Assembly (NCBI GenBank): GCA_017457085.1
Contig: JAFTID010000039.1
Coordinates: 1-57,252, forward strand
Source: Phascolarctobacterium sp.
Lineage (GTDB): Bacteria; Bacillota; Negativicutes; Acidaminococcales; Acidaminococcaceae
DNA: 57,252 bases
Reading direction: 5' to 3'
The notes under the pieces were generated by a model. The model worked only from the letters and a program-made list of their open reading frames with translations. It did no database searches and was not told the DNA's origin. The stretch's first letter is position 1. Each line of letters opens with the position of its first letter. Position numbers and translations under genes: made by a program. Positions 1 to 57,252 of this stretch are shown here, piece after piece.

Positions 1-122
1 AATAAAGTGTAAAAAACTGCAATCGAAATCTGTAAAACATTCAATATTAAAAAGCTAATCATTTTGTGTATTTTTTCTATTAAACCAGCCAGTCGTTATG
101 CTATACTGTATGTGTAACAACA
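1..122. other. Short AT-rich edge segment, no gene seen
   Basis: No supported coding sequence or RNA gene is visible. The segment lies downstream of the serine recombinase on the minus strand. It contains a small GTAA/TTAC dyad near 113-125 but no convincing terminator. Confidence 0.4.
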
Positions 123-770
<648 letters not shown>

Positions 771-845
771 TCAAATCTTTTAATAAGCTTTTCTTAAATC
801 AAATTTCCCTGTTTAGCAAGTACCCCTAAAGTACAGTATATAAAT

Positions 846-869
846 CTTAGTTACTACTAACATTCTAAG
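846..869. other. Nested palindromes upstream of the recombinase gene
   Basis: TTAGT/ACTAA arms (847-851 and 856-860) sit inside a wider CTTAG/CTAAG pair (846-850 and 865-869), about 80 bp upstream of the recombinase start. Small serine recombinases often bind dyads beside their own gene, so this could be a crossover or operator site. That is inference; AT-rich palindromes also arise by chance. Confidence 0.25.
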
Positions 870-922
870 AACAAGGTACAAAACTTTCAGTTTTGCCGAA
901 CGCAGTGCAGAAGGGAAAAAGA

Positions 923-952
923 AAATCCCGCAAGCTTTCACTCACGGGATTT
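923..952 (-). terminator. Rho-independent terminator of the gdpP-rplI operon
   Basis: Arms AAATCCCG and CGGGATTT (923-930 and 945-952 on the plus strand) are followed in minus-strand sense by TTTTCTTTTT. It lies 28 bp past the rplI stop. Confidence 0.85.
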
Positions 953-979
953 AAGAGATTCAATTTTACTATTTAATTT

Positions 980-1423
980 TTAAGCAGATACCACTACTTT
1001 AAAATTAGCAGTCACTTCCGGATGCAGTTTTGCAACAGCATCAAATTCACCCAAGCCTTTTACAGCAGTTTTCAATTCTACTTTACGGCGATCAATTTGG
1101 ATACCGGTTTGTTTAATCAAAGCTTCTGCAACGTCTTTAGAGGTTACGGAGCCAAACATTTTACCGTTTGCGCCCAGTTGAACTTTAATGGTTACCACAA
1201 CCTTTTCGATTTGTGCGCCCAAAACTACAGCTTCGTCTTTAGCTTGAGCTGCACGATGGGAGGCAACAGCTTTATCTTGTTTAGCTTGGTTTACGTTAGC
1301 AGTGCTTGCTTCTTTAGCTACTTTGCGAGCCAGCAAAAAGTTGCGTGCATAACCGTCAGCAGCTTCTACGATATCACCTTTTTTACCTAAATTTTTAACA
1401 TCTTGTAACAGAATCACTTTCAT
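980..1423 (-). CDS. rplI: 50S ribosomal protein L9
   Basis: Ribosomal protein bL9 of the large subunit, 147 residues, the usual length. The N-terminal domain is diagnostic ([21 protein letters not shown], then [14 protein letters not shown]), followed by the long charged connecting helix and a C-terminal domain with [16 protein letters not shown]. The start ATG at 1423 is preceded by AGAGGAGA. It is the last gene of a DUF2232-gdpP-rplI operon; the upstream gdpP gene runs 29 bp into it, so translational coupling is likely. In many Firmicutes dnaB follows directly; here dnaB lies about 14 kb away. Confidence 0.97.
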
Positions 1424-3482
1424 TGTTATCTTTCTCCTCTAATTGTTCTAATTGTTTTTTTGCCAGTGCGATGATTTGCGGTTCAATATCCGCAGCACGC
1501 ATATTATCAAGCTGTACGCCTGCCACTGTCTGGTGACCGCCGCCGCCTAATTCCTCCATAATAATTTGCACGTTCACGCTACCGTCGCTTCGTGCACTTA
1601 CGCCCAAACTGCCATCTTTATATTCATTAATGGCAACGCCCACATGGATACCTTCCACGTTAATCAAACGGTCTGCCAATTGCGCTGCAAGGATTGTAGC
1701 CTTGGCACCCTTTTCTGCTTTCTTGTAAATGGAAATAGCAATACCCGGTTCGATGGTTTTAGCTTCTGCCAAAAGGCGTGCACGCAATTTCAATACGTCC
1801 ATATCGTCCTTGAACATCAAGCGAACCATGGTAGGATCAGCACCACTGCGGCGCAACAAAGCAGCAGCCTCAAAGGTACGCTCGCCAGTTTGTACGGCGA
1901 AGTTTTTGGTATCAAGCACGATGCCTGCGTACAGGGCAGTTGCTTCTGACGGAGTAATCTCCAGTCTATCGTTAAAGTAGCCAACCAATTCTGTCAACAG
2001 TTCGCTGGTAGAAGAAGAGGAAGGCTCCAGATACATCAGCACTGTATCGCCAATCAAATCTTCTGCGCGACGATGGTGATCTACGATAATGCGTTTATGA
2101 ATTGCTTCCAGCACATTTTTGCTTGCAGTAAGAATTTCACGATGGTGGTCAACCAAAATCAGAAGACTTTCAGGAGTAATATGCTTCAAAGCTTCTTCCT
2201 CTTCCACCATAATGGAATTGTAATCTTCCTCGTGGTCGCTTACCTTCACGCATTCCTTGTCAAGCATTTCAGAAATACGGCTTACGTTTTCATTACGACC
2301 ACTCACTACAATATAAGTTTCCTTGTTCAAGGACAGGGAAAGCTTCGCCATGCCAATAGCACTGCCGATGGCATCGTAGTCTTCGTTGGCATGTCCCATG
2401 ATGAAAACTTTATCGGAAGCCTGCATCTGTTCGTTAATGGTTTGCGCTACGATGCGGGCACGCACACGAGTTGCCTTAGCAGATACGGTACTGGTACCAC
2501 CAAAGAATTGAGTTGCTTTATTTTGTACGACAACAGCTTGGTCGCCGCCACGTCCCAATGCCAAGTACAAGGAGTTGTTGGCATTTTGCACCAGTTCGTC
2601 CAAGGTGTCACCATCGCAGGAAACACCAATACTCAAGGTCGGGGGAATCTTATTCCCAGCACGAACCTCGCGCACTTTATCGAGCACAGTAAATTTTTCT
2701 TCAATGATTTCTGCTACCGCACCTTGGGTAAAGCCTGCTAAGCTTTGCTCCTTATTCATACGGCAGATGAAACCATTTTTCTCAGCTACCCACTTGGTAA
2801 CCATTTCGTGAATTTCGCCGTTCAAGTTCGCCATATTGGTTTCACTCAAACCACGCATTACGTCTTCGTAATTATCAAAGCGGATATATGCCAAGCACAA
2901 TTTTTCTTTAGCATATTTTTGGCGAAGCAGTTCAAAATCTGTAATATCGGTTAAATAAATCATCAAACCGCTATTAGAATTTTGCTCGCCCTTTTTCTCG
3001 CCTTTATCCTGAGTTTCCACACGACAGTACCGCATATTATAATAGCGGTCATTCATTTGGATAAGTTTTTCGCCGTCCTTAACGCTTAACAATTCAAAAG
3101 AGTTAGGCGGCAGGGGCAGAATTGCTTCCGGTCTTAAACCTTCCAAATTCTTTTTGCCCACCCATTCTTGGAACAGCTCATTCTTCCATTGCAGCTTGCC
3201 GTCTTTAGAAAAGACAGCCATACCGATATCAAGCTTACGCACTGCATAATGATTGGTACGTTCAATGTTGCGGATGATATTATCCAGATAACTGCTGAAG
3301 AAAATTTCCTTACTCATCAAGGTGCGACGACTAAAATAGTAGGTCAATACGAAAATAATCACCACAACCGGAACCATGTAAGGTTGGAAATAACAAACTA
3401 GAACAGCCAAAACGAAGATTACAAACAAGTAAATGTTAGTATCCATTTTGGAGTTCATATTGCGGTTGAACAAATTTAACAT
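1395..3482 (-). CDS. gdpP: Cyclic-di-AMP phosphodiesterase GdpP (DHH family)
   Basis: A 695-residue membrane phosphodiesterase that hydrolyses c-di-AMP, so bearing on cell-wall and potassium homeostasis. Two transmembrane helices (about residues 16-50) are followed by a PAS-like region, a degenerate GGDEF domain (GRGGDQAVV in place of GGDEF, as usual in GdpP), then DHH and DHHA1 domains. The DHH catalytic motifs are intact: [21 protein letters not shown] and IVDHHRR, and the DHHA1 motif is [10 protein letters not shown]. The start ATG at 3482 has GAGGT upstream. It follows a DUF2232 gene by 17 bp and overlaps rplI by 29 bp, matching the yybS-gdpP-rplI order of Bacillus. Confidence 0.95.
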
Positions 3483-3499
3483 TTCGTTTACCTCAATTC

Positions 3500-4459
3500 T
3501 TATATGAGTCTTTTGGAACGAATCTTTCTATAGTCAAAAATAATATCAAAAGCGCCTACATACACGATAATTTGAGAGAACAAGGGAATGAAGAACATTA
3601 AACCAGTTGCCAGGTGCGCCCACCAAGCAGGTTTTTTCTTATGCTCAACAAACCAGTAGATAAGGCAAATGCCTTGGAGTACCAAAAGGAAGCTGGTAAC
3701 AGTCTGCACGTTTACGGAAAGGTCATACATCCAGCTATCCCTTGCGTTCAGATAAAAGTAGGTTACAGCAAAGAGAGATGCACCGTAGGGCCACAGAATC
3801 CAGCCGGGAACTTGCAGGCTAGTGAAGGGCGGGAAGGGTTCAAAGGTTTCACCCAGTTTTGCCAAAATCTTTTTAGCAGCCCAGTAGTTGATGAACGCCA
3901 AAACAGGCGCACTAATGAGGAAAGCACCGGGCATAATGATACGCATCATGCTAATCATATCAGCGTAGCCTTGGACAGCAGTTTTAATCTCTGCCTCGGA
4001 CATGCCATGCTCACGATAGTAAGCAGCCAGTTCGGTCAAGCTTTGGTTAAAGGAAGTGAACATCATCTCAATGGGGTTAATGCCCAAAACTGCAAAGCTC
4101 AGTACCACGTTGATGATAAGTGCCAAAATTGCACCAATGCTGCCAAAGAACATCAGCTTCATGGGAGGGAAGCGACGTCGCATGCATTCGCCAAGGATAA
4201 TACCCATCAAACCAAAGATTGCTACCAAGAAGAATGCTTGGATGGGACTGATGATAATTGCAATGATAATACCTGCAACTATTAAACTCATCAAGCTCCA
4301 TTTCAGACCATTGCGCATACCGCAGATGATGATTGACAAGGGCCACACGAAATTTACGAAAGCACCTGCAACAGGTACATACATACTGATTAAAGCCATA
4401 ACGATAGCAATGGCAGCCAAGATGCCAGATTCTACCATGGCAGAAGTTTTACGAAACAC
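3500..4459 (-). CDS. DUF2232 family membrane protein (YybS-like)
   Basis: A 319-residue polytopic membrane protein with about eight hydrophobic segments, including GILAAIAIVMALISMYVPVA near the N-terminus. DUF2232 proteins sit upstream of gdpP in many Firmicutes; an S-component-like transport role has been suggested for similar proteins but function is unproven. The start is GTG at 4459, chosen because GGAGG lies nine bases upstream. It is first in the operon, and a promoter is visible at 4523-4551. Confidence 0.85.
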   Translation of the reverse strand: MFRKTSAMVESGILAAIAIVMALISMYVPVAGAFVNFVWPLSIIICGMRNGLKWSLMSLIVAGIIIAIIISPIQAFFLVAIFGLMGIILGECMRRRFPPMKLMFFGSIGAILALIINVVLSFAVLGINPIEMMFTSFNQSLTELAAYYREHGMSEAEIKTAVQGYADMISMMRIIMPGAFLISAPVLAFINYWAAKKILAKLGETFEPFPPFTSLQVPGWILWPYGASLFAVTYFYLNARDSWMYDLSVNVQTVTSFLLVLQGICLIYWFVEHKKKPAWWAHLATGLMFFIPLFSQIIVYVGAFDIIFDYRKIRSKRLI

Positions 4460-4522
4460 AGAAAATTTCCTCCTTTATCACAAGCACTGATACCCCAGTG
4501 TAATTATTTCTATAACAGTACT

Positions 4523-4551
4523 ATTTTACATCAATATCAAGTAAAAAGCAA
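4523..4551 (-). promoter_or_regulatory. Predicted sigma-A promoter of the DUF2232-gdpP-rplI operon
   Basis: In minus-strand sense, TTGCTT (4551-4546) and TAAAAT (4528-4523) are separated by 17 bp, with TG directly before the -10 box. It lies about 65 bp upstream of the DUF2232 GTG start. Confidence 0.55.
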
Positions 4552-4702
4552 AGAGTCCTTCCCCGCACAGCCACTGGATTTGCCTTATTCCTTATTAAGT
4601 TGATAATTTTTTGCCTAATGTTGAAAAATTCTTGCATAATTTATTTTGTATTTTGCGTTCTTATGTTAAAATATAATGATAATAAAGGAAGTGCCTCATT
4701 TT

Positions 4703-5662
4703 ATGAAGAACACTAAAATTTGCGGACGTTTTGCTCCCACGCCAAGCGGTCGCATCCATTTAGGAAATATATTTTGTAGCCTGCTGGCTTGGCTCCACGC
4801 CAAAGCTCAGGGCGGTGAAATTGTCCTGCGCATTGAAGATTTAGACAAAGTGCGTTGTCCTCGCCCCAATGCCGATTTATTGGCAAAGGATTTGGAATGG
4901 CTGGGACTAACTTGGGACAAGGGTGCTTATGTCAGCGAAGATAGCGAACGTTACTTTCAAAGTGAGCGTTTCGACATTTACGCAGAGCATTTCGCCAAGC
5001 TGGAAGCACAAGGTTTAATATACCCCTGCTTCTGCACCAGAGGACAGCTTCACGCAGCGGAAGCTCCTCATTTAAGTGACGGACGCATTTTGTACGCAGG
5101 CACCTGCAAGAATTTAACTGCTTCTGAACAAGTAGAACGCTTAAAGACACGTCAGCCTGCTTACCGTTTGGCAGTTAATGACAAGCCTATTACCTTTGTT
5201 GACGGCAACTACGGTCCCCAAAGCTACAATTTAATGGAAGAAAGTGGCGATTTCATTGTCCGCCGTAGTGACGGAGTGTACGCTTACCAGCTTGCCGTAA
5301 CCATTGACGATGCCTTGATGGGCGTTACCCACGTGGTACGAGGCTGTGATTTGTTAAGTTCCACCCCCATGCAGCTTTACATCTACAAGCTTTTAGGCTT
5401 TACCCCACCAGAATTTTTGCACATTCCTTTGCTGATGGCTCCCGATGGTCGCCGTTTGGCAAAGCGTGATAAAGATTTAGATTTAAACATGATGCGTCAG
5501 CAATACGATAGTCCTGAACCAATTATTGGCTACCTTGCCTACCTGGCAGGACAAATCCCCAAGGCTGAACCCATCTCCACCACCGAGCTGGCGAAAATAT
5601 TTAAGCCCCAGCTCATTCCCACAGATAATATAGCTGTGCCACCACAGCTTCCACAATTATAA
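4703..5662 (+). CDS. gluQ: Glutamyl-Q tRNA(Asp) synthetase (GluRS-like)
   Basis: A 319-residue truncated GluRS paralogue that attaches glutamate to queuosine in tRNA-Asp. Class I signatures are present: GRFAPTPSGRIHLGN (HIGH-type) and LAKRDKDLDL (KMSKS-type). The zinc site of the GluQ family is visible as CFC followed by YAGTC. The anticodon-binding domain of true GluRS is missing, as expected. An in-frame ATG exists at 4676, but 4703 fits both the AAGGAAG upstream and the family start just before GRFAPTPSG. A downstream small membrane protein and a CNNM protein follow on the same strand. Confidence 0.93.
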   Translation: MKNTKICGRFAPTPSGRIHLGNIFCSLLAWLHAKAQGGEIVLRIEDLDKVRCPRPNADLLAKDLEWLGLTWDKGAYVSEDSERYFQSERFDIYAEHFAKLEAQGLIYPCFCTRGQLHAAEAPHLSDGRILYAGTCKNLTASEQVERLKTRQPAYRLAVNDKPITFVDGNYGPQSYNLMEESGDFIVRRSDGVYAYQLAVTIDDALMGVTHVVRGCDLLSSTPMQLYIYKLLGFTPPEFLHIPLLMAPDGRRLAKRDKDLDLNMMRQQYDSPEPIIGYLAYLAGQIPKAEPISTTELAKIFKPQLIPTDNIAVPPQLPQL

Positions 5663-5681
5663 ATTTTTAGGAGGAAGAATC

Positions 5682-5900
5682 GTGAAAAAATTTCTTTTGA
5701 GCATTAAATTGAGCATGTTAATCATTGTATTAGTTACCATCGCCGCAGGCATCGCTGCAGAATTCTTGCTGCAAAACCGTTGGCTGGGCTTCATCGCTGT
5801 AGGTATTCCCCTGACCGCTTTGTACTGGTGGCAAGAATACACCAAAATGGCAGAGCTTGACAAAAAAATGAAAACCAAACATAAAAACAAGTATCGTTAA
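5682..5900 (+). CDS. Small two-helix membrane protein, unknown function
   Basis: A 72-residue protein starting with GTG at 5682 behind AGGAGG. It has a hydrophobic helix at about residues 9-29, a second at about 34-48, and a very basic tail (DKKMKTKHKNKYR). I recognise no family. It lies 19 bp after gluQ and 34 bp before the CNNM gene, so co-transcription is likely. Confidence 0.7.
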   Translation: MKKFLLSIKLSMLIIVLVTIAAGIAAEFLLQNRWLGFIAVGIPLTALYWWQEYTKMAELDKKMKTKHKNKYR

Positions 5901-5934
5901 TTAAATTTATTGTTATATTTAGAGAGGAATTTAT

Positions 5935-7221
5935 ATGACCAGTGACAGTAGCACCTCGGTGTTAATTATTATTTTCTGTATTTTATTTTCTGCATACTTT
6001 TCTGCAACCGAAACTGCTTTTTCTTCCCTGAACCGTATTAGAATTAAAAACATGGCTGAAAAAGGCGACAAGCGCGCTAAGCTTGTGCTTGATATGCTGG
6101 AAAACTTCGACAGCTTGCTGTCCAGTATCCTCATTGGCAATAACATCGTGAACATTGCCTGCGCTTCCGTGGCTACCATGCTTTTTGTAAAACTGTTAGG
6201 CGAAGAACAAGGTCCTAGCGTTTCCACCATTGTCATCACCATTGTGGTTTTGATTTTTGGCGAAGTTACCCCCAAAAGTATCGCCAAAGAAAATCCGGAA
6301 AAATTTGCTATGTTCGCTGCCCCCTTCTTGAATGTGTTGACCATTGTGTTGACTCCCTTCAACTTCTTATTCAAGCAATGGAAGAAATTGCTTTCCACCG
6401 TTTTCCACACCGAAAACGATTACTCCATTACTGAAGAAGAATTACTTACCATTGTAGAAGAAGCTGAACAAGAAGGTAGAATTGACGAACAAGAAAGCTC
6501 CTTAATCCGTAGTGCCATTGAGTTTAGCGAGCAAGAAGCCATCGACATCTTGACTCCGCGTATTGACATCGTAGGTATTCCTTCTGATGCAACTAAAGAA
6601 GAAATCGCCCACACTTTTACCGAAACCAATTACTCCCGCTTGCCTGTATATAAGGAAAGCATGGACCATATCATTGGTATCATCTACCAAAAGGATTTCT
6701 ACAACTCCGTTTACGATAAGGATGCTGATATTGAATCCATCATCCGTCCGGCGCTGTATATTACCGAAAGTAAAAAGATTGGCGAATTATTGCAAGAACT
6801 GCAATATAAAAAGTCCCACATCGCCATTGTGCTTGACGAATACGGCGGCACCACCGGTATCGTAACCTTGGAAGACATTTTGGAAGAACTGGTTGGCGAA
6901 ATTTGGGACGAACACGACGAAGTTATTAACGAAATCGAAAAAATTTCTGATACTGAATATATTGTGCACGGCAGCACCAATTTGGAAGACCTCTTTGAAA
7001 TCTTAGACATGGGCATGAAGATTGACGAAGAAGTTGAAGAAATGGAAGTTGTTACCGTCAGCGGTTGGGTAATGGAAGAAGTTTTGGAACGCGTTCCCGT
7101 TCAAGGCGATACCGGCACCTGGCAAAACTTAGAAATTTCCGTACTGGAAATGGACGAAAACCGCGTAGAAAAAATTAGACTTGTCATTCACGAAAAAGAA
7201 GAACAAGCCGAAGAAGAATAA
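5935..7221 (+). CDS. CNNM/CorC-HlyC family ion transporter (hemolysin-like)
   Basis: A 428-residue membrane protein of the CNNM family, linked to Mg2+ (or Co2+) efflux. Domains in order: an N-terminal DUF21 transmembrane region (about 1-190, with SAYFSATETAFSSLN and FGEVTPKSIAKENP), a CBS pair (about 205-325, including YSRLPVYKESMDHIIGIIY and ALDEYGGTTGIVT-type sequence, here VLDEYGGTTGIVTLEDILEE), and a C-terminal CorC_HlyC domain. RBS AGAGAGGAA precedes the ATG. The gene ends at a strong terminator facing the trp operon. The exact ion cannot be told from sequence. Confidence 0.92.
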   Translation: MTSDSSTSVLIIIFCILFSAYFSATETAFSSLNRIRIKNMAEKGDKRAKLVLDMLENFDSLLSSILIGNNIVNIACASVATMLFVKLLGEEQGPSVSTIVITIVVLIFGEVTPKSIAKENPEKFAMFAAPFLNVLTIVLTPFNFLFKQWKKLLSTVFHTENDYSITEEELLTIVEEAEQEGRIDEQESSLIRSAIEFSEQEAIDILTPRIDIVGIPSDATKEEIAHTFTETNYSRLPVYKESMDHIIGIIYQKDFYNSVYDKDADIESIIRPALYITESKKIGELLQELQYKKSHIAIVLDEYGGTTGIVTLEDILEELVGEIWDEHDEVINEIEKISDTEYIVHGSTNLEDLFEILDMGMKIDEEVEEMEVVTVSGWVMEEVLERVPVQGDTGTWQNLEISVLEMDENRVEKIRLVIHEKEEQAEEE

Positions 7222-7242
7222 AAGCATAATCTAAAACGTACA

Positions 7243-7280
7243 AAACCGTTCACCTCACGATAAAGTCAAGTGAACGGTTT
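7243..7280 (+). terminator. Terminator between the CNNM gene and trpA
   Basis: Eleven-base arms AAACCGTTCAC and GTGAACGGTTT (7243-7253 and 7270-7280) are followed by ATTTTTGTTT on the plus strand. It serves the CNNM gene and may also stop the convergent trp transcript. Confidence 0.88.
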
Positions 7281-7288
7281 ATTTTTGT

Positions 7289-8071
7289 TTATATGGCTTC
7301 GTTAACAGCTTCTACCATTCGTTTCACATAGTCATAAACGTGTTGCGAAGCGTCCTTACCATATTTTTCTACAATTTTTACAATGGCACTGCCCACAATG
7401 GCGCCATCACTGACCTTTGCCATAGCCTTCGCTTGTGCAGGCTCCGCAATGCCAAAGCCGACAGCCACAGGCACCTTGGTTACCTTACGAATCTCGCTGA
7501 CGATGGCAGGAATATCCGTAGTAATATTTTTTCTGACACCGGTAACTCCTAAAGACGAAACTAAATAAACATAGCCTTCTGCTTTTTGGGCAATCATCTT
7601 TATTCTGTCGCGAGAGGTAGGCGCAATTAAAGAAATAATTTCTACACCGTGAGGTTTGCTAAAGGGCAAAAGCTCATCCCTTTCCTCGAAGGGAATATCA
7701 GGAACGATAACTCCGTCCACGCCTGACTCCTCACATTGAGCAAAAAATTTCTCACAGCCATAGGTAAAAATAGGGTTTGCGTAAGTTAAAAACACCAGAG
7801 GAACCTCGGTTTTCTGGCGTAGCTCCTTCACCAAAGCAAAAATTTTATCCGTAGTAGTGCCTGCTGCTAAGGCACGCACATCTGCCCGTTGAATAACCTC
7901 GCCTTCTGCCACCGGGTCAGAAAACGGTATGCCAAGTTCCACAATTCCGGCACCAGCTCGTACCATTTCCAAAACAATTTCTTTTGTTACTTCTAAATTA
8001 GGATCTCCTGCCGTTACGAAGCCTATAAAAAGTTTTTTATGTTCGTCAAACGCCTTTTGTATTCTACTCAT
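7289..8071 (-). CDS. trpA: Tryptophan synthase alpha chain
   Basis: Splits indole-3-glycerol phosphate into indole and glyceraldehyde 3-phosphate; 260 residues, TIM barrel. The catalytic segment reads ELGIPFSDPVAEGEVIQ: Glu45 matches catalytic Glu49 of the Salmonella enzyme, but the position of Asp60 is Glu56. The phosphate-binding GFGIAEPAQA is present. ATG at 8071 is preferred over the GTG at 8080 because AGGAG lies eight bases before the ATG and overlaps the GTG. It overlaps trpF by 8 bp. TrpA normally works as a complex with TrpB, but no trpB lies in this operon or window. Confidence 0.95.
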   Translation of the reverse strand: MSRIQKAFDEHKKLFIGFVTAGDPNLEVTKEIVLEMVRAGAGIVELGIPFSDPVAEGEVIQRADVRALAAGTTTDKIFALVKELRQKTEVPLVFLTYANPIFTYGCEKFFAQCEESGVDGVIVPDIPFEERDELLPFSKPHGVEIISLIAPTSRDRIKMIAQKAEGYVYLVSSLGVTGVRKNITTDIPAIVSEIRKVTKVPVAVGFGIAEPAQAKAMAKVSDGAIVGSAIVKIVEKYGKDASQHVYDYVKRMVEAVNEAI

Positions 8072-8696
8072 CTTCTTCACTCCTGCCTCTTACTGCTTGT
8101 ATAAAGGTTGCAACCTTCCTTGCGTCCTTCGCTCCATCTGTTTCTACACCACCACTTACATCAACGGCATAGGCATCTACCCCCTGCAAAGCTTCTTGCA
8201 CATTTTGGGCAGTCATACCTCCTGCAAGAAAATATGGTTTGTTAAACTTCCTTCCATTTAAGAGGCTTAGCCTCCCAAGCTTACCACTACCACCATATTG
8301 CCCTGTCACATAAGTATCAAAAAGCAGGTAATCACAGGGAAAGCAGTCCAAATTTTCCAATACCGCTTCATCCCGCAGCCTAATTGCCTTAATTACAGGC
8401 ACCTTAATTTTTTGACGCAGTTGCTGGCAGTAAGCAGCATCCTCATCACCATGAAGCTGAACCATATCAATAACCCCGTCTTGTGCTAAAGCTACCACCT
8501 GCTCTAACGGAGAATTGACGAAAACTCCCACAGCTTTGATTTCAGGACGCAGCAATTTTTTAAGCTTCCCAGCCTGTTTAGGCGAAACCTGCCTTTTACT
8601 ATTGGCAAAAACAAAACCAATGTAGTCAGGCAACAGCTCATTAGCAATTTGTATATCTTCCACGCGGCGCAAACCGCAAATTTTTATTTTAAGCAT
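8064..8696 (-). CDS. trpF: Phosphoribosylanthranilate isomerase
   Basis: A 210-residue TIM-barrel enzyme that converts phosphoribosylanthranilate to CdRP. It opens with the family signature KIKICGLRR, containing the catalytic cysteine, and has VQLHGDED, LLFDTYV and, near the C-terminus, AVDVSGGVETDGAKD. It overlaps trpC by 8 bp upstream and trpA by 8 bp downstream, so the trpCFA segment is tightly coupled with no room for trpB. Confidence 0.95.
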   Translation of the reverse strand: MLKIKICGLRRVEDIQIANELLPDYIGFVFANSKRQVSPKQAGKLKKLLRPEIKAVGVFVNSPLEQVVALAQDGVIDMVQLHGDEDAAYCQQLRQKIKVPVIKAIRLRDEAVLENLDCFPCDYLLFDTYVTGQYGGSGKLGRLSLLNGRKFNKPYFLAGGMTAQNVQEALQGVDAYAVDVSGGVETDGAKDARKVATFIQAVRGRSEEDE

Positions 8697-9468
8697 TTTT
8701 CAATTCTCGCAATAAGCCTGCAATATCCGGCGCACGCATCAGCGCTTCACCAATAAGCACTGCATCAACGCCCATGCTCTTTAAACGCCGCACATCTTCT
8801 GCTTTACGCACACCACTTTCTGCAACAAATAGCACTTCGGGCGGAACGAGGGCTCGTAAGCGCCTGCTATTTTCCATATCCACAGTAAAATCTTTTAAAT
8901 TACGATTGTTTACGCCAATAATGCGCGCTCCTGCCCTTAGTGCCTGCTGTACTTCCTGTTCATCATGAGCTTCCACTAAAGCATCCAGCCCCAACTGCTC
9001 GCAGATAGCCAAATATTTTCTTAACCGTTCTTCGTTCAGAAGCGTGCAAATCAAAAGCACTGCCGCCGCGCCTAAAAGCTTCGCCTCATAAAGCATATAC
9101 TCATCAACGACAAAGTCTTTCCGTAAGCAAGGTAACTGCACGTTACTAGAGATCGCTTGCAAATATGCATCCCTTCCCAAAAACCACTTTGGTTCCGTCA
9201 AAACAGAGATGCAATCCGCACCTGCCTGCTGATAGCGCTTGGCAATTTCCAAATAAGGAAAGCTTGTGGCGATTATCCCCTTTGACGGCGAAGCCTTCTT
9301 GCATTCGCAGATGAAGCTAAGCCCTGATTTACTTAAAGCCTTGTAAAAAGAATGCTCCCCTTTGGGTAAAGCAAGTGCCTGCCTCCGAACATCCTCCAAG
9401 CTTTTTACAGTCTGCGCCTTTTTTACCCGCACTTTGGCATAAGCAGCCAGTTCATCTAAAATTGTCAT
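8689..9468 (-). CDS. trpC: Indole-3-glycerol phosphate synthase
   Basis: A 259-residue TIM-barrel enzyme that closes the indole ring. Recognisable motifs: [15 protein letters not shown] (substrate lysine loop), [34 protein letters not shown] and [11 protein letters not shown]. Normal length and not fused to trpF. The ATG at 9468 overlaps the trpD stop by 4 bp (ATGA). Confidence 0.96.
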
Positions 9469-10496
9469 CCTGATACCTCCGGCAAGTTACTTATTTTAAT
9501 CAGCTTTTGCAAAGTTGCATAAGCCTTGCCACTGTCAATAAGTTCTGCCGCCAGCTTTACGCCCGCCTGCATACTATCTGCCTTTTCTGCAAGGTACAAA
9601 CCAGCTCCTGCATTCATCAGCACAGCAGTACGCTTTGCTCCCGGAGCGCCTTGCAGGATGGCTCTGGTAATTTGAGCGTTCTCTTCTGGAGAGCCTCCCA
9701 CTAAATCTTCCTTCTTGCAACGGGTGAAACCAAAATCTTCCGGCGTGATAACATAAGTTTTAAACCATCCATCCTTAAACTCACACACAGTAGTCGGTGC
9801 ACTGGCAGAAATCTCGTCTAATTTTTCTTGTCCATAAACTACCATTCCTCGTTTAATACCCAAGTTAATCAAAACCTGTGCTAAAGGTTCAACAAGATAA
9901 TCATCATAAACACCTAAAAGCTGAATTTTAGGACTGGCAGGATTCGTCAATGGTCCAAGAATATTAAACACCGTGCGGAAACCAAGCTCCTTACGAATAG
10001 CGCCAACATATTTCATAGAAGTGTGATACTTTTGGGCAAAGAAGAAGCACATTCCTACTTCATTCAACAGTTCAATACACTTAGCAGGGCTTTGCTGAAT
10101 GTTAACGCCCAATGTTTCCAAGCAATCAGCAGTGCCACACTTGGAGGAAGCAGCACGGTTACCATGCTTGGCAACTTTCGTTCCCCCAGCTGCACAAACT
10201 AACGCAGAAGTTGTAGAAATATTGAAGCTGTTGGCTCCGTCCCCACCAGTGCCGACAATTTCAAAAACATCTAAGCCAGTTTCAACTTTCGTAGCGTGGT
10301 CGCGCATAGCAGCTGCACACCCAGCGATTTCATCAATGGTTTCAGCACGAGCACTTTTAGTTGACAGCGCTGCCAAAAAGGCAGCGTTTTGAGTAACAGT
10401 AGTATTGCCACTCATAATTTCATTCATTACGGCGTAGGCTTCCTCGTAGGAAAGGTCTGCCTTGTTAACGATTTTTACAATTGCTTCCTTAATCAT
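9465..10496 (-). CDS. trpD: Anthranilate phosphoribosyltransferase
   Basis: A 343-residue enzyme that joins anthranilate and PRPP. The PRPP-binding glycine loop [15 protein letters not shown], the segment [18 protein letters not shown] and the region [11 protein letters not shown] are all intact. It starts three bases after trpG and overlaps trpC by 4 bp. Its amidotransferase partner TrpG is a separate gene here. Confidence 0.96.
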
Positions 10497-10499
10497 GAT

Positions 10500-11066
10500 T
10501 TATATCTCCTTAATAAAATTCTTAAGCATCTGTTTCCCATCAGGCGTCATAATAGACTCTGGATGGAACTGTACTCCATATATTGGATACTCTTTGTGCT
10601 GAACAGCCATTACTTCTCCATCAGTAGTAACAGCGGTTATTTTCAATTCTATAGGAATAGTATTGACATCAGCCGCAAGCGAATGGTACCTAGCAACAGG
10701 CGCTACTTGAGGGCACCCCTTAAATAACGGAGACGTTTCATCAAATCTCACGTTCGACTGCTTGCCATGCATCAGCTCCTTGGTGTAGGTAACAGTAGCA
10801 CCAAAGGCTACACATATCGCCTGATGACCAAGACAAACACCGAGAATTGGAATATCGTGGATTATCTTCACAACATCAATGATAACCCCTGCATCTTCTG
10901 GCCTACCCGGTCCAGGCGATAAGATAATATGATCTGGTTGCAAATCCATAATCTGCTCCACCGTCAACTCATCGTTACGAATAACCTTGATATCCTCATC
11001 AATCTCACCGATTAGTTGATAAAGGTTATAAGAAAAACTGTCATAGTTATCAATCAGTAAGTTCAT
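10500..11066 (-). CDS. trpG: Anthranilate synthase glutamine amidotransferase component
   Basis: A 188-residue class I glutamine amidotransferase that feeds ammonia to TrpE. The catalytic cysteine lies in GVCLGHQAI and the His-Glu pair in VQFHPESIMTPDG. The N-terminus (LLIDNYDSFSYNLYQ) is typical. It could also serve PabB, as in Bacillus, but its place between trpE and trpD fits tryptophan synthesis. Its ATG overlaps the trpE stop in an ATGA. Confidence 0.95.
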   Translation of the reverse strand: MNLLIDNYDSFSYNLYQLIGEIDEDIKVIRNDELTVEQIMDLQPDHIILSPGPGRPEDAGVIIDVVKIIHDIPILGVCLGHQAICVAFGATVTYTKELMHGKQSNVRFDETSPLFKGCPQVAPVARYHSLAADVNTIPIELKITAVTTDGEVMAVQHKEYPIYGVQFHPESIMTPDGKQMLKNFIKEI

Positions 11067-12529
11067 AATTCTTCCTCCTGAGCAAGCTCCAATGCTTTGA
11101 GTGAAGCCTTAGCTTTATTCAGACACTCTTCAAATTCCTTTTCGGGAATAGAATCTGCCACAATCCCGGCGCCGCTTCTCACAAATACCTTTCCATTTTT
11201 CTTGTAAATAATACGAATTGCAATGCATGTATCCATATTACCAGTAAAATCTATATATCCAATTGCACCACCATAAATACCTCGTTTATTATTTTCAAGT
11301 TCTCCAATAAGTTGACACGCCCTTATCTTAGGTGCTCCTGAAAGAGTTCCTGCGGGCAGTACCGCTTCTATGGAATCCAAGGCATCTTTATCCTTTCTCA
11401 ACTCTCCCCTCAATGTCGAGCCAATATGCATAACATGGGAGAATCGTTCAACAGAATGGAGCTTTTCAACCCGTACGGTTCCAAAGCGGCTAATCTTCCC
11501 CAAATCGTTTCTACCAAGATCAACCAGCATATTGTGTTCTGCAAGCTCCTTTTTATCAGCAAGCAACTCGGCTTCAAGTGCTTTATCCTCTTCATCAGTC
11601 TTGCCTCTAGGTCTGGTACCTGCTAATGGAAAGGTATGCAGTACACCATTTTCTAATTTAACCAAGGTCTCAGGCGACGCACCCGCAACCTCTACATCGG
11701 TGCCGGAAAAATAAAACATATACGGGGAAGGGTTAATGGTACGAAGAACACGATAAGCATTTAGAAGACTTCCTTCAAAAGGAGCTGCCAAACGATTGGA
11801 AAGAACTATTTGAAATATGTCTCCCTCATGTATATAATGCTTTGCTTTTTCTACCATGCTGCAATATTGTTCCTTATTAAACAATGGAGCTACCTCGCCT
11901 AAAAGCTTACCACTCGTTTCGTTCTTCTTCTGTCCTTTTCGTAGAAGCTCTTCAATCTGCTTAAGCTCCATAACCGCCCTGTTATACTCAACCTCTACAT
12001 CGCCAAGATTCATATTGACAATGAGAATAATTTTTTGTCTAAGATGATCAAAAGCAATAACCTTATCGAAAAGCATCAAATCAACATCCTTGAATGCTTC
12101 ACTATCATCTACAGCGCATTTAACGTTAGGCTCACTGTAGCCAAGATAATCATACGAAAAATATCCTACAAGTCCACCTGTAAAAGAGGGAAGATAATCA
12201 AAGTGTGGACTTTTATATTCCGCAAGAATTTGACGAAGATATTCAGAAGGATTATCCGTCTTAACATTGAACTTGCCAATTTTCATCTCACTACTCATAC
12301 AAGTAATTTCCAGCTTGGGTTCAAAGCCCAGAAAAGTATATCGTCCCCAAGTTTCATTTGCCTGTGCAGATTCAAACATATAGCAATGAGTAGATACATT
12401 TTTTAATATCTTCATAGTTTCTATGGGAGTTGTAAAATCAGAAAGTATTTCACAGCTCACTGGTAACACATTATATTTCCCGACTGAAGCAAATTCCTGA
12501 ACTTCAGCCAAGGTTGGCACAATCTTCAT
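11063..12529 (-). CDS. trpE: Anthranilate synthase component I
   Basis: A 488-residue chorismate-utilising enzyme that makes anthranilate. The C-terminal half carries the family signatures: GDIFQIVLSNR, GASPETLVKL, PLAGTRPRGKT, LVDLGRNDLGKI and LPAGTLSGAPKIRA. The N-terminal part contains SCEILSDFTTPIET, in the region that binds feedback tryptophan. ATG at 12529 is preferred over the upstream TTG at 12544 because GGAGG lies eight bases before the ATG. First gene of the trp operon, behind a tryptophan T-box leader. Confidence 0.96.
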   Translation of the reverse strand: MKIVPTLAEVQEFASVGKYNVLPVSCEILSDFTTPIETMKILKNVSTHCYMFESAQANETWGRYTFLGFEPKLEITCMSSEMKIGKFNVKTDNPSEYLRQILAEYKSPHFDYLPSFTGGLVGYFSYDYLGYSEPNVKCAVDDSEAFKDVDLMLFDKVIAFDHLRQKIILIVNMNLGDVEVEYNRAVMELKQIEELLRKGQKKNETSGKLLGEVAPLFNKEQYCSMVEKAKHYIHEGDIFQIVLSNRLAAPFEGSLLNAYRVLRTINPSPYMFYFSGTDVEVAGASPETLVKLENGVLHTFPLAGTRPRGKTDEEDKALEAELLADKKELAEHNMLVDLGRNDLGKISRFGTVRVEKLHSVERFSHVMHIGSTLRGELRKDKDALDSIEAVLPAGTLSGAPKIRACQLIGELENNKRGIYGGAIGYIDFTGNMDTCIAIRIIYKKNGKVFVRSGAGIVADSIPEKEFEECLNKAKASLKALELAQEEEL

Positions 12530-12662
12530 ATAACACACCTCCAAATTAAGAAAGCTAAGTTCATTTTAATTTTGATATATTCCATTCCTGTTTCCTTCAG
12601 CGCCCCAAGCGCCACCAACTCTTTGTCAACAGCATTTTAAAACTTCCTTTACAAAATAAAAA

Positions 12663-12953
12663 TCGTCCTTGACAGATATTACTCCATCAAGGACGAATAA
12701 AAACATTTTACCCGCGGTGCCACCTTGAATTCACGGTTTGACCCGTGCACTTGACAGGATACCAACATATCCCCGACAACTAACGTATGCCAACACGTCA
12801 CAGAATACTTAAAGCAACTGCTTCTTTCACTGTGCCCTCAACGGTCCATTTATCGAACTGCATTTCTATTCGGCTCTCAGCTCCCCGAACTCTCTGTGAG
12901 CGCATCTTTCGACTTGATCTCCGTCTCAACGGTTTGTGGTGAATATTTACTTC
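12663..12953 (-). promoter_or_regulatory. Tryptophan T-box leader of the trp operon
   Basis: The minus strand carries the T-box core AAGGTGGCACCGCGGG (about 12726-12711), which in this family pairs with the acceptor end of uncharged tRNA. Upstream is a long Stem I with AGAGAGTTCGG and the specifier region AAATGGACCGTTGAG. The codon in specifier position is TGG (12848-12846), so the leader should read tRNA-Trp. Downstream is the terminator: arms TCGTCCTTGA and TCAAGGACGA (12663-12672 and 12687-12696) followed by TTTTTATTTT. When tryptophan is scarce, uncharged tRNA should favour the antiterminator. The 5' end is placed from the predicted promoter. The 130 bp between the terminator and trpE show no other feature. 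Confidence 0.93.
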
Positions 12954-12959
12954 GCCTTA

Positions 12960-12988
12960 AATTTAGCACTGCTATTTTCTATTGTCAA
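12960..12988 (-). promoter_or_regulatory. Promoter of the trp operon
   Basis: In minus-strand sense, TTGACA (12988-12983) and TAAATT (12965-12960) are 17 bp apart, with the extended TGC just upstream of the -10 box. Confidence 0.75.
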
Positions 12989-13104
12989 CTATTTCTATAT
13001 AAATTTTATGATTTGCTTTTATGTCACAGCTTTTTTGTAAAACGTATTACAAAAAATAAATCCTTCAGCATTTTCAGAAAAGCCAAAGGATTTGAGATAG
13101 TATT

Positions 13105-13311
13105 TTATTTCTTTTGTTTTCTTATTTCGGTAACAGGCACGCCGCCAATTCCCCAGTTATCAGTTTCAACTTCATCAATGACAACAACGGTAGTAGCCTT
13201 GTTTTTACCAAGCACATCGTGGAGCAGGTTGGTTGCACCTTCGATAAGTTGTGCTTTTTGTTCCGGGGTTACGTTACCCTCGCGAGTTATTTTAATGTTT
13301 ACGTACGGCAT
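13105..13311 (-). CDS. 4-oxalocrotonate tautomerase family protein
   Basis: A 68-residue tautomerase-superfamily protein. After the initiator Met comes Pro1 (MPYVNIKITREG), the catalytic base of the family, and the rest matches the beta-alpha-beta fold with TVVVIDEVETDNWGIGG. GGAGG precedes the ATG. The substrate in this organism is unknown; such small homologues are common in Firmicutes outside any aromatic pathway. Confidence 0.9.
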   Translation of the reverse strand: MPYVNIKITREGNVTPEQKAQLIEGATNLLHDVLGKNKATTVVVIDEVETDNWGIGGVPVTEIRKQKK

Positions 13312-13410
13312 AAGTAGCCTCCTCTCAAAACTTTTCTGAGATTATTTTATCATATAAAAAAATAAAAGCCTACTTCCTATCGAAAGCAGACTGGATTTTT
13401 ACAAAAAAAT

Positions 13411-13486
13411 TGGTGATCCACCCGCGACTCGAACGCGGGACACCCTGATTAAAAGTCAGGTGCTCTACCGACTGAGCTAGTGGATC
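13411..13486 (-). tRNA. tRNA-Lys (UUU)
   Basis: A 76-nt cloverleaf in minus-strand sense: acceptor GATCCAC/GTGGATC, D-arm AGCTCAGTCGGTAGAGC, anticodon loop CTTTTAA (anticodon TTT), T-arm CCGCG-TTCGAGT-CGCGG, and encoded CCA at 13411-13413. Confidence 0.97.
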
Positions 13487-13572
13487 ACGTCAGTTGCCTC
13501 ATTAGCAACGTTAGTTATTATACAGGCTAAACCGAGCCTTGTCAAGCACTTCTAACAAAATATTTTCACAAA

Positions 13573-13598
13573 AAAAGCACGCCTTACGACGTGCTTTT
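13573..13598 (-). terminator. Terminator of the CofE-like gene
   Basis: Arms AAAAGCACG and CGTGCTTTT (13573-13581 and 13590-13598), followed in minus-strand sense by TTTTGTG. An interspersed element (13616-13736) lies between the gene's stop and this terminator. Confidence 0.85.
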
Positions 13599-13615
13599 AA
13601 TTTTGTAATAACCAT

Positions 13616-13736
13616 AAAATTTCTAGAAGTGCCGGAAGGCGCGAAGCAGTGAAATTCGTGAAGCGAAGGCGTACTAAACGTACGTCGAGCAAACGAATGA
13701 ACTGCGACAAAGCATAACGGTGCTTATAGGAATTTT
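13616..13736 (-). repeat. Interspersed inverted-repeat element, copy A (full length)
   Basis: About 121 bp. Outer arms AAAATTTCTAGAAG (from 13616) and CTTATAGGAATTTTA (to about 13736) are nearly complementary. Middle arms GCAGT/ACTGC and ATTCGT/ACGAAT pair. The tip GGCGTACTAAACGTACGTC is shared in form with copies B and C, and the right end carries AAAGCATAACGGTGCTTAT. The element touches the stop codon of the CofE-like gene (13735-13737) and precedes its terminator. Not recognised as a known insertion sequence. Confidence 0.85.
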
Positions 13737-14925
13737 AGTCTGTGAAGTTATCGAAGTAACCTTGAACAAGAACGACAGGTGTCCCCTTATCACCAGATCC
13801 ACTGGTCAAATCGCACAAGGAACCGATAAGGTCAGTCAATTGGCGCGGAGTAGTACCTTGGGAAGCCATGTTGCCAACCAGGTTGCCTTCTTTTTCTTTA
13901 ATAGCATTGGAGATAGCTTCTTTCAGAGCAACACCACTCAAATCTTTGAAGTCATTATCTGCCAAATATTTCAATTTCAGTTCGTTGGGAGTACCAATCA
14001 AACCTTTAGTGAACGCAGGAGAAACAACGGGGTCAGCCAATTCCCAAATTTTGCCTTGGGGATCTTTGAAAGCACCGTCGCCATAAACCATAACTTCCAC
14101 GTGTTTGCCAGTCAGTTCCATAATCTTAACTTGTACTTCTTCAACCATGTCTTGGCATTCGCGGGGGAACAGTTTAATTTGGTCTTCAGTAGATTTGTTG
14201 GAGCCCAACAAACCATAACGAACATTATAACCACTGCCATTGATGGGAGCAGTCAAAATATCATCCAAGCTGCATACAACTTTCGCACCATTTTCCATCA
14301 GGATACGTTTAGTTCTAACGCGGGTGTGAATATCGCAGTTCAAAATGCAGTCAGCATATTTCAAAATAGTTTTAGCTTGGTTTGCGAAGATAACTTCAAC
14401 TTCTGCGCCTGCACCAGTAATGAGGTCAGCATAATATTGAACGTAATCTACACCAGTAAATTCGTGTTTGTTGTCGCCAAACAATTCACGATATTTTTCT
14501 AAAGTAAGCACATCACTATAGGGATTAACGCCTGCCTCGTCCAATTGGTCATAGGTCAACAAAGCGTTGCCAACTTCGTCGCTAGGATAGCTGAGCATGA
14601 GCACAACTTTTTTAGCACCTTTTGCAATACCACGCAAGCAGATTGCAAAACGGTTACGGGACAAAATCGGGAAAATAACGCCAATGGTTTCGCCGCCCAA
14701 TTTTTCTTTTACATCTGCGGCGATATCATCAACAGAAGCATAGTTGCCTTGAGCTCTAGCTACAACAGATTCAGTTACAGAAATAACGTCTCTGTCACGC
14801 AGTTCAAAGCCTTCATATTTTGCAGCTTCCAGAACGCTATTAACTACAATATCGGGTAAGTTATCTCCTTCGCGAATAATCGGGCAACGAATGCCTCTAG
14901 AAACAGTACCCACTCTTCTTTCCAT
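13735..14925 (-). CDS. Coenzyme F420-0:L-glutamate ligase (CofE) family protein
   Basis: A 396-residue protein resembling the CofE/FbiB ligase family (VGTVSRGIRCPIIREGD, RDRDVISVTESVVARAQGNYASVDDIAADV, VMVYGDGAFKDP). In methanogens and actinobacteria CofE adds glutamate to F420-0. Longer homologues of this type occur in Firmicutes that are not known to make F420, so the substrate here is uncertain. Start ATG 14925 is chosen over an upstream ATG because GGAGG sits nine bases before it. Promoter at 15019-15047. Monocistronic. Confidence 0.75.
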   Translation of the reverse strand: MERRVGTVSRGIRCPIIREGDNLPDIVVNSVLEAAKYEGFELRDRDVISVTESVVARAQGNYASVDDIAADVKEKLGGETIGVIFPILSRNRFAICLRGIAKGAKKVVLMLSYPSDEVGNALLTYDQLDEAGVNPYSDVLTLEKYRELFGDNKHEFTGVDYVQYYADLITGAGAEVEVIFANQAKTILKYADCILNCDIHTRVRTKRILMENGAKVVCSLDDILTAPINGSGYNVRYGLLGSNKSTEDQIKLFPRECQDMVEEVQVKIMELTGKHVEVMVYGDGAFKDPQGKIWELADPVVSPAFTKGLIGTPNELKLKYLADNDFKDLSGVALKEAISNAIKEKEGNLVGNMASQGTTPRQLTDLIGSLCDLTSGSGDKGTPVVLVQGYFDNFTD

Positions 14926-15018
14926 AAAAATGTGCCTCCACAATATAGAATAAAACACTAAATATCTTCAGACCAATCCCGAATGATATATATGAGTATT
15001 TACAAAACTTACGCAGTC

Positions 15019-15047
15019 ATTATAACTTATCGTTTCTAATCCTGCAA
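15019..15047 (-). promoter_or_regulatory. Promoter of the CofE-like gene
   Basis: Minus-strand TTGCAG (15047-15042) and TATAAT (15024-15019) with a 17-bp spacer, about 94 bp upstream of the start codon. Confidence 0.75.
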
Positions 15048-15308
15048 GATAAACATAATTCACCTTGTTAAAATTCTGCCTAAACACCTAAAAATCCTGC
15101 TCAAATTGTAAAATAGAAGAAATTTTTTCTTTCCAAACTATCGCCTAATAATTCAAGCAGATAGTTCGGATTTTTAAGGGCATCTGGCAAAAATTCCAGA
15201 TTTATTATAATACGCACCTCTTACAATTGCAATATTCTCGAATGAAAATTATTGCTCTCTCACAAATATTCGAAAAACTTTCAAAAATTAACCAATTTCT
15301 AGAAATAA

Positions 15309-15336
15309 AAAGACCTGCGCTAAGCACAGGTCTTGT
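15309..15336 (-). terminator. Terminator of dnaB
   Basis: Arms AAGACCTG and CAGGTCTT around 15310-15335, followed in minus-strand sense by TTTTTATTTC. Confidence 0.85.
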
Positions 15337-15374
15337 ATAAAAGCTATAACTTTGTCAGAAAAACTTAGGCTAAT

Positions 15375-16736
15375 TTATTCTTTTACCTTTGAAAAGCTAA
15401 TAAACTTGGTGAATTGTTTGTGGAAGAACAGATTAACGGTATCAACGGGACCATTACGATGCTTCGCAATAATAAGCTCTGTCACGTTTTGATTTTCTGT
15501 TTCCGGATTGTAGTAATCTTCACGGTAGAGGAAGGCTACAATATCCGCGTCTTGTTCCAAGGAACCAGATTCACGCAGGTCACTAAGCATGGGGCGTTTA
15601 ACTTGGCGAGCTTCAACGCCACGGCTTAATTGGGAAAGTGCGATTACAGGCACGTCAAGTTCACGTGCCAAAGCTTTCAAGGAGCGGGAAATTTCGGAAA
15701 CTTCGTTTTGACGGTTGTCGCTGCTCTTACCTTTGCCACTACCTTGCATCAATTGCAGATAGTCTACCACAATCAAATCCAAGCCATGCTCTGCTTTCAG
15801 ACGGCGAGCGCGACTGCGCATATCCATAGCAGTAATACCGGGAGTATCATCAATATAAATCTTCGCTTTGTACATATCTTCGCAGGCTGCCCACAAAGCA
15901 TTCCATTCTTTTTCACCCATTTCGCCAGTACGCAAGCGTTGGGAATCAATATTTGCTTCTGCGCAGAGCATACGGTTTACCAACTGCTCCTTGCTCATTT
16001 CTAAACTAAAGAAGGCTACGGAAAGAGGTTCTTTCTTGCCAAGCTTTCTATGACCACGCAAGGCAACATTTTGCACAACGTTCAGAGCAAAAGCAGTTTT
16101 ACCCATGGAAGGACGCGCTGCCAAAATTATAAAGTCAGAGGGGTGCAAGCCGGAAGTAAGCTTGTCCAAATCGGTGAAACCTGTAGGGATACCAGTCAAG
16201 CCGCCTTTATTTTCAGCAAGAGTTTGAATCATCTCTACTGCGTTTTCCAAAATATTGCCAATGGCAGTAAATTCTGCGTTCTTGCCACGATTGGAAATTT
16301 CTAAAATGCGACGTTCTGCTTGGTCCAGCAAAATGTTTACTTCGTCATTAGCTTCGTAGCCCATGGCAGCAATTTCAGTAGAAACCTTTACCATTTGGCG
16401 CAATACAGATTTTTCGTAAACAATTTTAGCGTGATACTTTACGTTAGCAGCAGTAGGCACGGCATTTGCCAAGGAAGTGATGTAAGCAATGCCACCTACG
16501 TCTTCCAATTTATTTTCACGGCGCAGAACATCAGTAACAGTAACTAAATCGATGGCTTCATTTTTGCCGTAAAGCTCCATCATGGCATTGAAAACCACGC
16601 GATGAGCCTCGCGGTAAAAATCACTGGCTCCAATAATTTCAGTTACCTGCGCCATTGCAGTATTATCTATTAAAATTGCACCAAGTACGGATTGCTCTGC
16701 ATCTATACTTTGAGGTGGCATACGTTCTTCTAACAT
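15375..16736 (-). CDS. dnaB: Replicative DNA helicase
   Basis: A 453-residue hexameric helicase that unwinds DNA at the fork. The N-terminal domain begins with PPQSIDAEQSVLGAILID. The RecA-like domain has Walker A ARPSMGKTAFALN, the segment AFFSLEMSKEQLVNRML, Walker B DLIVVDYLQLM and ALSQLSRGVEARQVKRPMLSDLRESGSLEQDAD. ATG 16736 is chosen over ATG 16742 because the GAGG is nine bases from the former and only three from the latter. In many Firmicutes it adjoins rplI; here trp and other genes lie between them. Confidence 0.96.
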   Translation of the reverse strand: MLEERMPPQSIDAEQSVLGAILIDNTAMAQVTEIIGASDFYREAHRVVFNAMMELYGKNEAIDLVTVTDVLRRENKLEDVGGIAYITSLANAVPTAANVKYHAKIVYEKSVLRQMVKVSTEIAAMGYEANDEVNILLDQAERRILEISNRGKNAEFTAIGNILENAVEMIQTLAENKGGLTGIPTGFTDLDKLTSGLHPSDFIILAARPSMGKTAFALNVVQNVALRGHRKLGKKEPLSVAFFSLEMSKEQLVNRMLCAEANIDSQRLRTGEMGEKEWNALWAACEDMYKAKIYIDDTPGITAMDMRSRARRLKAEHGLDLIVVDYLQLMQGSGKGKSSDNRQNEVSEISRSLKALARELDVPVIALSQLSRGVEARQVKRPMLSDLRESGSLEQDADIVAFLYREDYYNPETENQNVTELIIAKHRNGPVDTVNLFFHKQFTKFISFSKVKE

Positions 16737-16854
16737 GGTCATCTTCCTCTAACAATCTTTTTCTGGATAAGTAAGTTAATTATACTATCAAATTCAACTT
16801 TAAAGAATACTTCTATGGGAAAAAATCTTTAATCGCCATTTCGCTACAGACAAA

Positions 16855-16881
16855 AACAGCTCCCCAAATTGGAGAGCTGTT
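16855..16881 (-). terminator. Terminator of lysA
   Basis: Arms AACAGCTC and GAGCTGTT (16855-16862 and 16874-16881), then TTTTGTC in minus-strand sense. A minimal interspersed element lies between it and the lysA stop. Confidence 0.85.
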
Positions 16882-16894
16882 AATTCTAAAACTT

Positions 16895-16926
16895 AAAACG
16901 CCTCAGAAATGCTTATCACGCGTTTT
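16895..16926 (-). repeat. Interspersed element, copy E (minimal form)
   Basis: Only the two ends of the family are present: AAAACGCCTCAGAAATGC joined to GCTTATCACGCGTTTT, forming a short hairpin that includes the lysA stop (16916-16918). The flanks match those of copy C closely, as if the central part were missing or never inserted. Confidence 0.7.
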
Positions 16927-18193
16927 CTAAAAGTTCGTCACCAAATGCGCAGCCTTCGAAGGTAGCAAAATAATCCTTCGGAGTTTCCGCACGTCTAATC
17001 ATTTGAGTGCTGCCGTCTTCTTTCAGCAAAATTTCTGCACTACGCAATTTGCCGTTGTAGTTGTAGCCCATTGCAAAACCGTGAGCACCTGCATCGTGGA
17101 TAAAGAGCAAATCGCCTTTGTCAATTTTCGGAAGCATTCGGTCAATGGCAAATTTATCGTTATTTTCGCACAAGCCACCGGTCACGTCATACATGTAATC
17201 GCAGGGAGCATCTTCTTTCCCCATAACGGTAATGTGGTGATAGGAGCCATAGATTGCAGGGCGCATCAAGTTAGCTGCGCAAGCATCAAGGCCAATGTAT
17301 TCTTTGTGGGTGTGTTTTTCGTGAATAGCCTTTGCAACCAAAGCACCATAGGGAGCCAGCATAAATCTGCCCAGCTCGGTAAAGATTTTTACATCACCCA
17401 TGCCTGCAGGCACGAGGATTTCTTCGTAAGCTTTGCGTACACCTTCGCCAATGGCGAGGATGTCGTTTTCCGGTTGGTCAGGTTTGTAAGCGATACCGAT
17501 ACCGCCGGAAAGATTGATGAACTCGATGTGTGCGCCAGTTTCTTCTTTTAATTCAACTGCTACTTGGAAAAGGATGCGTGCCAATTCCGGATAGTAGTCA
17601 TTGGTAACAGTATTGGAAGCCAAGAAAGCGTGCATGCCAAAATGTTTTACGCCTTTTGCCAATAATTTTTTGTAGGCTTCGGTCATTTGCGGGCGAGTCA
17701 AACCGTATTTAGCATCACCGGGGTTATCCATAATGTTATTGGCAATGGAGAATTTTCCACCAGGATTGTAACGGCAGCTAATAGTTTCAGGAATATCTGC
17801 TACTTGTTCCAAGAAATCGATGTGAGTAATATCGTCCAAGTTAATAGTAACGTTTAGTTTGCGAGCCAGTTGGAAATCTTCTGCAGGAGTTGCGTTGGAG
17901 GAGAACATAATCTCGCTTTCCTTGAAGCCAACTGCATCGGACATCAAAAGCTCGGTGTAGGAGGAGCAGTCTGCACCGCAGCCTTCTTCACGCAAAATTT
18001 GCAGGATGGACGGATTGGGAGTAGCCTTTACTGCGAAATATTCTTTGAAGCCTTTGTTCCAGCTAAAAGCTTGGTTTACAAGACGAGCAGTTTTACGGAT
18101 ACCAGCTTCGTCATACAGATAAAAAGGAGTTGCGTATTGAGACGCAATATTTTCAAGTTGTTCTTTAGTAACAAACGGAATTTTCTTAGCCAC
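16916..18193 (-). CDS. lysA: Diaminopimelate decarboxylase
   Basis: A 425-residue PLP enzyme of the alanine-racemase fold that makes lysine from meso-diaminopimelate. The PLP lysine is in EYFAVKATPNP (about Lys56). Further signatures are FINLSGGIGIAY (glycine loop), TELGRFMLAPYG and DVTGGLCENNDKFA, which carries the active-site cysteine. The start is GTG at 18193, eight bases inside the end of the upstream regulator gene with AAAGGTG upstream; an in-frame TTG further up is less likely. Coupling with the TrmB-like regulator suggests it acts on this locus. Confidence 0.93.
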   Translation of the reverse strand: MAKKIPFVTKEQLENIASQYATPFYLYDEAGIRKTARLVNQAFSWNKGFKEYFAVKATPNPSILQILREEGCGADCSSYTELLMSDAVGFKESEIMFSSNATPAEDFQLARKLNVTINLDDITHIDFLEQVADIPETISCRYNPGGKFSIANNIMDNPGDAKYGLTRPQMTEAYKKLLAKGVKHFGMHAFLASNTVTNDYYPELARILFQVAVELKEETGAHIEFINLSGGIGIAYKPDQPENDILAIGEGVRKAYEEILVPAGMGDVKIFTELGRFMLAPYGALVAKAIHEKHTHKEYIGLDACAANLMRPAIYGSYHHITVMGKEDAPCDYMYDVTGGLCENNDKFAIDRMLPKIDKGDLLFIHDAGAHGFAMGYNYNGKLRSAEILLKEDGSTQMIRRAETPKDYFATFEGCAFGDELLENA

Positions 18194-18893
18194 GGTTATC
18201 ACCTTTCTGCAATTCAATAAGCTTTATTTCGTTTTTCAGCGCATCCTTGAACAAATCGACTAGGTTACGCTTACAGGAATATAAACAAGTCGAATTTTCG
18301 TCATCTTCTAAATCGCCGGTTACAACGGTTTGCGAATCGGCGATGAGACGAATTTGCTCATTTTGCTTTTCGGTGCCGTAGCAGATTGCCTGCGGCAAAG
18401 TAAATTGTTCATCGCTGATGATTACCACTTTTAACCCACGGTTGAGCGCATCTAACAATTCTGCTTTCAGCAGCTCCATTACCCTTTTGTTAGCGGAAAC
18501 ATAAATGCGAGCTTCTGCTTGGCGAACTGTGTTCTTTAATTTATTGATAATTTCCAGTTCACCTTTAATGGTAATGTACCCTTCTGCATCACTTTTCAAA
18601 ACCGGCAGCTGATTTAAAACATCTTTCTTAATTTCTTGCAGTCTGTCAATTTTGTTGGAGCAGAATTCCTCAGGCGAAACCGGAGTATAGCGGGTAACCT
18701 TGCCTTCTTCCAAAACATAGGCAGCTCCCTTGTCTACCAAGCCTGCCAAAGCAGTGTAGGTATTGGAACGGCTGATGCCTGTTTGTTTTGCTGCTTCGTA
18801 GCCGGTCAAGTAACCTTCTTTTAAAAGCAGCACGTACAAAGTTGCCTCTTGTTTTGTTAGGTTAAAATGTGTTAATCCTTCGATAAGATCCAT
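18186..18893 (-). CDS. TrmB-family transcriptional regulator
   Basis: A 235-residue regulator with an N-terminal winged helix (about 1-70: LTKQEATLYVLLLKEGYLTGYEAAKQ then ISRSNTYTALAGLVDKGAAYVLEEGKVTRY), a short coiled linker (about 80-100), and a C-terminal phospholipase-D-like effector region (about 110-230) typical of TrmB proteins. TrmB-type proteins usually sense sugars; here the gene is translationally coupled to lysA, so a link to lysine or cell-wall metabolism is inferred. The GAGGG is only three or four bases from the ATG, a short spacing. A strong promoter with a dyad lies upstream. Confidence 0.85.
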   Translation of the reverse strand: MDLIEGLTHFNLTKQEATLYVLLLKEGYLTGYEAAKQTGISRSNTYTALAGLVDKGAAYVLEEGKVTRYTPVSPEEFCSNKIDRLQEIKKDVLNQLPVLKSDAEGYITIKGELEIINKLKNTVRQAEARIYVSANKRVMELLKAELLDALNRGLKVVIISDEQFTLPQAICYGTEKQNEQIRLIADSQTVVTGDLEDDENSTCLYSCKRNLVDLFKDALKNEIKLIELQKGDNRG

Positions 18894-18925
18894 AATCCCT
18901 CATTTGGCTCTTCTTTCTTGTTTAT

Positions 18926-18971
18926 TGTTCCTGTTTGAGAACACTATACTAAAATTTTCTTGAGTTGTCAA
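18926..18971 (-). promoter_or_regulatory. trmB-lysA promoter with overlapping dyad operator
   Basis: Minus-strand TTGACA (18971-18966) and TATAGT (18948-18943) are 17 bp apart. Just downstream is TGTTC-8 bp-GAACA (18943-18926), whose first base overlaps the -10 box. This is a natural place for autoregulation by the TrmB-like protein; that role is inferred. Confidence 0.7.
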
Positions 18972-19059
18972 CTGCTAACCAAAACTTCCCAAAAAAGAAC
19001 GCTCTTTTCAAAATTACTACCCTCTTTTTGTAATCACCTTTACATTTAGAAAAAGTAAA

Positions 19060-19086
19060 AACGCCATCCACAAAAGGGATAGCGTC
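19060..19086 (-). terminator. Terminator of the cold-shock gene
   Basis: Imperfect arms AACGCCATCC and GGATAGCGTC (19060-19069 and 19077-19086), then TTTTTACTTTTTC in minus-strand sense. Confidence 0.8.
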
Positions 19087-19122
19087 TCAACTTACTACTT
19101 AAAAATTTGGTAAAGCTCAGTT

Positions 19123-19332
19123 CTAAAGCAATGGTTTTTGCTGAACGACATTTATCGCCTGCACACCACGTTCGTTTTGAATCAAATCAAATTCAACGGA
19201 GAACCCTGCGAGCAAGGTTTTAAAGCCATACATGCGGATATTGGTAAAATGCACGAACACATCGCTGTATCCATCACATTCAATAAATCCGTAGCCTTTT
19301 TCAGCATTGAACCATTTTACTTTGCCTGTCAT
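19123..19332 (-). CDS. Cold-shock domain protein
   Basis: A 69-residue single CSD protein that binds single-stranded RNA or DNA. RNP1 is GKVKWFNAEKGYGFIE and RNP2 is DVFVHFTNI. The C-terminal half (RMYGFKTLLAGFSVEFDLIQ) differs from classical CspA. ATG 19332 follows GGAGG by seven bases; an upstream in-frame codon is not needed. Confidence 0.92.
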   Translation of the reverse strand: MTGKVKWFNAEKGYGFIECDGYSDVFVHFTNIRMYGFKTLLAGFSVEFDLIQNERGVQAINVVQQKPLL

Positions 19333-19386
19333 CGCTTCACCTCCTTGGGCATTGATATGCAACGTTGTAAACTATTGCTTAAATTT

Positions 19387-19415
19387 ATTATACTCAAGGG
19401 AAATTGGGAAAGCAA
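19387..19415 (-). promoter_or_regulatory. Promoter of the cold-shock gene
   Basis: Minus-strand TTGCTT (19415-19410) and TATAAT (19392-19387), 17-bp spacer, about 55 bp upstream of the start codon. Confidence 0.65.
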
Positions 19416-19440
19416 TTGACTTGCAGAGCACCAACATTCT

Positions 19441-19698
19441 TTATTTAGTTTCTAAAGTTTCTTTAATTAAATAAGTTTTTTGAAGCCTTGTCAGCTTTTT
19501 AATAGCACATTCTCGTTTCAGAGCGGTCTCTTTATCAGCAACTTCTTCAAAATAAACAAGCTCCACCGGTCTACGACCACGAGTGTACTTTGCGCCCTTG
19601 CCCTGCTGATGCATGGCAACCCGGCGTTCTAAATTATTTGTCCAACCAGTATACAGGCTTCCGTCTTTACAACGAAGCATATATACGAAAGCAGGCAT
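19441..19698 (-). CDS. GIY-YIG nuclease-superfamily protein (YhbQ/YazA-like)
   Basis: An 85-residue single-domain GIY-YIG protein (FVYMLRCKDGSLYTGWTNNLERRVAMHQQGKGAKYTRGRRPVEL split across the domain, with GRRP and the Glu-containing helix ALKRECAIKKL). Function in this subfamily is not settled; related proteins are annotated as endonucleases. In Bacillus its homologue yazA lies between yabB and yabC; here it sits one base after a cyclophilin gene instead. Confidence 0.88.
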   Translation of the reverse strand: MPAFVYMLRCKDGSLYTGWTNNLERRVAMHQQGKGAKYTRGRRPVELVYFEEVADKETALKRECAIKKLTRLQKTYLIKETLETK

Positions 19699-19699
19699 C

Positions 19700-20170
19700 T
19701 TATTTTACAACCTCTACTTTTTCCATGATTACTGCTTCACGGGGACGATCACGGAAATCGGTAACAACTGCGCCAATCAAGCGAACTACGTTCATGCCTT
19801 CAACAACTTTGCCGAAGATTGCGTGATGACCGTTGAGCCAAGGAGTCGGAGCCAAGGTAATGAAGAATTGGCTGCCACCAGTGTTAGGGCCAGCATTTGC
19901 CATGGAGAGAATGCCTTCGTCGTCATGTTTCAAGCCTTCGCCGAATTCGTCTTTGATGTGATAGCCAGGGCCGCCGCAGCCAGTACCAGTGGGGTCGCCA
20001 CCTTGAATCATGAAGTCTTCGATAACGCGATGGAAAATCAAGCCATCATAGAAACCTTTTTCGGTCAATTCGATGAAGTTGCCGGAAGTTAGGGGAGCTT
20101 TATCCTCGAACATTTCTGCAACGAAAACGCCTTTGTTAGTGGTGAATTTAATTTTTCTGTTTTCAGCCAT
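19700..20170 (-). CDS. Peptidyl-prolyl cis-trans isomerase, cyclophilin type
   Basis: A 156-residue cytoplasmic cyclophilin (no signal peptide) that speeds proline isomerisation. Active-site segments are [39 protein letters not shown] and [17 protein letters not shown] 20170 follows GGAGG; a TTG 15 bases upstream overlaps that ribosome site and is unlikely. Likely co-transcribed with the membrane protein upstream and the GIY-YIG gene downstream. Confidence 0.94.
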
Positions 20171-20196
20171 TGTTGAATCCTCCAATGTATTTTATA

Positions 20197-21072
20197 TTAT
20201 TTTTTCTTTTGCATTAAAGCAGGTACTAAGTACAAGCCACAACCAATTGCTGCCATGTAAGCAGGAATCAAGGATTGTGCTTGACTGTCGCCGTGGAGAT
20301 AACCCAAAGCAATTACAATCATCAGGAACACGCCTTGAGCAACTTGCAAACGTTTGGGACTAATACGTTTATTATTACGGTCGCCTCTAGCTTCAGTAAA
20401 TGCTGCCGCACGAATTTCCGGCAAGAAAATAATGAAGGTTGCGCACATAATCCAAACGTAAACCATAGACAGGTTTTGTACCAAGAAGTTGAAATCTGCG
20501 AAGAAGCAGGTAGCCAAGGTCAAGCCTGCCAAATACCAGCTACGGAAGTAGCCACCGGGAACTTGGGTTTCGATAGCGTAAACGGTAGCGGTGATGAGAG
20601 GATACAGCCAGTAGCCATCGTGTCCTAACCACGCAGAAATACCGATGATAATTACGTTATCTCCAATTTTATGGATAGAGCCGGAAGTTCTGTTAAGCAA
20701 ACGCAAAACAAAGAGCATCCACATTACTACCATAATATTGCCTTCGCCCAGATAAGCAGTCGCCGCCATAGTGAGAACGCCACCGATGATACCACCAAAT
20801 TTACGGTCAGGGTCAAGCTCTTGGGCAATCATGTAGGAGAACAGGAAGCCAAGCGCCGCACCAACGCCGGTAAACGCAGCATCCCACACTTCAACATTTT
20901 TCATCATTTCCCAAGCAGTTACCGCCACCATGGCAAGAACAGCACCAGCAACCGCCATGCGAGTGGTGTTGTCTTCTAAATCAATAGGTCTGCCCAAGCC
21001 GATATACGCGCCAACGCCAGTAACGTCTTCAATGGCTTGGTAACCAGCATACTTATTACTTTTTTTACTCAT
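20197..21072 (-). CDS. Polytopic membrane protein, unknown function
   Basis: A 291-residue protein with roughly eight hydrophobic segments and soluble ends (N-terminal KSNKYAGYQAIEDVTGVGAYIGLGR split by a polar stretch; C-terminal ...LVPALMQKKK). I do not recognise the family. ATG 21072 is chosen because GAGGG lies eight bases upstream. It heads an operon with the cyclophilin and GIY-YIG genes and is divergent from the pan operon. Confidence 0.75.
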   Translation of the reverse strand: MSKKSNKYAGYQAIEDVTGVGAYIGLGRPIDLEDNTTRMAVAGAVLAMVAVTAWEMMKNVEVWDAAFTGVGAALGFLFSYMIAQELDPDRKFGGIIGGVLTMAATAYLGEGNIMVVMWMLFVLRLLNRTSGSIHKIGDNVIIIGISAWLGHDGYWLYPLITATVYAIETQVPGGYFRSWYLAGLTLATCFFADFNFLVQNLSMVYVWIMCATFIIFLPEIRAAAFTEARGDRNNKRISPKRLQVAQGVFLMIVIALGYLHGDSQAQSLIPAYMAAIGCGLYLVPALMQKKK

Positions 21073-21126
21073 TTCATCATCCCTCGTATAAAAAATTATA
21101 ACTGATTCATTATACCACAAAATAGT

Positions 21127-21155
21127 TGACAAACAAAACTCTTTATAATATTATC
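21127..21155 (+). promoter_or_regulatory. Promoter of the pan operon
   Basis: TTGACA (21127-21132) and TATTAT (21150-21155) with a 17-bp spacer, 200 bp upstream of panG. A minus-strand -10 box with an extended TG (TGGTATAAT, at about 21116-21108) for the divergent membrane-protein gene lies close by. Confidence 0.75.
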
Positions 21156-21161
21156 TTAGCC

Positions 21162-21324
21162 GTGAGTTATCGTTGAGTGGTATCTTTGCGAGCCATATCA
21201 ACTTGCCAAAAGGCAACTCATGGAAATTTAGAGTCAATAATCGCTTGGATCAATCTATGTTATGACCGGGACGAGACGCAATAAGGGATAACTATGCGCA
21301 TTTCGGGTCGAAGTGCGCTTTTTT
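21162..21324 (+). promoter_or_regulatory. Structured leader RNA with terminator ahead of pantothenate genes
   Basis: Between promoter and panG lie about 190 nt of leader. The 5' part can fold as a three-way junction: TGAGT/ACTCA (21164-21168, 21217-21221), a bulged stem GTTGA-TGG/CCA-TCAAC (21173-21203) and TGCC/GGCA (21205-21216). A second bulged stem is GTTAT-CC/GG-ATAAC (21258-21291). It ends in GCGCATTTT/GAAGTGCGC (21295-21303, 21310-21318) plus six T. This layout suggests a riboswitch or attenuator. Tandem bulged stems upstream of pan genes recall the published pan RNA motif, but I cannot confirm the match. Confidence 0.7.
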
Positions 21325-21355
21325 ATTGCCTCTTTCCAAGCAGAAAGGAAATGTA

Positions 21356-22213
21356 ATGAAAATTGGTATCATCGGTGGAGGTAAAGTAGGCTGTTGTTTG
21401 GCAGAATATCTGCAAAATCATTTGGTTGGCATTACGGCATCAACTTCTGAAAAAAACCAACAGTTAGCAAAGCGCTTTCACACTTCAAGCACTACCACAG
21501 CTGAAGTTGTTGCACAAGCAGAAGTAATTTTATTAACTGTTCCAGACAGGAAGATTGGTGTGGTAGCACAAGAAATTGCTTCTGCTCAGGAAGTTTCCAG
21601 TAAAATCTTCCTGCACTGTAGTGGCAGCTTAGGTCTTGAACCCTTGCAAGCCTTGGCAGAAAAGGGTGCTCACTGTGGAAGCATGCATCCCTTGCAAAGT
21701 TTTGCAGGAGGAACGACTAAAGTACAAGGCGTTTATATGGCAGTTGATGGTGATGAGCCGGCGCAGGCTAAAGCAAAAGAAATCGTTGAGCTTTTAGGTG
21801 GTAATAGTTTCCACGTCCCTGCAAAAGAACGTGCAGCCTACCACGCAGCAGCATGTTTTTGCTCTAACTATGCAGTTACCATAGAAGCCCTTGCGCAAAA
21901 ACTAATGAGTCGTTGGACTGGTAGCGAAGAAGCTTCTTGGCAGGCATTACTTCCTCTTTTTAAGGGAACAGCTACTAACCTACAAAACACAAGCAAAGCA
22001 GGCAATGTCCTTACTGGACCAGTTGCGCGTGGGGATATCAACACCATTGAAAAACACCTACAAGCCTTACCTAATGAATATCTTTCTATTTACAAATCCT
22101 TATGTTTGGCGACCACACAACTTGCATTATCCAACGAAACTATTGACGCTCAAACTGCACATCAGCTCAAAAATCTTTTGAAGCTGAAAAATGTTCAAAA
22201 TTCGGAGGAATAA
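21356..22213 (+). CDS. panG: Rossmann/DUF2520 protein, probable ketopantoate reductase PanG
   Basis: A 285-residue NAD(P)-binding protein: N-terminal Rossmann motif IGIIGGGKVGCCLAEYL, then LLTVPDRKIGVVAQE, HCSGSLGLEPLQAL and SMHPLQSFAGG, and a C-terminal helical DUF2520 domain (AAYHAAACFCSNYAVTIEAL). PanG-type ketopantoate reductases belong to this group and replace PanE in some bacteria. Being first in a panG-B-C-D operon with no panE nearby, it probably supplies the reductase step. ATG 21356 has AAGGAA upstream and is placed right before the Rossmann strand. Confidence 0.85.
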   Translation: MKIGIIGGGKVGCCLAEYLQNHLVGITASTSEKNQQLAKRFHTSSTTTAEVVAQAEVILLTVPDRKIGVVAQEIASAQEVSSKIFLHCSGSLGLEPLQALAEKGAHCGSMHPLQSFAGGTTKVQGVYMAVDGDEPAQAKAKEIVELLGGNSFHVPAKERAAYHAAACFCSNYAVTIEALAQKLMSRWTGSEEASWQALLPLFKGTATNLQNTSKAGNVLTGPVARGDINTIEKHLQALPNEYLSIYKSLCLATTQLALSNETIDAQTAHQLKNLLKLKNVQNSEE

Positions 22214-22214
22214 A

Positions 22215-23054
22215 ATGGCAGAAAAACAAGTTACCATTGCAACCATCAAAGAAATGAAAAAACGAGGCGAGCCTATTACTATGATTACCGCCTACGATTT
22301 TGCAATGGCACGCAACGCAAACGAAGCAGGCATTGAAATGATTTTAGTTGGCGACTCTGTAGGCAACGTAATGTTGGGTTATAGCTCCACTGTTCCTGTA
22401 ACTATGGATGAAATGATTCACCATACAAAAGCAGTAATGCGTGGCAATAAAACAGCTTTAGTTGTAGGCGATATGCCCTTTATGAGTTATCAAGCCAGCA
22501 TCGTAGAAGGAATGCATAACGCAGCACGCTTCTTAAAAGAAACTGGTTGCACTGCAGTAAAATTAGAGGGCGGCAGTGAGGTTTGTGAATTAGTTCAGAA
22601 ATTAACACAAGCAGGCATCCCTGTTGTTGCCCATATTGGTTTAACACCTCAATCCGTAAACCAATTGGGAGGCTTTAAAGTACAAGGCAAAGACGTTGAA
22701 GCCGCTAAAAAACTCATCAGCGATGCTAAAGCTTTAGAAGAAGCAGGTGCTTTTGCTTGCGTATTGGAATGTGTTCCTGCAGCATTGGCTAGTAAAATCA
22801 CCCAAGAGCTTTCCACCATGGCTACCATAGGCATTGGTGCAGGTAATGGTTGTGACGGACAAGTTCTAGTTTGCAACGACTTGCTTGGCGTAAGCGATGG
22901 CTTCTGTCCTAAATTTGTAAAGAGATATGCAGATATCCATTCCATTACCGTCAATGCAGTTAAAAGCTATATTAATGAAGTTAAGGATAGAAGTTTTCCG
23001 GCTCCGGAACATACCTTTAAAATAGACGATACTGTTTTAGAAAAATTGTATTAA
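22215..23054 (+). CDS. panB: 3-methyl-2-oxobutanoate hydroxymethyltransferase
   Basis: A 279-residue enzyme that makes ketopantoate from ketoisovalerate and methylene-THF. Signatures: MITAYDFAMARNANEAGIEMILVGDSVGNVMLGY split over the active site, GDMPFMSY, VKLEGG, HIGLTPQSVNQLGGFKVQG and IGIGAGNGCDGQVLV. GGAGGAA precedes ATG 22215, one base after the panG stop. Confidence 0.97.
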   Translation: MAEKQVTIATIKEMKKRGEPITMITAYDFAMARNANEAGIEMILVGDSVGNVMLGYSSTVPVTMDEMIHHTKAVMRGNKTALVVGDMPFMSYQASIVEGMHNAARFLKETGCTAVKLEGGSEVCELVQKLTQAGIPVVAHIGLTPQSVNQLGGFKVQGKDVEAAKKLISDAKALEEAGAFACVLECVPAALASKITQELSTMATIGIGAGNGCDGQVLVCNDLLGVSDGFCPKFVKRYADIHSITVNAVKSYINEVKDRSFPAPEHTFKIDDTVLEKLY

Positions 23055-23071
23055 TAAATAGAGGACACAGA

Positions 23072-23926
23072 ATGAAACTTATAAAAACTGTCGCAGAACT
23101 GCGTGAAGAAGTTGCCCTTGCTAAATCTAAGGGTGAAGCTATTGGTTTAGTACCCACTATGGGAGCGTTGCACGAAGGTCACGCTTCCCTTATCAAGGCT
23201 GCAAATATGGAAAACGATTGTGTAATCGTCAGCGTTTTTGTCAACCCGACACAATTTGCTCCCAATGAAGATTTAGATGCTTATCCCCGCACCTTAGAAG
23301 CAGACTGCATTCTTGCAGAAAAAATGGGTGCTGATATTGTCTTTGCTCCTTCTCCTAAAGAAATGTATCCCAGTGAAGATGATACTTGGGTAGAAGTTAC
23401 TGGCGATATTACCAAAGTTTTATGTGGACGTAGTCGCCCAATTCATTTCCGTGGCGTTACCACTGTTGTCACTAAACTCTTTAACCTCGCACAACCTGAC
23501 CGTGCTTACTTTGGGCAAAAGGATGCTCAACAAGTTGAAGTGCTGAAACGTATGGTAAAAGATTTATTCTTTAACATCCAATTACGCATTATGCCAATCG
23601 TCCGCGAAAAAGACGGCTTGGCAAAAAGCTCCCGTAACACTTATTTATCTAATAAGGAAAGAAGTGCAGCTTTAGTTTTAAACAACAGCTTGAAAGTTGC
23701 ACAAAAACTTTACCAACAAGGTGAGCGTAGTAAAAATGCTCTTATTTCAGCAGTCATCGAAGGCATTCAGGCAGAACCTTTAAGCAATATCGATTATGTT
23801 GAAATCTATGCTTTGCCAGAGCTTAAAGATGCAACCAACAGCTTGCAAGGCAGTAACCTTTTGGCAGTTGCCGTTAAATTTGGCACCACACGCTTGATTG
23901 ACAATGTGGTTTTGGAGGATAAATAA
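23072..23926 (+). CDS. panC: Pantothenate synthetase
   Basis: A 284-residue ligase that joins pantoate and beta-alanine with ATP. HIGH-type motif in [14 protein letters not shown], then [44 protein letters not shown] and the KMSKS-like KSSRNTYLS. It lies 17 bp after panB; its stop overlaps the panD start by one base. Confidence 0.97.
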
Positions 23927-24309
23927 TGCTTTATAATATGTTCCATGGAAAAATTCATCGTGCTACTGTTACTGAGGCAAATTTAGAATATATGGGTAGC
24001 ATTACCATCGACAGCGAACTTTTAGAACTTTCCGGCATCCTGCCCGGTGAAAGAGTACAAATCGTAGATAACAATAATGGCAACCGTTTGGAAACCTATG
24101 TTATTGCAGGCGAACCAGGTAGTGGTGTAATTTGCTTGAATGGCGCAGCTGCTCGTAAAGTTTTAGTTGGCGACACCGTAATCATCATCGCCTACAGCAT
24201 GATGACCGAAGAAGAAGCCAAAAGCTTCGTGCCTAAAGTTGTTATGGTAGACGAGCATAATCACCCCATTAAGGTACGCGGTACCGAACTGGCTGGCGAA
24301 ATTGGCTAA
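23926..24309 (+). CDS. panD: Aspartate 1-decarboxylase precursor
   Basis: A 127-residue pyruvoyl enzyme that makes beta-alanine from aspartate. The self-cleavage site is the Gly-Ser in [10 protein letters not shown], with further motifs [28 protein letters not shown] and [14 protein letters not shown]. The ATG at 23926 overlaps the panC stop (TAATG) and has GGAGG seven bases upstream; an internal ATG at 23938 is possible but less supported. Together with panG, B and C this gives a full route to pantothenate. Confidence 0.96.
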
Positions 24310-24327
24310 ATAAGCTTCTAAAGATTA

Positions 24328-24363
24328 AAAGGACATTCCCCAAGTTTTTAGGGAATGTCCTTT
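24328..24363 (+). terminator. Bidirectional terminator between panD and the M20 peptidase
   Basis: Thirteen-base perfect arms AAAGGACATTCCC and GGGAATGTCCTTT (24328-24340, 24351-24363). T-rich sequence follows on both strands (ATTTTTT on plus, TTTTAATC on minus). Confidence 0.92.
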
Positions 24364-24378
24364 ATTTTTTATAACTTC

Positions 24379-25605
24379 TTAGAAAATTTTAGTGAGTTCT
24401 GCAAGAGTAATCGCAAACGCTGCAGTACGCGGCACTGCAGTTTTCAAATCTACAGATTCATGGTCAGTGTGCTCGTCATAGTTTTCTACGCCAAGAGCAT
24501 CCAAAGTAGGAATAAATTTCGCAGTACGGTTGCCATCAGTCAAACCACCTGCAACCCATTCGTTAACTTCGCCGCCAAATTCTTCTTTAACAACTGCCTT
24601 GTAAACGTCCACCATTTTTTGTACTTGGGGAGTTTTTTCCATGGGGCCAGTTACCATACCGCCAGTAATGCTAACCTTGGTACCTGCAATGACAACTTTG
24701 TCTGCCAAAGCTTTAATTTCCTTATCAATACGAGCTTGTTCCGCAGTGGAGAAGCAACGGATATTTACTTCGCAGAAAGCATCACCGGGAATTACGCTAA
24801 TTTTATCGTTGGTGGAACCAATCACGCCAACGTTGACGGTGTTTTCCGGAATGAATTGACCTGCATCCACAATGCCACGAGCCTTCAAAGCTTCTGCGGT
24901 AAAATCTTCCGGGTTGCCGGGCATGGGGCTAGCCAGCTTGTGAATTTCAGTAATGGTGTACGCCAGCTGATGAATTGCGTTAGCGCAATGTTGGGAAGCG
25001 TTGCCGTGATGTCCGCCAACGCCGGTAACTTCTACGCGGTATTTGGCGTTACTCTTACGTTGAGTAACAATACCCCAGTTGGGGCGGGCAACGTCCATAA
25101 TAATTGCGAAGTCTGCTTGTTGGGAAAGTTCCGCTACAATTTCTTCCGCAGTTTTGGAACCGCCCTCTTCTTCGCCGTTGGTATAGTAGATAATCTCTTT
25201 AAAGTTTTTGAAGCCAGCTTCTTGCAGTGCTTTCAAGCCATAGATTACTTCCATAACGGTAGCCTTGTCATCACCAACACCGGGTCCCCAAGCAAAACCG
25301 TTTTCATCAACACGGAAAGGGCGTTTTGCTGCTTCGCCACGATTGAACACGGTATCAACGTGAGCAACGAGCAATACGGTCAGCTCGCCTTCGCCACGCA
25401 AACGGGAAATCAGATGGCAAGCACGGTCATTATATCTATATTCAGTAGTAGCGCCCAAGGCCTCCATATGTTCTGCAACAAATTTGTTGGCAGCTTCGGT
25501 GCCTTCGCGGTCGCCGTTACCGGAATCAATATTAGTAAGGATTTCTAAATCCTTAACGTAGTCAGCGTAATGGTCAGCTAAATATTTTTTAATAGTCTCT
25601 CTCAT
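24379..25605 (-). CDS. M20 family metallopeptidase (CPG2/ArgE-like)
   Basis: A 408-residue zinc peptidase of the M20 family, which removes residues from peptides or acyl groups from amino acids. Metal and catalytic motifs are present: LLVAHVDTVF, GPGVGDDKATV, YTNGEEEGG and, near the C-terminus, DEHTDHESV. The dimerisation domain (about 180-300) contains VTGVGGHHGNA. ATG 25605 follows GGAG by seven bases. The substrate is not deducible; it lies alone between pan and thi operons. Confidence 0.9.
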   Translation of the reverse strand: MRETIKKYLADHYADYVKDLEILTNIDSGNGDREGTEAANKFVAEHMEALGATTEYRYNDRACHLISRLRGEGELTVLLVAHVDTVFNRGEAAKRPFRVDENGFAWGPGVGDDKATVMEVIYGLKALQEAGFKNFKEIIYYTNGEEEGGSKTAEEIVAELSQQADFAIIMDVARPNWGIVTQRKSNAKYRVEVTGVGGHHGNASQHCANAIHQLAYTITEIHKLASPMPGNPEDFTAEALKARGIVDAGQFIPENTVNVGVIGSTNDKISVIPGDAFCEVNIRCFSTAEQARIDKEIKALADKVVIAGTKVSITGGMVTGPMEKTPQVQKMVDVYKAVVKEEFGGEVNEWVAGGLTDGNRTAKFIPTLDALGVENYDEHTDHESVDLKTAVPRTAAFAITLAELTKIF

Positions 25606-25682
25606 GGCAGGACTCCTTTGCAAAATTTTCTTAAAAATTCATAGTATATCTATATTCGTTGAGCTTAGGACTTTCTCCTGCC

Positions 25683-25703
25683 AAAAACTTTATGCAAGTT
25701 TTT
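25683..25703 (-). terminator. Possible AT-rich terminator of thiH
   Basis: Arms AAAAACTT and AAGTTTTT around TATGC (25683-25703) overlap the thiH stop codon. The stem is all A/T but one G-C pair, so it is weak. Confidence 0.35.
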
Positions 25704-26910
25704 AAACAAATATATAATCTGCCATTACAGGCTGCAGCCCCCGCCCCTCAAGTGCAGTGAAAATTGTCTCCAAACTACGCCCGTCCTCTATTGCAAACTG
25801 CTCATCTCCAAGTCCACTGCCTCCGTGGCTACCAATACCCGTACTTACGCCTGCAGAAATCTTGTTAGCGCAAATACTCATCAAATTATCGCGCACCCTT
25901 GCACATTCACGACTGGAAACCGTTATGCTAGCGTAAGGCAGGAACAAACGGTAGGCACAGACAATTTGCAGAAGCTGTCTTTCCCCAACATCAAGAGGTT
26001 TAATCTTGTCATTGTTAATTATGGGGCGCAAACGTGGGCAGGACAAAGCAATTTCTGCGTGAGGGTACTGCTTTTGCAAAAGCATAGCGTGTACGCCAAC
26101 GGCGAAGGCATCACGACGAAAATCATCCAAGCCTAAAAGCACCGCCAAGCCTACGCCACGCATTCCTCCTCGTAACGCACGCTCCTGTGCGTAAAAACGA
26201 TAAGGAAAACAACGCTTATGTCCTGCCAAATGAAGCTGTCCGTATTTTTCGGAGTTGTAGGTTTCTTGGAACACAGTCACGTAATCTGCACCACACTGGT
26301 GCAAATAGGCGTACTCCTCGCTGTTGACAGGGTAAATTTCCAAACCAACAACCTTAAAATATTTCCGTGCCAGCTTGCAGGCTTCGCCAATGTACTGCAC
26401 GTCGGACATCTTCCTGCTTTCGCCAGTTAGAAGCAACACTTCCTGCATACCTGTTGCAGAAATTGCCTGCATTTCTCGCTCCATCTGCTCCGCGTTTAGT
26501 TTTGCCCGTTGAATTTTGTTATGGCAATTAAAGCCACAATACACACAATAATTTTCGCAGTAGTTCGCCAGATACAAAGGCGTAAAGAAAAGCACGTTGT
26601 TGCCAAAATATTTTTGCCGTTCCTTTTGGGCAGCTTGGGCCATTTCTTCCAGCAAGGGCAACGCCGCCGGAGAAAGGAGCGCCCCAAAATCTGCAAGAGT
26701 TCGTTTTTCGCAGCGCAACGCCCTACGCACGTCAGCTTCCGTAAAATTTTCAGGTTCATACTCCGCCCGCAAGGCAATTACCTGCTCTAGCATATCGCTT
26801 GCTAAAACTTCCATTCCCTCTTGGTATTCCAAATAATCTGCCACAAGATTTTGCGCAGTTTGACGACTTTCTTCATTATATATAGTAGTGTTGAAAAATT
26901 TATCTTCCAT
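25702..26910 (-). CDS. thiH: 2-iminoacetate synthase ThiH (radical SAM)
   Basis: A 402-residue radical SAM enzyme that splits tyrosine to give dehydroglycine for the thiazole of thiamine. The cluster motif is CENYCVYCGF (CxxxCxxC), followed by LLTGESRKMSD, YPVNSEEYAYLHQCGADYVTVFQETYN split in two and LGLDDFRRDAF. The use of ThiH and not the oxidase ThiO suits an anaerobe. Last gene of thiSFGH, 11 bp after thiG. Confidence 0.96.
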   Translation of the reverse strand: MEDKFFNTTIYNEESRQTAQNLVADYLEYQEGMEVLASDMLEQVIALRAEYEPENFTEADVRRALRCEKRTLADFGALLSPAALPLLEEMAQAAQKERQKYFGNNVLFFTPLYLANYCENYCVYCGFNCHNKIQRAKLNAEQMEREMQAISATGMQEVLLLTGESRKMSDVQYIGEACKLARKYFKVVGLEIYPVNSEEYAYLHQCGADYVTVFQETYNSEKYGQLHLAGHKRCFPYRFYAQERALRGGMRGVGLAVLLGLDDFRRDAFAVGVHAMLLQKQYPHAEIALSCPRLRPIINNDKIKPLDVGERQLLQIVCAYRLFLPYASITVSSRECARVRDNLMSICANKISAGVSTGIGSHGGSGLGDEQFAIEDGRSLETIFTALEGRGLQPVMADYIFV

Positions 26911-26921
26911 TATATATACCT

Positions 26922-27683
26922 CTAATAACGCAAGAAACCTGTGAGGGGCGAAGAAGCGTTGGCGAATTTGCGCACCTCTCCCAAGCCTGCAAGATATGCT
27001 TTACGACCTGCGCTTACTGCTTCACGAAAAGCAGCTGCCATTTGGGGAATATCCCCTGCACTGGCGATGGCAGTGTTGACCATTACGGCAGCGGCTCCCA
27101 TTTCCATTGCCTGACAAGCTTGGGACGGTTTACCAATACCAGCATCAACAATAATGGGCAACTCTATCTCATCTATCAGAATTTGAATGAAATCCAAAGT
27201 GCATAACCCCTTGTTACTGCCAATAGGCGCGCCCAAAGGCATAATGCTCGCAGCACCTGCGTTCGCCATATCCCGCGCCGCCTGTAAATCTGGATACATA
27301 TAAGGCATTACCACAAAACCTTCCTTCGCCAAAACTTCTGTTGCCTTTGCCGTAGCGCAATTGTCCGGCAAAAGGTACTTGCTATCCTTGATGATTTCTA
27401 TTTTTACGAAATCACTTTGGCACAATTCGCGAGCCAGACGAGCGATGCGCACAGCTTCTTCCGCAGTACGCGCTCCGGACGTATTAGGAAGCTTCACTAC
27501 ATTTTCCGGAATGTAGTCTAAAATATTGGCAAGTTCGCCGCCATTGGCACGGCGCAGGGCAAGAGTAATGATTTCTGCACCAGCCTGCTCCACCGCTGCC
27601 TTGATAAGTTCCAAGGAATATTTGCCACTGCCTAAAATAAAACGAGAAGAAAATTCATGACCACCTAAAATAAATTTATCCAT
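26922..27683 (-). CDS. thiG: Thiazole synthase
   Basis: A 253-residue TIM-barrel enzyme that assembles the thiazole ring from DXP, dehydroglycine and ThiS thiocarboxylate. The Schiff-base lysine lies in [16 protein letters not shown]; other motifs are [20 protein letters not shown] in part, [19 protein letters not shown] in part and [14 protein letters not shown] 27683 is chosen because GGAGGGA lies just upstream; the long in-frame extension above it overlaps thiF and has no family similarity. Confidence 0.96.
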
Positions 27684-27685
27684 AA

Positions 27686-28324
27686 CTATCCCTCCAAGCC
27701 TAAAATAATGCGTTGCACCAGATGCGCCTGTTGCGCCCCGCAAAGAGCAACCCTTGCGGCATAAAGGCTTTCCATTGCACAATCGCTCACCCCGTCGCCA
27801 CATAGGTAAAGATTTTTGTTCAGCCTCCGCGCCTTTACTAAATTGCCATCACCCAAGCCTGCCATTCCTGACGAAGCCACCATAACTTTTCCCGGGAAAT
27901 TTTCTAGCACACCGTTAACCAGCATTGCCTTCGCCTGCGGATTGTCAAAGGCTTCACAAATAATGTCTTCCTTAGTAAAAAGTGTTGGTAAATTTTCTTC
28001 AGTAACCTTTACGCAATCAAGCTTTAATTTAACGTAGGGATTTATCTTTTTCAAAATACTTGCCAAGGCTTCCGTCTTGTACTCGCCAATTTGCTCAGGA
28101 AAATACTGCTGACGATGAAGGTTACTGAAATCCACTTTGTCAAAGTCAATTAGGTGCAAGTTTTCCACACCCATCCGCACTAGCAAAATGGCAATGTTAC
28201 TGCCCAAACCACCAAGCCCTGCCACAGCTACCCGCGCCTGTTGCAATTTTCTTGTAGCTTCTTCATCGCAACGCTCCCGTAATTGACGATTCCATTCCTC
28301 CTGCGAAAAATCTTTAGAAATCAT
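27686..28324 (-). CDS. thiF: Sulfur carrier protein adenylyltransferase ThiF (short form)
   Basis: A 212-residue E1-like enzyme that adenylates the C-terminus of ThiS. The nucleotide loop [21 protein letters not shown], then [15 protein letters not shown], is intact. It lacks the rhodanese domain and most of the C-terminal part of MoeB/ThiF, matching the short ThiF type of anaerobic Firmicutes. It starts right after thiS and ends two bases before the thiG start. Confidence 0.92.
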
Positions 28325-28519
28325 TCAACCACCTCCCACAAAGCAGACAACTTCCAAATTGTCAGCATCTTTTAAAGTTACAGAAGCGTACTTGCTTCGT
28401 GGAACAATTTCTCCGTTCAGCTCCACTGCGATTTTGTCAGTTGCATAGCCTTCGCGCTGTAAAAATTCTAGAAGCGAAGTTTTTTCGTTTAGAATTATTT
28501 GTTCTCCGTTGAATTTCAT
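28325..28519 (-). CDS. thiS: Sulfur carrier protein ThiS
   Basis: A 64-residue ubiquitin-like carrier ending in VGGG, whose terminal Gly-Gly becomes the thiocarboxylate. Start ATG 28519 has AAAGGAGG upstream. First gene of thiSFGH; the thiC, thiD and thiE genes are not in this window. Confidence 0.94.
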   Translation of the reverse strand: MKFNGEQIILNEKTSLLEFLQREGYATDKIAVELNGEIVPRSKYASVTLKDADNLEVVCFVGGG

Positions 28520-28907
28520 TGTTGTACCTCCTTTAGATCCCTTTCAATTTTTCTTTTGTGCTGAACGAAGTAGCAAAATTTATTTGTTTGCAAGCAACGA
28601 TTCGAAATAAGCAGCGACACAAATTCAAAGAAAATAGCGCGCCCGTCCACACTTTGAGCTGTAATTTCTACAAACTTGTAGTTTTCTTGGAAGCGAACGT
28701 GTGGACAGCGATATTTTCATACTAAAAGGAGCGTAGCATTTGAGTGTTGCAGCAAACAAAAAATTTTGCTAGACATACCGCGAAAAAGAAAAAAGTTCAC
28801 AAAGGACCTGCACCCGCGGTGGTACACCCCTTCATGAACTTTCTGCTCACTCACTCTCGAAGCCAACTGCTTCTGCATATTAAATTGTCTAAGCCTGTAT
28901 GCGTAAC
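28520..28907 (-). promoter_or_regulatory. Long thi leader downstream of the TPP riboswitch, with extra hairpins
   Basis: This 390-nt untranslated stretch holds two structures beyond the riboswitch terminator. At 28793-28841 a 13-bp stem fully pairs in minus-strand RNA (two G-U pairs) and is followed by six U. Its loop carries GGGGTGTACCACCGCGGG, close to a T-box core. At 28645-28706 the arms GTCCACAC/GTGTGGAC enclose CTACAA/TTGTAG. No convincing gene is seen. A second control point on thiSFGH is possible. Confidence 0.5.
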
Positions 28908-28934
28908 AAAAAAGAAGCTGACAACGCAGCTTCC
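28908..28934 (-). terminator. Terminator of the TPP riboswitch
   Basis: Arms GAAGCTG and CAGCTTC (28914-28920, 28927-28933), followed by TTTTTTG in minus-strand sense. It lies directly after the aptamer and is the likely off-switch. Confidence 0.85.
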
Positions 28935-28947
28935 AAATTTTAAATCT

Positions 28948-29029
28948 TTTCCCTACGTTGGCATTACCCATATCAGGTTCACGGGTCGAAGTTCGCAACT
29001 TCCTCTCAGCCTATTTATAAGCTCCCCAA
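28948..29029 (-). promoter_or_regulatory. TPP (THI element) riboswitch
   Basis: The minus strand reads GGGGAGC, then GGCTGAGAGGAAG, GACCCGTGAACCTGAT and GGGTAATGCCAACGTAGGGA, the conserved thiamine pyrophosphate aptamer in order. It precedes thiSFGH and should shut transcription off when TPP is plentiful. Confidence 0.96.
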
Positions 29030-29049
29030 CAATATTTAATTGCAATTTC

Positions 29050-29078
29050 AGTATAAAACTGGCAACTTGCCTTGTCAA
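29050..29078 (-). promoter_or_regulatory. Promoter of the thi operon
   Basis: Minus-strand TTGACA (29078-29073) and TATACT (29055-29050) with a 17-bp spacer, about 20 bp upstream of the riboswitch. Confidence 0.8.
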
Positions 29079-29137
29079 GAAAAGCCTACAATTATTTTCT
29101 TAATCTCTTACAAAATTATTTTGCATCTCGGCAAATG

Positions 29138-29146
29138 TGCTATAAT
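29138..29146 (+). promoter_or_regulatory. Extended -10 promoter of hydE
   Basis: TGC-TATAAT at 29138-29146 forms an extended -10 box, with only a poor -35 (TTTTGC at 29119-29124). It is 26 bp upstream of the hydE start and divergent from the thi promoter. Confidence 0.55.
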
Positions 29147-29172
29147 ATGCACAGGAAAGCAATGAGGTCATA

Positions 29173-30228
29173 ATGTTAAGCTGTAACAAAATTATCCATA
29201 AATTAAAAACAGAACATAACGCTAATGGAGAAGAACTTCTTGCCCTGCTCCAATGCGAGGACGTAAAAATTGCAGAAGCCTTGCGCCAAGCTGCTCAAGA
29301 GCAGGCACAGGCAACCTTCGGCAAGAATGTTTTCCTGCGTGGCTTAATAGAGTTCAGCAATTTTTGTAAGAACGATTGCCTCTATTGCGGAATCCGTCGC
29401 AGTAATAAAAACGCTAGCCGTTATCGCCTAACGCCCCAAGAAATTTTGGAATGTTGCACTACAGGCTACGCTCTTGGTTTACGCACCTTCGTCCTGCAAG
29501 GTGGCGAAGATTTTGCCTACGATGACAAGCGTTTGGCAGAAGTTGTTGCTGAAATCAAAAGGCAGTACCCAGATTGCGCAGTAACCCTGTCCGCCGGTGA
29601 ACGCAAGCCTGAAATTTATCGCGAGTGGTTCGAGGCGGGGGCAGACCGTTATCTCTTGCGCCACGAAACTGCCAACGCAGAACATTACGCTAAATTGCAT
29701 CCTTCTGAATTGCAACTGACTGCTCGTTTAGAATGCTTGCAAAATTTAAAAGAAATTGGCTACCAAGTAGGCACTGGTTTTATGGTAGGCTCGCCTTATC
29801 AGACCTTGGAAAACTTGGTGGAAGATTTGCTTTTCATTAAAAATTTTAACCCTCACATGGTTGGCATCGGTCCTTTCATTCCCCATAAGGACACGCCCTT
29901 TGGCAAGGAAGCTGTCGGAAGCGCCAAGCTAACCTTGAAATTAGTTTCTATTTTAAGATTACTGCTTCCCCAAGCAAATTTACCTGCTACCACCGCCCTG
30001 AACACCCTCTTGCCTAACGGACATCAGCAGGGAATTTTGGCAGGTGCTAATGTAATTATGCCCAACCTTTCGCCACAAAACGTGCGCGACAAATACACCC
30101 TTTACGACAACAAAAAGCACAGCGGCAGTGAAGCAGCGGAGGGAATCGCCCTGCTTCGTCAACAATTGGCAGAAATCGGTTACGAGATTGCCATTAGCCG
30201 CGGTGATTATCCGGGAGTGATTAAATGA
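29173..30228 (+). CDS. hydE: [FeFe]-hydrogenase H-cluster maturase HydE (radical SAM)
   Basis: A 351-residue radical SAM protein that helps build the active site of [FeFe]-hydrogenase. Motif FSNFCKNDCLYCGIRRSN carries CxxxCxxC, followed by YRLTPQEIL, TFVLQGGEDF and GFMVGSPYQT. GAGGT precedes ATG 29173. The other maturases (hydF, hydG) and the hydrogenase are not in this window. Its stop overlaps the ClC gene start by four bases. BioB-like proteins are the main alternative but the motif spacing and GGED segment fit HydE. Confidence 0.92.
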   Translation: MLSCNKIIHKLKTEHNANGEELLALLQCEDVKIAEALRQAAQEQAQATFGKNVFLRGLIEFSNFCKNDCLYCGIRRSNKNASRYRLTPQEILECCTTGYALGLRTFVLQGGEDFAYDDKRLAEVVAEIKRQYPDCAVTLSAGERKPEIYREWFEAGADRYLLRHETANAEHYAKLHPSELQLTARLECLQNLKEIGYQVGTGFMVGSPYQTLENLVEDLLFIKNFNPHMVGIGPFIPHKDTPFGKEAVGSAKLTLKLVSILRLLLPQANLPATTALNTLLPNGHQQGILAGANVIMPNLSPQNVRDKYTLYDNKKHSGSEAAEGIALLRQQLAEIGYEIAISRGDYPGVIK

Positions 30229-31796
30229 ATCCCAAACGTCAAATGATAAATACATATAAATCTCTGAGCGATTGGCACAACTTCCGCTTGCGCCTTTTCG
30301 CAGAAGGCATCCTTATCGGCATCTTCTCTGGTCTGGTAATTTGCTTCTTCCGTTACGCCTTACACGAAGTTGAACATTATCGTGGCATTTTTTACCAACA
30401 CCTGACCACCGCCGATTGGACGTACAGCGCAGCTTGGTTCTGCTGTCTGGTAACACTTGCCTACGTTTTGGACAAACTGAACCGCATTGAACCTATGGCA
30501 GCAGGCAGCGGTATTCCCCAAGTTAAAGGTGCCATCCTTGGCTTGGTAAAAATGCGTTGGCTCAACATTCTGTGGGTAAAACTTACCGCAGGCATCTTGG
30601 GGATCGGCGCAGGTCTTTCCCTTGGTCGCGAGAGGCCCTCCATTCAATTAGGTGCAGTGGCTGCGCAAGGCGTGAGCCGTATGTTAAAGCGTACTCGTCT
30701 TGAAGAACGCTACTTAATGACGAGCGGTGCCAGCGCAGGCTTGGCAGCAGCCTTTAACGCTCCCCTTGCCGGCGTCATCTTTGCTCTTGAAGAACTTCAC
30801 CGCAACTTTTCCATCGTAGTATTGCTTCCCTGCATGGCAGCAACAATGACGGCAACGGTAGTTTCCCGTGCTCTGTTCGGCAGAGCTTCCATCTTCGAAT
30901 TTACCGACCTGCCCCTTTTGCCCATTAACTATTACGGCATCGTTGTCCTCGTCGCTTTAGTTGTTGGCTTGGGTGGTGTGGTCTTTAATAAAGGCTTGTT
31001 AGGCGTTCCTAAATTTTACAGCCTGCCCATTTTCAAAAAACCTGTTTATAAAATCACCTTTGCTCTTTTGACCGCAGGTGTCCTTGGCTACTTCCTCCCC
31101 GAAGTTTTGGGTGGTGGCAATCAGCTTATCAACCAAATTTCCGGTACGCCTGTTTCCCTCCAGCTTTTACTTTTATTCTTAATTGGCAAATTGCTCTTTA
31201 CTTTGGTCAGCTATGGTTGCGGAGTTCCCGGTGGCTTCTTCCTGCCCATGCTAGTTATCGGTGCCTTGTGCGGAAGTATTTGCAGTAATATTTTGATTAG
31301 CCTTGGCTGGATTGACCCTGCCTACGCTTCCAACATTATCGTTATCGGCATGGCAGCACTCTTTTCTTCCTCCGTGCGCGCACCAATTACAGGCACCGTG
31401 CTGATTATGGAAATGACTGCTTCCTACCAACATCTGCTAGCCTTGTCCATCGCCGCCATGGTAGCCTTCGTCGTAGCAGAGCTGTGCAAGAGCAAACCAA
31501 TTTACGAGGAACTACTCAATCGCATGCTCAACAATCCTCATCAAGAGCATATGCTTCACGAACAACGCAATATTACGGAGCTTGCCGTTTGCAGCGGTAG
31601 TCCCATTGAAAACAAACTTGTCAAAGAAATCAAATGGCCTCCCAACACTTTGCTAGTTGATATCAAACGTGGGGAAGAACAGTTGGTTCCCGCAGGCGAC
31701 ACTAAAATTATGGCAGGGGACTTCATCTACGTCCTTAGCTATAACGAAAACATTTCCCAATTACAAAAGCTCGCTTCCGAAAAAGAAGAAGGGTAA
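30225..31796 (+). CDS. ClC family chloride channel/antiporter with TrkA-C domain
   Basis: A 523-residue ClC protein. The first selectivity motif GSGIPQVKG is normal; the second reads LGRERPSIQLGA, so the gating glutamate (Glu136) is kept but the following glycine of GREGP is Arg137. About ten membrane helices span residues 25-430, with GVPGGFFLPMLVIGA and a C-terminal RCK_C/TrkA-C domain (about 445-520). Translationally coupled to hydE. Whether it is a channel, a Cl-/H+ exchanger or another anion carrier cannot be told. Confidence 0.9.
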   Translation: MNPKRQMINTYKSLSDWHNFRLRLFAEGILIGIFSGLVICFFRYALHEVEHYRGIFYQHLTTADWTYSAAWFCCLVTLAYVLDKLNRIEPMAAGSGIPQVKGAILGLVKMRWLNILWVKLTAGILGIGAGLSLGRERPSIQLGAVAAQGVSRMLKRTRLEERYLMTSGASAGLAAAFNAPLAGVIFALEELHRNFSIVVLLPCMAATMTATVVSRALFGRASIFEFTDLPLLPINYYGIVVLVALVVGLGGVVFNKGLLGVPKFYSLPIFKKPVYKITFALLTAGVLGYFLPEVLGGGNQLINQISGTPVSLQLLLLFLIGKLLFTLVSYGCGVPGGFFLPMLVIGALCGSICSNILISLGWIDPAYASNIIVIGMAALFSSSVRAPITGTVLIMEMTASYQHLLALSIAAMVAFVVAELCKSKPIYEELLNRMLNNPHQEHMLHEQRNITELAVCSGSPIENKLVKEIKWPPNTLLVDIKRGEEQLVPAGDTKIMAGDFIYVLSYNENISQLQKLASEKEEG

Positions 31797-31816
31797 ATTT
31801 TATCACCATAACACAC

Positions 31817-31851
31817 AAAGACCGTAACGTCCGAAAAACGCTACGGTCTTT
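31817..31851 (+). terminator. Terminator of hydE-clc
   Basis: Arms AAAGACCGTA and TACGGTCTTT (31817-31826, 31842-31851), followed by ATTAG. Confidence 0.75.
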
Positions 31852-31865
31852 ATTAGATTATAAAA

Positions 31866-31940
31866 TCAAAAGTTTATGCACTTCACTGCACAAAGTTCTC
31901 ATTTTTACAAAGTTTGTGCAGTTGACTGCATAAACTTTAT
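31866..31940. terminator. Long imperfect inverted repeat between convergent genes
   Basis: Left AAAGTTTATGCA..CTGCACAAA and right TTTGTGCAG..TGCATAAACTTT form a stem of roughly 25 pairs around a loop near 31895-31912. On the plus strand it is followed by ATTTTTTAG. It probably acts as a bidirectional terminator for the ClC gene and the FMN reductase gene. Confidence 0.65.
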
Positions 31941-31944
31941 TTTT

Positions 31945-32508
31945 TTAGAAGTTTGTGCTGTGTTTTTCAACAAATTTTATAAACGCATCAGCTTGCGCAA
32001 CCAAAAAAGGTTCGCTTACCGTCAAATGCAGCTTGCCATTTTCATCTAGCTGCGACATTGCATTGGGAATTATCAAGCGTCGAGCATTCATAATTTTCAT
32101 ATTCAGAAAGCTTAGCAAAGTAACCAAGTGGTCTTGTGCCATACAGGTTCCACTCATGCCGGGAGTAATACCACTTAAAGCAACAGGTTTGCAGGCAAGA
32201 ACATTTCCCTCTGTTGCGCTTACTGGTCTTGAAAGCCAGTCCAATAAATTTTTCAGAACTCCGGGAAAATAATGATTATACTCCGGTGAAAAAATCCACA
32301 AGCCATCAGCTGCGTTCACTGCTTCTCGAACTGCAGTAACTGTGGGTGGCGCAGGGAACTCTATATCTTGGTTAAAGAATGGCACGTTTTTATAATCTAA
32401 AAATTCTACTTCTGCTTTGCCTTCCAAATACTTCGCCGCAGCTTGTGCTAATTGTAAATTAAAGGAATCCTTGCGTAATGAGCCTACGATAAATAAAAGT
32501 TTTAACAT
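31945..32508 (-). CDS. NADPH-dependent FMN reductase family oxidoreductase
   Basis: A 187-residue flavodoxin-fold protein. The FMN phosphate loop is GSLRKDSFNLQLA and the ring-binding segment is FSPEYNHYFPGVLKNLLDWLSR, as in SsuE/azoreductase-like NAD(P)H:quinone reductases. ATG 32508 is chosen because GGAGG lies seven bases upstream. Its electron acceptor is unknown. Confidence 0.9.
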   Translation of the reverse strand: MLKLLFIVGSLRKDSFNLQLAQAAAKYLEGKAEVEFLDYKNVPFFNQDIEFPAPPTVTAVREAVNAADGLWIFSPEYNHYFPGVLKNLLDWLSRPVSATEGNVLACKPVALSGITPGMSGTCMAQDHLVTLLSFLNMKIMNARRLIIPNAMSQLDENGKLHLTVSEPFLVAQADAFIKFVEKHSTNF

Positions 32509-32610
32509 AAAGGCACCTCCTTTGCTCTCATTGTAGCACAAGGAAATGCTAAAAAGTTTCTCTTTAATAAGTGTTCACAAAGGGTTTGCAAAGATTATCT
32601 CAATGAATAA

Positions 32611-32640
32611 AAAACAGCTACCAGAAAAGATAGCTGTTTT
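32611..32640 (-). terminator. Terminator of the Sel1 gene pair
   Basis: Arms AAAACAGCTA and TAGCTGTTTT (32611-32620, 32631-32640), followed by TTTTTATTC in minus-strand sense. Confidence 0.85.
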
Positions 32641-32679
32641 ATTCTCTATCTTCATTATTCAATTCTTCTAAAACTTTTT

Positions 32680-33558
32680 CTAACAACGCCTCAATTCTCC
32701 CTCATATTTACTGGTAATATTTGCTACTTCATTCCAAACATCAGCTAATTCTTCATTCTTAGGAACACCTTTTCCAGAAGAATAGCACTTAGATATTTCC
32801 CTTTGACCATTTACATTACCTAACTTAGCTGCCTTCAAAAACCATGTAGTTCCAATTCTTACATCTACGCTGTTAGCAAACCACTCTTGCTCATATTTGA
32901 AATCTTCATTTTCCATACCGTATGCCCAAACTTCGTGTCCGCTATATATCTGCCCCAAAGCATAAGCAGCATCTCCGTTACCTAATTGAGCAGCCATTTT
33001 ATAAGATTCAAGTGCTTTTTCTAAATCTTTTTCAACGCCAAGCGCATATCTATAACATTCTGCCAATTCATAGTAGGCTTCACCATTCCCCATTTCAGCA
33101 GCTTTTTTATAAAAACCAAAGCATATTTGACTATCTAATTCACGCCCCAGATGCAAACAACATTTACAGTAAGCAACCATTGCTTCCGCACAATTTTCTA
33201 GCATCAATATTTCTAATCTATCCAATATATGTGCTAATTTTTCATCTAATACGCATTGATATACAAATGAAGATTTAGATAACAATACTGTTGGGAAATT
33301 ATAACTATACTCATCATATCCATCTGGTTGATAGAAAATATCGTCGTCATCTATATCCTCACTAATCGGAACTGTATTAGTGCAATTATTAAGATAATAT
33401 GCAGTTCCTCTAGTAAAAGCATATACACTCTTACGATATTCAATAGAAGCCCTTTTGAATTGAAATGAATTTTTTGCACATATATCAGCTAACTTCAAAT
33501 GATACTCTCCTTTAATAAAATCAAGATCCTGTTCCCAAAATTTATTGTTTTCTTCCAT
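32680..33558 (-). CDS. Sel1-repeat protein, C-terminus apparently frameshifted
   Basis: A 292-residue protein with about three Sel1/TPR-like repeats (e.g. NGEAYYELAECYRYALGVEKD, NGDAAYALGQIYSG, GNVNGQREISKCYSSGKGVPK), a protein-interaction scaffold. The frame ends in EGELRRC, but another frame continues at once as EALLEKVLEELNNEDRE and stops at 32639, right at the terminator. This points to an indel at about 32691-32703 that replaced a charged helix. AAGGTG precedes ATG 33558. Second gene of a two-gene Sel1 operon; partner unknown. Confidence 0.8.
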   Translation of the reverse strand: MEENNKFWEQDLDFIKGEYHLKLADICAKNSFQFKRASIEYRKSVYAFTRGTAYYLNNCTNTVPISEDIDDDDIFYQPDGYDEYSYNFPTVLLSKSSFVYQCVLDEKLAHILDRLEILMLENCAEAMVAYCKCCLHLGRELDSQICFGFYKKAAEMGNGEAYYELAECYRYALGVEKDLEKALESYKMAAQLGNGDAAYALGQIYSGHEVWAYGMENEDFKYEQEWFANSVDVRIGTTWFLKAAKLGNVNGQREISKCYSSGKGVPKNEELADVWNEVANITSKYEGELRRC

Positions 33559-33613
33559 ATCTACACCTTGCCTTTCAGAACCTTCACTTTGGCACCGTCC
33601 ATAATTTCGCGCA

Positions 33614-34531
33614 TTACCATATATGATTTGTCAAAGAACAATTTGTTGCATTATCGAATATTTCTGCAATTTGCAACCAGCACTCGGCAAGCTTTTCGTC
33701 TTTTTCTACAGCAACACCAAATCTATAACAATGTACTACAACATACATAGCCAGTTTATGTCCTAAGCGTGCCGCTTTTAAAAGCCAACTTACAGCCTCT
33801 GCCACTACCGGGTTTTCTTCTTCTGTTAATTCCAAATGCCCAAAGCCAGAAGAAGCAATTAAGTAAAAGTCCTTATCTAACATCATAGCTATTTCAAAAG
33901 CAGCTTCGGCGCTGTTTAAATTAGCCGCTCGCTCGTAATATCCCCTGGCTTTTTTATAATCCTCTCTATCTCTGTAATACATTCCCAGATAAAGCAACGC
34001 TTCTATGGAATTTTTAGCAGCTGCTTGTTCATACAAACTAATTCTTTCCTTAGACACCTCATTATCTGCTTCAACAAATTTGTTTTGTCGAAAAGCTTCT
34101 TTTATTACATCTCCCACTTGGTAATAAACAATTCCATTCTTTTGTGTTATTAACTCGTTATATTTTTCACGTATTGCCAAAACATATAGCAAATCCGCCA
34201 AACCTACATAGGCTTCTACAATATCTTCATTAACTAAAAAACGGAATCTGTCCTCAATTACATTGGCAGTATTTTCAATTTCCTTTTTACGAGCTATAAA
34301 AGCTTGTACAATTTCTGTGTCTCCTTGCTCCATCCATTCCTTATTCCCCAGAACACTATCCGTTCTACTGGTTCTTAACCCATGTGGAAAATAATGGCAA
34401 AGACTTTTTTTATACAGTTTCACTGCTACATCATACTCTTTTATTTCAAAATACTTCTCTGCCAGTTCAAAGTCTGCTTTGCCTTTGAAGTAATCGAAAT
34501 CGTAATTTAACAACCGTTCAAGATTAACCAT
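33614..34531 (-). CDS. Sel1-repeat protein, C-terminus apparently frameshifted
   Basis: A 305-residue Sel1-like repeat protein (SIEALLYLGMYYRDREDYKKARGYYERAA in two parts, NSAEAAFEIAMMLDKDF, HKLAMYVVVHCYRFGVAVEKDEKLAE). The frame ends in NCSLTNHIW, while a second frame opening at about 33650 reads LFFDKSYMVMREIMDG and on to KGKV, stopping at 33561. That stop would sit two bases before the next gene's ATG, the spacing expected of an operon. An indel near 33640-33655 is therefore likely. No enzyme domain is seen. Confidence 0.8.
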   Translation of the reverse strand: MVNLERLLNYDFDYFKGKADFELAEKYFEIKEYDVAVKLYKKSLCHYFPHGLRTSRTDSVLGNKEWMEQGDTEIVQAFIARKKEIENTANVIEDRFRFLVNEDIVEAYVGLADLLYVLAIREKYNELITQKNGIVYYQVGDVIKEAFRQNKFVEADNEVSKERISLYEQAAAKNSIEALLYLGMYYRDREDYKKARGYYERAANLNSAEAAFEIAMMLDKDFYLIASSGFGHLELTEEENPVVAEAVSWLLKAARLGHKLAMYVVVHCYRFGVAVEKDEKLAECWLQIAEIFDNATNCSLTNHIW

Positions 34532-34584
34532 ATTAAAATTGCCTGCCTTTCATAAAACAATAGTATTCCTTTTCTTTATGCTTC

Positions 34585-34631
34585 AATAATAGCAAAAGCG
34601 ATGCTCATTTTTTTGAGCACCGCTTGCATTA
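34585..34631. repeat. Hairpin repeat, copy 1, in a divergent intergenic region
   Basis: AAGCGATGCTCA/TGAGCACCGCTT arms (34596-34607, 34614-34625) with one mismatch. The same hairpin and its flanks recur at 39857-39903 in the same orientation. On the minus strand it looks like a terminator, yet no minus-strand gene ends here. Confidence 0.7.
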
Positions 34632-34662
34632 GTATGATAATATAAAATTAGGAGGTAATGTT

Positions 34663-35487
34663 ATGATTTTTTACGATTTGCTTTTTACAACTTCCCAAAC
34701 CCTTACAGATAATTCCTTTCTTTATAAAACCAATGAACTCTTAGATAAAGAATGTGCTGACAAAGATTTTACAGCGCAAGCATACGAGGTTAAAAATAAT
34801 CTTTTACGTTTAGCTTGCTGTTACTCCTGTGCTACAACAGAACCGCAAAACATTTCTCAAGTTTTGGCAGAACATCTTCAAAAACTAATCCAAGCTGATG
34901 TTTCTATCCAAACCATAGAGGAAATTACTACCAGCGAGTTTTATCAAAAGGTAAAAACAGCAGAAGATTTCGATCCTGATTTTTTAGACAGCGCACATTT
35001 TGAGACGCAGGAATACATCTTCAATAAAAACGTAGTACAAGCAAAAGCTATGAGCGAATCACCAGTACATTACAAAATAACTGCTACCTCTTTTGAAAAA
35101 GCAAAAGAACTTGTAGAAAATGCAGTAAATAATTCCATACATTCTAATCGTATCGCTGGCAATAGAACTACTTTCGTAAAATTAAAGGTTCCCAGAATAA
35201 ACACCTACTTTGAAAACGAAGTAGAATATTTCTTTGAAAGAAGTATCGGTACGACAGTAGTCATTGATTTAGCAAGCATCCGTTTTAGAAAAAATCTTCC
35301 TAAATCCGTAAAAGACCTTTCCAGAGAACTTTGGAACGCCTTTGAAAAAAGTATTATAAAATATGCAGACCATATTTCGTTTGTTTTCTTAGAAACAGGA
35401 GAAACTTCTCCGAACTCTAAAGAAGTTTTAGATAGGCTTGCTGGAAAATTGGAAATTGTAAACATCACGGAAGATATAAGTATTTAA
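34663..35487 (+). CDS. Orphan protein, unknown function
   Basis: A 274-residue soluble protein without signal peptide or membrane segment. I recognise no family. The N-terminal half is helical and acidic with a Cys cluster (LACCYSCATT, about 50-59); the C-terminal half has alternating hydrophobic stretches (RTTFVKLKVPRI, IGTTVVIDLASIRF, HISFVFLET) suggesting an alpha/beta domain. AGGAGG precedes the ATG. It is the only plus-strand gene of the accessory region and ends at a strong terminator. Confidence 0.7.
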   Translation: MIFYDLLFTTSQTLTDNSFLYKTNELLDKECADKDFTAQAYEVKNNLLRLACCYSCATTEPQNISQVLAEHLQKLIQADVSIQTIEEITTSEFYQKVKTAEDFDPDFLDSAHFETQEYIFNKNVVQAKAMSESPVHYKITATSFEKAKELVENAVNNSIHSNRIAGNRTTFVKLKVPRINTYFENEVEYFFERSIGTTVVIDLASIRFRKNLPKSVKDLSRELWNAFEKSIIKYADHISFVFLETGETSPNSKEVLDRLAGKLEIVNITEDISI

Positions 35488-35498
35488 TGAAGAAAGAG

Positions 35499-35524
35499 CC
35501 CCCACGCACGAGAGTGTGTGGGGG
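35499..35524 (+). terminator. Strong terminator after the orphan gene
   Basis: Arms CCCCCACGCAC and GTGTGTGGGGG around GAGA (35499-35509, 35514-35524). It separates two convergent genes. Confidence 0.85.
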
Positions 35525-35530
35525 TTTGAG

Positions 35531-36670
35531 TTATTTATAAGCTTCTTCATCAAAAATGTTTTTTGCCTCGGAAATTTCTACGTCACTAAATATTGCACGA
35601 TTAGCTTCATCTTCTGGGAAGCCTTCTTTAAAAATACATTTAAATTGTATTTCAGAATCACTACCACGATATTGGTCAATAACGTTTTCATCCCAAACCT
35701 TCGTTATCGCCAAAGTGCTTGTACCTAAAACATAGTTACTGAAAGAATCTTTTATGCTTTTGATTTCTTTCTTGTTAGCATAATTCAAAAACACAAATTG
35801 AGGCACATCACTTATCATATTAACTGTTAATGAAGCAAAATTCTTTAATTTTTCATGATATAATCCTAGTTCTATATAATTTTTCAATACATTAACCGCT
35901 TCGTTTTTCGTCACACTAAATCTACTAATACCATGTTTTTTTATATAATCATCATCGTTAATATATCTAACATAATCACTAAAATGTCCTAAAATACCAC
36001 TTCCCAAACTACCTTTATGTTTATCATAGTCTAATCTTAATTTAGATTTTACTTCATATTCCCCTTTATCTATCTTTACTATTTTACCATTATCCAACAA
36101 TTTTTTAATATTATCAGCACCTGTCCCAAAGCTACCAGAGTCAACCTTAACTTCTATCAAACCAATACTGTATTCCCCAAAATTGTTTGGAACCATAGAT
36201 ATAGCAAGAATATCATACCTACCATAACCATTTGTTCCCATAGAATATTCCATATCATAACAAAAGTAATTTGAACCAACCATTTCATTATTTGATAACA
36301 TTATTCGTTGCTGATATTGTTTTTCAAAAGTTTTACTAGCTTTTTTATTTTCAACATAATTCTTTACTTTGACAACTAACTCGTTAAAACTATCGATATT
36401 GCTCAAAGTTATACTTTCATATCCATCTCCTTCACCATATAAATACTTTTTATGAGTATGGCATTTACTATAAGCACCTTTTGTATTAAATTCTATTTTG
36501 ACAATCATAGCACCCATACTATATACAATGATGTAATTTTCTCTTATACCCAAAAATAACTTGTTTTTGTTCTCCCCGTTTATTTCGTTGATAACACTTC
36601 TGATTATTACCGCAACATTATCATCACTATTTTTAATAAACTGTAATGTTTTTTCACTTAGACCTCTCAT
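35531..36670 (-). CDS. Putative PD-(D/E)XK nuclease-like protein
   Basis: A 379-residue protein without a family I can name. Its centre has a restriction-nuclease-like pattern: GRYDILAIS (Asp at about 153) and, some 20 residues on, YSIGLIEVKVDSGSFG (Glu-x-Lys). A conserved-looking EKQYQQRIM helix precedes it. The N-terminal 120 residues look like a separate domain (IIVYSMGAMIVKIEFN). Low-GC codon use. It lies 23 bp after a WYL regulator gene, with GGAGG before its ATG, so the two form an operon. The fold is inferred from pattern only; catalytic activity is untested. Confidence 0.55.
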   Translation of the reverse strand: MRGLSEKTLQFIKNSDDNVAVIIRSVINEINGENKNKLFLGIRENYIIVYSMGAMIVKIEFNTKGAYSKCHTHKKYLYGEGDGYESITLSNIDSFNELVVKVKNYVENKKASKTFEKQYQQRIMLSNNEMVGSNYFCYDMEYSMGTNGYGRYDILAISMVPNNFGEYSIGLIEVKVDSGSFGTGADNIKKLLDNGKIVKIDKGEYEVKSKLRLDYDKHKGSLGSGILGHFSDYVRYINDDDYIKKHGISRFSVTKNEAVNVLKNYIELGLYHEKLKNFASLTVNMISDVPQFVFLNYANKKEIKSIKDSFSNYVLGTSTLAITKVWDENVIDQYRGSDSEIQFKCIFKEGFPEDEANRAIFSDVEISEAKNIFDEEAYK

Positions 36671-36693
36671 ACCACTACACCTCCAAAACTATT

Positions 36694-37767
36694 TTACTTA
36701 TACTTCTCTACCATTTGTCCAAATTCCTGCTTCAATTCGTCCCGCAGTTCTTGAGGCTGCAGCACTTCGCATGCAGTGCAGAATTGCTTTGCAAAAACCT
36801 TTGCTCCGTCAATGGCAGTTCTTACGGTAAAAATTACGTTGTCTTTATCGTCAGCAAGCTCTCTAATTTCTGCGGCATCACCAAAGGTGTCCCAAATATA
36901 ATTGAGAATGGACTTGCTGGCTTTAAATTTCACACGCTTTACTTCGCCATTAAACATTTTCAAATGGTCACGAACATAGCTTGTCAATTCAAAATAACCT
37001 TTGTCAGTATAACCTTCCATTTCTTTTAATGGAGCACGCTTGGAATTTTCTACAATATCAATTTTGGTTATTCTGTCCAATCTGTAGTGTCTTAAATTTT
37101 TATATTCGTAGGTGCTGCCAATAACATAAAAGTTGCCGTCATTACAAATAACTTCGTATGGATTTATGGTGTATCTGCCATCCTCCGCTTTCTTTTGGTA
37201 ACGGGGGACTAATTCTCCTTTCACGCCCAAATCGTTATAAACGAATTTGACTTGCTTATTTTCTTTGATAGCATCATAAATGACTTCTAAATTATAGGAT
37301 AAGTCCATGTTGTTGGTACGAATATAGTTCTCGACCAAACCAACGCCCTTATTTAAATTGTTATACTCACTACTTAACTCATTCAGTTTTCCTAAAAGTT
37401 CTTTAGCTTGTTTGGCTGGCAAGAATTTTGCTGTAGCAATACTGCTTGCCAACATTTTTAATTCTAAGTCATCAAAGGTTTTGCCTACTAGGTAAACCCC
37501 ACCATTTTTACCATCTGCTATATTATATTTAAAATTCTCTTTTAAAAGTTTGATATTATTCCCTACTGTTGTTCTAGTAGGTTTCTGTTTAAGGTTAAAC
37601 TCTTTTTGAACTTTTACAGCAATAGCCTCACGAGTTAAGGGATGGTCTGCATCAGAATATTTTTCTAAAACTTTAAGGACGCATAAGATAAGCGCTCTCC
37701 CAATTCCGTATCCAGAACTTTCGTTTTCAGTATCAACTTCACTTTGTTTAACTTTTTCTTCTGCCAT
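36694..37767 (-). CDS. WYL-domain transcriptional regulator
   Basis: A 357-residue regulator with an N-terminal winged helix (about 20-85, LILCVLKVLEKYSDADHPLTREAI, KPTRTTVGNNIKLLKENF) and a WYL domain (about 140-260: AIKENKQVKFVYNDL, INPYEVICNDGNFYVIGSTYEYKNLRHYRLDRI in two parts), plus a C-terminal WCX-like region. WYL proteins bind a ligand, possibly a nucleic acid, and often control phage-defence genes. It is followed by the PD-(D/E)XK-like gene. A promoter (TTGTTA, 16 bp, TAAAAT) lies at about 37800-37827. Confidence 0.88.
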   Translation of the reverse strand: MAEEKVKQSEVDTENESSGYGIGRALILCVLKVLEKYSDADHPLTREAIAVKVQKEFNLKQKPTRTTVGNNIKLLKENFKYNIADGKNGGVYLVGKTFDDLELKMLASSIATAKFLPAKQAKELLGKLNELSSEYNNLNKGVGLVENYIRTNNMDLSYNLEVIYDAIKENKQVKFVYNDLGVKGELVPRYQKKAEDGRYTINPYEVICNDGNFYVIGSTYEYKNLRHYRLDRITKIDIVENSKRAPLKEMEGYTDKGYFELTSYVRDHLKMFNGEVKRVKFKASKSILNYIWDTFGDAAEIRELADDKDNVIFTVRTAIDGAKVFAKQFCTACEVLQPQELRDELKQEFGQMVEKYK

Positions 37768-37863
37768 AGTACCACTCCTTAAATGTAAAGTAGTTATTTA
37801 TATTTTATCATACTCAAAATCAATAACAATAAGCATAACCATTATGGCTACGCCTATTTAAAT

Positions 37864-39060
37864 TTAGGGGACGAGCAAAAGCTCTTCGCTTTGCTGCAGA
37901 TTACGGACTGTAGCAGGCAGTTTTAATTTAGAGAAGAAATCAAAGTTTTCTAAATGCATTGGTATAACCATTGTCTGCTCTCTTTCTTTGCTACATATCT
38001 CTACCATTTTCTTTATATCATCCGCAGAAGCGTGTCCCCCACTATGTAATTGAATAAATCTGTTTCCCCATAAGGTTTGTAATTTTTGCAGTTCCTGTTT
38101 TTTTGTAATGTACCCATCCCACAAAGAATATATCAAAACACTCTCTTGTCCATATTTTTTGTAGAAGGCTTCCGCAAAATCCAGTTGGCTCATTCGCAAG
38201 GCAATTACTAAACCTTGAGGATATTTAACTTGATGAATTGGATTCTTATAAAAATCACTTTTACTATTTTCTGCAACAATTTTAAAGATTTCTTTCTGAA
38301 AGTTATCTGCACAAAAAGCTTTCTTTGTCAGCTTGGCTGCACTGGACATACTAAGCAGGCTATCAATGTTTGTAGAAGAACCAAGATATAAAATATATCT
38401 GTGTTCATTACAGATATCTATTGCTTTTTCGCGAAGCTCTTTTTCAGAAATAGTTTCATCTTCTCGGCTAAGCATAGTTCCTTCTGTTATGATAACGTCT
38501 ACCTTTCCAACATATTTTTCTAAGGTCGTATATAAAGCCTTACCTGTGTACCCATGGCTACGAAAATCTCCAGTAAAAAATATCTTTTTGCCAGCAACTG
38601 TAATCAGGTACGCTAAAGCATCGAAGGCAGAATGGTCTACACGAATAGGTCTAACTGTAAAAGCGCCAATTTGAAAATCTTTCCCAAAATCTTCATAAGA
38701 AAAAAGTTTAGCATTTTCTAATCTATCTATGGTTTTATCATCACTAGCTAACAATTTTGCTCTTTTTAATCTATCATAAATAGTCAAGCCAATTTCTTGA
38801 CTAACCTTACTCATATAAACAGGAACTTCTGGAAGTAAATACTTCAATAAACCAATGTGGTCTCCATGATAATGAGTTATCAAGACACCATCACATTGTT
38901 CTTTGCCAATTGTAACTCCATCAATATTAGGATTAGGCTCTACTCCTTCGTACTCTAACTCTGCTCCCAAATCTATAATCAATCTATGTTCATTGAAAAT
39001 AATTTCAGTTATGCCCCCACCAATGCGTTCAGGATTTTTGTGAAATTTGATACTTAACAT
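37864..39060 (-). CDS. MBL-fold metallohydrolase, RNase J-like
   Basis: A 398-residue metallo-beta-lactamase-fold protein. Metal motifs: THYHGDHIG (HxHxDH), RVDHSAFDAL, FFTGDFRSHG and, near the C-terminus, LHSGGHASADDI, an order close to the RNase J/beta-CASP group. It may cut RNA or DNA, or act on a small phosphoester. It is distinct from the housekeeping RNase J in length and sits in the accessory region upstream of the WYL gene. The start ATG 39060 has only a weak GAGAAGAG site. Confidence 0.8.
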   Translation of the reverse strand: MLSIKFHKNPERIGGGITEIIFNEHRLIIDLGAELEYEGVEPNPNIDGVTIGKEQCDGVLITHYHGDHIGLLKYLLPEVPVYMSKVSQEIGLTIYDRLKRAKLLASDDKTIDRLENAKLFSYEDFGKDFQIGAFTVRPIRVDHSAFDALAYLITVAGKKIFFTGDFRSHGYTGKALYTTLEKYVGKVDVIITEGTMLSREDETISEKELREKAIDICNEHRYILYLGSSTNIDSLLSMSSAAKLTKKAFCADNFQKEIFKIVAENSKSDFYKNPIHQVKYPQGLVIALRMSQLDFAEAFYKKYGQESVLIYSLWDGYITKKQELQKLQTLWGNRFIQLHSGGHASADDIKKMVEICSKEREQTMVIPMHLENFDFFSKLKLPATVRNLQQSEELLLVP

Positions 39061-39191
39061 GCTCTTCTCGCTTTCAGTAATTTTTTGTCCAACATCTCAA
39101 CCCTGTGCTTATGCACAGCTTTAACTCTTACAATAAAAAATATGCTAGCCATAACGATATTTTTACAATACTTGCCGTAAGCATTCCTAAC

Positions 39192-39752
39192 TCATAACTT
39201 GACATCAATATACACCTTTTTATTACCTTTCATTAAAATTCCGCAACCAAACCAAGTATTGCGCATCCCTTCCAAAAACTCTTCAGTAATAGGATATCCA
39301 GATGCATCTGGTATAACAGAATCTATCCCACAATAAGGGCAAAGTGCAAATTTATAGTCTAGTCCATATTTGCTATTATAAATTTCACTTGCATCAAAAA
39401 TACGACCACAGTGAAAGCATCCACACTTTTTACTATTTAAAACAGCTTTAATATTATTATCGCTCCACTTATGAGCTAAACGATAATCTATGTAAATTAG
39501 ATTCCTTTTGGCAATTTCAAGTCCCTTTTCAGCAGCTTGCAAACACCAGAATTTAGCAGCTGACATATCTTTCTTTACCCCTAGCCCTACAAAATAACAT
39601 TTACATAAAGCATACATAGCCTTCAAATGTCCAAGCTCTGCAGCTTCCCTAAACAACTTAACCATTTCCTCCATGGTACTTTTTGTTCTTACCCCGTTAT
39701 AAAGAATAACTCCCTTACGATAAAATTCATCAGCTTTAGACAATTTATTCAT
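39192..39752 (-). CDS. Sel1-repeat protein with C-terminal zinc-ribbon domain
   Basis: A 186-residue protein: one or two Sel1 repeats (about 30-100, HLKAMYALCKCYFVGLGVKKDMSA) joined to a zinc-ribbon domain with CFHCGRIF and, 20 residues later, CPYCGIDSVIPDASGYPITEEF. The zinc domain occurs alone in many small cytoplasmic proteins of unknown role. The fusion may tether it to Sel1 partners. It lies in the accessory region; GGAAG precedes the ATG. Confidence 0.8.
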   Translation of the reverse strand: MNKLSKADEFYRKGVILYNGVRTKSTMEEMVKLFREAAELGHLKAMYALCKCYFVGLGVKKDMSAAKFWCLQAAEKGLEIAKRNLIYIDYRLAHKWSDNNIKAVLNSKKCGCFHCGRIFDASEIYNSKYGLDYKFALCPYCGIDSVIPDASGYPITEEFLEGMRNTWFGCGILMKGNKKVYIDVKL

Positions 39753-39856
39753 AAAAACACTTCCTTTGTTTAAAAGTTAATATAATTCAATAAAACAAAA
39801 TTTAGTGCAACTATATATTTAGTTGTCAAAGAACATCTCTTTCCTCTCTTTGATTA

Positions 39857-39903
39857 TATAATAGAAAAAGCGATGCTCGAATTTTTGAGCACCGCTTCAT
39901 TAT
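39857..39903 (-). terminator. Hairpin repeat, copy 2, terminator after the 228-residue protein gene
   Basis: AAGCGATGCTC/GAGCACCGCTT arms (39868-39878, 39887-39897) followed in minus-strand sense by TTTTCTATTATATA. It is 57 bp past the stop of the 39960-40646 gene and matches copy 1 at 34585-34631. Confidence 0.75.
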
Positions 39904-39959
39904 TTTAAAAATTTTTAATTTTTTCGACAAATCTTCTAACAAGTTAGACAGTTAACCCC

Positions 39960-40646
39960 TCACCTCATCGAGAACAAGGACTCTTGGAAATGTTGACCAG
40001 ATATTTTTCCCAAGAAGAAGAATTTTTGCCATTTGGATAAAGCACTATCTTTCAAAGGTCGTCTTAACCATTTGAACGCTAAGCTTTGCGAATCAAAAAG
40101 TAGCACGCCAACGTTCATTTCAGTAAAAAGGTCTAGCTTTTCTGCAAGCAGTTCTTCTTCCTCGAAGGGCATAACTGCTACCACGTAGTTGGCAAAGGCT
40201 TTGTACATAGTCGCTTGGAGTAATGCACGCTTCCAGCTGGTAGCCTTCACTTCAAACGCCCAGATGTTATCGTTCTCTTGCACAAAATTTTCAGAAAGAA
40301 AATACAAGTTCTTGCGCTTAACGATAAAATTATTTGCCTTTAATTCTTTTAGCACACGATTAAAGGCAGCATCTGCAATGCTGGTTCGCTCTTTAAGGTA
40401 CTCTTTCGTTCTACCGGAATTATATTTTAAAAGTGAAAGCACAAGGCTACCGTTTTCTAAAGAAGAAAGTCTGGAAAAATCATAAGTGCCAAGCATTTTC
40501 TCGTAGGGGAAGCAAATAAAATCTGCGCTACCCTGCTGGCACATTACTTCTCTATAAACCAGTTCATAGGAAGGCAGCTCTTTAAGCAAATTAGATTTCA
40601 AGGTATGTTCAAAAGCATCAAGCACTTCAAATTCCATATTTTCCAT
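39960..40646 (-). CDS. Putative PD-(D/E)XK-like protein with inserted winged helix
   Basis: A 228-residue protein I cannot assign to a family. QQGSADFICFPYE (Asp) near residue 42 and IWAFEVKATSWKRALLQATMYKAF (Glu-x-Lys, about 135-140; only partly quoted motif is EVKA) match the order of a PD-(D/E)XK core. Between them, residues 65-120 look like a winged helix (GSLVLSLLKYNSGRTKEYL, ADAAFNRVLKELKANNFI). ATG 40646 follows GGAGG by seven bases. It could be a nuclease or a DNA-binding regulator with a dead nuclease fold. Confidence 0.5.
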   Translation of the reverse strand: MENMEFEVLDAFEHTLKSNLLKELPSYELVYREVMCQQGSADFICFPYEKMLGTYDFSRLSSLENGSLVLSLLKYNSGRTKEYLKERTSIADAAFNRVLKELKANNFIVKRKNLYFLSENFVQENDNIWAFEVKATSWKRALLQATMYKAFANYVVAVMPFEEEELLAEKLDLFTEMNVGVLLFDSQSLAFKWLRRPLKDSALSKWQKFFFLGKISGQHFQESLFSMR

Positions 40647-40737
40647 TTGCAAGCCTCCCCTCTAGAAAAATTCTTCTTTTTTATATTATAACATTCTTAA
40701 GATTAATAACAAATTTTATTTTGCATGCTTATGCAAA

Positions 40738-40768
40738 AAATCCTGTAAGCTTTATGCCTACAGGATTT
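40738..40768 (-). terminator. Terminator of the P1 peptidase gene
   Basis: Arms AAATCCTGTA and TACAGGATTT (40738-40747, 40759-40768), with T-runs on both sides, so it may work in both directions. Confidence 0.85.
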
Positions 40769-40773
40769 CTTTT

Positions 40774-41817
40774 TTATTTAGGGCAATTTGCCAAATATTC
40801 TTCGTCAGAAATTTTAGAATCGCGCACTGCACGCAGGATTGCTTCTTGCATTACTTCCGCCGCCAAGGTGCCAATAGCGTTTACGTCAGCTTTAACTTTG
40901 CCTAAAGATACTGCATAAATTGAATCGCCATCATACAAAGTTCCAACAGGATAAATGCAACGAGCATAAGCGTTTTGTGTCATAGAAGCAACTTTTGTCA
41001 GCTGCGCTCTGTCCAAATCTGCATTGGTAAGGATTGCTCCAATGGTTGTGTTTTTATGAGCCAAGGAAGGCACGCCAAATTTATAAACTTCGTTGCGAAT
41101 ATCTGCAAAGGCAGTGCGGTCTTCGTTCCACAAGCCGGCAATCTTTTCGCCAGTTTTGGGATCATAGATATCGCCACAAGCATTCAGGATTACAATTGCC
41201 GCCAGCTTCACATCGCCAAGCTGTACTGCGTAAACGCCCATACCAGCTTTGGTCGCACGTTCCATACTGTAATAAGTGCCTACAGTTGCACCAACGCCTG
41301 CACCGTACAAACCACTTTTAATTTCCGGGCGCTTCATTGCATTTTCGCAAGCCTTGTAAGCCATCTTGGGACCGGGGCGAACATCAGGTCTGCCATACGC
41401 CAAGTCAAAAATATCACTTTGCACTACGATGGGCACCAAAGACACACCTGTATCGTAGCCAATGCCGTGTTCTTCAAGGTACTGCATTACGCCATCACTT
41501 GCGCCCAAACCGTAAGCACTGCCACCGCCCAAAACTACTGCATTCAGCGGAGTGGGATTGGTAGTAGGTGCGATAACGGGAGTTTCGCGAGAAGCAGGCC
41601 CGCCGCCACTAATTTCCACGCCAGCCATTACGCCTTTGGGGAAAATCATAACGGTTACGCCAGTTTTTGCCTTGTGATCTTCAACAGTACCAATGTAAGC
41701 GTCTTCAATAGTGTTTACAGGAATTTCTTTATAGGGGCGTTCAGCCGCCAAAGCGGTACCGACGCCTGCGAGCATTCCCAGCATTGCCAAGGCAGCAGCA
41801 ATTTTTTTAAATTTCAT
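40774..41817 (-). CDS. P1 (DmpA) family peptidase, exported
   Basis: A 347-residue N-terminal-nucleophile hydrolase of the S58 family (DmpA-type aminopeptidase). A signal peptide covers about residues 1-24 (MKFKKIAAALAMLGMLAGVG, then TALAA). The self-processing site is probably before the threonine in HKNTTIGAIL, and SGGGPASRET and VLGGGSAYGLGASDG line the active site. In a two-membrane Negativicute it would be periplasmic. ATG 41817 follows GGAGG by eight bases. Confidence 0.9.
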   Translation of the reverse strand: MKFKKIAAALAMLGMLAGVGTALAAERPYKEIPVNTIEDAYIGTVEDHKAKTGVTVMIFPKGVMAGVEISGGGPASRETPVIAPTTNPTPLNAVVLGGGSAYGLGASDGVMQYLEEHGIGYDTGVSLVPIVVQSDIFDLAYGRPDVRPGPKMAYKACENAMKRPEIKSGLYGAGVGATVGTYYSMERATKAGMGVYAVQLGDVKLAAIVILNACGDIYDPKTGEKIAGLWNEDRTAFADIRNEVYKFGVPSLAHKNTTIGAILTNADLDRAQLTKVASMTQNAYARCIYPVGTLYDGDSIYAVSLGKVKADVNAIGTLAAEVMQEAILRAVRDSKISDEEYLANCPK

Positions 41818-41935
41818 TTGAGTTACCTCCGTTGCTAAAATTTTGGAACTAGCCAAATATCTTGCACGACGTTGAACACGTCTTACCGACATTGTAACAC
41901 AATTTTTTCAAAATAAAAGTACCTTTAAAAAATAT

Positions 41936-41965
41936 ACAGCCCACTCTAAAACTAGAGTGAGCTGT
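41936..41965 (-). terminator. Terminator of the metG-tatD segment
   Basis: Arms ACAGCCCACTCTA and TAGAGTGAGCTGT (41936-41948, 41953-41965), followed by ATATTTTTT in minus-strand sense. Confidence 0.85.
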
Positions 41966-41970
41966 TAAAA

Positions 41971-42750
41971 TCATTTTATTTTTTTGAACAAACGCTTTAC
42001 GTTGGCAGTAGTCTGTGCTGCCAGTTCGTCAAAGTCTACGCCTAAAACTTCCGCCGCATTACGTGCAGTAAGCTCCACGTAGCCGGGATTATTGCGTTTG
42101 CCACGATAGGGCACGGGAGTAAGATAGGGGCAATCTGTTTCAAAGAGAATCAAGTCACGGGGAACAAATTGCATTACTTCGCGCACCTTTTGTGCGTTTT
42201 TGTAGGTGGAGGTTCCACCAAAACCAAAGTAGTAGCCACGTTTTGCCAGTTCATTCGCCATTTCCACAGAGCCAGAATAGCAATGGAACACAGCTTGCAC
42301 GCCAGTTACTTCTTTTTGGAACATTTCCAGCATATCACCATGAGCATCGCGGTCATGGATGATGATGGGCAAGTCAAATTGTTTTGCCAAATCTATCTGC
42401 TCCATAAAAACGCGCTTTTGTACTTCTTTAGGCTCGTTCTCTTTCCAGTAGTAGTCCAAGCCAATTTCGCCAATGGCAACTACCTTCGGGTGAACAGCCC
42501 ACGCCGCTAGCATATCCAAATAGTTGGCAGGCATTCCAGTTAAGTTTTCCGGATGCCAACCTACTGCAGCGTAGATGAAGTCATATTTTTCAGCCAGCTC
42601 TACGGCAAAAGCACTGCTTTCTGCATCACAACCGGGGTTAACGATACCGTCAAGCTCCGCTTGCAAATTGGTAATCAGCTCGTGCCTGTCGCTGGTAAAG
42701 TAGTCAGAGTCTAAGTGGGCATGGGAATCCCACAATCCAGTTCTGCTCAT
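41971..42750 (-). CDS. tatD: TatD family metal-dependent hydrolase (DNase)
   Basis: A 259-residue TIM-barrel hydrolase, YabD of Bacillus. Metal motifs: DSHAHLDSDYF, VAIGEIGLDYYW, IIHDRDAHGDMLE, FHCYSGSVEMA and LFETDCPYLTP. TatD proteins have 3'-5' exonuclease activity and roles in DNA repair are proposed. It follows metG by two bases. Confidence 0.95.
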   Translation of the reverse strand: MSRTGLWDSHAHLDSDYFTSDRHELITNLQAELDGIVNPGCDAESSAFAVELAEKYDFIYAAVGWHPENLTGMPANYLDMLAAWAVHPKVVAIGEIGLDYYWKENEPKEVQKRVFMEQIDLAKQFDLPIIIHDRDAHGDMLEMFQKEVTGVQAVFHCYSGSVEMANELAKRGYYFGFGGTSTYKNAQKVREVMQFVPRDLILFETDCPYLTPVPYRGKRNNPGYVELTARNAAEVLGVDFDELAAQTTANVKRLFKKIK

Positions 42751-42752
42751 AA

Positions 42753-44705
42753 TTATTTTACGCGGCTACCGCTTGCCATACCAGGAGCATCTGCCAAAAC
42801 AAGGTTGCCGTTGCCATCGGAAGCAGCCAAAAGCATACCGAAGGATTCAATACCAAAGAGTTTTGCAGGAGCAAGGTTAGCAATTACGATTACGTTGCGA
42901 CCGATGAGAGCTTCCGGTTCGTAGTATTGAGCAATACCACTTACGATGGTGCGTTCTTCTTCGCCAATCATAACTTGCAGTTTCAAAAGTTTTTTGGATT
43001 TTTTAACTTTTTCTGCAGCTTTAACGGTGCCTACGCGCAAATCGATTTTTTCAAAAGCATCAATGGTGATTTCTTCTTTGATGGGTTCCATTTCAACTTT
43101 CGGCTCTTCCACTGCGGGAGCGGGAACTTCCACTTTAGCTTCATAGCGTTTGCCACCAATAATGGTAGCGCCGTCTTCTGCGATTTCAATACGCGGATAG
43201 AGGGGGTCACCTTTTTGAACTTTGGTGCCTTCCATTTTGCCAAATACTGCATCAGCAAGGAGGAATTCTGCAGGAACTTCCAAGCCAAGTTGGGTGTAAA
43301 TTTTCGGGCTGGTGGACGGAATGAAGGGAGCAACCAGGATTGCTACAACGCGCAGGGTTTCTGCCAAATTGTACATAACGGTTTGCAGGCGAGCTGCTTT
43401 TGCTTCGTCTTTTGCCAAAATCCACGGACCAGTTTCGTCAATGTATTTGTTAGCGCGGCTAATGAGTGCCCAAACGCCTTTAATAGCGCTATTGATTTCC
43501 ATAGCGTCCATATCTTTTTCGAAATTAGCTACGGTGCTGTTCACGAGAGCAATCAAATCTTCGTCAACTGCTTCGCTTACGCCAGCGTTAGTTACTACGC
43601 CGCCGTGATATTTTTCAATCATGCTAACAGTTCTGTGGAGCAGGTTGCCAAGGTCGTTAGCAAGGTCAGAGTTAATACGGGTGATAAGTGCGTCGCGGGA
43701 GAAGTTGCCGTCATTACCGAATACGATTTCGCGGAGCAGGAAGTAACGGATAGCATCAGCGCCAAATTCGTCAATAAGAGCCAAGGGGTCAATAACATTG
43801 CCTTTGGATTTGGACATTTTGTCGCCGTCGATTACCAGCCAGCCGTGACCGTAAACTTTTTGCGGCAGTTCTACACCCATAGCTTTGAGCATGATGGGCC
43901 AGATGATAGTGTGGAAACGCACGATTTCTTTACCAACAAGGTGCAAGGATGCAGGCCAGAATTTGTTGAACATTGCATCATCAGTGCCGTATTTAATACC
44001 GGTCAAGTAGTTGAGCAACGCATCGAACCAAACATAAACAACGTGTTTTTTGTCGAAGGGTACAGGAATACCCCAGTCAAAGGTGGTACGGGTAATGCAC
44101 AAATCCTCCAAGCCTTGTTTTACGAAGTTAATCATTTCGTTACGACGGCTTGCCGGTTGGATGAAGTTGGGGTTTTCTTCAATAAATTGCAGCCACCAAT
44201 CTTGGTATTTGGAAAGTTTGAAGAAGTAACTTTCTTCTTGCATTTTTTCTACAGGGCGACCACAGTCCGGGCATTTGCCATCTACCAATTGGCGTTCCAG
44301 CCAATAGGATTCGCAGGGTACGCAGTAGAGACCTTCGTAGTTCTTTTTATAGATGTCGCCTTGTTCAAAAATTTTGGTCAAAACATCTTGAACAACTTTG
44401 TGGTGGCGTTCTTCACTGGTACGGATGAAATCGTTGTTGGAAATGTTCAGTTCATTCCACAGTTGTTTAAAGTTAGCAATGATAGCATCAACGTATTCAA
44501 TGGGGGTAATGCCTTTTTCTTGAGCTTTGCGTTGAATTTTGAGGCCATGTTCGTCACTACCGGTGAGGAAGAAAACGTCTTCACCTTTTGCGCGGTGGAA
44601 ACGAGCCAAGGTATCTGCAATAGTGGTGCAGTATGCGTGACCAATGTGCAGTTTGTCACTGGGGTAGTAAATGGGGGTAGTAATATAATAAGTCGGTTTA
44701 GTCAT
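42753..44705 (-). CDS. metG: Methionyl-tRNA synthetase
   Basis: A 650-residue class I synthetase. HIGH-type motif YPSDKLHIGHAYCTT, the zinc knuckle with CVPCESYW and CPDCGRPV, and KMSKSKGNV are present. The C-terminal EMAPII-like tRNA-binding domain (about 550-650) has FEKIDLRVGTV and IVSGIAQYY. The ATG overlaps the rsmI stop by four bases. Order rsmI-metG-tatD matches yabC-metS-yabD of Bacillus. Confidence 0.97.
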   Translation of the reverse strand: MTKPTYYITTPIYYPSDKLHIGHAYCTTIADTLARFHRAKGEDVFFLTGSDEHGLKIQRKAQEKGITPIEYVDAIIANFKQLWNELNISNNDFIRTSEERHHKVVQDVLTKIFEQGDIYKKNYEGLYCVPCESYWLERQLVDGKCPDCGRPVEKMQEESYFFKLSKYQDWWLQFIEENPNFIQPASRRNEMINFVKQGLEDLCITRTTFDWGIPVPFDKKHVVYVWFDALLNYLTGIKYGTDDAMFNKFWPASLHLVGKEIVRFHTIIWPIMLKAMGVELPQKVYGHGWLVIDGDKMSKSKGNVIDPLALIDEFGADAIRYFLLREIVFGNDGNFSRDALITRINSDLANDLGNLLHRTVSMIEKYHGGVVTNAGVSEAVDEDLIALVNSTVANFEKDMDAMEINSAIKGVWALISRANKYIDETGPWILAKDEAKAARLQTVMYNLAETLRVVAILVAPFIPSTSPKIYTQLGLEVPAEFLLADAVFGKMEGTKVQKGDPLYPRIEIAEDGATIIGGKRYEAKVEVPAPAVEEPKVEMEPIKEEITIDAFEKIDLRVGTVKAAEKVKKSKKLLKLQVMIGEEERTIVSGIAQYYEPEALIGRNVIVIANLAPAKLFGIESFGMLLAASDGNGNLVLADAPGMASGSRVK

Positions 44706-45565
44706 TCTGAAATCCCTTCTCCTTCTGAAATAAGTTGATTATATAGTTCCCTTTTGGGGATTCTACGTTTTTTTGCAACCTGCGCCAAGGCAGTCTTTTT
44801 ATCTACGCCACTGGCGATAAGTTGTTTTACCTCGTCCAAGGGGTCAAGCTCTTCTTCTGTTTCAGGAGCCTTGCCCTCGCCGGGTGCAAGCACTAAGCAG
44901 AACTCTCCGCGAGGCGCTTGTTCTTCAAGCCACGCCAAACAGCTAGAGACGGTGCCACGGTAAAATTCTTCGTGCAATTTGGTAAGCTCCCGCGCCGCAG
45001 CCATAGGTCTATCGCCCCAACATTCTAAAATGTCTTGGAGTACTTCCTTGATGCGGTGAGGTGCTTCGTACAAAATAATGGTTGCAGGAATGTGCTGCCA
45101 CAGTTCTAACTGTTCCTTACGATTACGTCTGCTCTTTGGCAAAAAACCTCCGAAGAAAAACGGGTAAGCCGGAAGACCAGAGGCGATAAGGGCACAAAGA
45201 GCTGCGTTAGCCCCGGGGACGGGCACTACTCTTACGCCTGCTTCGATAGCTTCCTTCGCCAAAGCTTCGCCGGGATCAGCAATGCCGGGGAAGCCCGCGT
45301 CACTTACGAGAGCAATGTTCTTGCCGTCAAGGAGCTGCTCCAAAAGATAAGCGCCTTGCTTTTCCTTGCTGTGTTCATCGTAACGCACCAAGCGACCTTT
45401 AATTTCAAAGTGGTTTAACAGTTGCAGGGTATGACGAGTGTCTTCTGCCGCAATGATATCTGCTTCGCGAAGCATCCTTATTGCGCGAGGGGTCATATCC
45501 TCCAAATTTCCGATAGGCGTAGCGCACAAGTACAGAGTTCCGTATGAAGTTTTTTCTGTTGTCAC
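44702..45565 (-). CDS. rsmI: 16S rRNA (cytidine1402-2'-O)-methyltransferase
   Basis: A 287-residue SAM enzyme of the tetrapyrrole-methylase fold. Signatures: LYLCATPIGNLEDMTPRAI, IAAEDTRHTLQLLNHF, LVSDAGFPGIADPG and PGANAALCALIASGLP. The C-terminus has a short HTH-like tail (GVDKKTALAQVAKKRRIPKRELY). The start is taken as GTG 45565 with GGAGG seven bases upstream; longer in-frame starts have no family match. Confidence 0.94.
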   Translation of the reverse strand: MTTEKTSYGTLYLCATPIGNLEDMTPRAIRMLREADIIAAEDTRHTLQLLNHFEIKGRLVRYDEHSKEKQGAYLLEQLLDGKNIALVSDAGFPGIADPGEALAKEAIEAGVRVVPVPGANAALCALIASGLPAYPFFFGGFLPKSRRNRKEQLELWQHIPATIILYEAPHRIKEVLQDILECWGDRPMAAARELTKLHEEFYRGTVSSCLAWLEEQAPRGEFCLVLAPGEGKAPETEEELDPLDEVKQLIASGVDKKTALAQVAKKRRIPKRELYNQLISEGEGISE

Positions 45566-45652
45566 GGCTTCGCCTCCTTCGGTTTTGCGGTCAGCGCACA
45601 CTGACCCATAATATAAATATTTTATCACAAGGTAGTTTTTATAACAACAAAA

Positions 45653-45680
45653 AGCAGGCAAACTAAACGGTCTGCCTGCT
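45653..45680 (-). terminator. Terminator of hicAB
   Basis: Arms AGCAGGCA and TGCCTGCT (45653-45660, 45673-45680), followed by TTTTTGTTG in minus-strand sense. Confidence 0.8.
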
Positions 45681-45697
45681 AAAATATTATTTTATAT

Positions 45698-46081
45698 TTA
45701 TTTGCTCAACAAGATTTGTTTCTGTCCAGCAACGTAAGCTAAAGAATTTGCAACATACTGATTCAAACTTAAGCCTTCCATTTTAGATTGTTCTGAAATA
45801 GTTTTATGCAATGTTTTCGGAATCCTGACAACAAACTTACCACTGTATTTAGCAGCATCAGTAGGTTCTGGAATAGACAAATCATTTGCCAACATATAAG
45901 TAAGCCATTCTTCTTTAGCTTCTTTGATATTCTCCAATGCTTCAGCGATAGTTTCGCCGTCACTCATGCAGCCTTTTAATAACGGAATCTCTACTAAATA
46001 TCCACCACCGTCTTCAACTGCGATTTCTGTAATTTGAGTGGGATATTTTAAGTTCATATAATATTCTAAGTTTTTCTCCAT
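45698..46081 (-). CDS. hicB: HicB family antitoxin
   Basis: A 127-residue antitoxin. The N-terminal degenerate RNase H-like domain has YLVEIPLLKGCMSDGETIAEALENIKEA in two parts; the C-terminal 45 residues (GKFVVRIPKTLHKTISEQS, LSLNQYVANSL) form a ribbon-helix-helix DNA-binding domain, so it can repress its own operon. It follows hicA by 26 bp. Confidence 0.92.
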   Translation of the reverse strand: MEKNLEYYMNLKYPTQITEIAVEDGGGYLVEIPLLKGCMSDGETIAEALENIKEAKEEWLTYMLANDLSIPEPTDAAKYSGKFVVRIPKTLHKTISEQSKMEGLSLNQYVANSLAYVAGQKQILLSK

Positions 46082-46107
46082 TGTTTTTACCTCCTCAATA
46101 TCAGTTT

Positions 46108-46356
46108 CTACTGTGCATCCACATCTATAAATTCAGATAAAAACTCTGCTACCTTTTTAGCATATATCTTTTTGATTTTTCCGTTGTGTACAGGTATCGT
46201 TAACGGTGTTTTCCCTTTTATAAAAATCTTAAAATGACTTCCTCCACTTGGATTTTGTACAACAACACCAAGACTTTCTAATAACGCAACAATTTTACTC
46301 CAGGGCAATTCTGCTCCGTTAGCTAATGCTCTCAAACGCTTTTCTAACTTTGACAT
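46108..46356 (-). CDS. hicA: HicA family mRNA interferase toxin
   Basis: An 82-residue double-stranded-RNA-binding-fold toxin that cleaves mRNA. The catalytic histidine lies in GGSHFKIF, followed by the family segment PLTIPVHNGKIKKIYAKKV. The N-terminus is slightly longer than usual. It precedes hicB, the common toxin-first order. Confidence 0.92.
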   Translation of the reverse strand: MSKLEKRLRALANGAELPWSKIVALLESLGVVVQNPSGGSHFKIFIKGKTPLTIPVHNGKIKKIYAKKVAEFLSEFIDVDAQ

Positions 46357-46493
46357 TTATTCACCTCAATAGAATTATTACTGCGCACTAAAATGATACT
46401 ATATATAATATCTTTAGTCAAATTTATCATCATATAAAAAATACACGCTTAGCTAAATCGCGAAACGTGTATTTTTCTTTTTGTCATTTAATT

Positions 46494-47927
46494 TTACAAC
46501 AAAGCTTTTGGACTGGGCTTTCTACCCTTCCACTTCATTTCCTTTGCAAATTCGATTGCTTCTGCTAAAAGAGCCTCGTCTTCAGAATTATAATCTTCCA
46601 AAAATTCACAGAAGCCATACAAGCCGCCAACATCATCCACTACATTTACCCCATCAGTAGCAATGCAGAGGGGATTTTTATTTTTGCTAACTGCGTGTAC
46701 TGCATCGTAAAGTTTTGCACTAACTTCTTTATCCTCGTCACCGATGAAGGCAGGTGCTTCTTCCCCTTCCATTTCCTCAGCGCAGTAAACATTTTTACAG
46801 GTAACACGCACTTGCCAGTCATCACCATAATCATAATAGTACACAAGACTGTCAGTAAAAGCATGCACCATAGGATTTAATGCTTCCAGAAGCATATTAC
46901 GCAAATCAACAGCTTCACTTGCCTTGTCCAGTTCTTCCGTCAGCTCTTCTTGTAATTTATAGGACACGCCTTCTTTGAACTCGCCATATTCATCACAATA
47001 TTTTTCCATCAGCTCTTGACCTTTTCTGATGACACGCTCGAACATGGCAAAATCTTTTTCTACATTCTTATCGTGCATATTCACAATAGCAGTAACAAGG
47101 GACTTCATACTCTCGAGCCAAGTCTTATAATTTGGCACGTGTTTAGGTAAAGTAAACACTTCGCCAACGGGAAGCCTTGTCAAAATAGTATTGATATTTC
47201 CCTCTAAACCTAAGCCTCTTCTTAACTCATCAATGGTCGCCTGTTTAACGTGAACCTGCTTGCCACCAAAAAGTTTTAAGGGGCGTGGCATAGCCAGCAA
47301 ATCTTCAACTGCTTTTTGATTATTGTAGTAATGGTCGCCTTCGCCTAAATATTCTTCTTCGGTAGTATATTTTTCACGGAACCAGTGCTTGAGAGAACTT
47401 TTACGTCCGTAGTCGTCATTATCATACCAATATAAATCTTCCATATTTCCGTCAGGATAACGGAAGATGATGCCACAAAGCTCGCCCCAAGTTTTAACAC
47501 TATTGTTAGTAATTTCTGCAAAACTTGCTTCCGGCAAAGCAAAACGGTGCAAATGACTATCGTTCCAACCAAAGGCTTGTTGAATTATATAATGCAACTG
47601 CCATAAAAGAGTATGCCCTGTCACTAAAACAGTACGAGACAAGGAATTTTTGACCTTGGCAAATTTAGCGAGGGCCTTCTTCTGTTCGTCAGTTAAGTCA
47701 TCATTTTTAAGGTTACTACCCACAAGCTCCAGCTCTAATTCATAGACATAGCTATATTCATCTTCATAGGAGCTTAAAAAATAGTCAAAGATATCGTCAT
47801 CAAAAGCATCGTCAAAAAAATCTTCGGTATCTTTTGACATAAGCTTATCAGAAAGCTTCAGTTCAGTTTCCAAACCACGCTTCTTTTGAATATCGCGTTT
47901 TCTACTTTCAAAATCAATAATAGTCAT
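46494..47927 (-). CDS. Plasmid pRiA4b ORF-3-like family protein
   Basis: A 477-residue protein with the pRiA4b ORF-3 domain split in two: VLVTGHTLLWQLHYIIQQAFGWNDSHLHRF (about 100-130) and, near residue 360, YYYDYGDDWQVRVTCKNVY. The family is common near mobile genes but its function is unknown. The N-terminal 80 residues are very acidic. Together with hicAB it interrupts the otherwise conserved trmN6-rsmI neighbourhood. Confidence 0.85.
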   Translation of the reverse strand: MTIIDFESRKRDIQKKRGLETELKLSDKLMSKDTEDFFDDAFDDDIFDYFLSSYEDEYSYVYELELELVGSNLKNDDLTDEQKKALAKFAKVKNSLSRTVLVTGHTLLWQLHYIIQQAFGWNDSHLHRFALPEASFAEITNNSVKTWGELCGIIFRYPDGNMEDLYWYDNDDYGRKSSLKHWFREKYTTEEEYLGEGDHYYNNQKAVEDLLAMPRPLKLFGGKQVHVKQATIDELRRGLGLEGNINTILTRLPVGEVFTLPKHVPNYKTWLESMKSLVTAIVNMHDKNVEKDFAMFERVIRKGQELMEKYCDEYGEFKEGVSYKLQEELTEELDKASEAVDLRNMLLEALNPMVHAFTDSLVYYYDYGDDWQVRVTCKNVYCAEEMEGEEAPAFIGDEDKEVSAKLYDAVHAVSKNKNPLCIATDGVNVVDDVGGLYGFCEFLEDYNSEDEALLAEAIEFAKEMKWKGRKPSPKALL

Positions 47928-47987
47928 ACTCCATTACCTCTTTTGTTTATTTTTATTATTGTACCACGAAATTTTTTATCTAGCAAA

Positions 47988-48014
47988 AAACGCCTCGCAA
48001 AATGCAAGGCGTTT
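47988..48014 (-). terminator. Terminator after trmN6 and repeat copy B
   Basis: Arms AAACGCCT and AGGCGTTT (47988-47995, 48007-48014), followed by TTTGCTAG in minus-strand sense. Confidence 0.8.
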
Positions 48015-48035
48015 AGATTCATTTGATAACTTCCT

Positions 48036-48156
48036 AAATTCGTTAGAAGTGCTGGAAGGCGAGGAATAGCGCAATTCGCGCAGCGATAGCGTACTAGACG
48101 TACGTTGAGCAAGCGAATAAGCTATGACAAAGCATAACAGTGCTTATAACGAATTT
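48036..48156 (-). repeat. Interspersed inverted-repeat element, copy B (full length)
   Basis: About 121 bp. Outer arms AAATTCGTTAGAAG and CTTATAACGAATTT pair almost perfectly. Middle arms ATAGC/GCTAT and ATTCGC/GCGAAT pair, and the tip is AGCGTACTAGACGTACGTT. The right end includes the trmN6 stop codon (48144-48146) and its last sense codons. The trmN6 terminator follows at 47988-48014. Confidence 0.85.
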
Positions 48157-48860
48157 GTATAAAACTTTTTGACGTTAGTAGTATAACTCCCGTCACTCTC
48201 ATACATAATCAACGGCGGCAACACGTCCATTCCGTAGCTCCCCCCCTTGACCATTTCCATAAGGAAAATCCAGGCAGGCTTATCAATAGCAGAATGCACC
48301 CATTGTAATTTTTTCGGTTGCAAGCCGTATTTAAAGGCAAGCTGCATACTTTCAGCAAAGCGTTCCGGTAATTGCACAAGCGCGAAGCGCCCACGATAGC
48401 GTACAGCAAAAGCTGCTGCCTTGAAGAAATCTTCCAGCGTAGCAGTAACCTCATGGCAAGCAATGGTTCCTACTTGGCGTTGGTTCCCACTGTTACGATA
48501 AGGAGGGTTCGCTACCACAAGGTCCATGCTTTCAGGCTTCACGTAATCTTTAATTTTGCAGATGTCCCCATCAACGATGGTGAACTTCTCCTGCAAATTA
48601 TTATCTTCCACACTACGACGGAGCAGACTTGTAACCGCAGGGTTGCAGTCAATGGCAGTAACGTGTTCTGCACCGCGATGCTCTACCAACATACTGATGG
48701 CACCAGTACCACAGCCCAGCTCCAAAGCCTTCGCCTTGTTCACCACGTGGGGGAAGTTCCCCAAAAACACGGCATCAGTTGTAAAACAAAATTGTCCCCC
48801 GTCCTGCCAAATTTTATACTGGCAACCGGGCACGTAATCACATCTAATTTTATCTTCCAT
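48144..48860 (-). CDS. tRNA1(Val) (adenine37-N6)-methyltransferase-like protein
   Basis: A 238-residue SAM-dependent N6-adenine methyltransferase (YabB/TrmN6 type). It has QFCFTTDAVFLGNF, the SAM loop ALELGCGTGAISMLVEHRG, AIDCNPAV and the catalytic VVANPPYRNSG. The last three sense codons lie in the arm of repeat copy B. It starts two bases after ricT in the same operon. The exact tRNA target is inferred from the family. Confidence 0.88.
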   Translation of the reverse strand: MEDKIRCDYVPGCQYKIWQDGGQFCFTTDAVFLGNFPHVVNKAKALELGCGTGAISMLVEHRGAEHVTAIDCNPAVTSLLRRSVEDNNLQEKFTIVDGDICKIKDYVKPESMDLVVANPPYRNSGNQRQVGTIACHEVTATLEDFFKAAAFAVRYRGRFALVQLPERFAESMQLAFKYGLQPKKLQWVHSAIDKPAWIFLMEMVKGGSYGMDVLPPLIMYESDGSYTTNVKKFYTNSL

Positions 48861-48862
48861 AT

Positions 48863-49702
48863 TTATACGTCAGCTTGGGAAGCATCTACGATTTCGTCCC
48901 ATTCCACTTGAATGATGTTATCGGGAGCAAGTTGTACGGAAGCAGTACGTTGACCGCGGTTAATACCGGTAACCTTGCCTTCGCCCAAAGGAGTAACAAC
49001 CAAAGCACCCATCTTGGGAATTTCTACACGTTCACGTTTGCCACAGCCTTTGCAATCATTTTTGCAGTACATATGGTTTTCATATTTCAGGCAGCACATC
49101 AAGCGACCGCAGATACCGGAAATTTTGGTGGGATTAAGGCTAAGGTTTTGATCCTTCGCCATACGGATGGAAACAGGTTCGAAATCGCCCAAGAAGGTTG
49201 CACAGCACAAGGGTCTGCCACAGCTACCAATTCCGCCAAGCAGTTTTGCTTCGTCACGCACACCAATTTGGCGCAGTTCGATACGGGTACGGAACACCGC
49301 CGCCAAATCTTTTACCAATTCACGGAAGTCAATTCTGCCATCTGCAGTAAAGTAGAAAATAATTTTGTTAACGTCAAAAGTAAATTCTACGTCAATAAGA
49401 TGCATGGGCAAATCATGATTTTTAATTTTACGCAGGCAAATATTAAAGGCTTCTCTTTCACGCACTTTGTTTTCTGCAAGTTTTTCTGCGTCTTCTTCGG
49501 TAGCTTTGCGCATTACGGGTTTAAGGGGAGCAACGATGCTGTCCTCGCTCACTTCGCGGCTACCAATGACAACCTCACCGTATTCTACGCCGCGGGCAGT
49601 TTCCACAATAGCGAAATCGCCTTTTTCTACACCGCTGTCTACCGGGTCAAAATAATATATTTTAGCTGCTTTTTTAAATCTAATACCTACAACTGTCGGC
49701 AC
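48863..49702 (-). CDS. ricT: PSP1-domain protein RicT (YaaT)
   Basis: A 279-residue PSP1-family protein. In Bacillus, RicT works with RicA and RicF to assist RNase Y in mRNA processing. It has PSP1 core motifs (GDFAIVETARGVEYGEVV) and the cysteine-rich segment CGRPLCCATFL ... CGRLMCCLKYENHMYCKNDCKGCGK, which may hold Fe-S or zinc. GTG 49702 is preferred over GTG 49711 because AAGGAG lies eight bases upstream of the former. It follows holB closely. Confidence 0.92.
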   Translation of the reverse strand: MPTVVGIRFKKAAKIYYFDPVDSGVEKGDFAIVETARGVEYGEVVIGSREVSEDSIVAPLKPVMRKATEEDAEKLAENKVREREAFNICLRKIKNHDLPMHLIDVEFTFDVNKIIFYFTADGRIDFRELVKDLAAVFRTRIELRQIGVRDEAKLLGGIGSCGRPLCCATFLGDFEPVSIRMAKDQNLSLNPTKISGICGRLMCCLKYENHMYCKNDCKGCGKRERVEIPKMGALVVTPLGEGKVTGINRGQRTASVQLAPDNIIQVEWDEIVDASQADV

Positions 49703-49707
49703 TATAT

Positions 49708-50700
49708 TCACTCCTTTCGGAAATTATCTATTTTCATGGCCAAGTTTTCCAATATCAGCTTCACGCCGGTAGTGGTATTCAAAGCCTTATAAGCATCACT
49801 CACCGCCGCCAAAGCTTTCTTTAAGCCTTGGGGTTGCCAACCGCCACAAAGTGCGGTCAAAATTTCCTGCAAATCGCAGTTATATAAATTAGCGGTCATC
49901 CCAATTTTTACAAAGAGCATATCCCGCAATAAAAGCTGTAGTAATTTTACAAACAAAATGGCTTCACTGCGCTCGTACTTTTCTACCCAAGTACGACCTG
50001 CCAAATAGTTAAGAGGCATTTCCAAAGGCAACGCTTCTAAAAAACTGATGGCAGTCTGCCTGTATTCCAAGGCTTGCTGTTGATGCAGGTTAAGCGCCGC
50101 CCCAACACTACCTTCACTGATGCGTGCCAAAACTTCGCTTTCTTGGTCAGCAATGCCACGCTCAACTAAAAGCTGCTTCACATCTGCCACAGCCAAAGGG
50201 TTAAAACGCAATTTAACCACACGCGACAAAATGGTAGTGAGCAGTTTGTCTTCGCTGCTCGCCAGCAAAATTATCAGCCAACCATCAGGCGGTTCTTCTA
50301 GTAATTTTAAAAAGCTGTTGGCAGCAGCTTCCCTCATGGTATCTGCATCTTCAATAATGCAGATTTTATTTTTAGAAAGCACGGGAGCATACGCCGCCTG
50401 TTTAATCAGCTCGCGCATCTGGTCAATCAAAAGCTCGCGCTTCTCAGGCAAACGCTCCACCATAATAAAATCCGGGTGACTTACGTTACCGTCAGCAAAA
50501 TTAAGCAGACGACAAGCTTCGCAGCCGTCATTGCCTACGCCATTTAAGCACAAAAAGCTCTTGGCAAATTCCAAAGCCAGCTTCTTTTTCCCCAAGCCTT
50601 CCGCCCCGCAAAAAAGCAATGCGTGAGGACGTGCCTGCGCCTTCAAGAAATTCTGCAAAAACTCTTTATTCTGTTCGTGTCCTAAAACACTATCCCACAT
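49708..50700 (-). CDS. holB: DNA polymerase III delta' subunit
   Basis: A 330-residue clamp-loader AAA+ protein. Walker-A-like FCGAEGLGKKKLALEFAKSFL (quoted in part), a zinc module with CLNGVGNDGCEACR (one Cys of the usual four seems absent here) and Walker B KICIIEDAD. SFLKLLEEPP is the family segment. It starts immediately after the tmk stop; the yaaQ and yaaR genes found between them in Bacillus are missing. Confidence 0.93.
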   Translation of the reverse strand: MWDSVLGHEQNKEFLQNFLKAQARPHALLFCGAEGLGKKKLALEFAKSFLCLNGVGNDGCEACRLLNFADGNVSHPDFIMVERLPEKRELLIDQMRELIKQAAYAPVLSKNKICIIEDADTMREAAANSFLKLLEEPPDGWLIILLASSEDKLLTTILSRVVKLRFNPLAVADVKQLLVERGIADQESEVLARISEGSVGAALNLHQQQALEYRQTAISFLEALPLEMPLNYLAGRTWVEKYERSEAILFVKLLQLLLRDMLFVKIGMTANLYNCDLQEILTALCGGWQPQGLKKALAAVSDAYKALNTTTGVKLILENLAMKIDNFRKE

Positions 50701-51339
50701 TTAAGCCTTTACCTTTTCTAACAATGCAGTAATTTCCTGCATAACCAATGCTTGCACTTCATCTTGACCGCCCTCTGCATTAACAACCTTAATGCGTTCA
50801 GGCTCAGCTTCCGCCAAAGCTAAGAAGCCATTGCGAATGCTGTGTTGAAAATCCAAGCCTTTATTTTCATATCTATCGCTTACGCCACGTGCATCTCGTC
50901 TGCTCAGCAAAACCTCCGGTCTGCCGTCAAGGAGCAAGGTCATATCCGGAGCCAAACCATTGCTGGCAAAATCATTGAGCTGGCGTAATTGGGTAAGCTC
51001 TTCCACTTTCAGACCGCGAGTCAAGCCTTGGTAAACCAAGGTAGAATCACTGAAGCGGTCACACAAAACAATCTTGCCTGCCACCACCGCAGGGGCAAGC
51101 ACCTTTTCTACGTGTTCACTACGCGCCGCCAAATAAAGCAGCACTTCCGTAATATTGTTGATGGGCAAGTCCGGGTCTAAAACAATGTTGCGTACCTTTT
51201 CCGCAAGAACGGTACCGCCCGGCTCGCGACTTTCCAAAACCTCGTAGCCTTGCTCACGCAAAGCTTCGGCAACTCTTTTCAATTGGGTAGTTTTGCCAGT
51301 TCCGTCAGGACCTTCAAAGCTGATAAATAAACCCTTCAT
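50701..51339 (-). CDS. tmk: Thymidylate kinase
   Basis: A 212-residue P-loop kinase that makes dTDP. P-loop FEGPDGTGKTTQ, DR-X motif LCDRFSDSTLVYQG, and a lid with SRRDARGVSDRYENKGLDF. The ATG overlaps the stop of the upstream decarboxylase by four bases. Confidence 0.97.
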   Translation of the reverse strand: MKGLFISFEGPDGTGKTTQLKRVAEALREQGYEVLESREPGGTVLAEKVRNIVLDPDLPINNITEVLLYLAARSEHVEKVLAPAVVAGKIVLCDRFSDSTLVYQGLTRGLKVEELTQLRQLNDFASNGLAPDMTLLLDGRPEVLLSRRDARGVSDRYENKGLDFQHSIRNGFLALAEAEPERIKVVNAEGGQDEVQALVMQEITALLEKVKA

Positions 51340-52778
51340 TTTTTCACCACCCGTATGGTTTTCAGGCTTCCGTCTGCAGGACCGCTAACGGGTAAGCCTA
51401 AACCTTTCATCATTTGACAATAAGCAATTATCTCCTCGGTAATAACTTCACCGGGAAGCAGCACCGGAATCCCCGGAGGATAAAAGCTTACCTGCTCGCC
51501 ACAAATCTTACCTGCACTTTCTTCAAGGGCAATGGCTTCCTTATTGCCGTAAAAAACTTCACGTAAAGGAAGCGCCATTGTAGTTACAGGCACGTCTTGA
51601 GCAGTTACAGCTTCTTGCTTACTGCGTTTGTGCTGCTCCATTTGAGCAAGCACTGCATCTATTTTTCTTAAAGCTTCGTCATAATCCTCAGTTACATCTG
51701 CATAAGTAACTAAGAAGAGCACATTTTGTGCATCTACCAATTCTACGGCAATACCTGCCTTACGGAACAAGTCACCAGCTTCGATGCCAGTGTAGCCCCA
51801 CTCTGCAAAATTTACCGTAACCTTGGTAACATCTAATCTTAAACCACCGCAGTCAGCTTCGCTTAAAAGCTTCAAGCCTGCGTACTTATTAATTACTGCA
51901 CGCAATTTGTTCGCCGCCAGCACTGCAGCTTCCGCCATTTCCTTGCCACACGCTTGCACTTGAGCGCGCGCCGCATCCAAGGATGCCATCAAAAGATAGT
52001 TGGGACTTGTAGTTGTCAGTACGCTCATCACGTCTGCCGCACGTTCCACGCTAAGGCGCTGACCTTGCACATGGAGCATACTGCATTGGGTCATGGCACC
52101 TAAAATTTTGTGGGTACTTTGAGCGCAGGCATCAGCACCACATTGTAGCGCAGATTTAGGCAGTAAATCACTAAAGCCTAAATGGGGCCCATGAGCTTCA
52201 TCAACGAGGAGCACTACCTTACGGGCATGACAGATTTTTGCAATAGCTTCCACATCTGCCGCCACACCATAATAGTTGGGACTGGTGAGCAGTACCGCTT
52301 TAATTGCCTTATCTTTTTCAAGAGCAGCTTCTACCTCTTGAGGTTGCACCTGAAAATTAATGCCAAACTCCTCGCAATAATCAGGCTGCATGAAAGTTGC
52401 TTCAATCCCTCCAAGGATTAAACCTCCTGCCACACTTCTATGAGCGTTACGGGGAAGCAGAACCTTTTCTCCGGGACGAAGTGCTGTCATCAGCATGGCG
52501 TGAATAGCTTGGCTGGTTCCATTCACTGCCCAAAAGCACGCATCACTGCCGTAGGTTTGCGCCGCCAAAGCTTGTGCTTCCTTAATATAAGTTTCCGGCT
52601 CGTGAATATCGTCCAGCTCACTCATCAAGGACACGTCCATCAAAACACTTTCGCCTAATTCGGAGCGCAAGCTTTGCTCCATGCCACGTCCTCCTTTGTG
52701 ACCGGGAGTGTGGAAAGGATAAATATTTTCTTGTTTATATTTAAGCATCGCTTCAATAAGCGGCATCTTCATTTTCAA
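51336..52778 (-). CDS. Orn/Lys/Arg decarboxylase, fold type I (YaaO-like)
   Basis: A 480-residue PLP enzyme. The PLP lysine is in QSTHKILGAMTQCSMLH; FHTPGHKGGRG and LVDEAHGPHLGF are also family marks. It lacks the N-terminal wing domain of inducible CadA/SpeF enzymes. The substrate among lysine, ornithine and arginine is not set by sequence. TTG 52778 is used because GGAG lies eight bases upstream; an ATG two codons later is possible. Upstream of tmk as yaaO is in Bacillus. Confidence 0.88.
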   Translation of the reverse strand: MKMKMPLIEAMLKYKQENIYPFHTPGHKGGRGMEQSLRSELGESVLMDVSLMSELDDIHEPETYIKEAQALAAQTYGSDACFWAVNGTSQAIHAMLMTALRPGEKVLLPRNAHRSVAGGLILGGIEATFMQPDYCEEFGINFQVQPQEVEAALEKDKAIKAVLLTSPNYYGVAADVEAIAKICHARKVVLLVDEAHGPHLGFSDLLPKSALQCGADACAQSTHKILGAMTQCSMLHVQGQRLSVERAADVMSVLTTTSPNYLLMASLDAARAQVQACGKEMAEAAVLAANKLRAVINKYAGLKLLSEADCGGLRLDVTKVTVNFAEWGYTGIEAGDLFRKAGIAVELVDAQNVLFLVTYADVTEDYDEALRKIDAVLAQMEQHKRSKQEAVTAQDVPVTTMALPLREVFYGNKEAIALEESAGKICGEQVSFYPPGIPVLLPGEVITEEIIAYCQMMKGLGLPVSGPADGSLKTIRVVKK

Positions 52779-52854
52779 GGCAGGCTCTCCATCACATAGA
52801 TGTCCATAGTATCATTTTATTTTACCACAATAGGCATAATGCGTACAATAAAAA

Positions 52855-52883
52855 CAGCTCCACGTTTTTAAACGCAGAGCTGT
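52855..52883 (-). terminator. Terminator after the fold-III decarboxylase and repeat copy C
   Basis: Arms ACAGCTC and GAGCTGT around 52855-52883, with TTTTATTG following in minus-strand sense. It resembles the lysA terminator at 16855-16881. Confidence 0.75.
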
Positions 52884-52905
52884 AAATTTTGATGATTAAT
52901 CTTTA

Positions 52906-53025
52906 AAACGCGTCAGAAGTGCCAGATAACAAGGCGACATAAAATTGCGCAGCGAAGGCGTACTTGAAGTACGTCGAGCAAACAATTTTATGGCAACACA
53001 GTTAGATGGTGCTTATCACGCGTTT
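52906..53025 (-). repeat. Interspersed inverted-repeat element, copy C (full length)
   Basis: About 120 bp. Outer arms AAACGCGTCAGAAGTGCC and GGTGCTTATCACGCGTTT; middle arms CATAAAATTG/CAATTTTATG, unlike copies A and B but still complementary; tip GGCGTACTTGAAGTACGTC. The right arm includes the stop (53016-53018) and last codons of the decarboxylase gene. Confidence 0.85.
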
Positions 53026-54155
53026 ACGTTTTCCCATACAACGAACTCAGCTTTACTAAAACCGTTGAAAGTAGTAGCAGAAGCGGAAGTGTACGCGCCA
53101 CAGGACGGAACTAAGAGTAAATCGCCAACTTCGAGGGGCACAGTCATACGACCACGGAACATAATATCCAAGGAATCGCAGCTGGGACCGGCAAAAGTCG
53201 CCGCCACACGTTCGTCGCCCTCTTTGAAACTAATGAGTTTGAAATCCCATTGGTCAAAAATTACACCGGAGAAGGTTCCGTAGAGACCATCATCAAGGAA
53301 ATACCAAGGTTGTCCGCCACGTTCAGTTACACCGATAACACTGGTAATGAGATTAACCGCAGTACCGCAAATATAACGACCGGGTTCTGCCCAAATTTCG
53401 ATGTTGGGGAAATCTTCGTCAAGGCGAGCGTGAATTTGTTTAAGCATTTCTGGCAAGTTGAATTTCATGGAAGGTGTGGGAATGGGGAAGCCGCCGCCAA
53501 TATCCAAAATGCGCAGGTCAAGACCTGCTTCCTTAGCTTCTTCAAAAACTTCACGGGCAATATCCAAAGCTTCCAAGTACGGGTCAGCCAAAATGGTTTG
53601 ACTGCCAACGTGGAAAGCAATGCCTGCCATATCAAGACCAGCTTCTTTAGCTTTGAGCATCAATTCCACAGCATGCTCCCTGCCTGCGCCAAACTTTTTG
53701 TTCAAATCTACGTGAGCAGAAGAATTATCGATACGCAAACGCAAAAGTACGGTAGCACCGGGAAGCTCTTTTTGAATTTTAGCAATTTCGCTGGCACTAT
53801 CGAAGGTCATTCTTGTTACGCCACAATCACGGCAAGCTTTGAAGCCAACGCCAGTCTTAACCGGATTTGCGTAGATAAAACGTTCACCGCTTACGCCCAT
53901 TTCGCTCAAAGTGCGAATTTCGCCAGCAGAAGCAACGTCAAAACAAGAACCCATATCTATCATGGTCTTTAAAATTTCGGGATGGGGGTTAGCCTTAATC
54001 GCATAAAACACTTTTACACGCGGCATATATGTTCTCAAACATTCATAGTTTGCTTTTACTTGATCCAAAGAAAGAACTAACAGCGGGGTAGCATATTCCT
54101 CTGCCAATTTTTCTACAGCAGTTTGATTGAGTTGGAAAACTTTATCTTTCTTCAT
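53016..54155 (-). CDS. Lysine/ornithine decarboxylase, fold type III (eukaryotic ODC-like)
   Basis: A 379-residue PLP enzyme of the alanine-racemase fold. The PLP lysine is in VFYAIKANPHPE (about Lys54); ILDIGGGFPIP, AEPGRYICG and GPSCDSLDIM (active-site cysteine) match ODC and the lysine/ornithine decarboxylase of Selenomonas ruminantium. In Negativicutes cadaverine or putrescine from this enzyme is attached to peptidoglycan and helps hold the outer membrane. ATG 54155 follows GGAG by seven bases. Own promoter upstream. Confidence 0.88.
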   Translation of the reverse strand: MKKDKVFQLNQTAVEKLAEEYATPLLVLSLDQVKANYECLRTYMPRVKVFYAIKANPHPEILKTMIDMGSCFDVASAGEIRTLSEMGVSGERFIYANPVKTGVGFKACRDCGVTRMTFDSASEIAKIQKELPGATVLLRLRIDNSSAHVDLNKKFGAGREHAVELMLKAKEAGLDMAGIAFHVGSQTILADPYLEALDIAREVFEEAKEAGLDLRILDIGGGFPIPTPSMKFNLPEMLKQIHARLDEDFPNIEIWAEPGRYICGTAVNLITSVIGVTERGGQPWYFLDDGLYGTFSGVIFDQWDFKLISFKEGDERVAATFAGPSCDSLDIMFRGRMTVPLEVGDLLLVPSCGAYTSASATTFNGFSKAEFVVWENVNA

Positions 54156-54194
54156 ATCCACTCTCCCCTTGCAATAGCATATTTTGATGATATA

Positions 54195-54222
54195 AGTATA
54201 CCACCTACACGGGAAAGTACAA
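54195..54222 (-). promoter_or_regulatory. Promoter of the fold-III decarboxylase
   Basis: Minus-strand TTGTAC (54222-54217) and TATACT (54200-54195) with a 16-bp spacer and extended TGG before the -10 box. Confidence 0.6.
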
Positions 54223-54340
54223 TAGGAAAACGGACGAAAACGGAAAATATTTGAGGACTTCAAGAAATTTTCGATAATACGCAGGATTACACCAAAATAT
54301 CGGATTTTTTCCCTAAATACAAGGATTTTTAAATTAAAAA

Positions 54341-54365
54341 AGCGCTGCTCACAAGGAACAGCGCT
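54341..54365 (-). terminator. Terminator of serS
   Basis: Arms AGCGCTGCTC and GAACAGCGCT (54341-54350, 54356-54365), followed by TTTTTTAATTT in minus-strand sense. Confidence 0.85.
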
Positions 54366-54382
54366 AAGAATAGCATAATCTA

Positions 54383-54442
54383 AAAAAATCGTTAGAAGTG
54401 CCGGAAGTTGCGACAAAGCATAACGATGCTTATGGCGATTTT

Positions 54443-54444
<2 letters not shown>
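54383..54444 (-). repeat. Interspersed element, copy D (shortened)
   Basis: About 62 bp. Outer arms AAAAAATCGTTAGAAG and CTTATGGCGATTTTTT flank GCGACAAAGCATAACGATGCTTAT, the right-end motif of copies A and B. The central arms and tip are missing. It begins at the serS stop codon (54443-54445) and precedes the serS terminator. Confidence 0.8.
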
Positions 54445-55738
<1,294 letters not shown>

Positions 55739-55790
55739 TCACAACGCTTATTTTATCATAAATTAGCCTTTTTAAAAAGTAGATTTATGA

Positions 55791-56663
55791 TTAATAGTCA
55801 ATCTCTTCGTCACGTTTAGCCAGATAACGAATAGCACTCAGCGCTGCCTTTTGACCTTGACCAGCAGCACGATTACATTGCCACGGTTGACCAGTGCAGT
55901 CGCCGCCAGCAAATACGCCTTCTACGTTGGTTTGTGCTTGGTCATCTACGTATACGCTACGACCACGGATTTGCAATTGAGGCAAGAAGCTGTTGAGAGG
56001 GTCAGTAGCACGGAACATAAATACTGCTTGAACACCGAAGAAATCAGTATCAGTATGCAAGCCAGTTACTCTGTCGGTACCGGTAATTTCAGTAGGCGGT
56101 TCAATTACAATGGTGATGTTCTTTCTCTTGGGAGGTCTGAAACCGCTGTAACGGGGGAACAAGTAGACATGCTCGCAGTAATCAGCCAAGAGTTCAATTT
56201 CATCCATTGCGTCATCGGTAGTAGCAATTGCAGCTACACGTTTGCCTTTATATTTAACGCCGTCAACTTTTGCGCTATAGCTTACGCCACGGCCCATAAA
56301 TTCTTTTTCGCCAACCAAAAGATTGGAACGGGAAACACCGGTGCAAAGTACAACAGCATCAACGTCAAAGTTACCACTAGGGGTACCAATTATGAAGCCG
56401 TTGCCAACTTCTTTTAAGGAAACAACTTTTTCTTCAACAACAAACACGTCAGTTCTGGAAAGATGAGCAACAAAATGGTCCATCAGTTCAGTACCGGACA
56501 TAGGGCGCAAGCCTAAGTAGTCATTAACTTCAGCAACGCTACGCAGGCGCGGGCTAAAGCCATGGGCTTCAAAAAGTACAACCTTACGACCTTTACTTTG
56601 TGCAGTAATTGCAGCTGCGATACCTGCAGGACCGCCGCCGATAACCGCTATATCAAATTTCAT
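55791..56663 (-). CDS. Thioredoxin-reductase-like flavoprotein lacking CxxC
   Basis: A 290-residue FAD protein of the TrxR fold. FAD motifs are intact (IAVIGGGPAGIAAAITAQ and GVFAGGDCTGQPWQ). The redox site normally YCATCDG reads YSAKVDG (130-133), so both cysteines are gone, and the NADPH loop usually VVGGGDSA reads AIATTDDA. It therefore should not reduce thioredoxin in the usual way. A ferredoxin- or flavin-linked reductase is possible. It lies upstream of serS with about 80 bp between them. Confidence 0.8.
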   Translation of the reverse strand: MKFDIAVIGGGPAGIAAAITAQSKGRKVVLFEAHGFSPRLRSVAEVNDYLGLRPMSGTELMDHFVAHLSRTDVFVVEEKVVSLKEVGNGFIIGTPSGNFDVDAVVLCTGVSRSNLLVGEKEFMGRGVSYSAKVDGVKYKGKRVAAIATTDDAMDEIELLADYCEHVYLFPRYSGFRPPKRKNITIVIEPPTEITGTDRVTGLHTDTDFFGVQAVFMFRATDPLNSFLPQLQIRGRSVYVDDQAQTNVEGVFAGGDCTGQPWQCNRAAGQGQKAALSAIRYLAKRDEEIDY

Positions 56664-56823
56664 ATATTAATCCTCCGTAGATTTATTATGGACACTTCCA
56701 TTCCTTTTATATTATTCTGTATTAATTTTGTAGTCAAATTTTTTCTTTAAACGGTCGATTTTTTCAAAAAAACTCTTGCCAAACTATAAAAAATCGTGTA
56801 ATATATTCAAGTAACATCACTAC

Positions 56824-56899
56824 GGCCCATTAGCTCAGTTGGTAGAGCACCTGACTCTTAATCAGGGTGTCGTAGGTTCGAGGCCTACATGGGTCACCA
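56824..56899 (+). tRNA. tRNA-Lys (CUU)
   Basis: A 76-nt cloverleaf: acceptor GGCCCAT/ATGGGTC, anticodon loop CTCTTAA (anticodon CTT), T-arm with GGTTCGAGGCC, encoded CCA. First of a five-tRNA cluster. Confidence 0.97.
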
Positions 56900-56903
56900 A
56901 TCT

Positions 56904-56978
56904 GGCCGGTTGGTCAAGCGGTTAAGACACCGCCCTTTCACGGCGGTATCAGGGGTTCGATTCCCCTACCGGTCACCA
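56904..56978 (+). tRNA. tRNA-Glu (UUC)
   Basis: Acceptor GGCCGGT/ACCGGTC, anticodon stem CCGCC/GGCGG with loop CTTTCAC (anticodon TTC), encoded CCA. Confidence 0.97.
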
Positions 56979-56984
56979 TAATAC

Positions 56985-57060
56985 GGTCGCTTAGCTCAGC
57001 TGGGAGAGCGTCTGCCTTACAAGCAGAATGTCGGCGGTTCGATCCCGTCAGCGACCACCA
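56985..57060 (+). tRNA. tRNA-Val (UAC)
   Basis: Acceptor GGTCGCT/AGCGACC, anticodon loop CTTACAA (anticodon TAC), encoded CCA. Confidence 0.97.
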
Positions 57061-57085
57061 TTTTCCATGTAACCTCATATTGTTT

Positions 57086-57162
57086 GGCCCGGTGGTTCAG
57101 TTGGTTAGAATGCCGCCCTGTCACGGCGGAGGTCGAGGGTTCGAGTCCCTTCCGGGTCGCCA
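57086..57162 (+). tRNA. tRNA-Asp (GUC)
   Basis: Acceptor GGCCCGG/CCGGGTC, anticodon stem CCGCC/GGCGG with loop CTGTCAC (anticodon GTC), discriminator G, encoded CCA. The GTC anticodon is the substrate for queuosine and for GluQ at 4703-5662. Confidence 0.97.
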
Positions 57163-57167
57163 AACCT

Positions 57168-57243
57168 GCCTCGGTAGCTCAGTTGGTAGAGCAAGGGACT
57201 GAAAATCCCTGTGTCCACAGTTCGATTCTGTGCTGAGGCACCA
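57168..57243 (+). tRNA. tRNA-Phe (GAA)
   Basis: Acceptor GCCTCGG/CTGAGGC, anticodon stem GGGA/TCCC with loop CTGAAAA (anticodon GAA), encoded CCA. The cluster may continue past the window edge. Confidence 0.96.
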
Positions 57244-57252
57244 TTGGAAAAC

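Follow-up and report, generated by a model that had tools for sequence, protein, structure and literature searches.

PyrR-binding attenuators are protein-controlled leaders in which short bulged stem-loops and a terminator stand before a biosynthetic operon, and terminator-type vitamin riboswitches (e.g., TPP) combine a conserved core, an antiterminator strand that shares bases with that core and an intrinsic terminator, placing both synthesis and import under end-product control. The pan RNA motif (RF01749), reported by Weinberg et al. in 2010, consists of two tandem stems with two bulged As each, located upstream of pan operons, of which the original report names panB, panC and aspartate decarboxylase operons only; its discoverers read the simple, tandem, near-symmetrical hairpins as the binding site of a dimeric protein (PMC2864571). 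The literature we searched yielded neither a ligand nor measured regulation for this motif.

Here, we describe a pan leader from a draft genome of Phascolarctobacterium sp. (Acidaminococcaceae, Negativicutes; assembly GCA_017457085.1). The window, i.e., the whole stretch of DNA analyzed, is the 57,252-nt contig JAFTID010000039.1, in which the leader sits between a divergent gene (20197-21072, minus strand) and a panG-panB-panC-panD operon on the plus strand (Table 1). The panG product passed no NCBIfam cut-off, and its best named relative (82% identity) comes from Phascolarctobacterium sp. RGIG8666; it carries DUF2520 and Rossmann-like domains, the domain make-up of PanG. PanG is the ketopantoate reductase of B. 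subtilis (YkpB) (PMC11487621). The divergent gene, which adjoins the pan promoter, encodes an apparent membrane protein of 291 amino acids without a Pfam or NCBIfam match. An identical copy of the pan-panG region lies on a 5.5-kb contig (C88) of the same assembly; we rejected it as a second pan locus, since identical DNA in the same gene order is probably an assembly overlap or duplicate. Elsewhere the window holds an ordinary TPP riboswitch (28932-29038, minus strand; 68.3 bits) with a ThiH-like gene (25702-26910) further along the same strand, a single tRNA gene (13414-13486, minus strand) and a cluster of five tRNA genes at its end (56824-57240, plus strand).

Table 1. Positions of leader elements and pan genes in the window
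Feature	Position	Strand	Basis or remark
Promoter-like site TTGACA-17-TATTAT	21126-21154	+	11/12 consensus matches; transcription start predicted at ~21161
P1 helix, 5' strand CCGUGAGU	21160-21167	+	fold and exchanged-partner test; directly at predicted transcript start
pan hairpin 1, two bulged As	21172-21202	+	extended by local fold; Rfam start 21174
pan motif per RF01749	21174-21278	+	40.2 bits
Small hairpin UGCC-AAAA-GGCA, third arm of junction	21204-21215	+	fold
P1 helix, 3' strand ACUCAUGG	21216-21223	+	fold and exchanged-partner test
pan hairpin 2, UCG-CUUGG-A-UCA ... UGA-CCGGG-A-CGA	21241-21274	+	bulged As 21249, 21271
Predicted antiterminator, 5' strand CGAGACGCA	21272-21280	+	nascent-length folds, permutation test; overlaps hairpin 2 basal strand and pan tail
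Predicted antiterminator, 3' strand UGCGCAUUUCG	21295-21305	+	common to 5' arm of terminator
Intrinsic terminator, 10-pair stem 21296-21318 and T6	21296-21324	+	
panG, predicted ketopantoate reductase	21356-22213	+	DUF2520 and Rossmann-like domains
panB	22215-23054	+	TIGR00222, 344.6 bits
panC	23072-23926	+	TIGR00018, 361.4 bits
panD	23926-24309	+	TIGR00223, 175.5 bits

An initial annotation had compared the leader to the pan motif, with a new motif as the other reading. The first of these held: an Infernal match to RF01749 spans model positions 1-92 of 92 and exceeds the gathering score (40.2 versus 36.2 bits), and no other Rfam family, including TPP and other riboswitch classes, rose above its gathering score between 20900 and 21600. 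We therefore rejected a new motif. The match lies directly 5' of panG-panB-panC-panD, upstream of panB, panC and panD as members of the family are, and on every feature that could be tested the leader is a genuine pan-family member. It is an ordinary copy of an already-known, ligand-orphan motif.

The remaining architecture in that annotation, which marked 21162-21324, the structured part of the leader only, was likewise borne out. Its strong promoter matches the consensus at 11 of 12 positions; its leader of about 190 nt compares with about 195 nt from the predicted start to panG; and its compact three-way junction, second bulged stem-loop (hairpin 2) and intrinsic terminator before panG appear in that order in the predicted fold of 21158-21325. 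This fold reaches -49.9 kcal/mol against -41.1 ± 3.7 for shuffled sequences (z -2.36), and was equaled by 3 of 200 shuffles. In most members of the Acidaminococcaceae the -10 element lies 18-21 nt from hairpin 1. Both hairpins of the window carry two bulged As in tandem, as in RF01749 (PMC2864571), but the copy differs from the model in a P1 helix that closes hairpin 1 and part of the linker, and in an extra small third hairpin that was seen only here and in one congener. A GUC/GAC helix (21233-21235 with 21275-21277) lengthens hairpin 2 of the window, with a bulge on the 5' side. Many members of the family have GUCAAUA ahead of hairpin 2, and the helix itself does not vary, which leaves covariation nothing to act on.

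Counted at E <= 0.001, pan occurs in 38 of the 61 genomes in the relatives set, in 197 of 380 from the class and in 152 of a 398-genome sample of the phylum. Two congeners lack leader and operon alike (no pan match, no panG and no panC), and four further family members have panC with pan undetected, where weak matches can be lost; one of these, G010, sits near G023, which has pan. The 225 pan loci with enough flank reduced to 163 non-redundant loci, across which the two hairpins persist together with their bulged As, the conservation among relatives on which the initial annotation had staked its reading. Because these loci were gathered with the Rfam model, the conservation counts lean toward that model; independent evidence comes from the variety of pair types. 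Pairs of hairpin 2 are standard in 94-100% of cells, with one pair at 77%, mostly in two or more pair types; in hairpin 1, pairing is less strict (72-98% standard pairs) and the pair types are more numerous. The bulged As are kept in 160-163 of the 163 loci; the fitting rule favors an A at the 3' bulge of hairpin 1 and at the 5' bulge of hairpin 2, whereas the 3' A of hairpin 2, which fitting did not impose, is invariant, and the 5'-bulge A of hairpin 1 is present at 160 loci.

The P1 helix, on which the three-way junction rests, is absent from the Rfam model, which begins at hairpin 1. In the Acidaminococcaceae the 5' flank, whose first bases lie close to the predicted start of transcription, base-pairs with the linker 3' of hairpin 1, and the two strands vary by genus (CCGUGAGU/ACUCAUGG in the window, GCGUAAAAUUUGGC/GCCGGGUUUUACGG at locus L029). 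When true partners were compared at fixed geometry with partners exchanged between loci, pairing was stronger for the true ones in the Acidaminococcaceae (-9.52 versus -5.68 ± 0.92) and in other Negativicutes (-6.40 versus -4.06 ± 0.39, with -4.86 as the lowest of 40 permutations), but did not differ significantly in the rest of the phylum (-3.35 versus -2.86 ± 0.31). A second measure agreed with this result, and a cruder test with free geometry showed a slight signal overall. We rejected P1 as a general feature of pan, given the lack of support for it outside the Negativicutes; within that class its partners covary, and it is well supported as a lineage-limited extension.

The transcription-attenuating plan proposed in the initial annotation extends to the family as a whole, with a terminator and a predicted antiterminator as conserved features of pan leaders. 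An intrinsic terminator follows pan within 130 nt at 133 of the 163 loci (median 19 nt), compared to 2-6 in shuffled downstream DNA. At these 133 loci the pan tail, taken as the last 14 nt of pan plus 3 nt, pairs with the 5' arm of its own terminator at a mean of -10.6 kcal/mol, against -9.42 ± 0.17 with the arms of other loci and -4.2 with linker segments; none of 200 permutations was as low as the true partners. Typically a tail ACGGAAGG faces an arm GCCTTTCGG, and the Acidaminococcaceae differ on both sides (tail CGAGACGC, arm GCGCATTTCG). Within the Negativicutes other than Acidaminococcaceae the excess is weak, with 7 of 200 permutations as good. Folds of the growing transcript in the window keep hairpin 2 standing until the 5' arm of the terminator emerges; at transcript ends 21308-21312 the minimum-energy fold is the antiterminator, which sequesters the hairpin 2 basal strand, and at 21318 it is the terminator. 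The hairpin 2 fold and the antiterminator are close in model energy (-38.2 to -40.6). Together, these data suggest that the pan tail and the 5' arm of the terminator would form an antiterminator mutually exclusive with the core and with the terminator, and make it a well-supported prediction that the leader works as an attenuator. Since the antiterminator takes the basal strand of hairpin 2, stabilizing that hairpin would favor termination. Counting against the antiterminator, the purine bias of the pan tail may have another origin, e.g., descent from a Shine-Dalgarno sequence.

At some panT genes (L015, L125 and L141) the Shine-Dalgarno sequence coincides with the pan tail: the core finishes with GGAGG immediately ahead of the coding region, and the leader has no terminator. 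Three more loci, L233, L236 and L238 of family f96, have the same layout with unclear start codons: their pan tail reads GGGAGG, and the panT-like frames lack an AUG at the expected start and would need AUA, AUU or another non-AUG start. The purine-rich tail is, as predicted from these layouts, an antiterminator strand in one setting and a Shine-Dalgarno sequence in the other, which would give a stabilized hairpin 2 a second route to lower expression.

The genes beneath pan connect it to both synthesis and uptake of vitamin B5. Genes were labeled by BLAST to the window proteins and to scanned representatives, with PanF assigned by TIGR02119 and SBF, OPT, BioY and Pan_kinase by Pfam. Synthesis genes come first after pan at 129 of the 163 loci (panG 77, panC 27, panB 22, panD 3), and transporters at most others: PanS-like BASS proteins at 12, PanT at 11 (six alone, three behind BioY and two behind BirA), PanF at 5 and OPT at 2, with 4 of other kinds. 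The closest PDB chains to the ECF S component after pan are 4rfs_S and 6zg3_C, the S components of solved ECF-PanT transporters. The regulon found here thus adds PanT, PanF, PanS-like and OPT transporters to the operons named earlier (PMC2864571). Some pan-led panC-panD operons extend into birA and coaX. The panS-panC-panD cluster corresponds to a pantoate-salvage operon reported elsewhere (PMC6593275). At five loci BioY and PanT, or BirA and PanT, place biotin and pantothenate genes under one leader, and at another pan is followed by an amidohydrolase-family protein and then BirA. The OPT-family transporter after pan at three loci of family f129 is a candidate for the import of pantothenate or of a compound resembling pantetheine.

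Nine genomes that carry pan ahead of PanT or PanF gave no panC by TIGR00018; these are drafts in which non-homologous pantothenate synthetases could exist, and the count leaves out G600, which has pan and no panC. Eight of the nine are at least 95% complete and the ninth 77%. Five also lack panB, another three have PanB-like proteins, and the least complete has a below-cut-off fragment. Because pan precedes a B5 importer in genomes without panC, this distribution suggests that its signal would be pantothenate or a product made from it, such as a later CoA metabolite, and not pantoate or beta-alanine. With synthesis and import genes under one element, repression would be expected when pantothenate is plentiful.

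We propose that the leader probably acts as a pan transcription attenuator giving end-product feedback on panGBCD, a role that fits the presence of pan before both synthesis genes and importers. While the sensed compound is in short supply, the pan tail and the adjoining basal 3' strand of hairpin 2 would pair with the 5' arm of the terminator, and RNA polymerase would read through the resulting antiterminator into panG. With ample pantothenate or a compound made from it (phosphopantothenate, pantetheine or CoA), the two bulged hairpins would be stabilized as a unit, so that hairpin 2 would retain its basal strand and the terminator would form. Family membership, the conserved terminator, complementarity of tail and arm that tracks the locus, and a fold switch that depends on transcript length are the computed basis of this scheme; we infer from them that binding switches expression off, in response to pantothenate or a later compound. 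As proposed, the leader resembles TPP-type riboswitches in its end-product control over synthesis and import, and in its core, core-sharing antiterminator strand and terminator, but it differs from them in being a ligand orphan with a much simpler core and no sequence or model relation.

We infer, too, that the pan RNA senses its metabolite directly, and here a protein partner is the main rival. A dimeric RNA-binding protein that tracks pantothenate or CoA status could bind the near-identical hairpins and either choose between antiterminator and terminator or block the Shine-Dalgarno sequence, in keeping with the discoverers' view of these simple, nearly symmetrical tandem hairpins and their bulged As (PMC2864571). 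The platform and regulon data fit such a protein equally well, and PyrR-type leaders likewise set short bulged stem-loops and a terminator before a biosynthetic operon. In contrast to those leaders, no protein partner of pan was found here, and the locus has no Rfam match to a leader of that kind. The genes beside pan include no obvious candidate for such a protein; BirA recurs there but is a DNA-binding regulator. Furthermore, pan persists in small auxotroph genomes with a sole transporter beneath it, and its core sequence is strongly conserved over many families, as in an aptamer. None of these points is decisive, and we regard a protein partner as rather unlikely.

A switch sensing pantoate, ketopantoate or beta-alanine, which would switch expression on or off to keep both branches of pantothenate synthesis in balance, is improbable. 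Most pan copies do stand before synthesis genes, and the PanS-like transporters at 12 of the 163 loci have a BASS relative that binds pantoate (PMC10645422). Against it stand the nine panC-less genomes that have pan ahead of PanT or PanF, of which five lack panB as well; there, pantoate or ketopantoate would carry no meaning as a signal, and beta-alanine would reveal little about B5. That the leader is a constitutive element, whose structured 5' end and leaky terminator fix the expression level or stabilize the mRNA, is most improbable: its role as an attenuator in this organism is predicted, but aptamer-like bases are conserved over many families, the antiterminator tracks between loci, and one core is joined to two expression platforms (terminator and Shine-Dalgarno overlap).

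Returning to direct sensing, we tentatively suggest that pan could be a riboswitch for pantothenate or CoA level, i.e., a composite two-hairpin aptamer (with P1 added in the Negativicutes) that exerts terminator or Shine-Dalgarno control and is kept in B5 auxotrophs. If so, pan would be the missing vitamin B5 riboswitch. For a motif that has been a ligand orphan since 2010, the comparison narrows the list of ligands to pantothenate or later products, predicts that abundance of the signal turns expression off, identifies the antiterminator bases and points to auxotrophs in which the importer alone is under pan. Constructs from the Negativicutes should include the P1 helix, and the narrowed ligand list and named bases make a direct ligand test short and cheap. 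This copy is itself of less interest than the question of what binds pan, which is now narrower and open to test.
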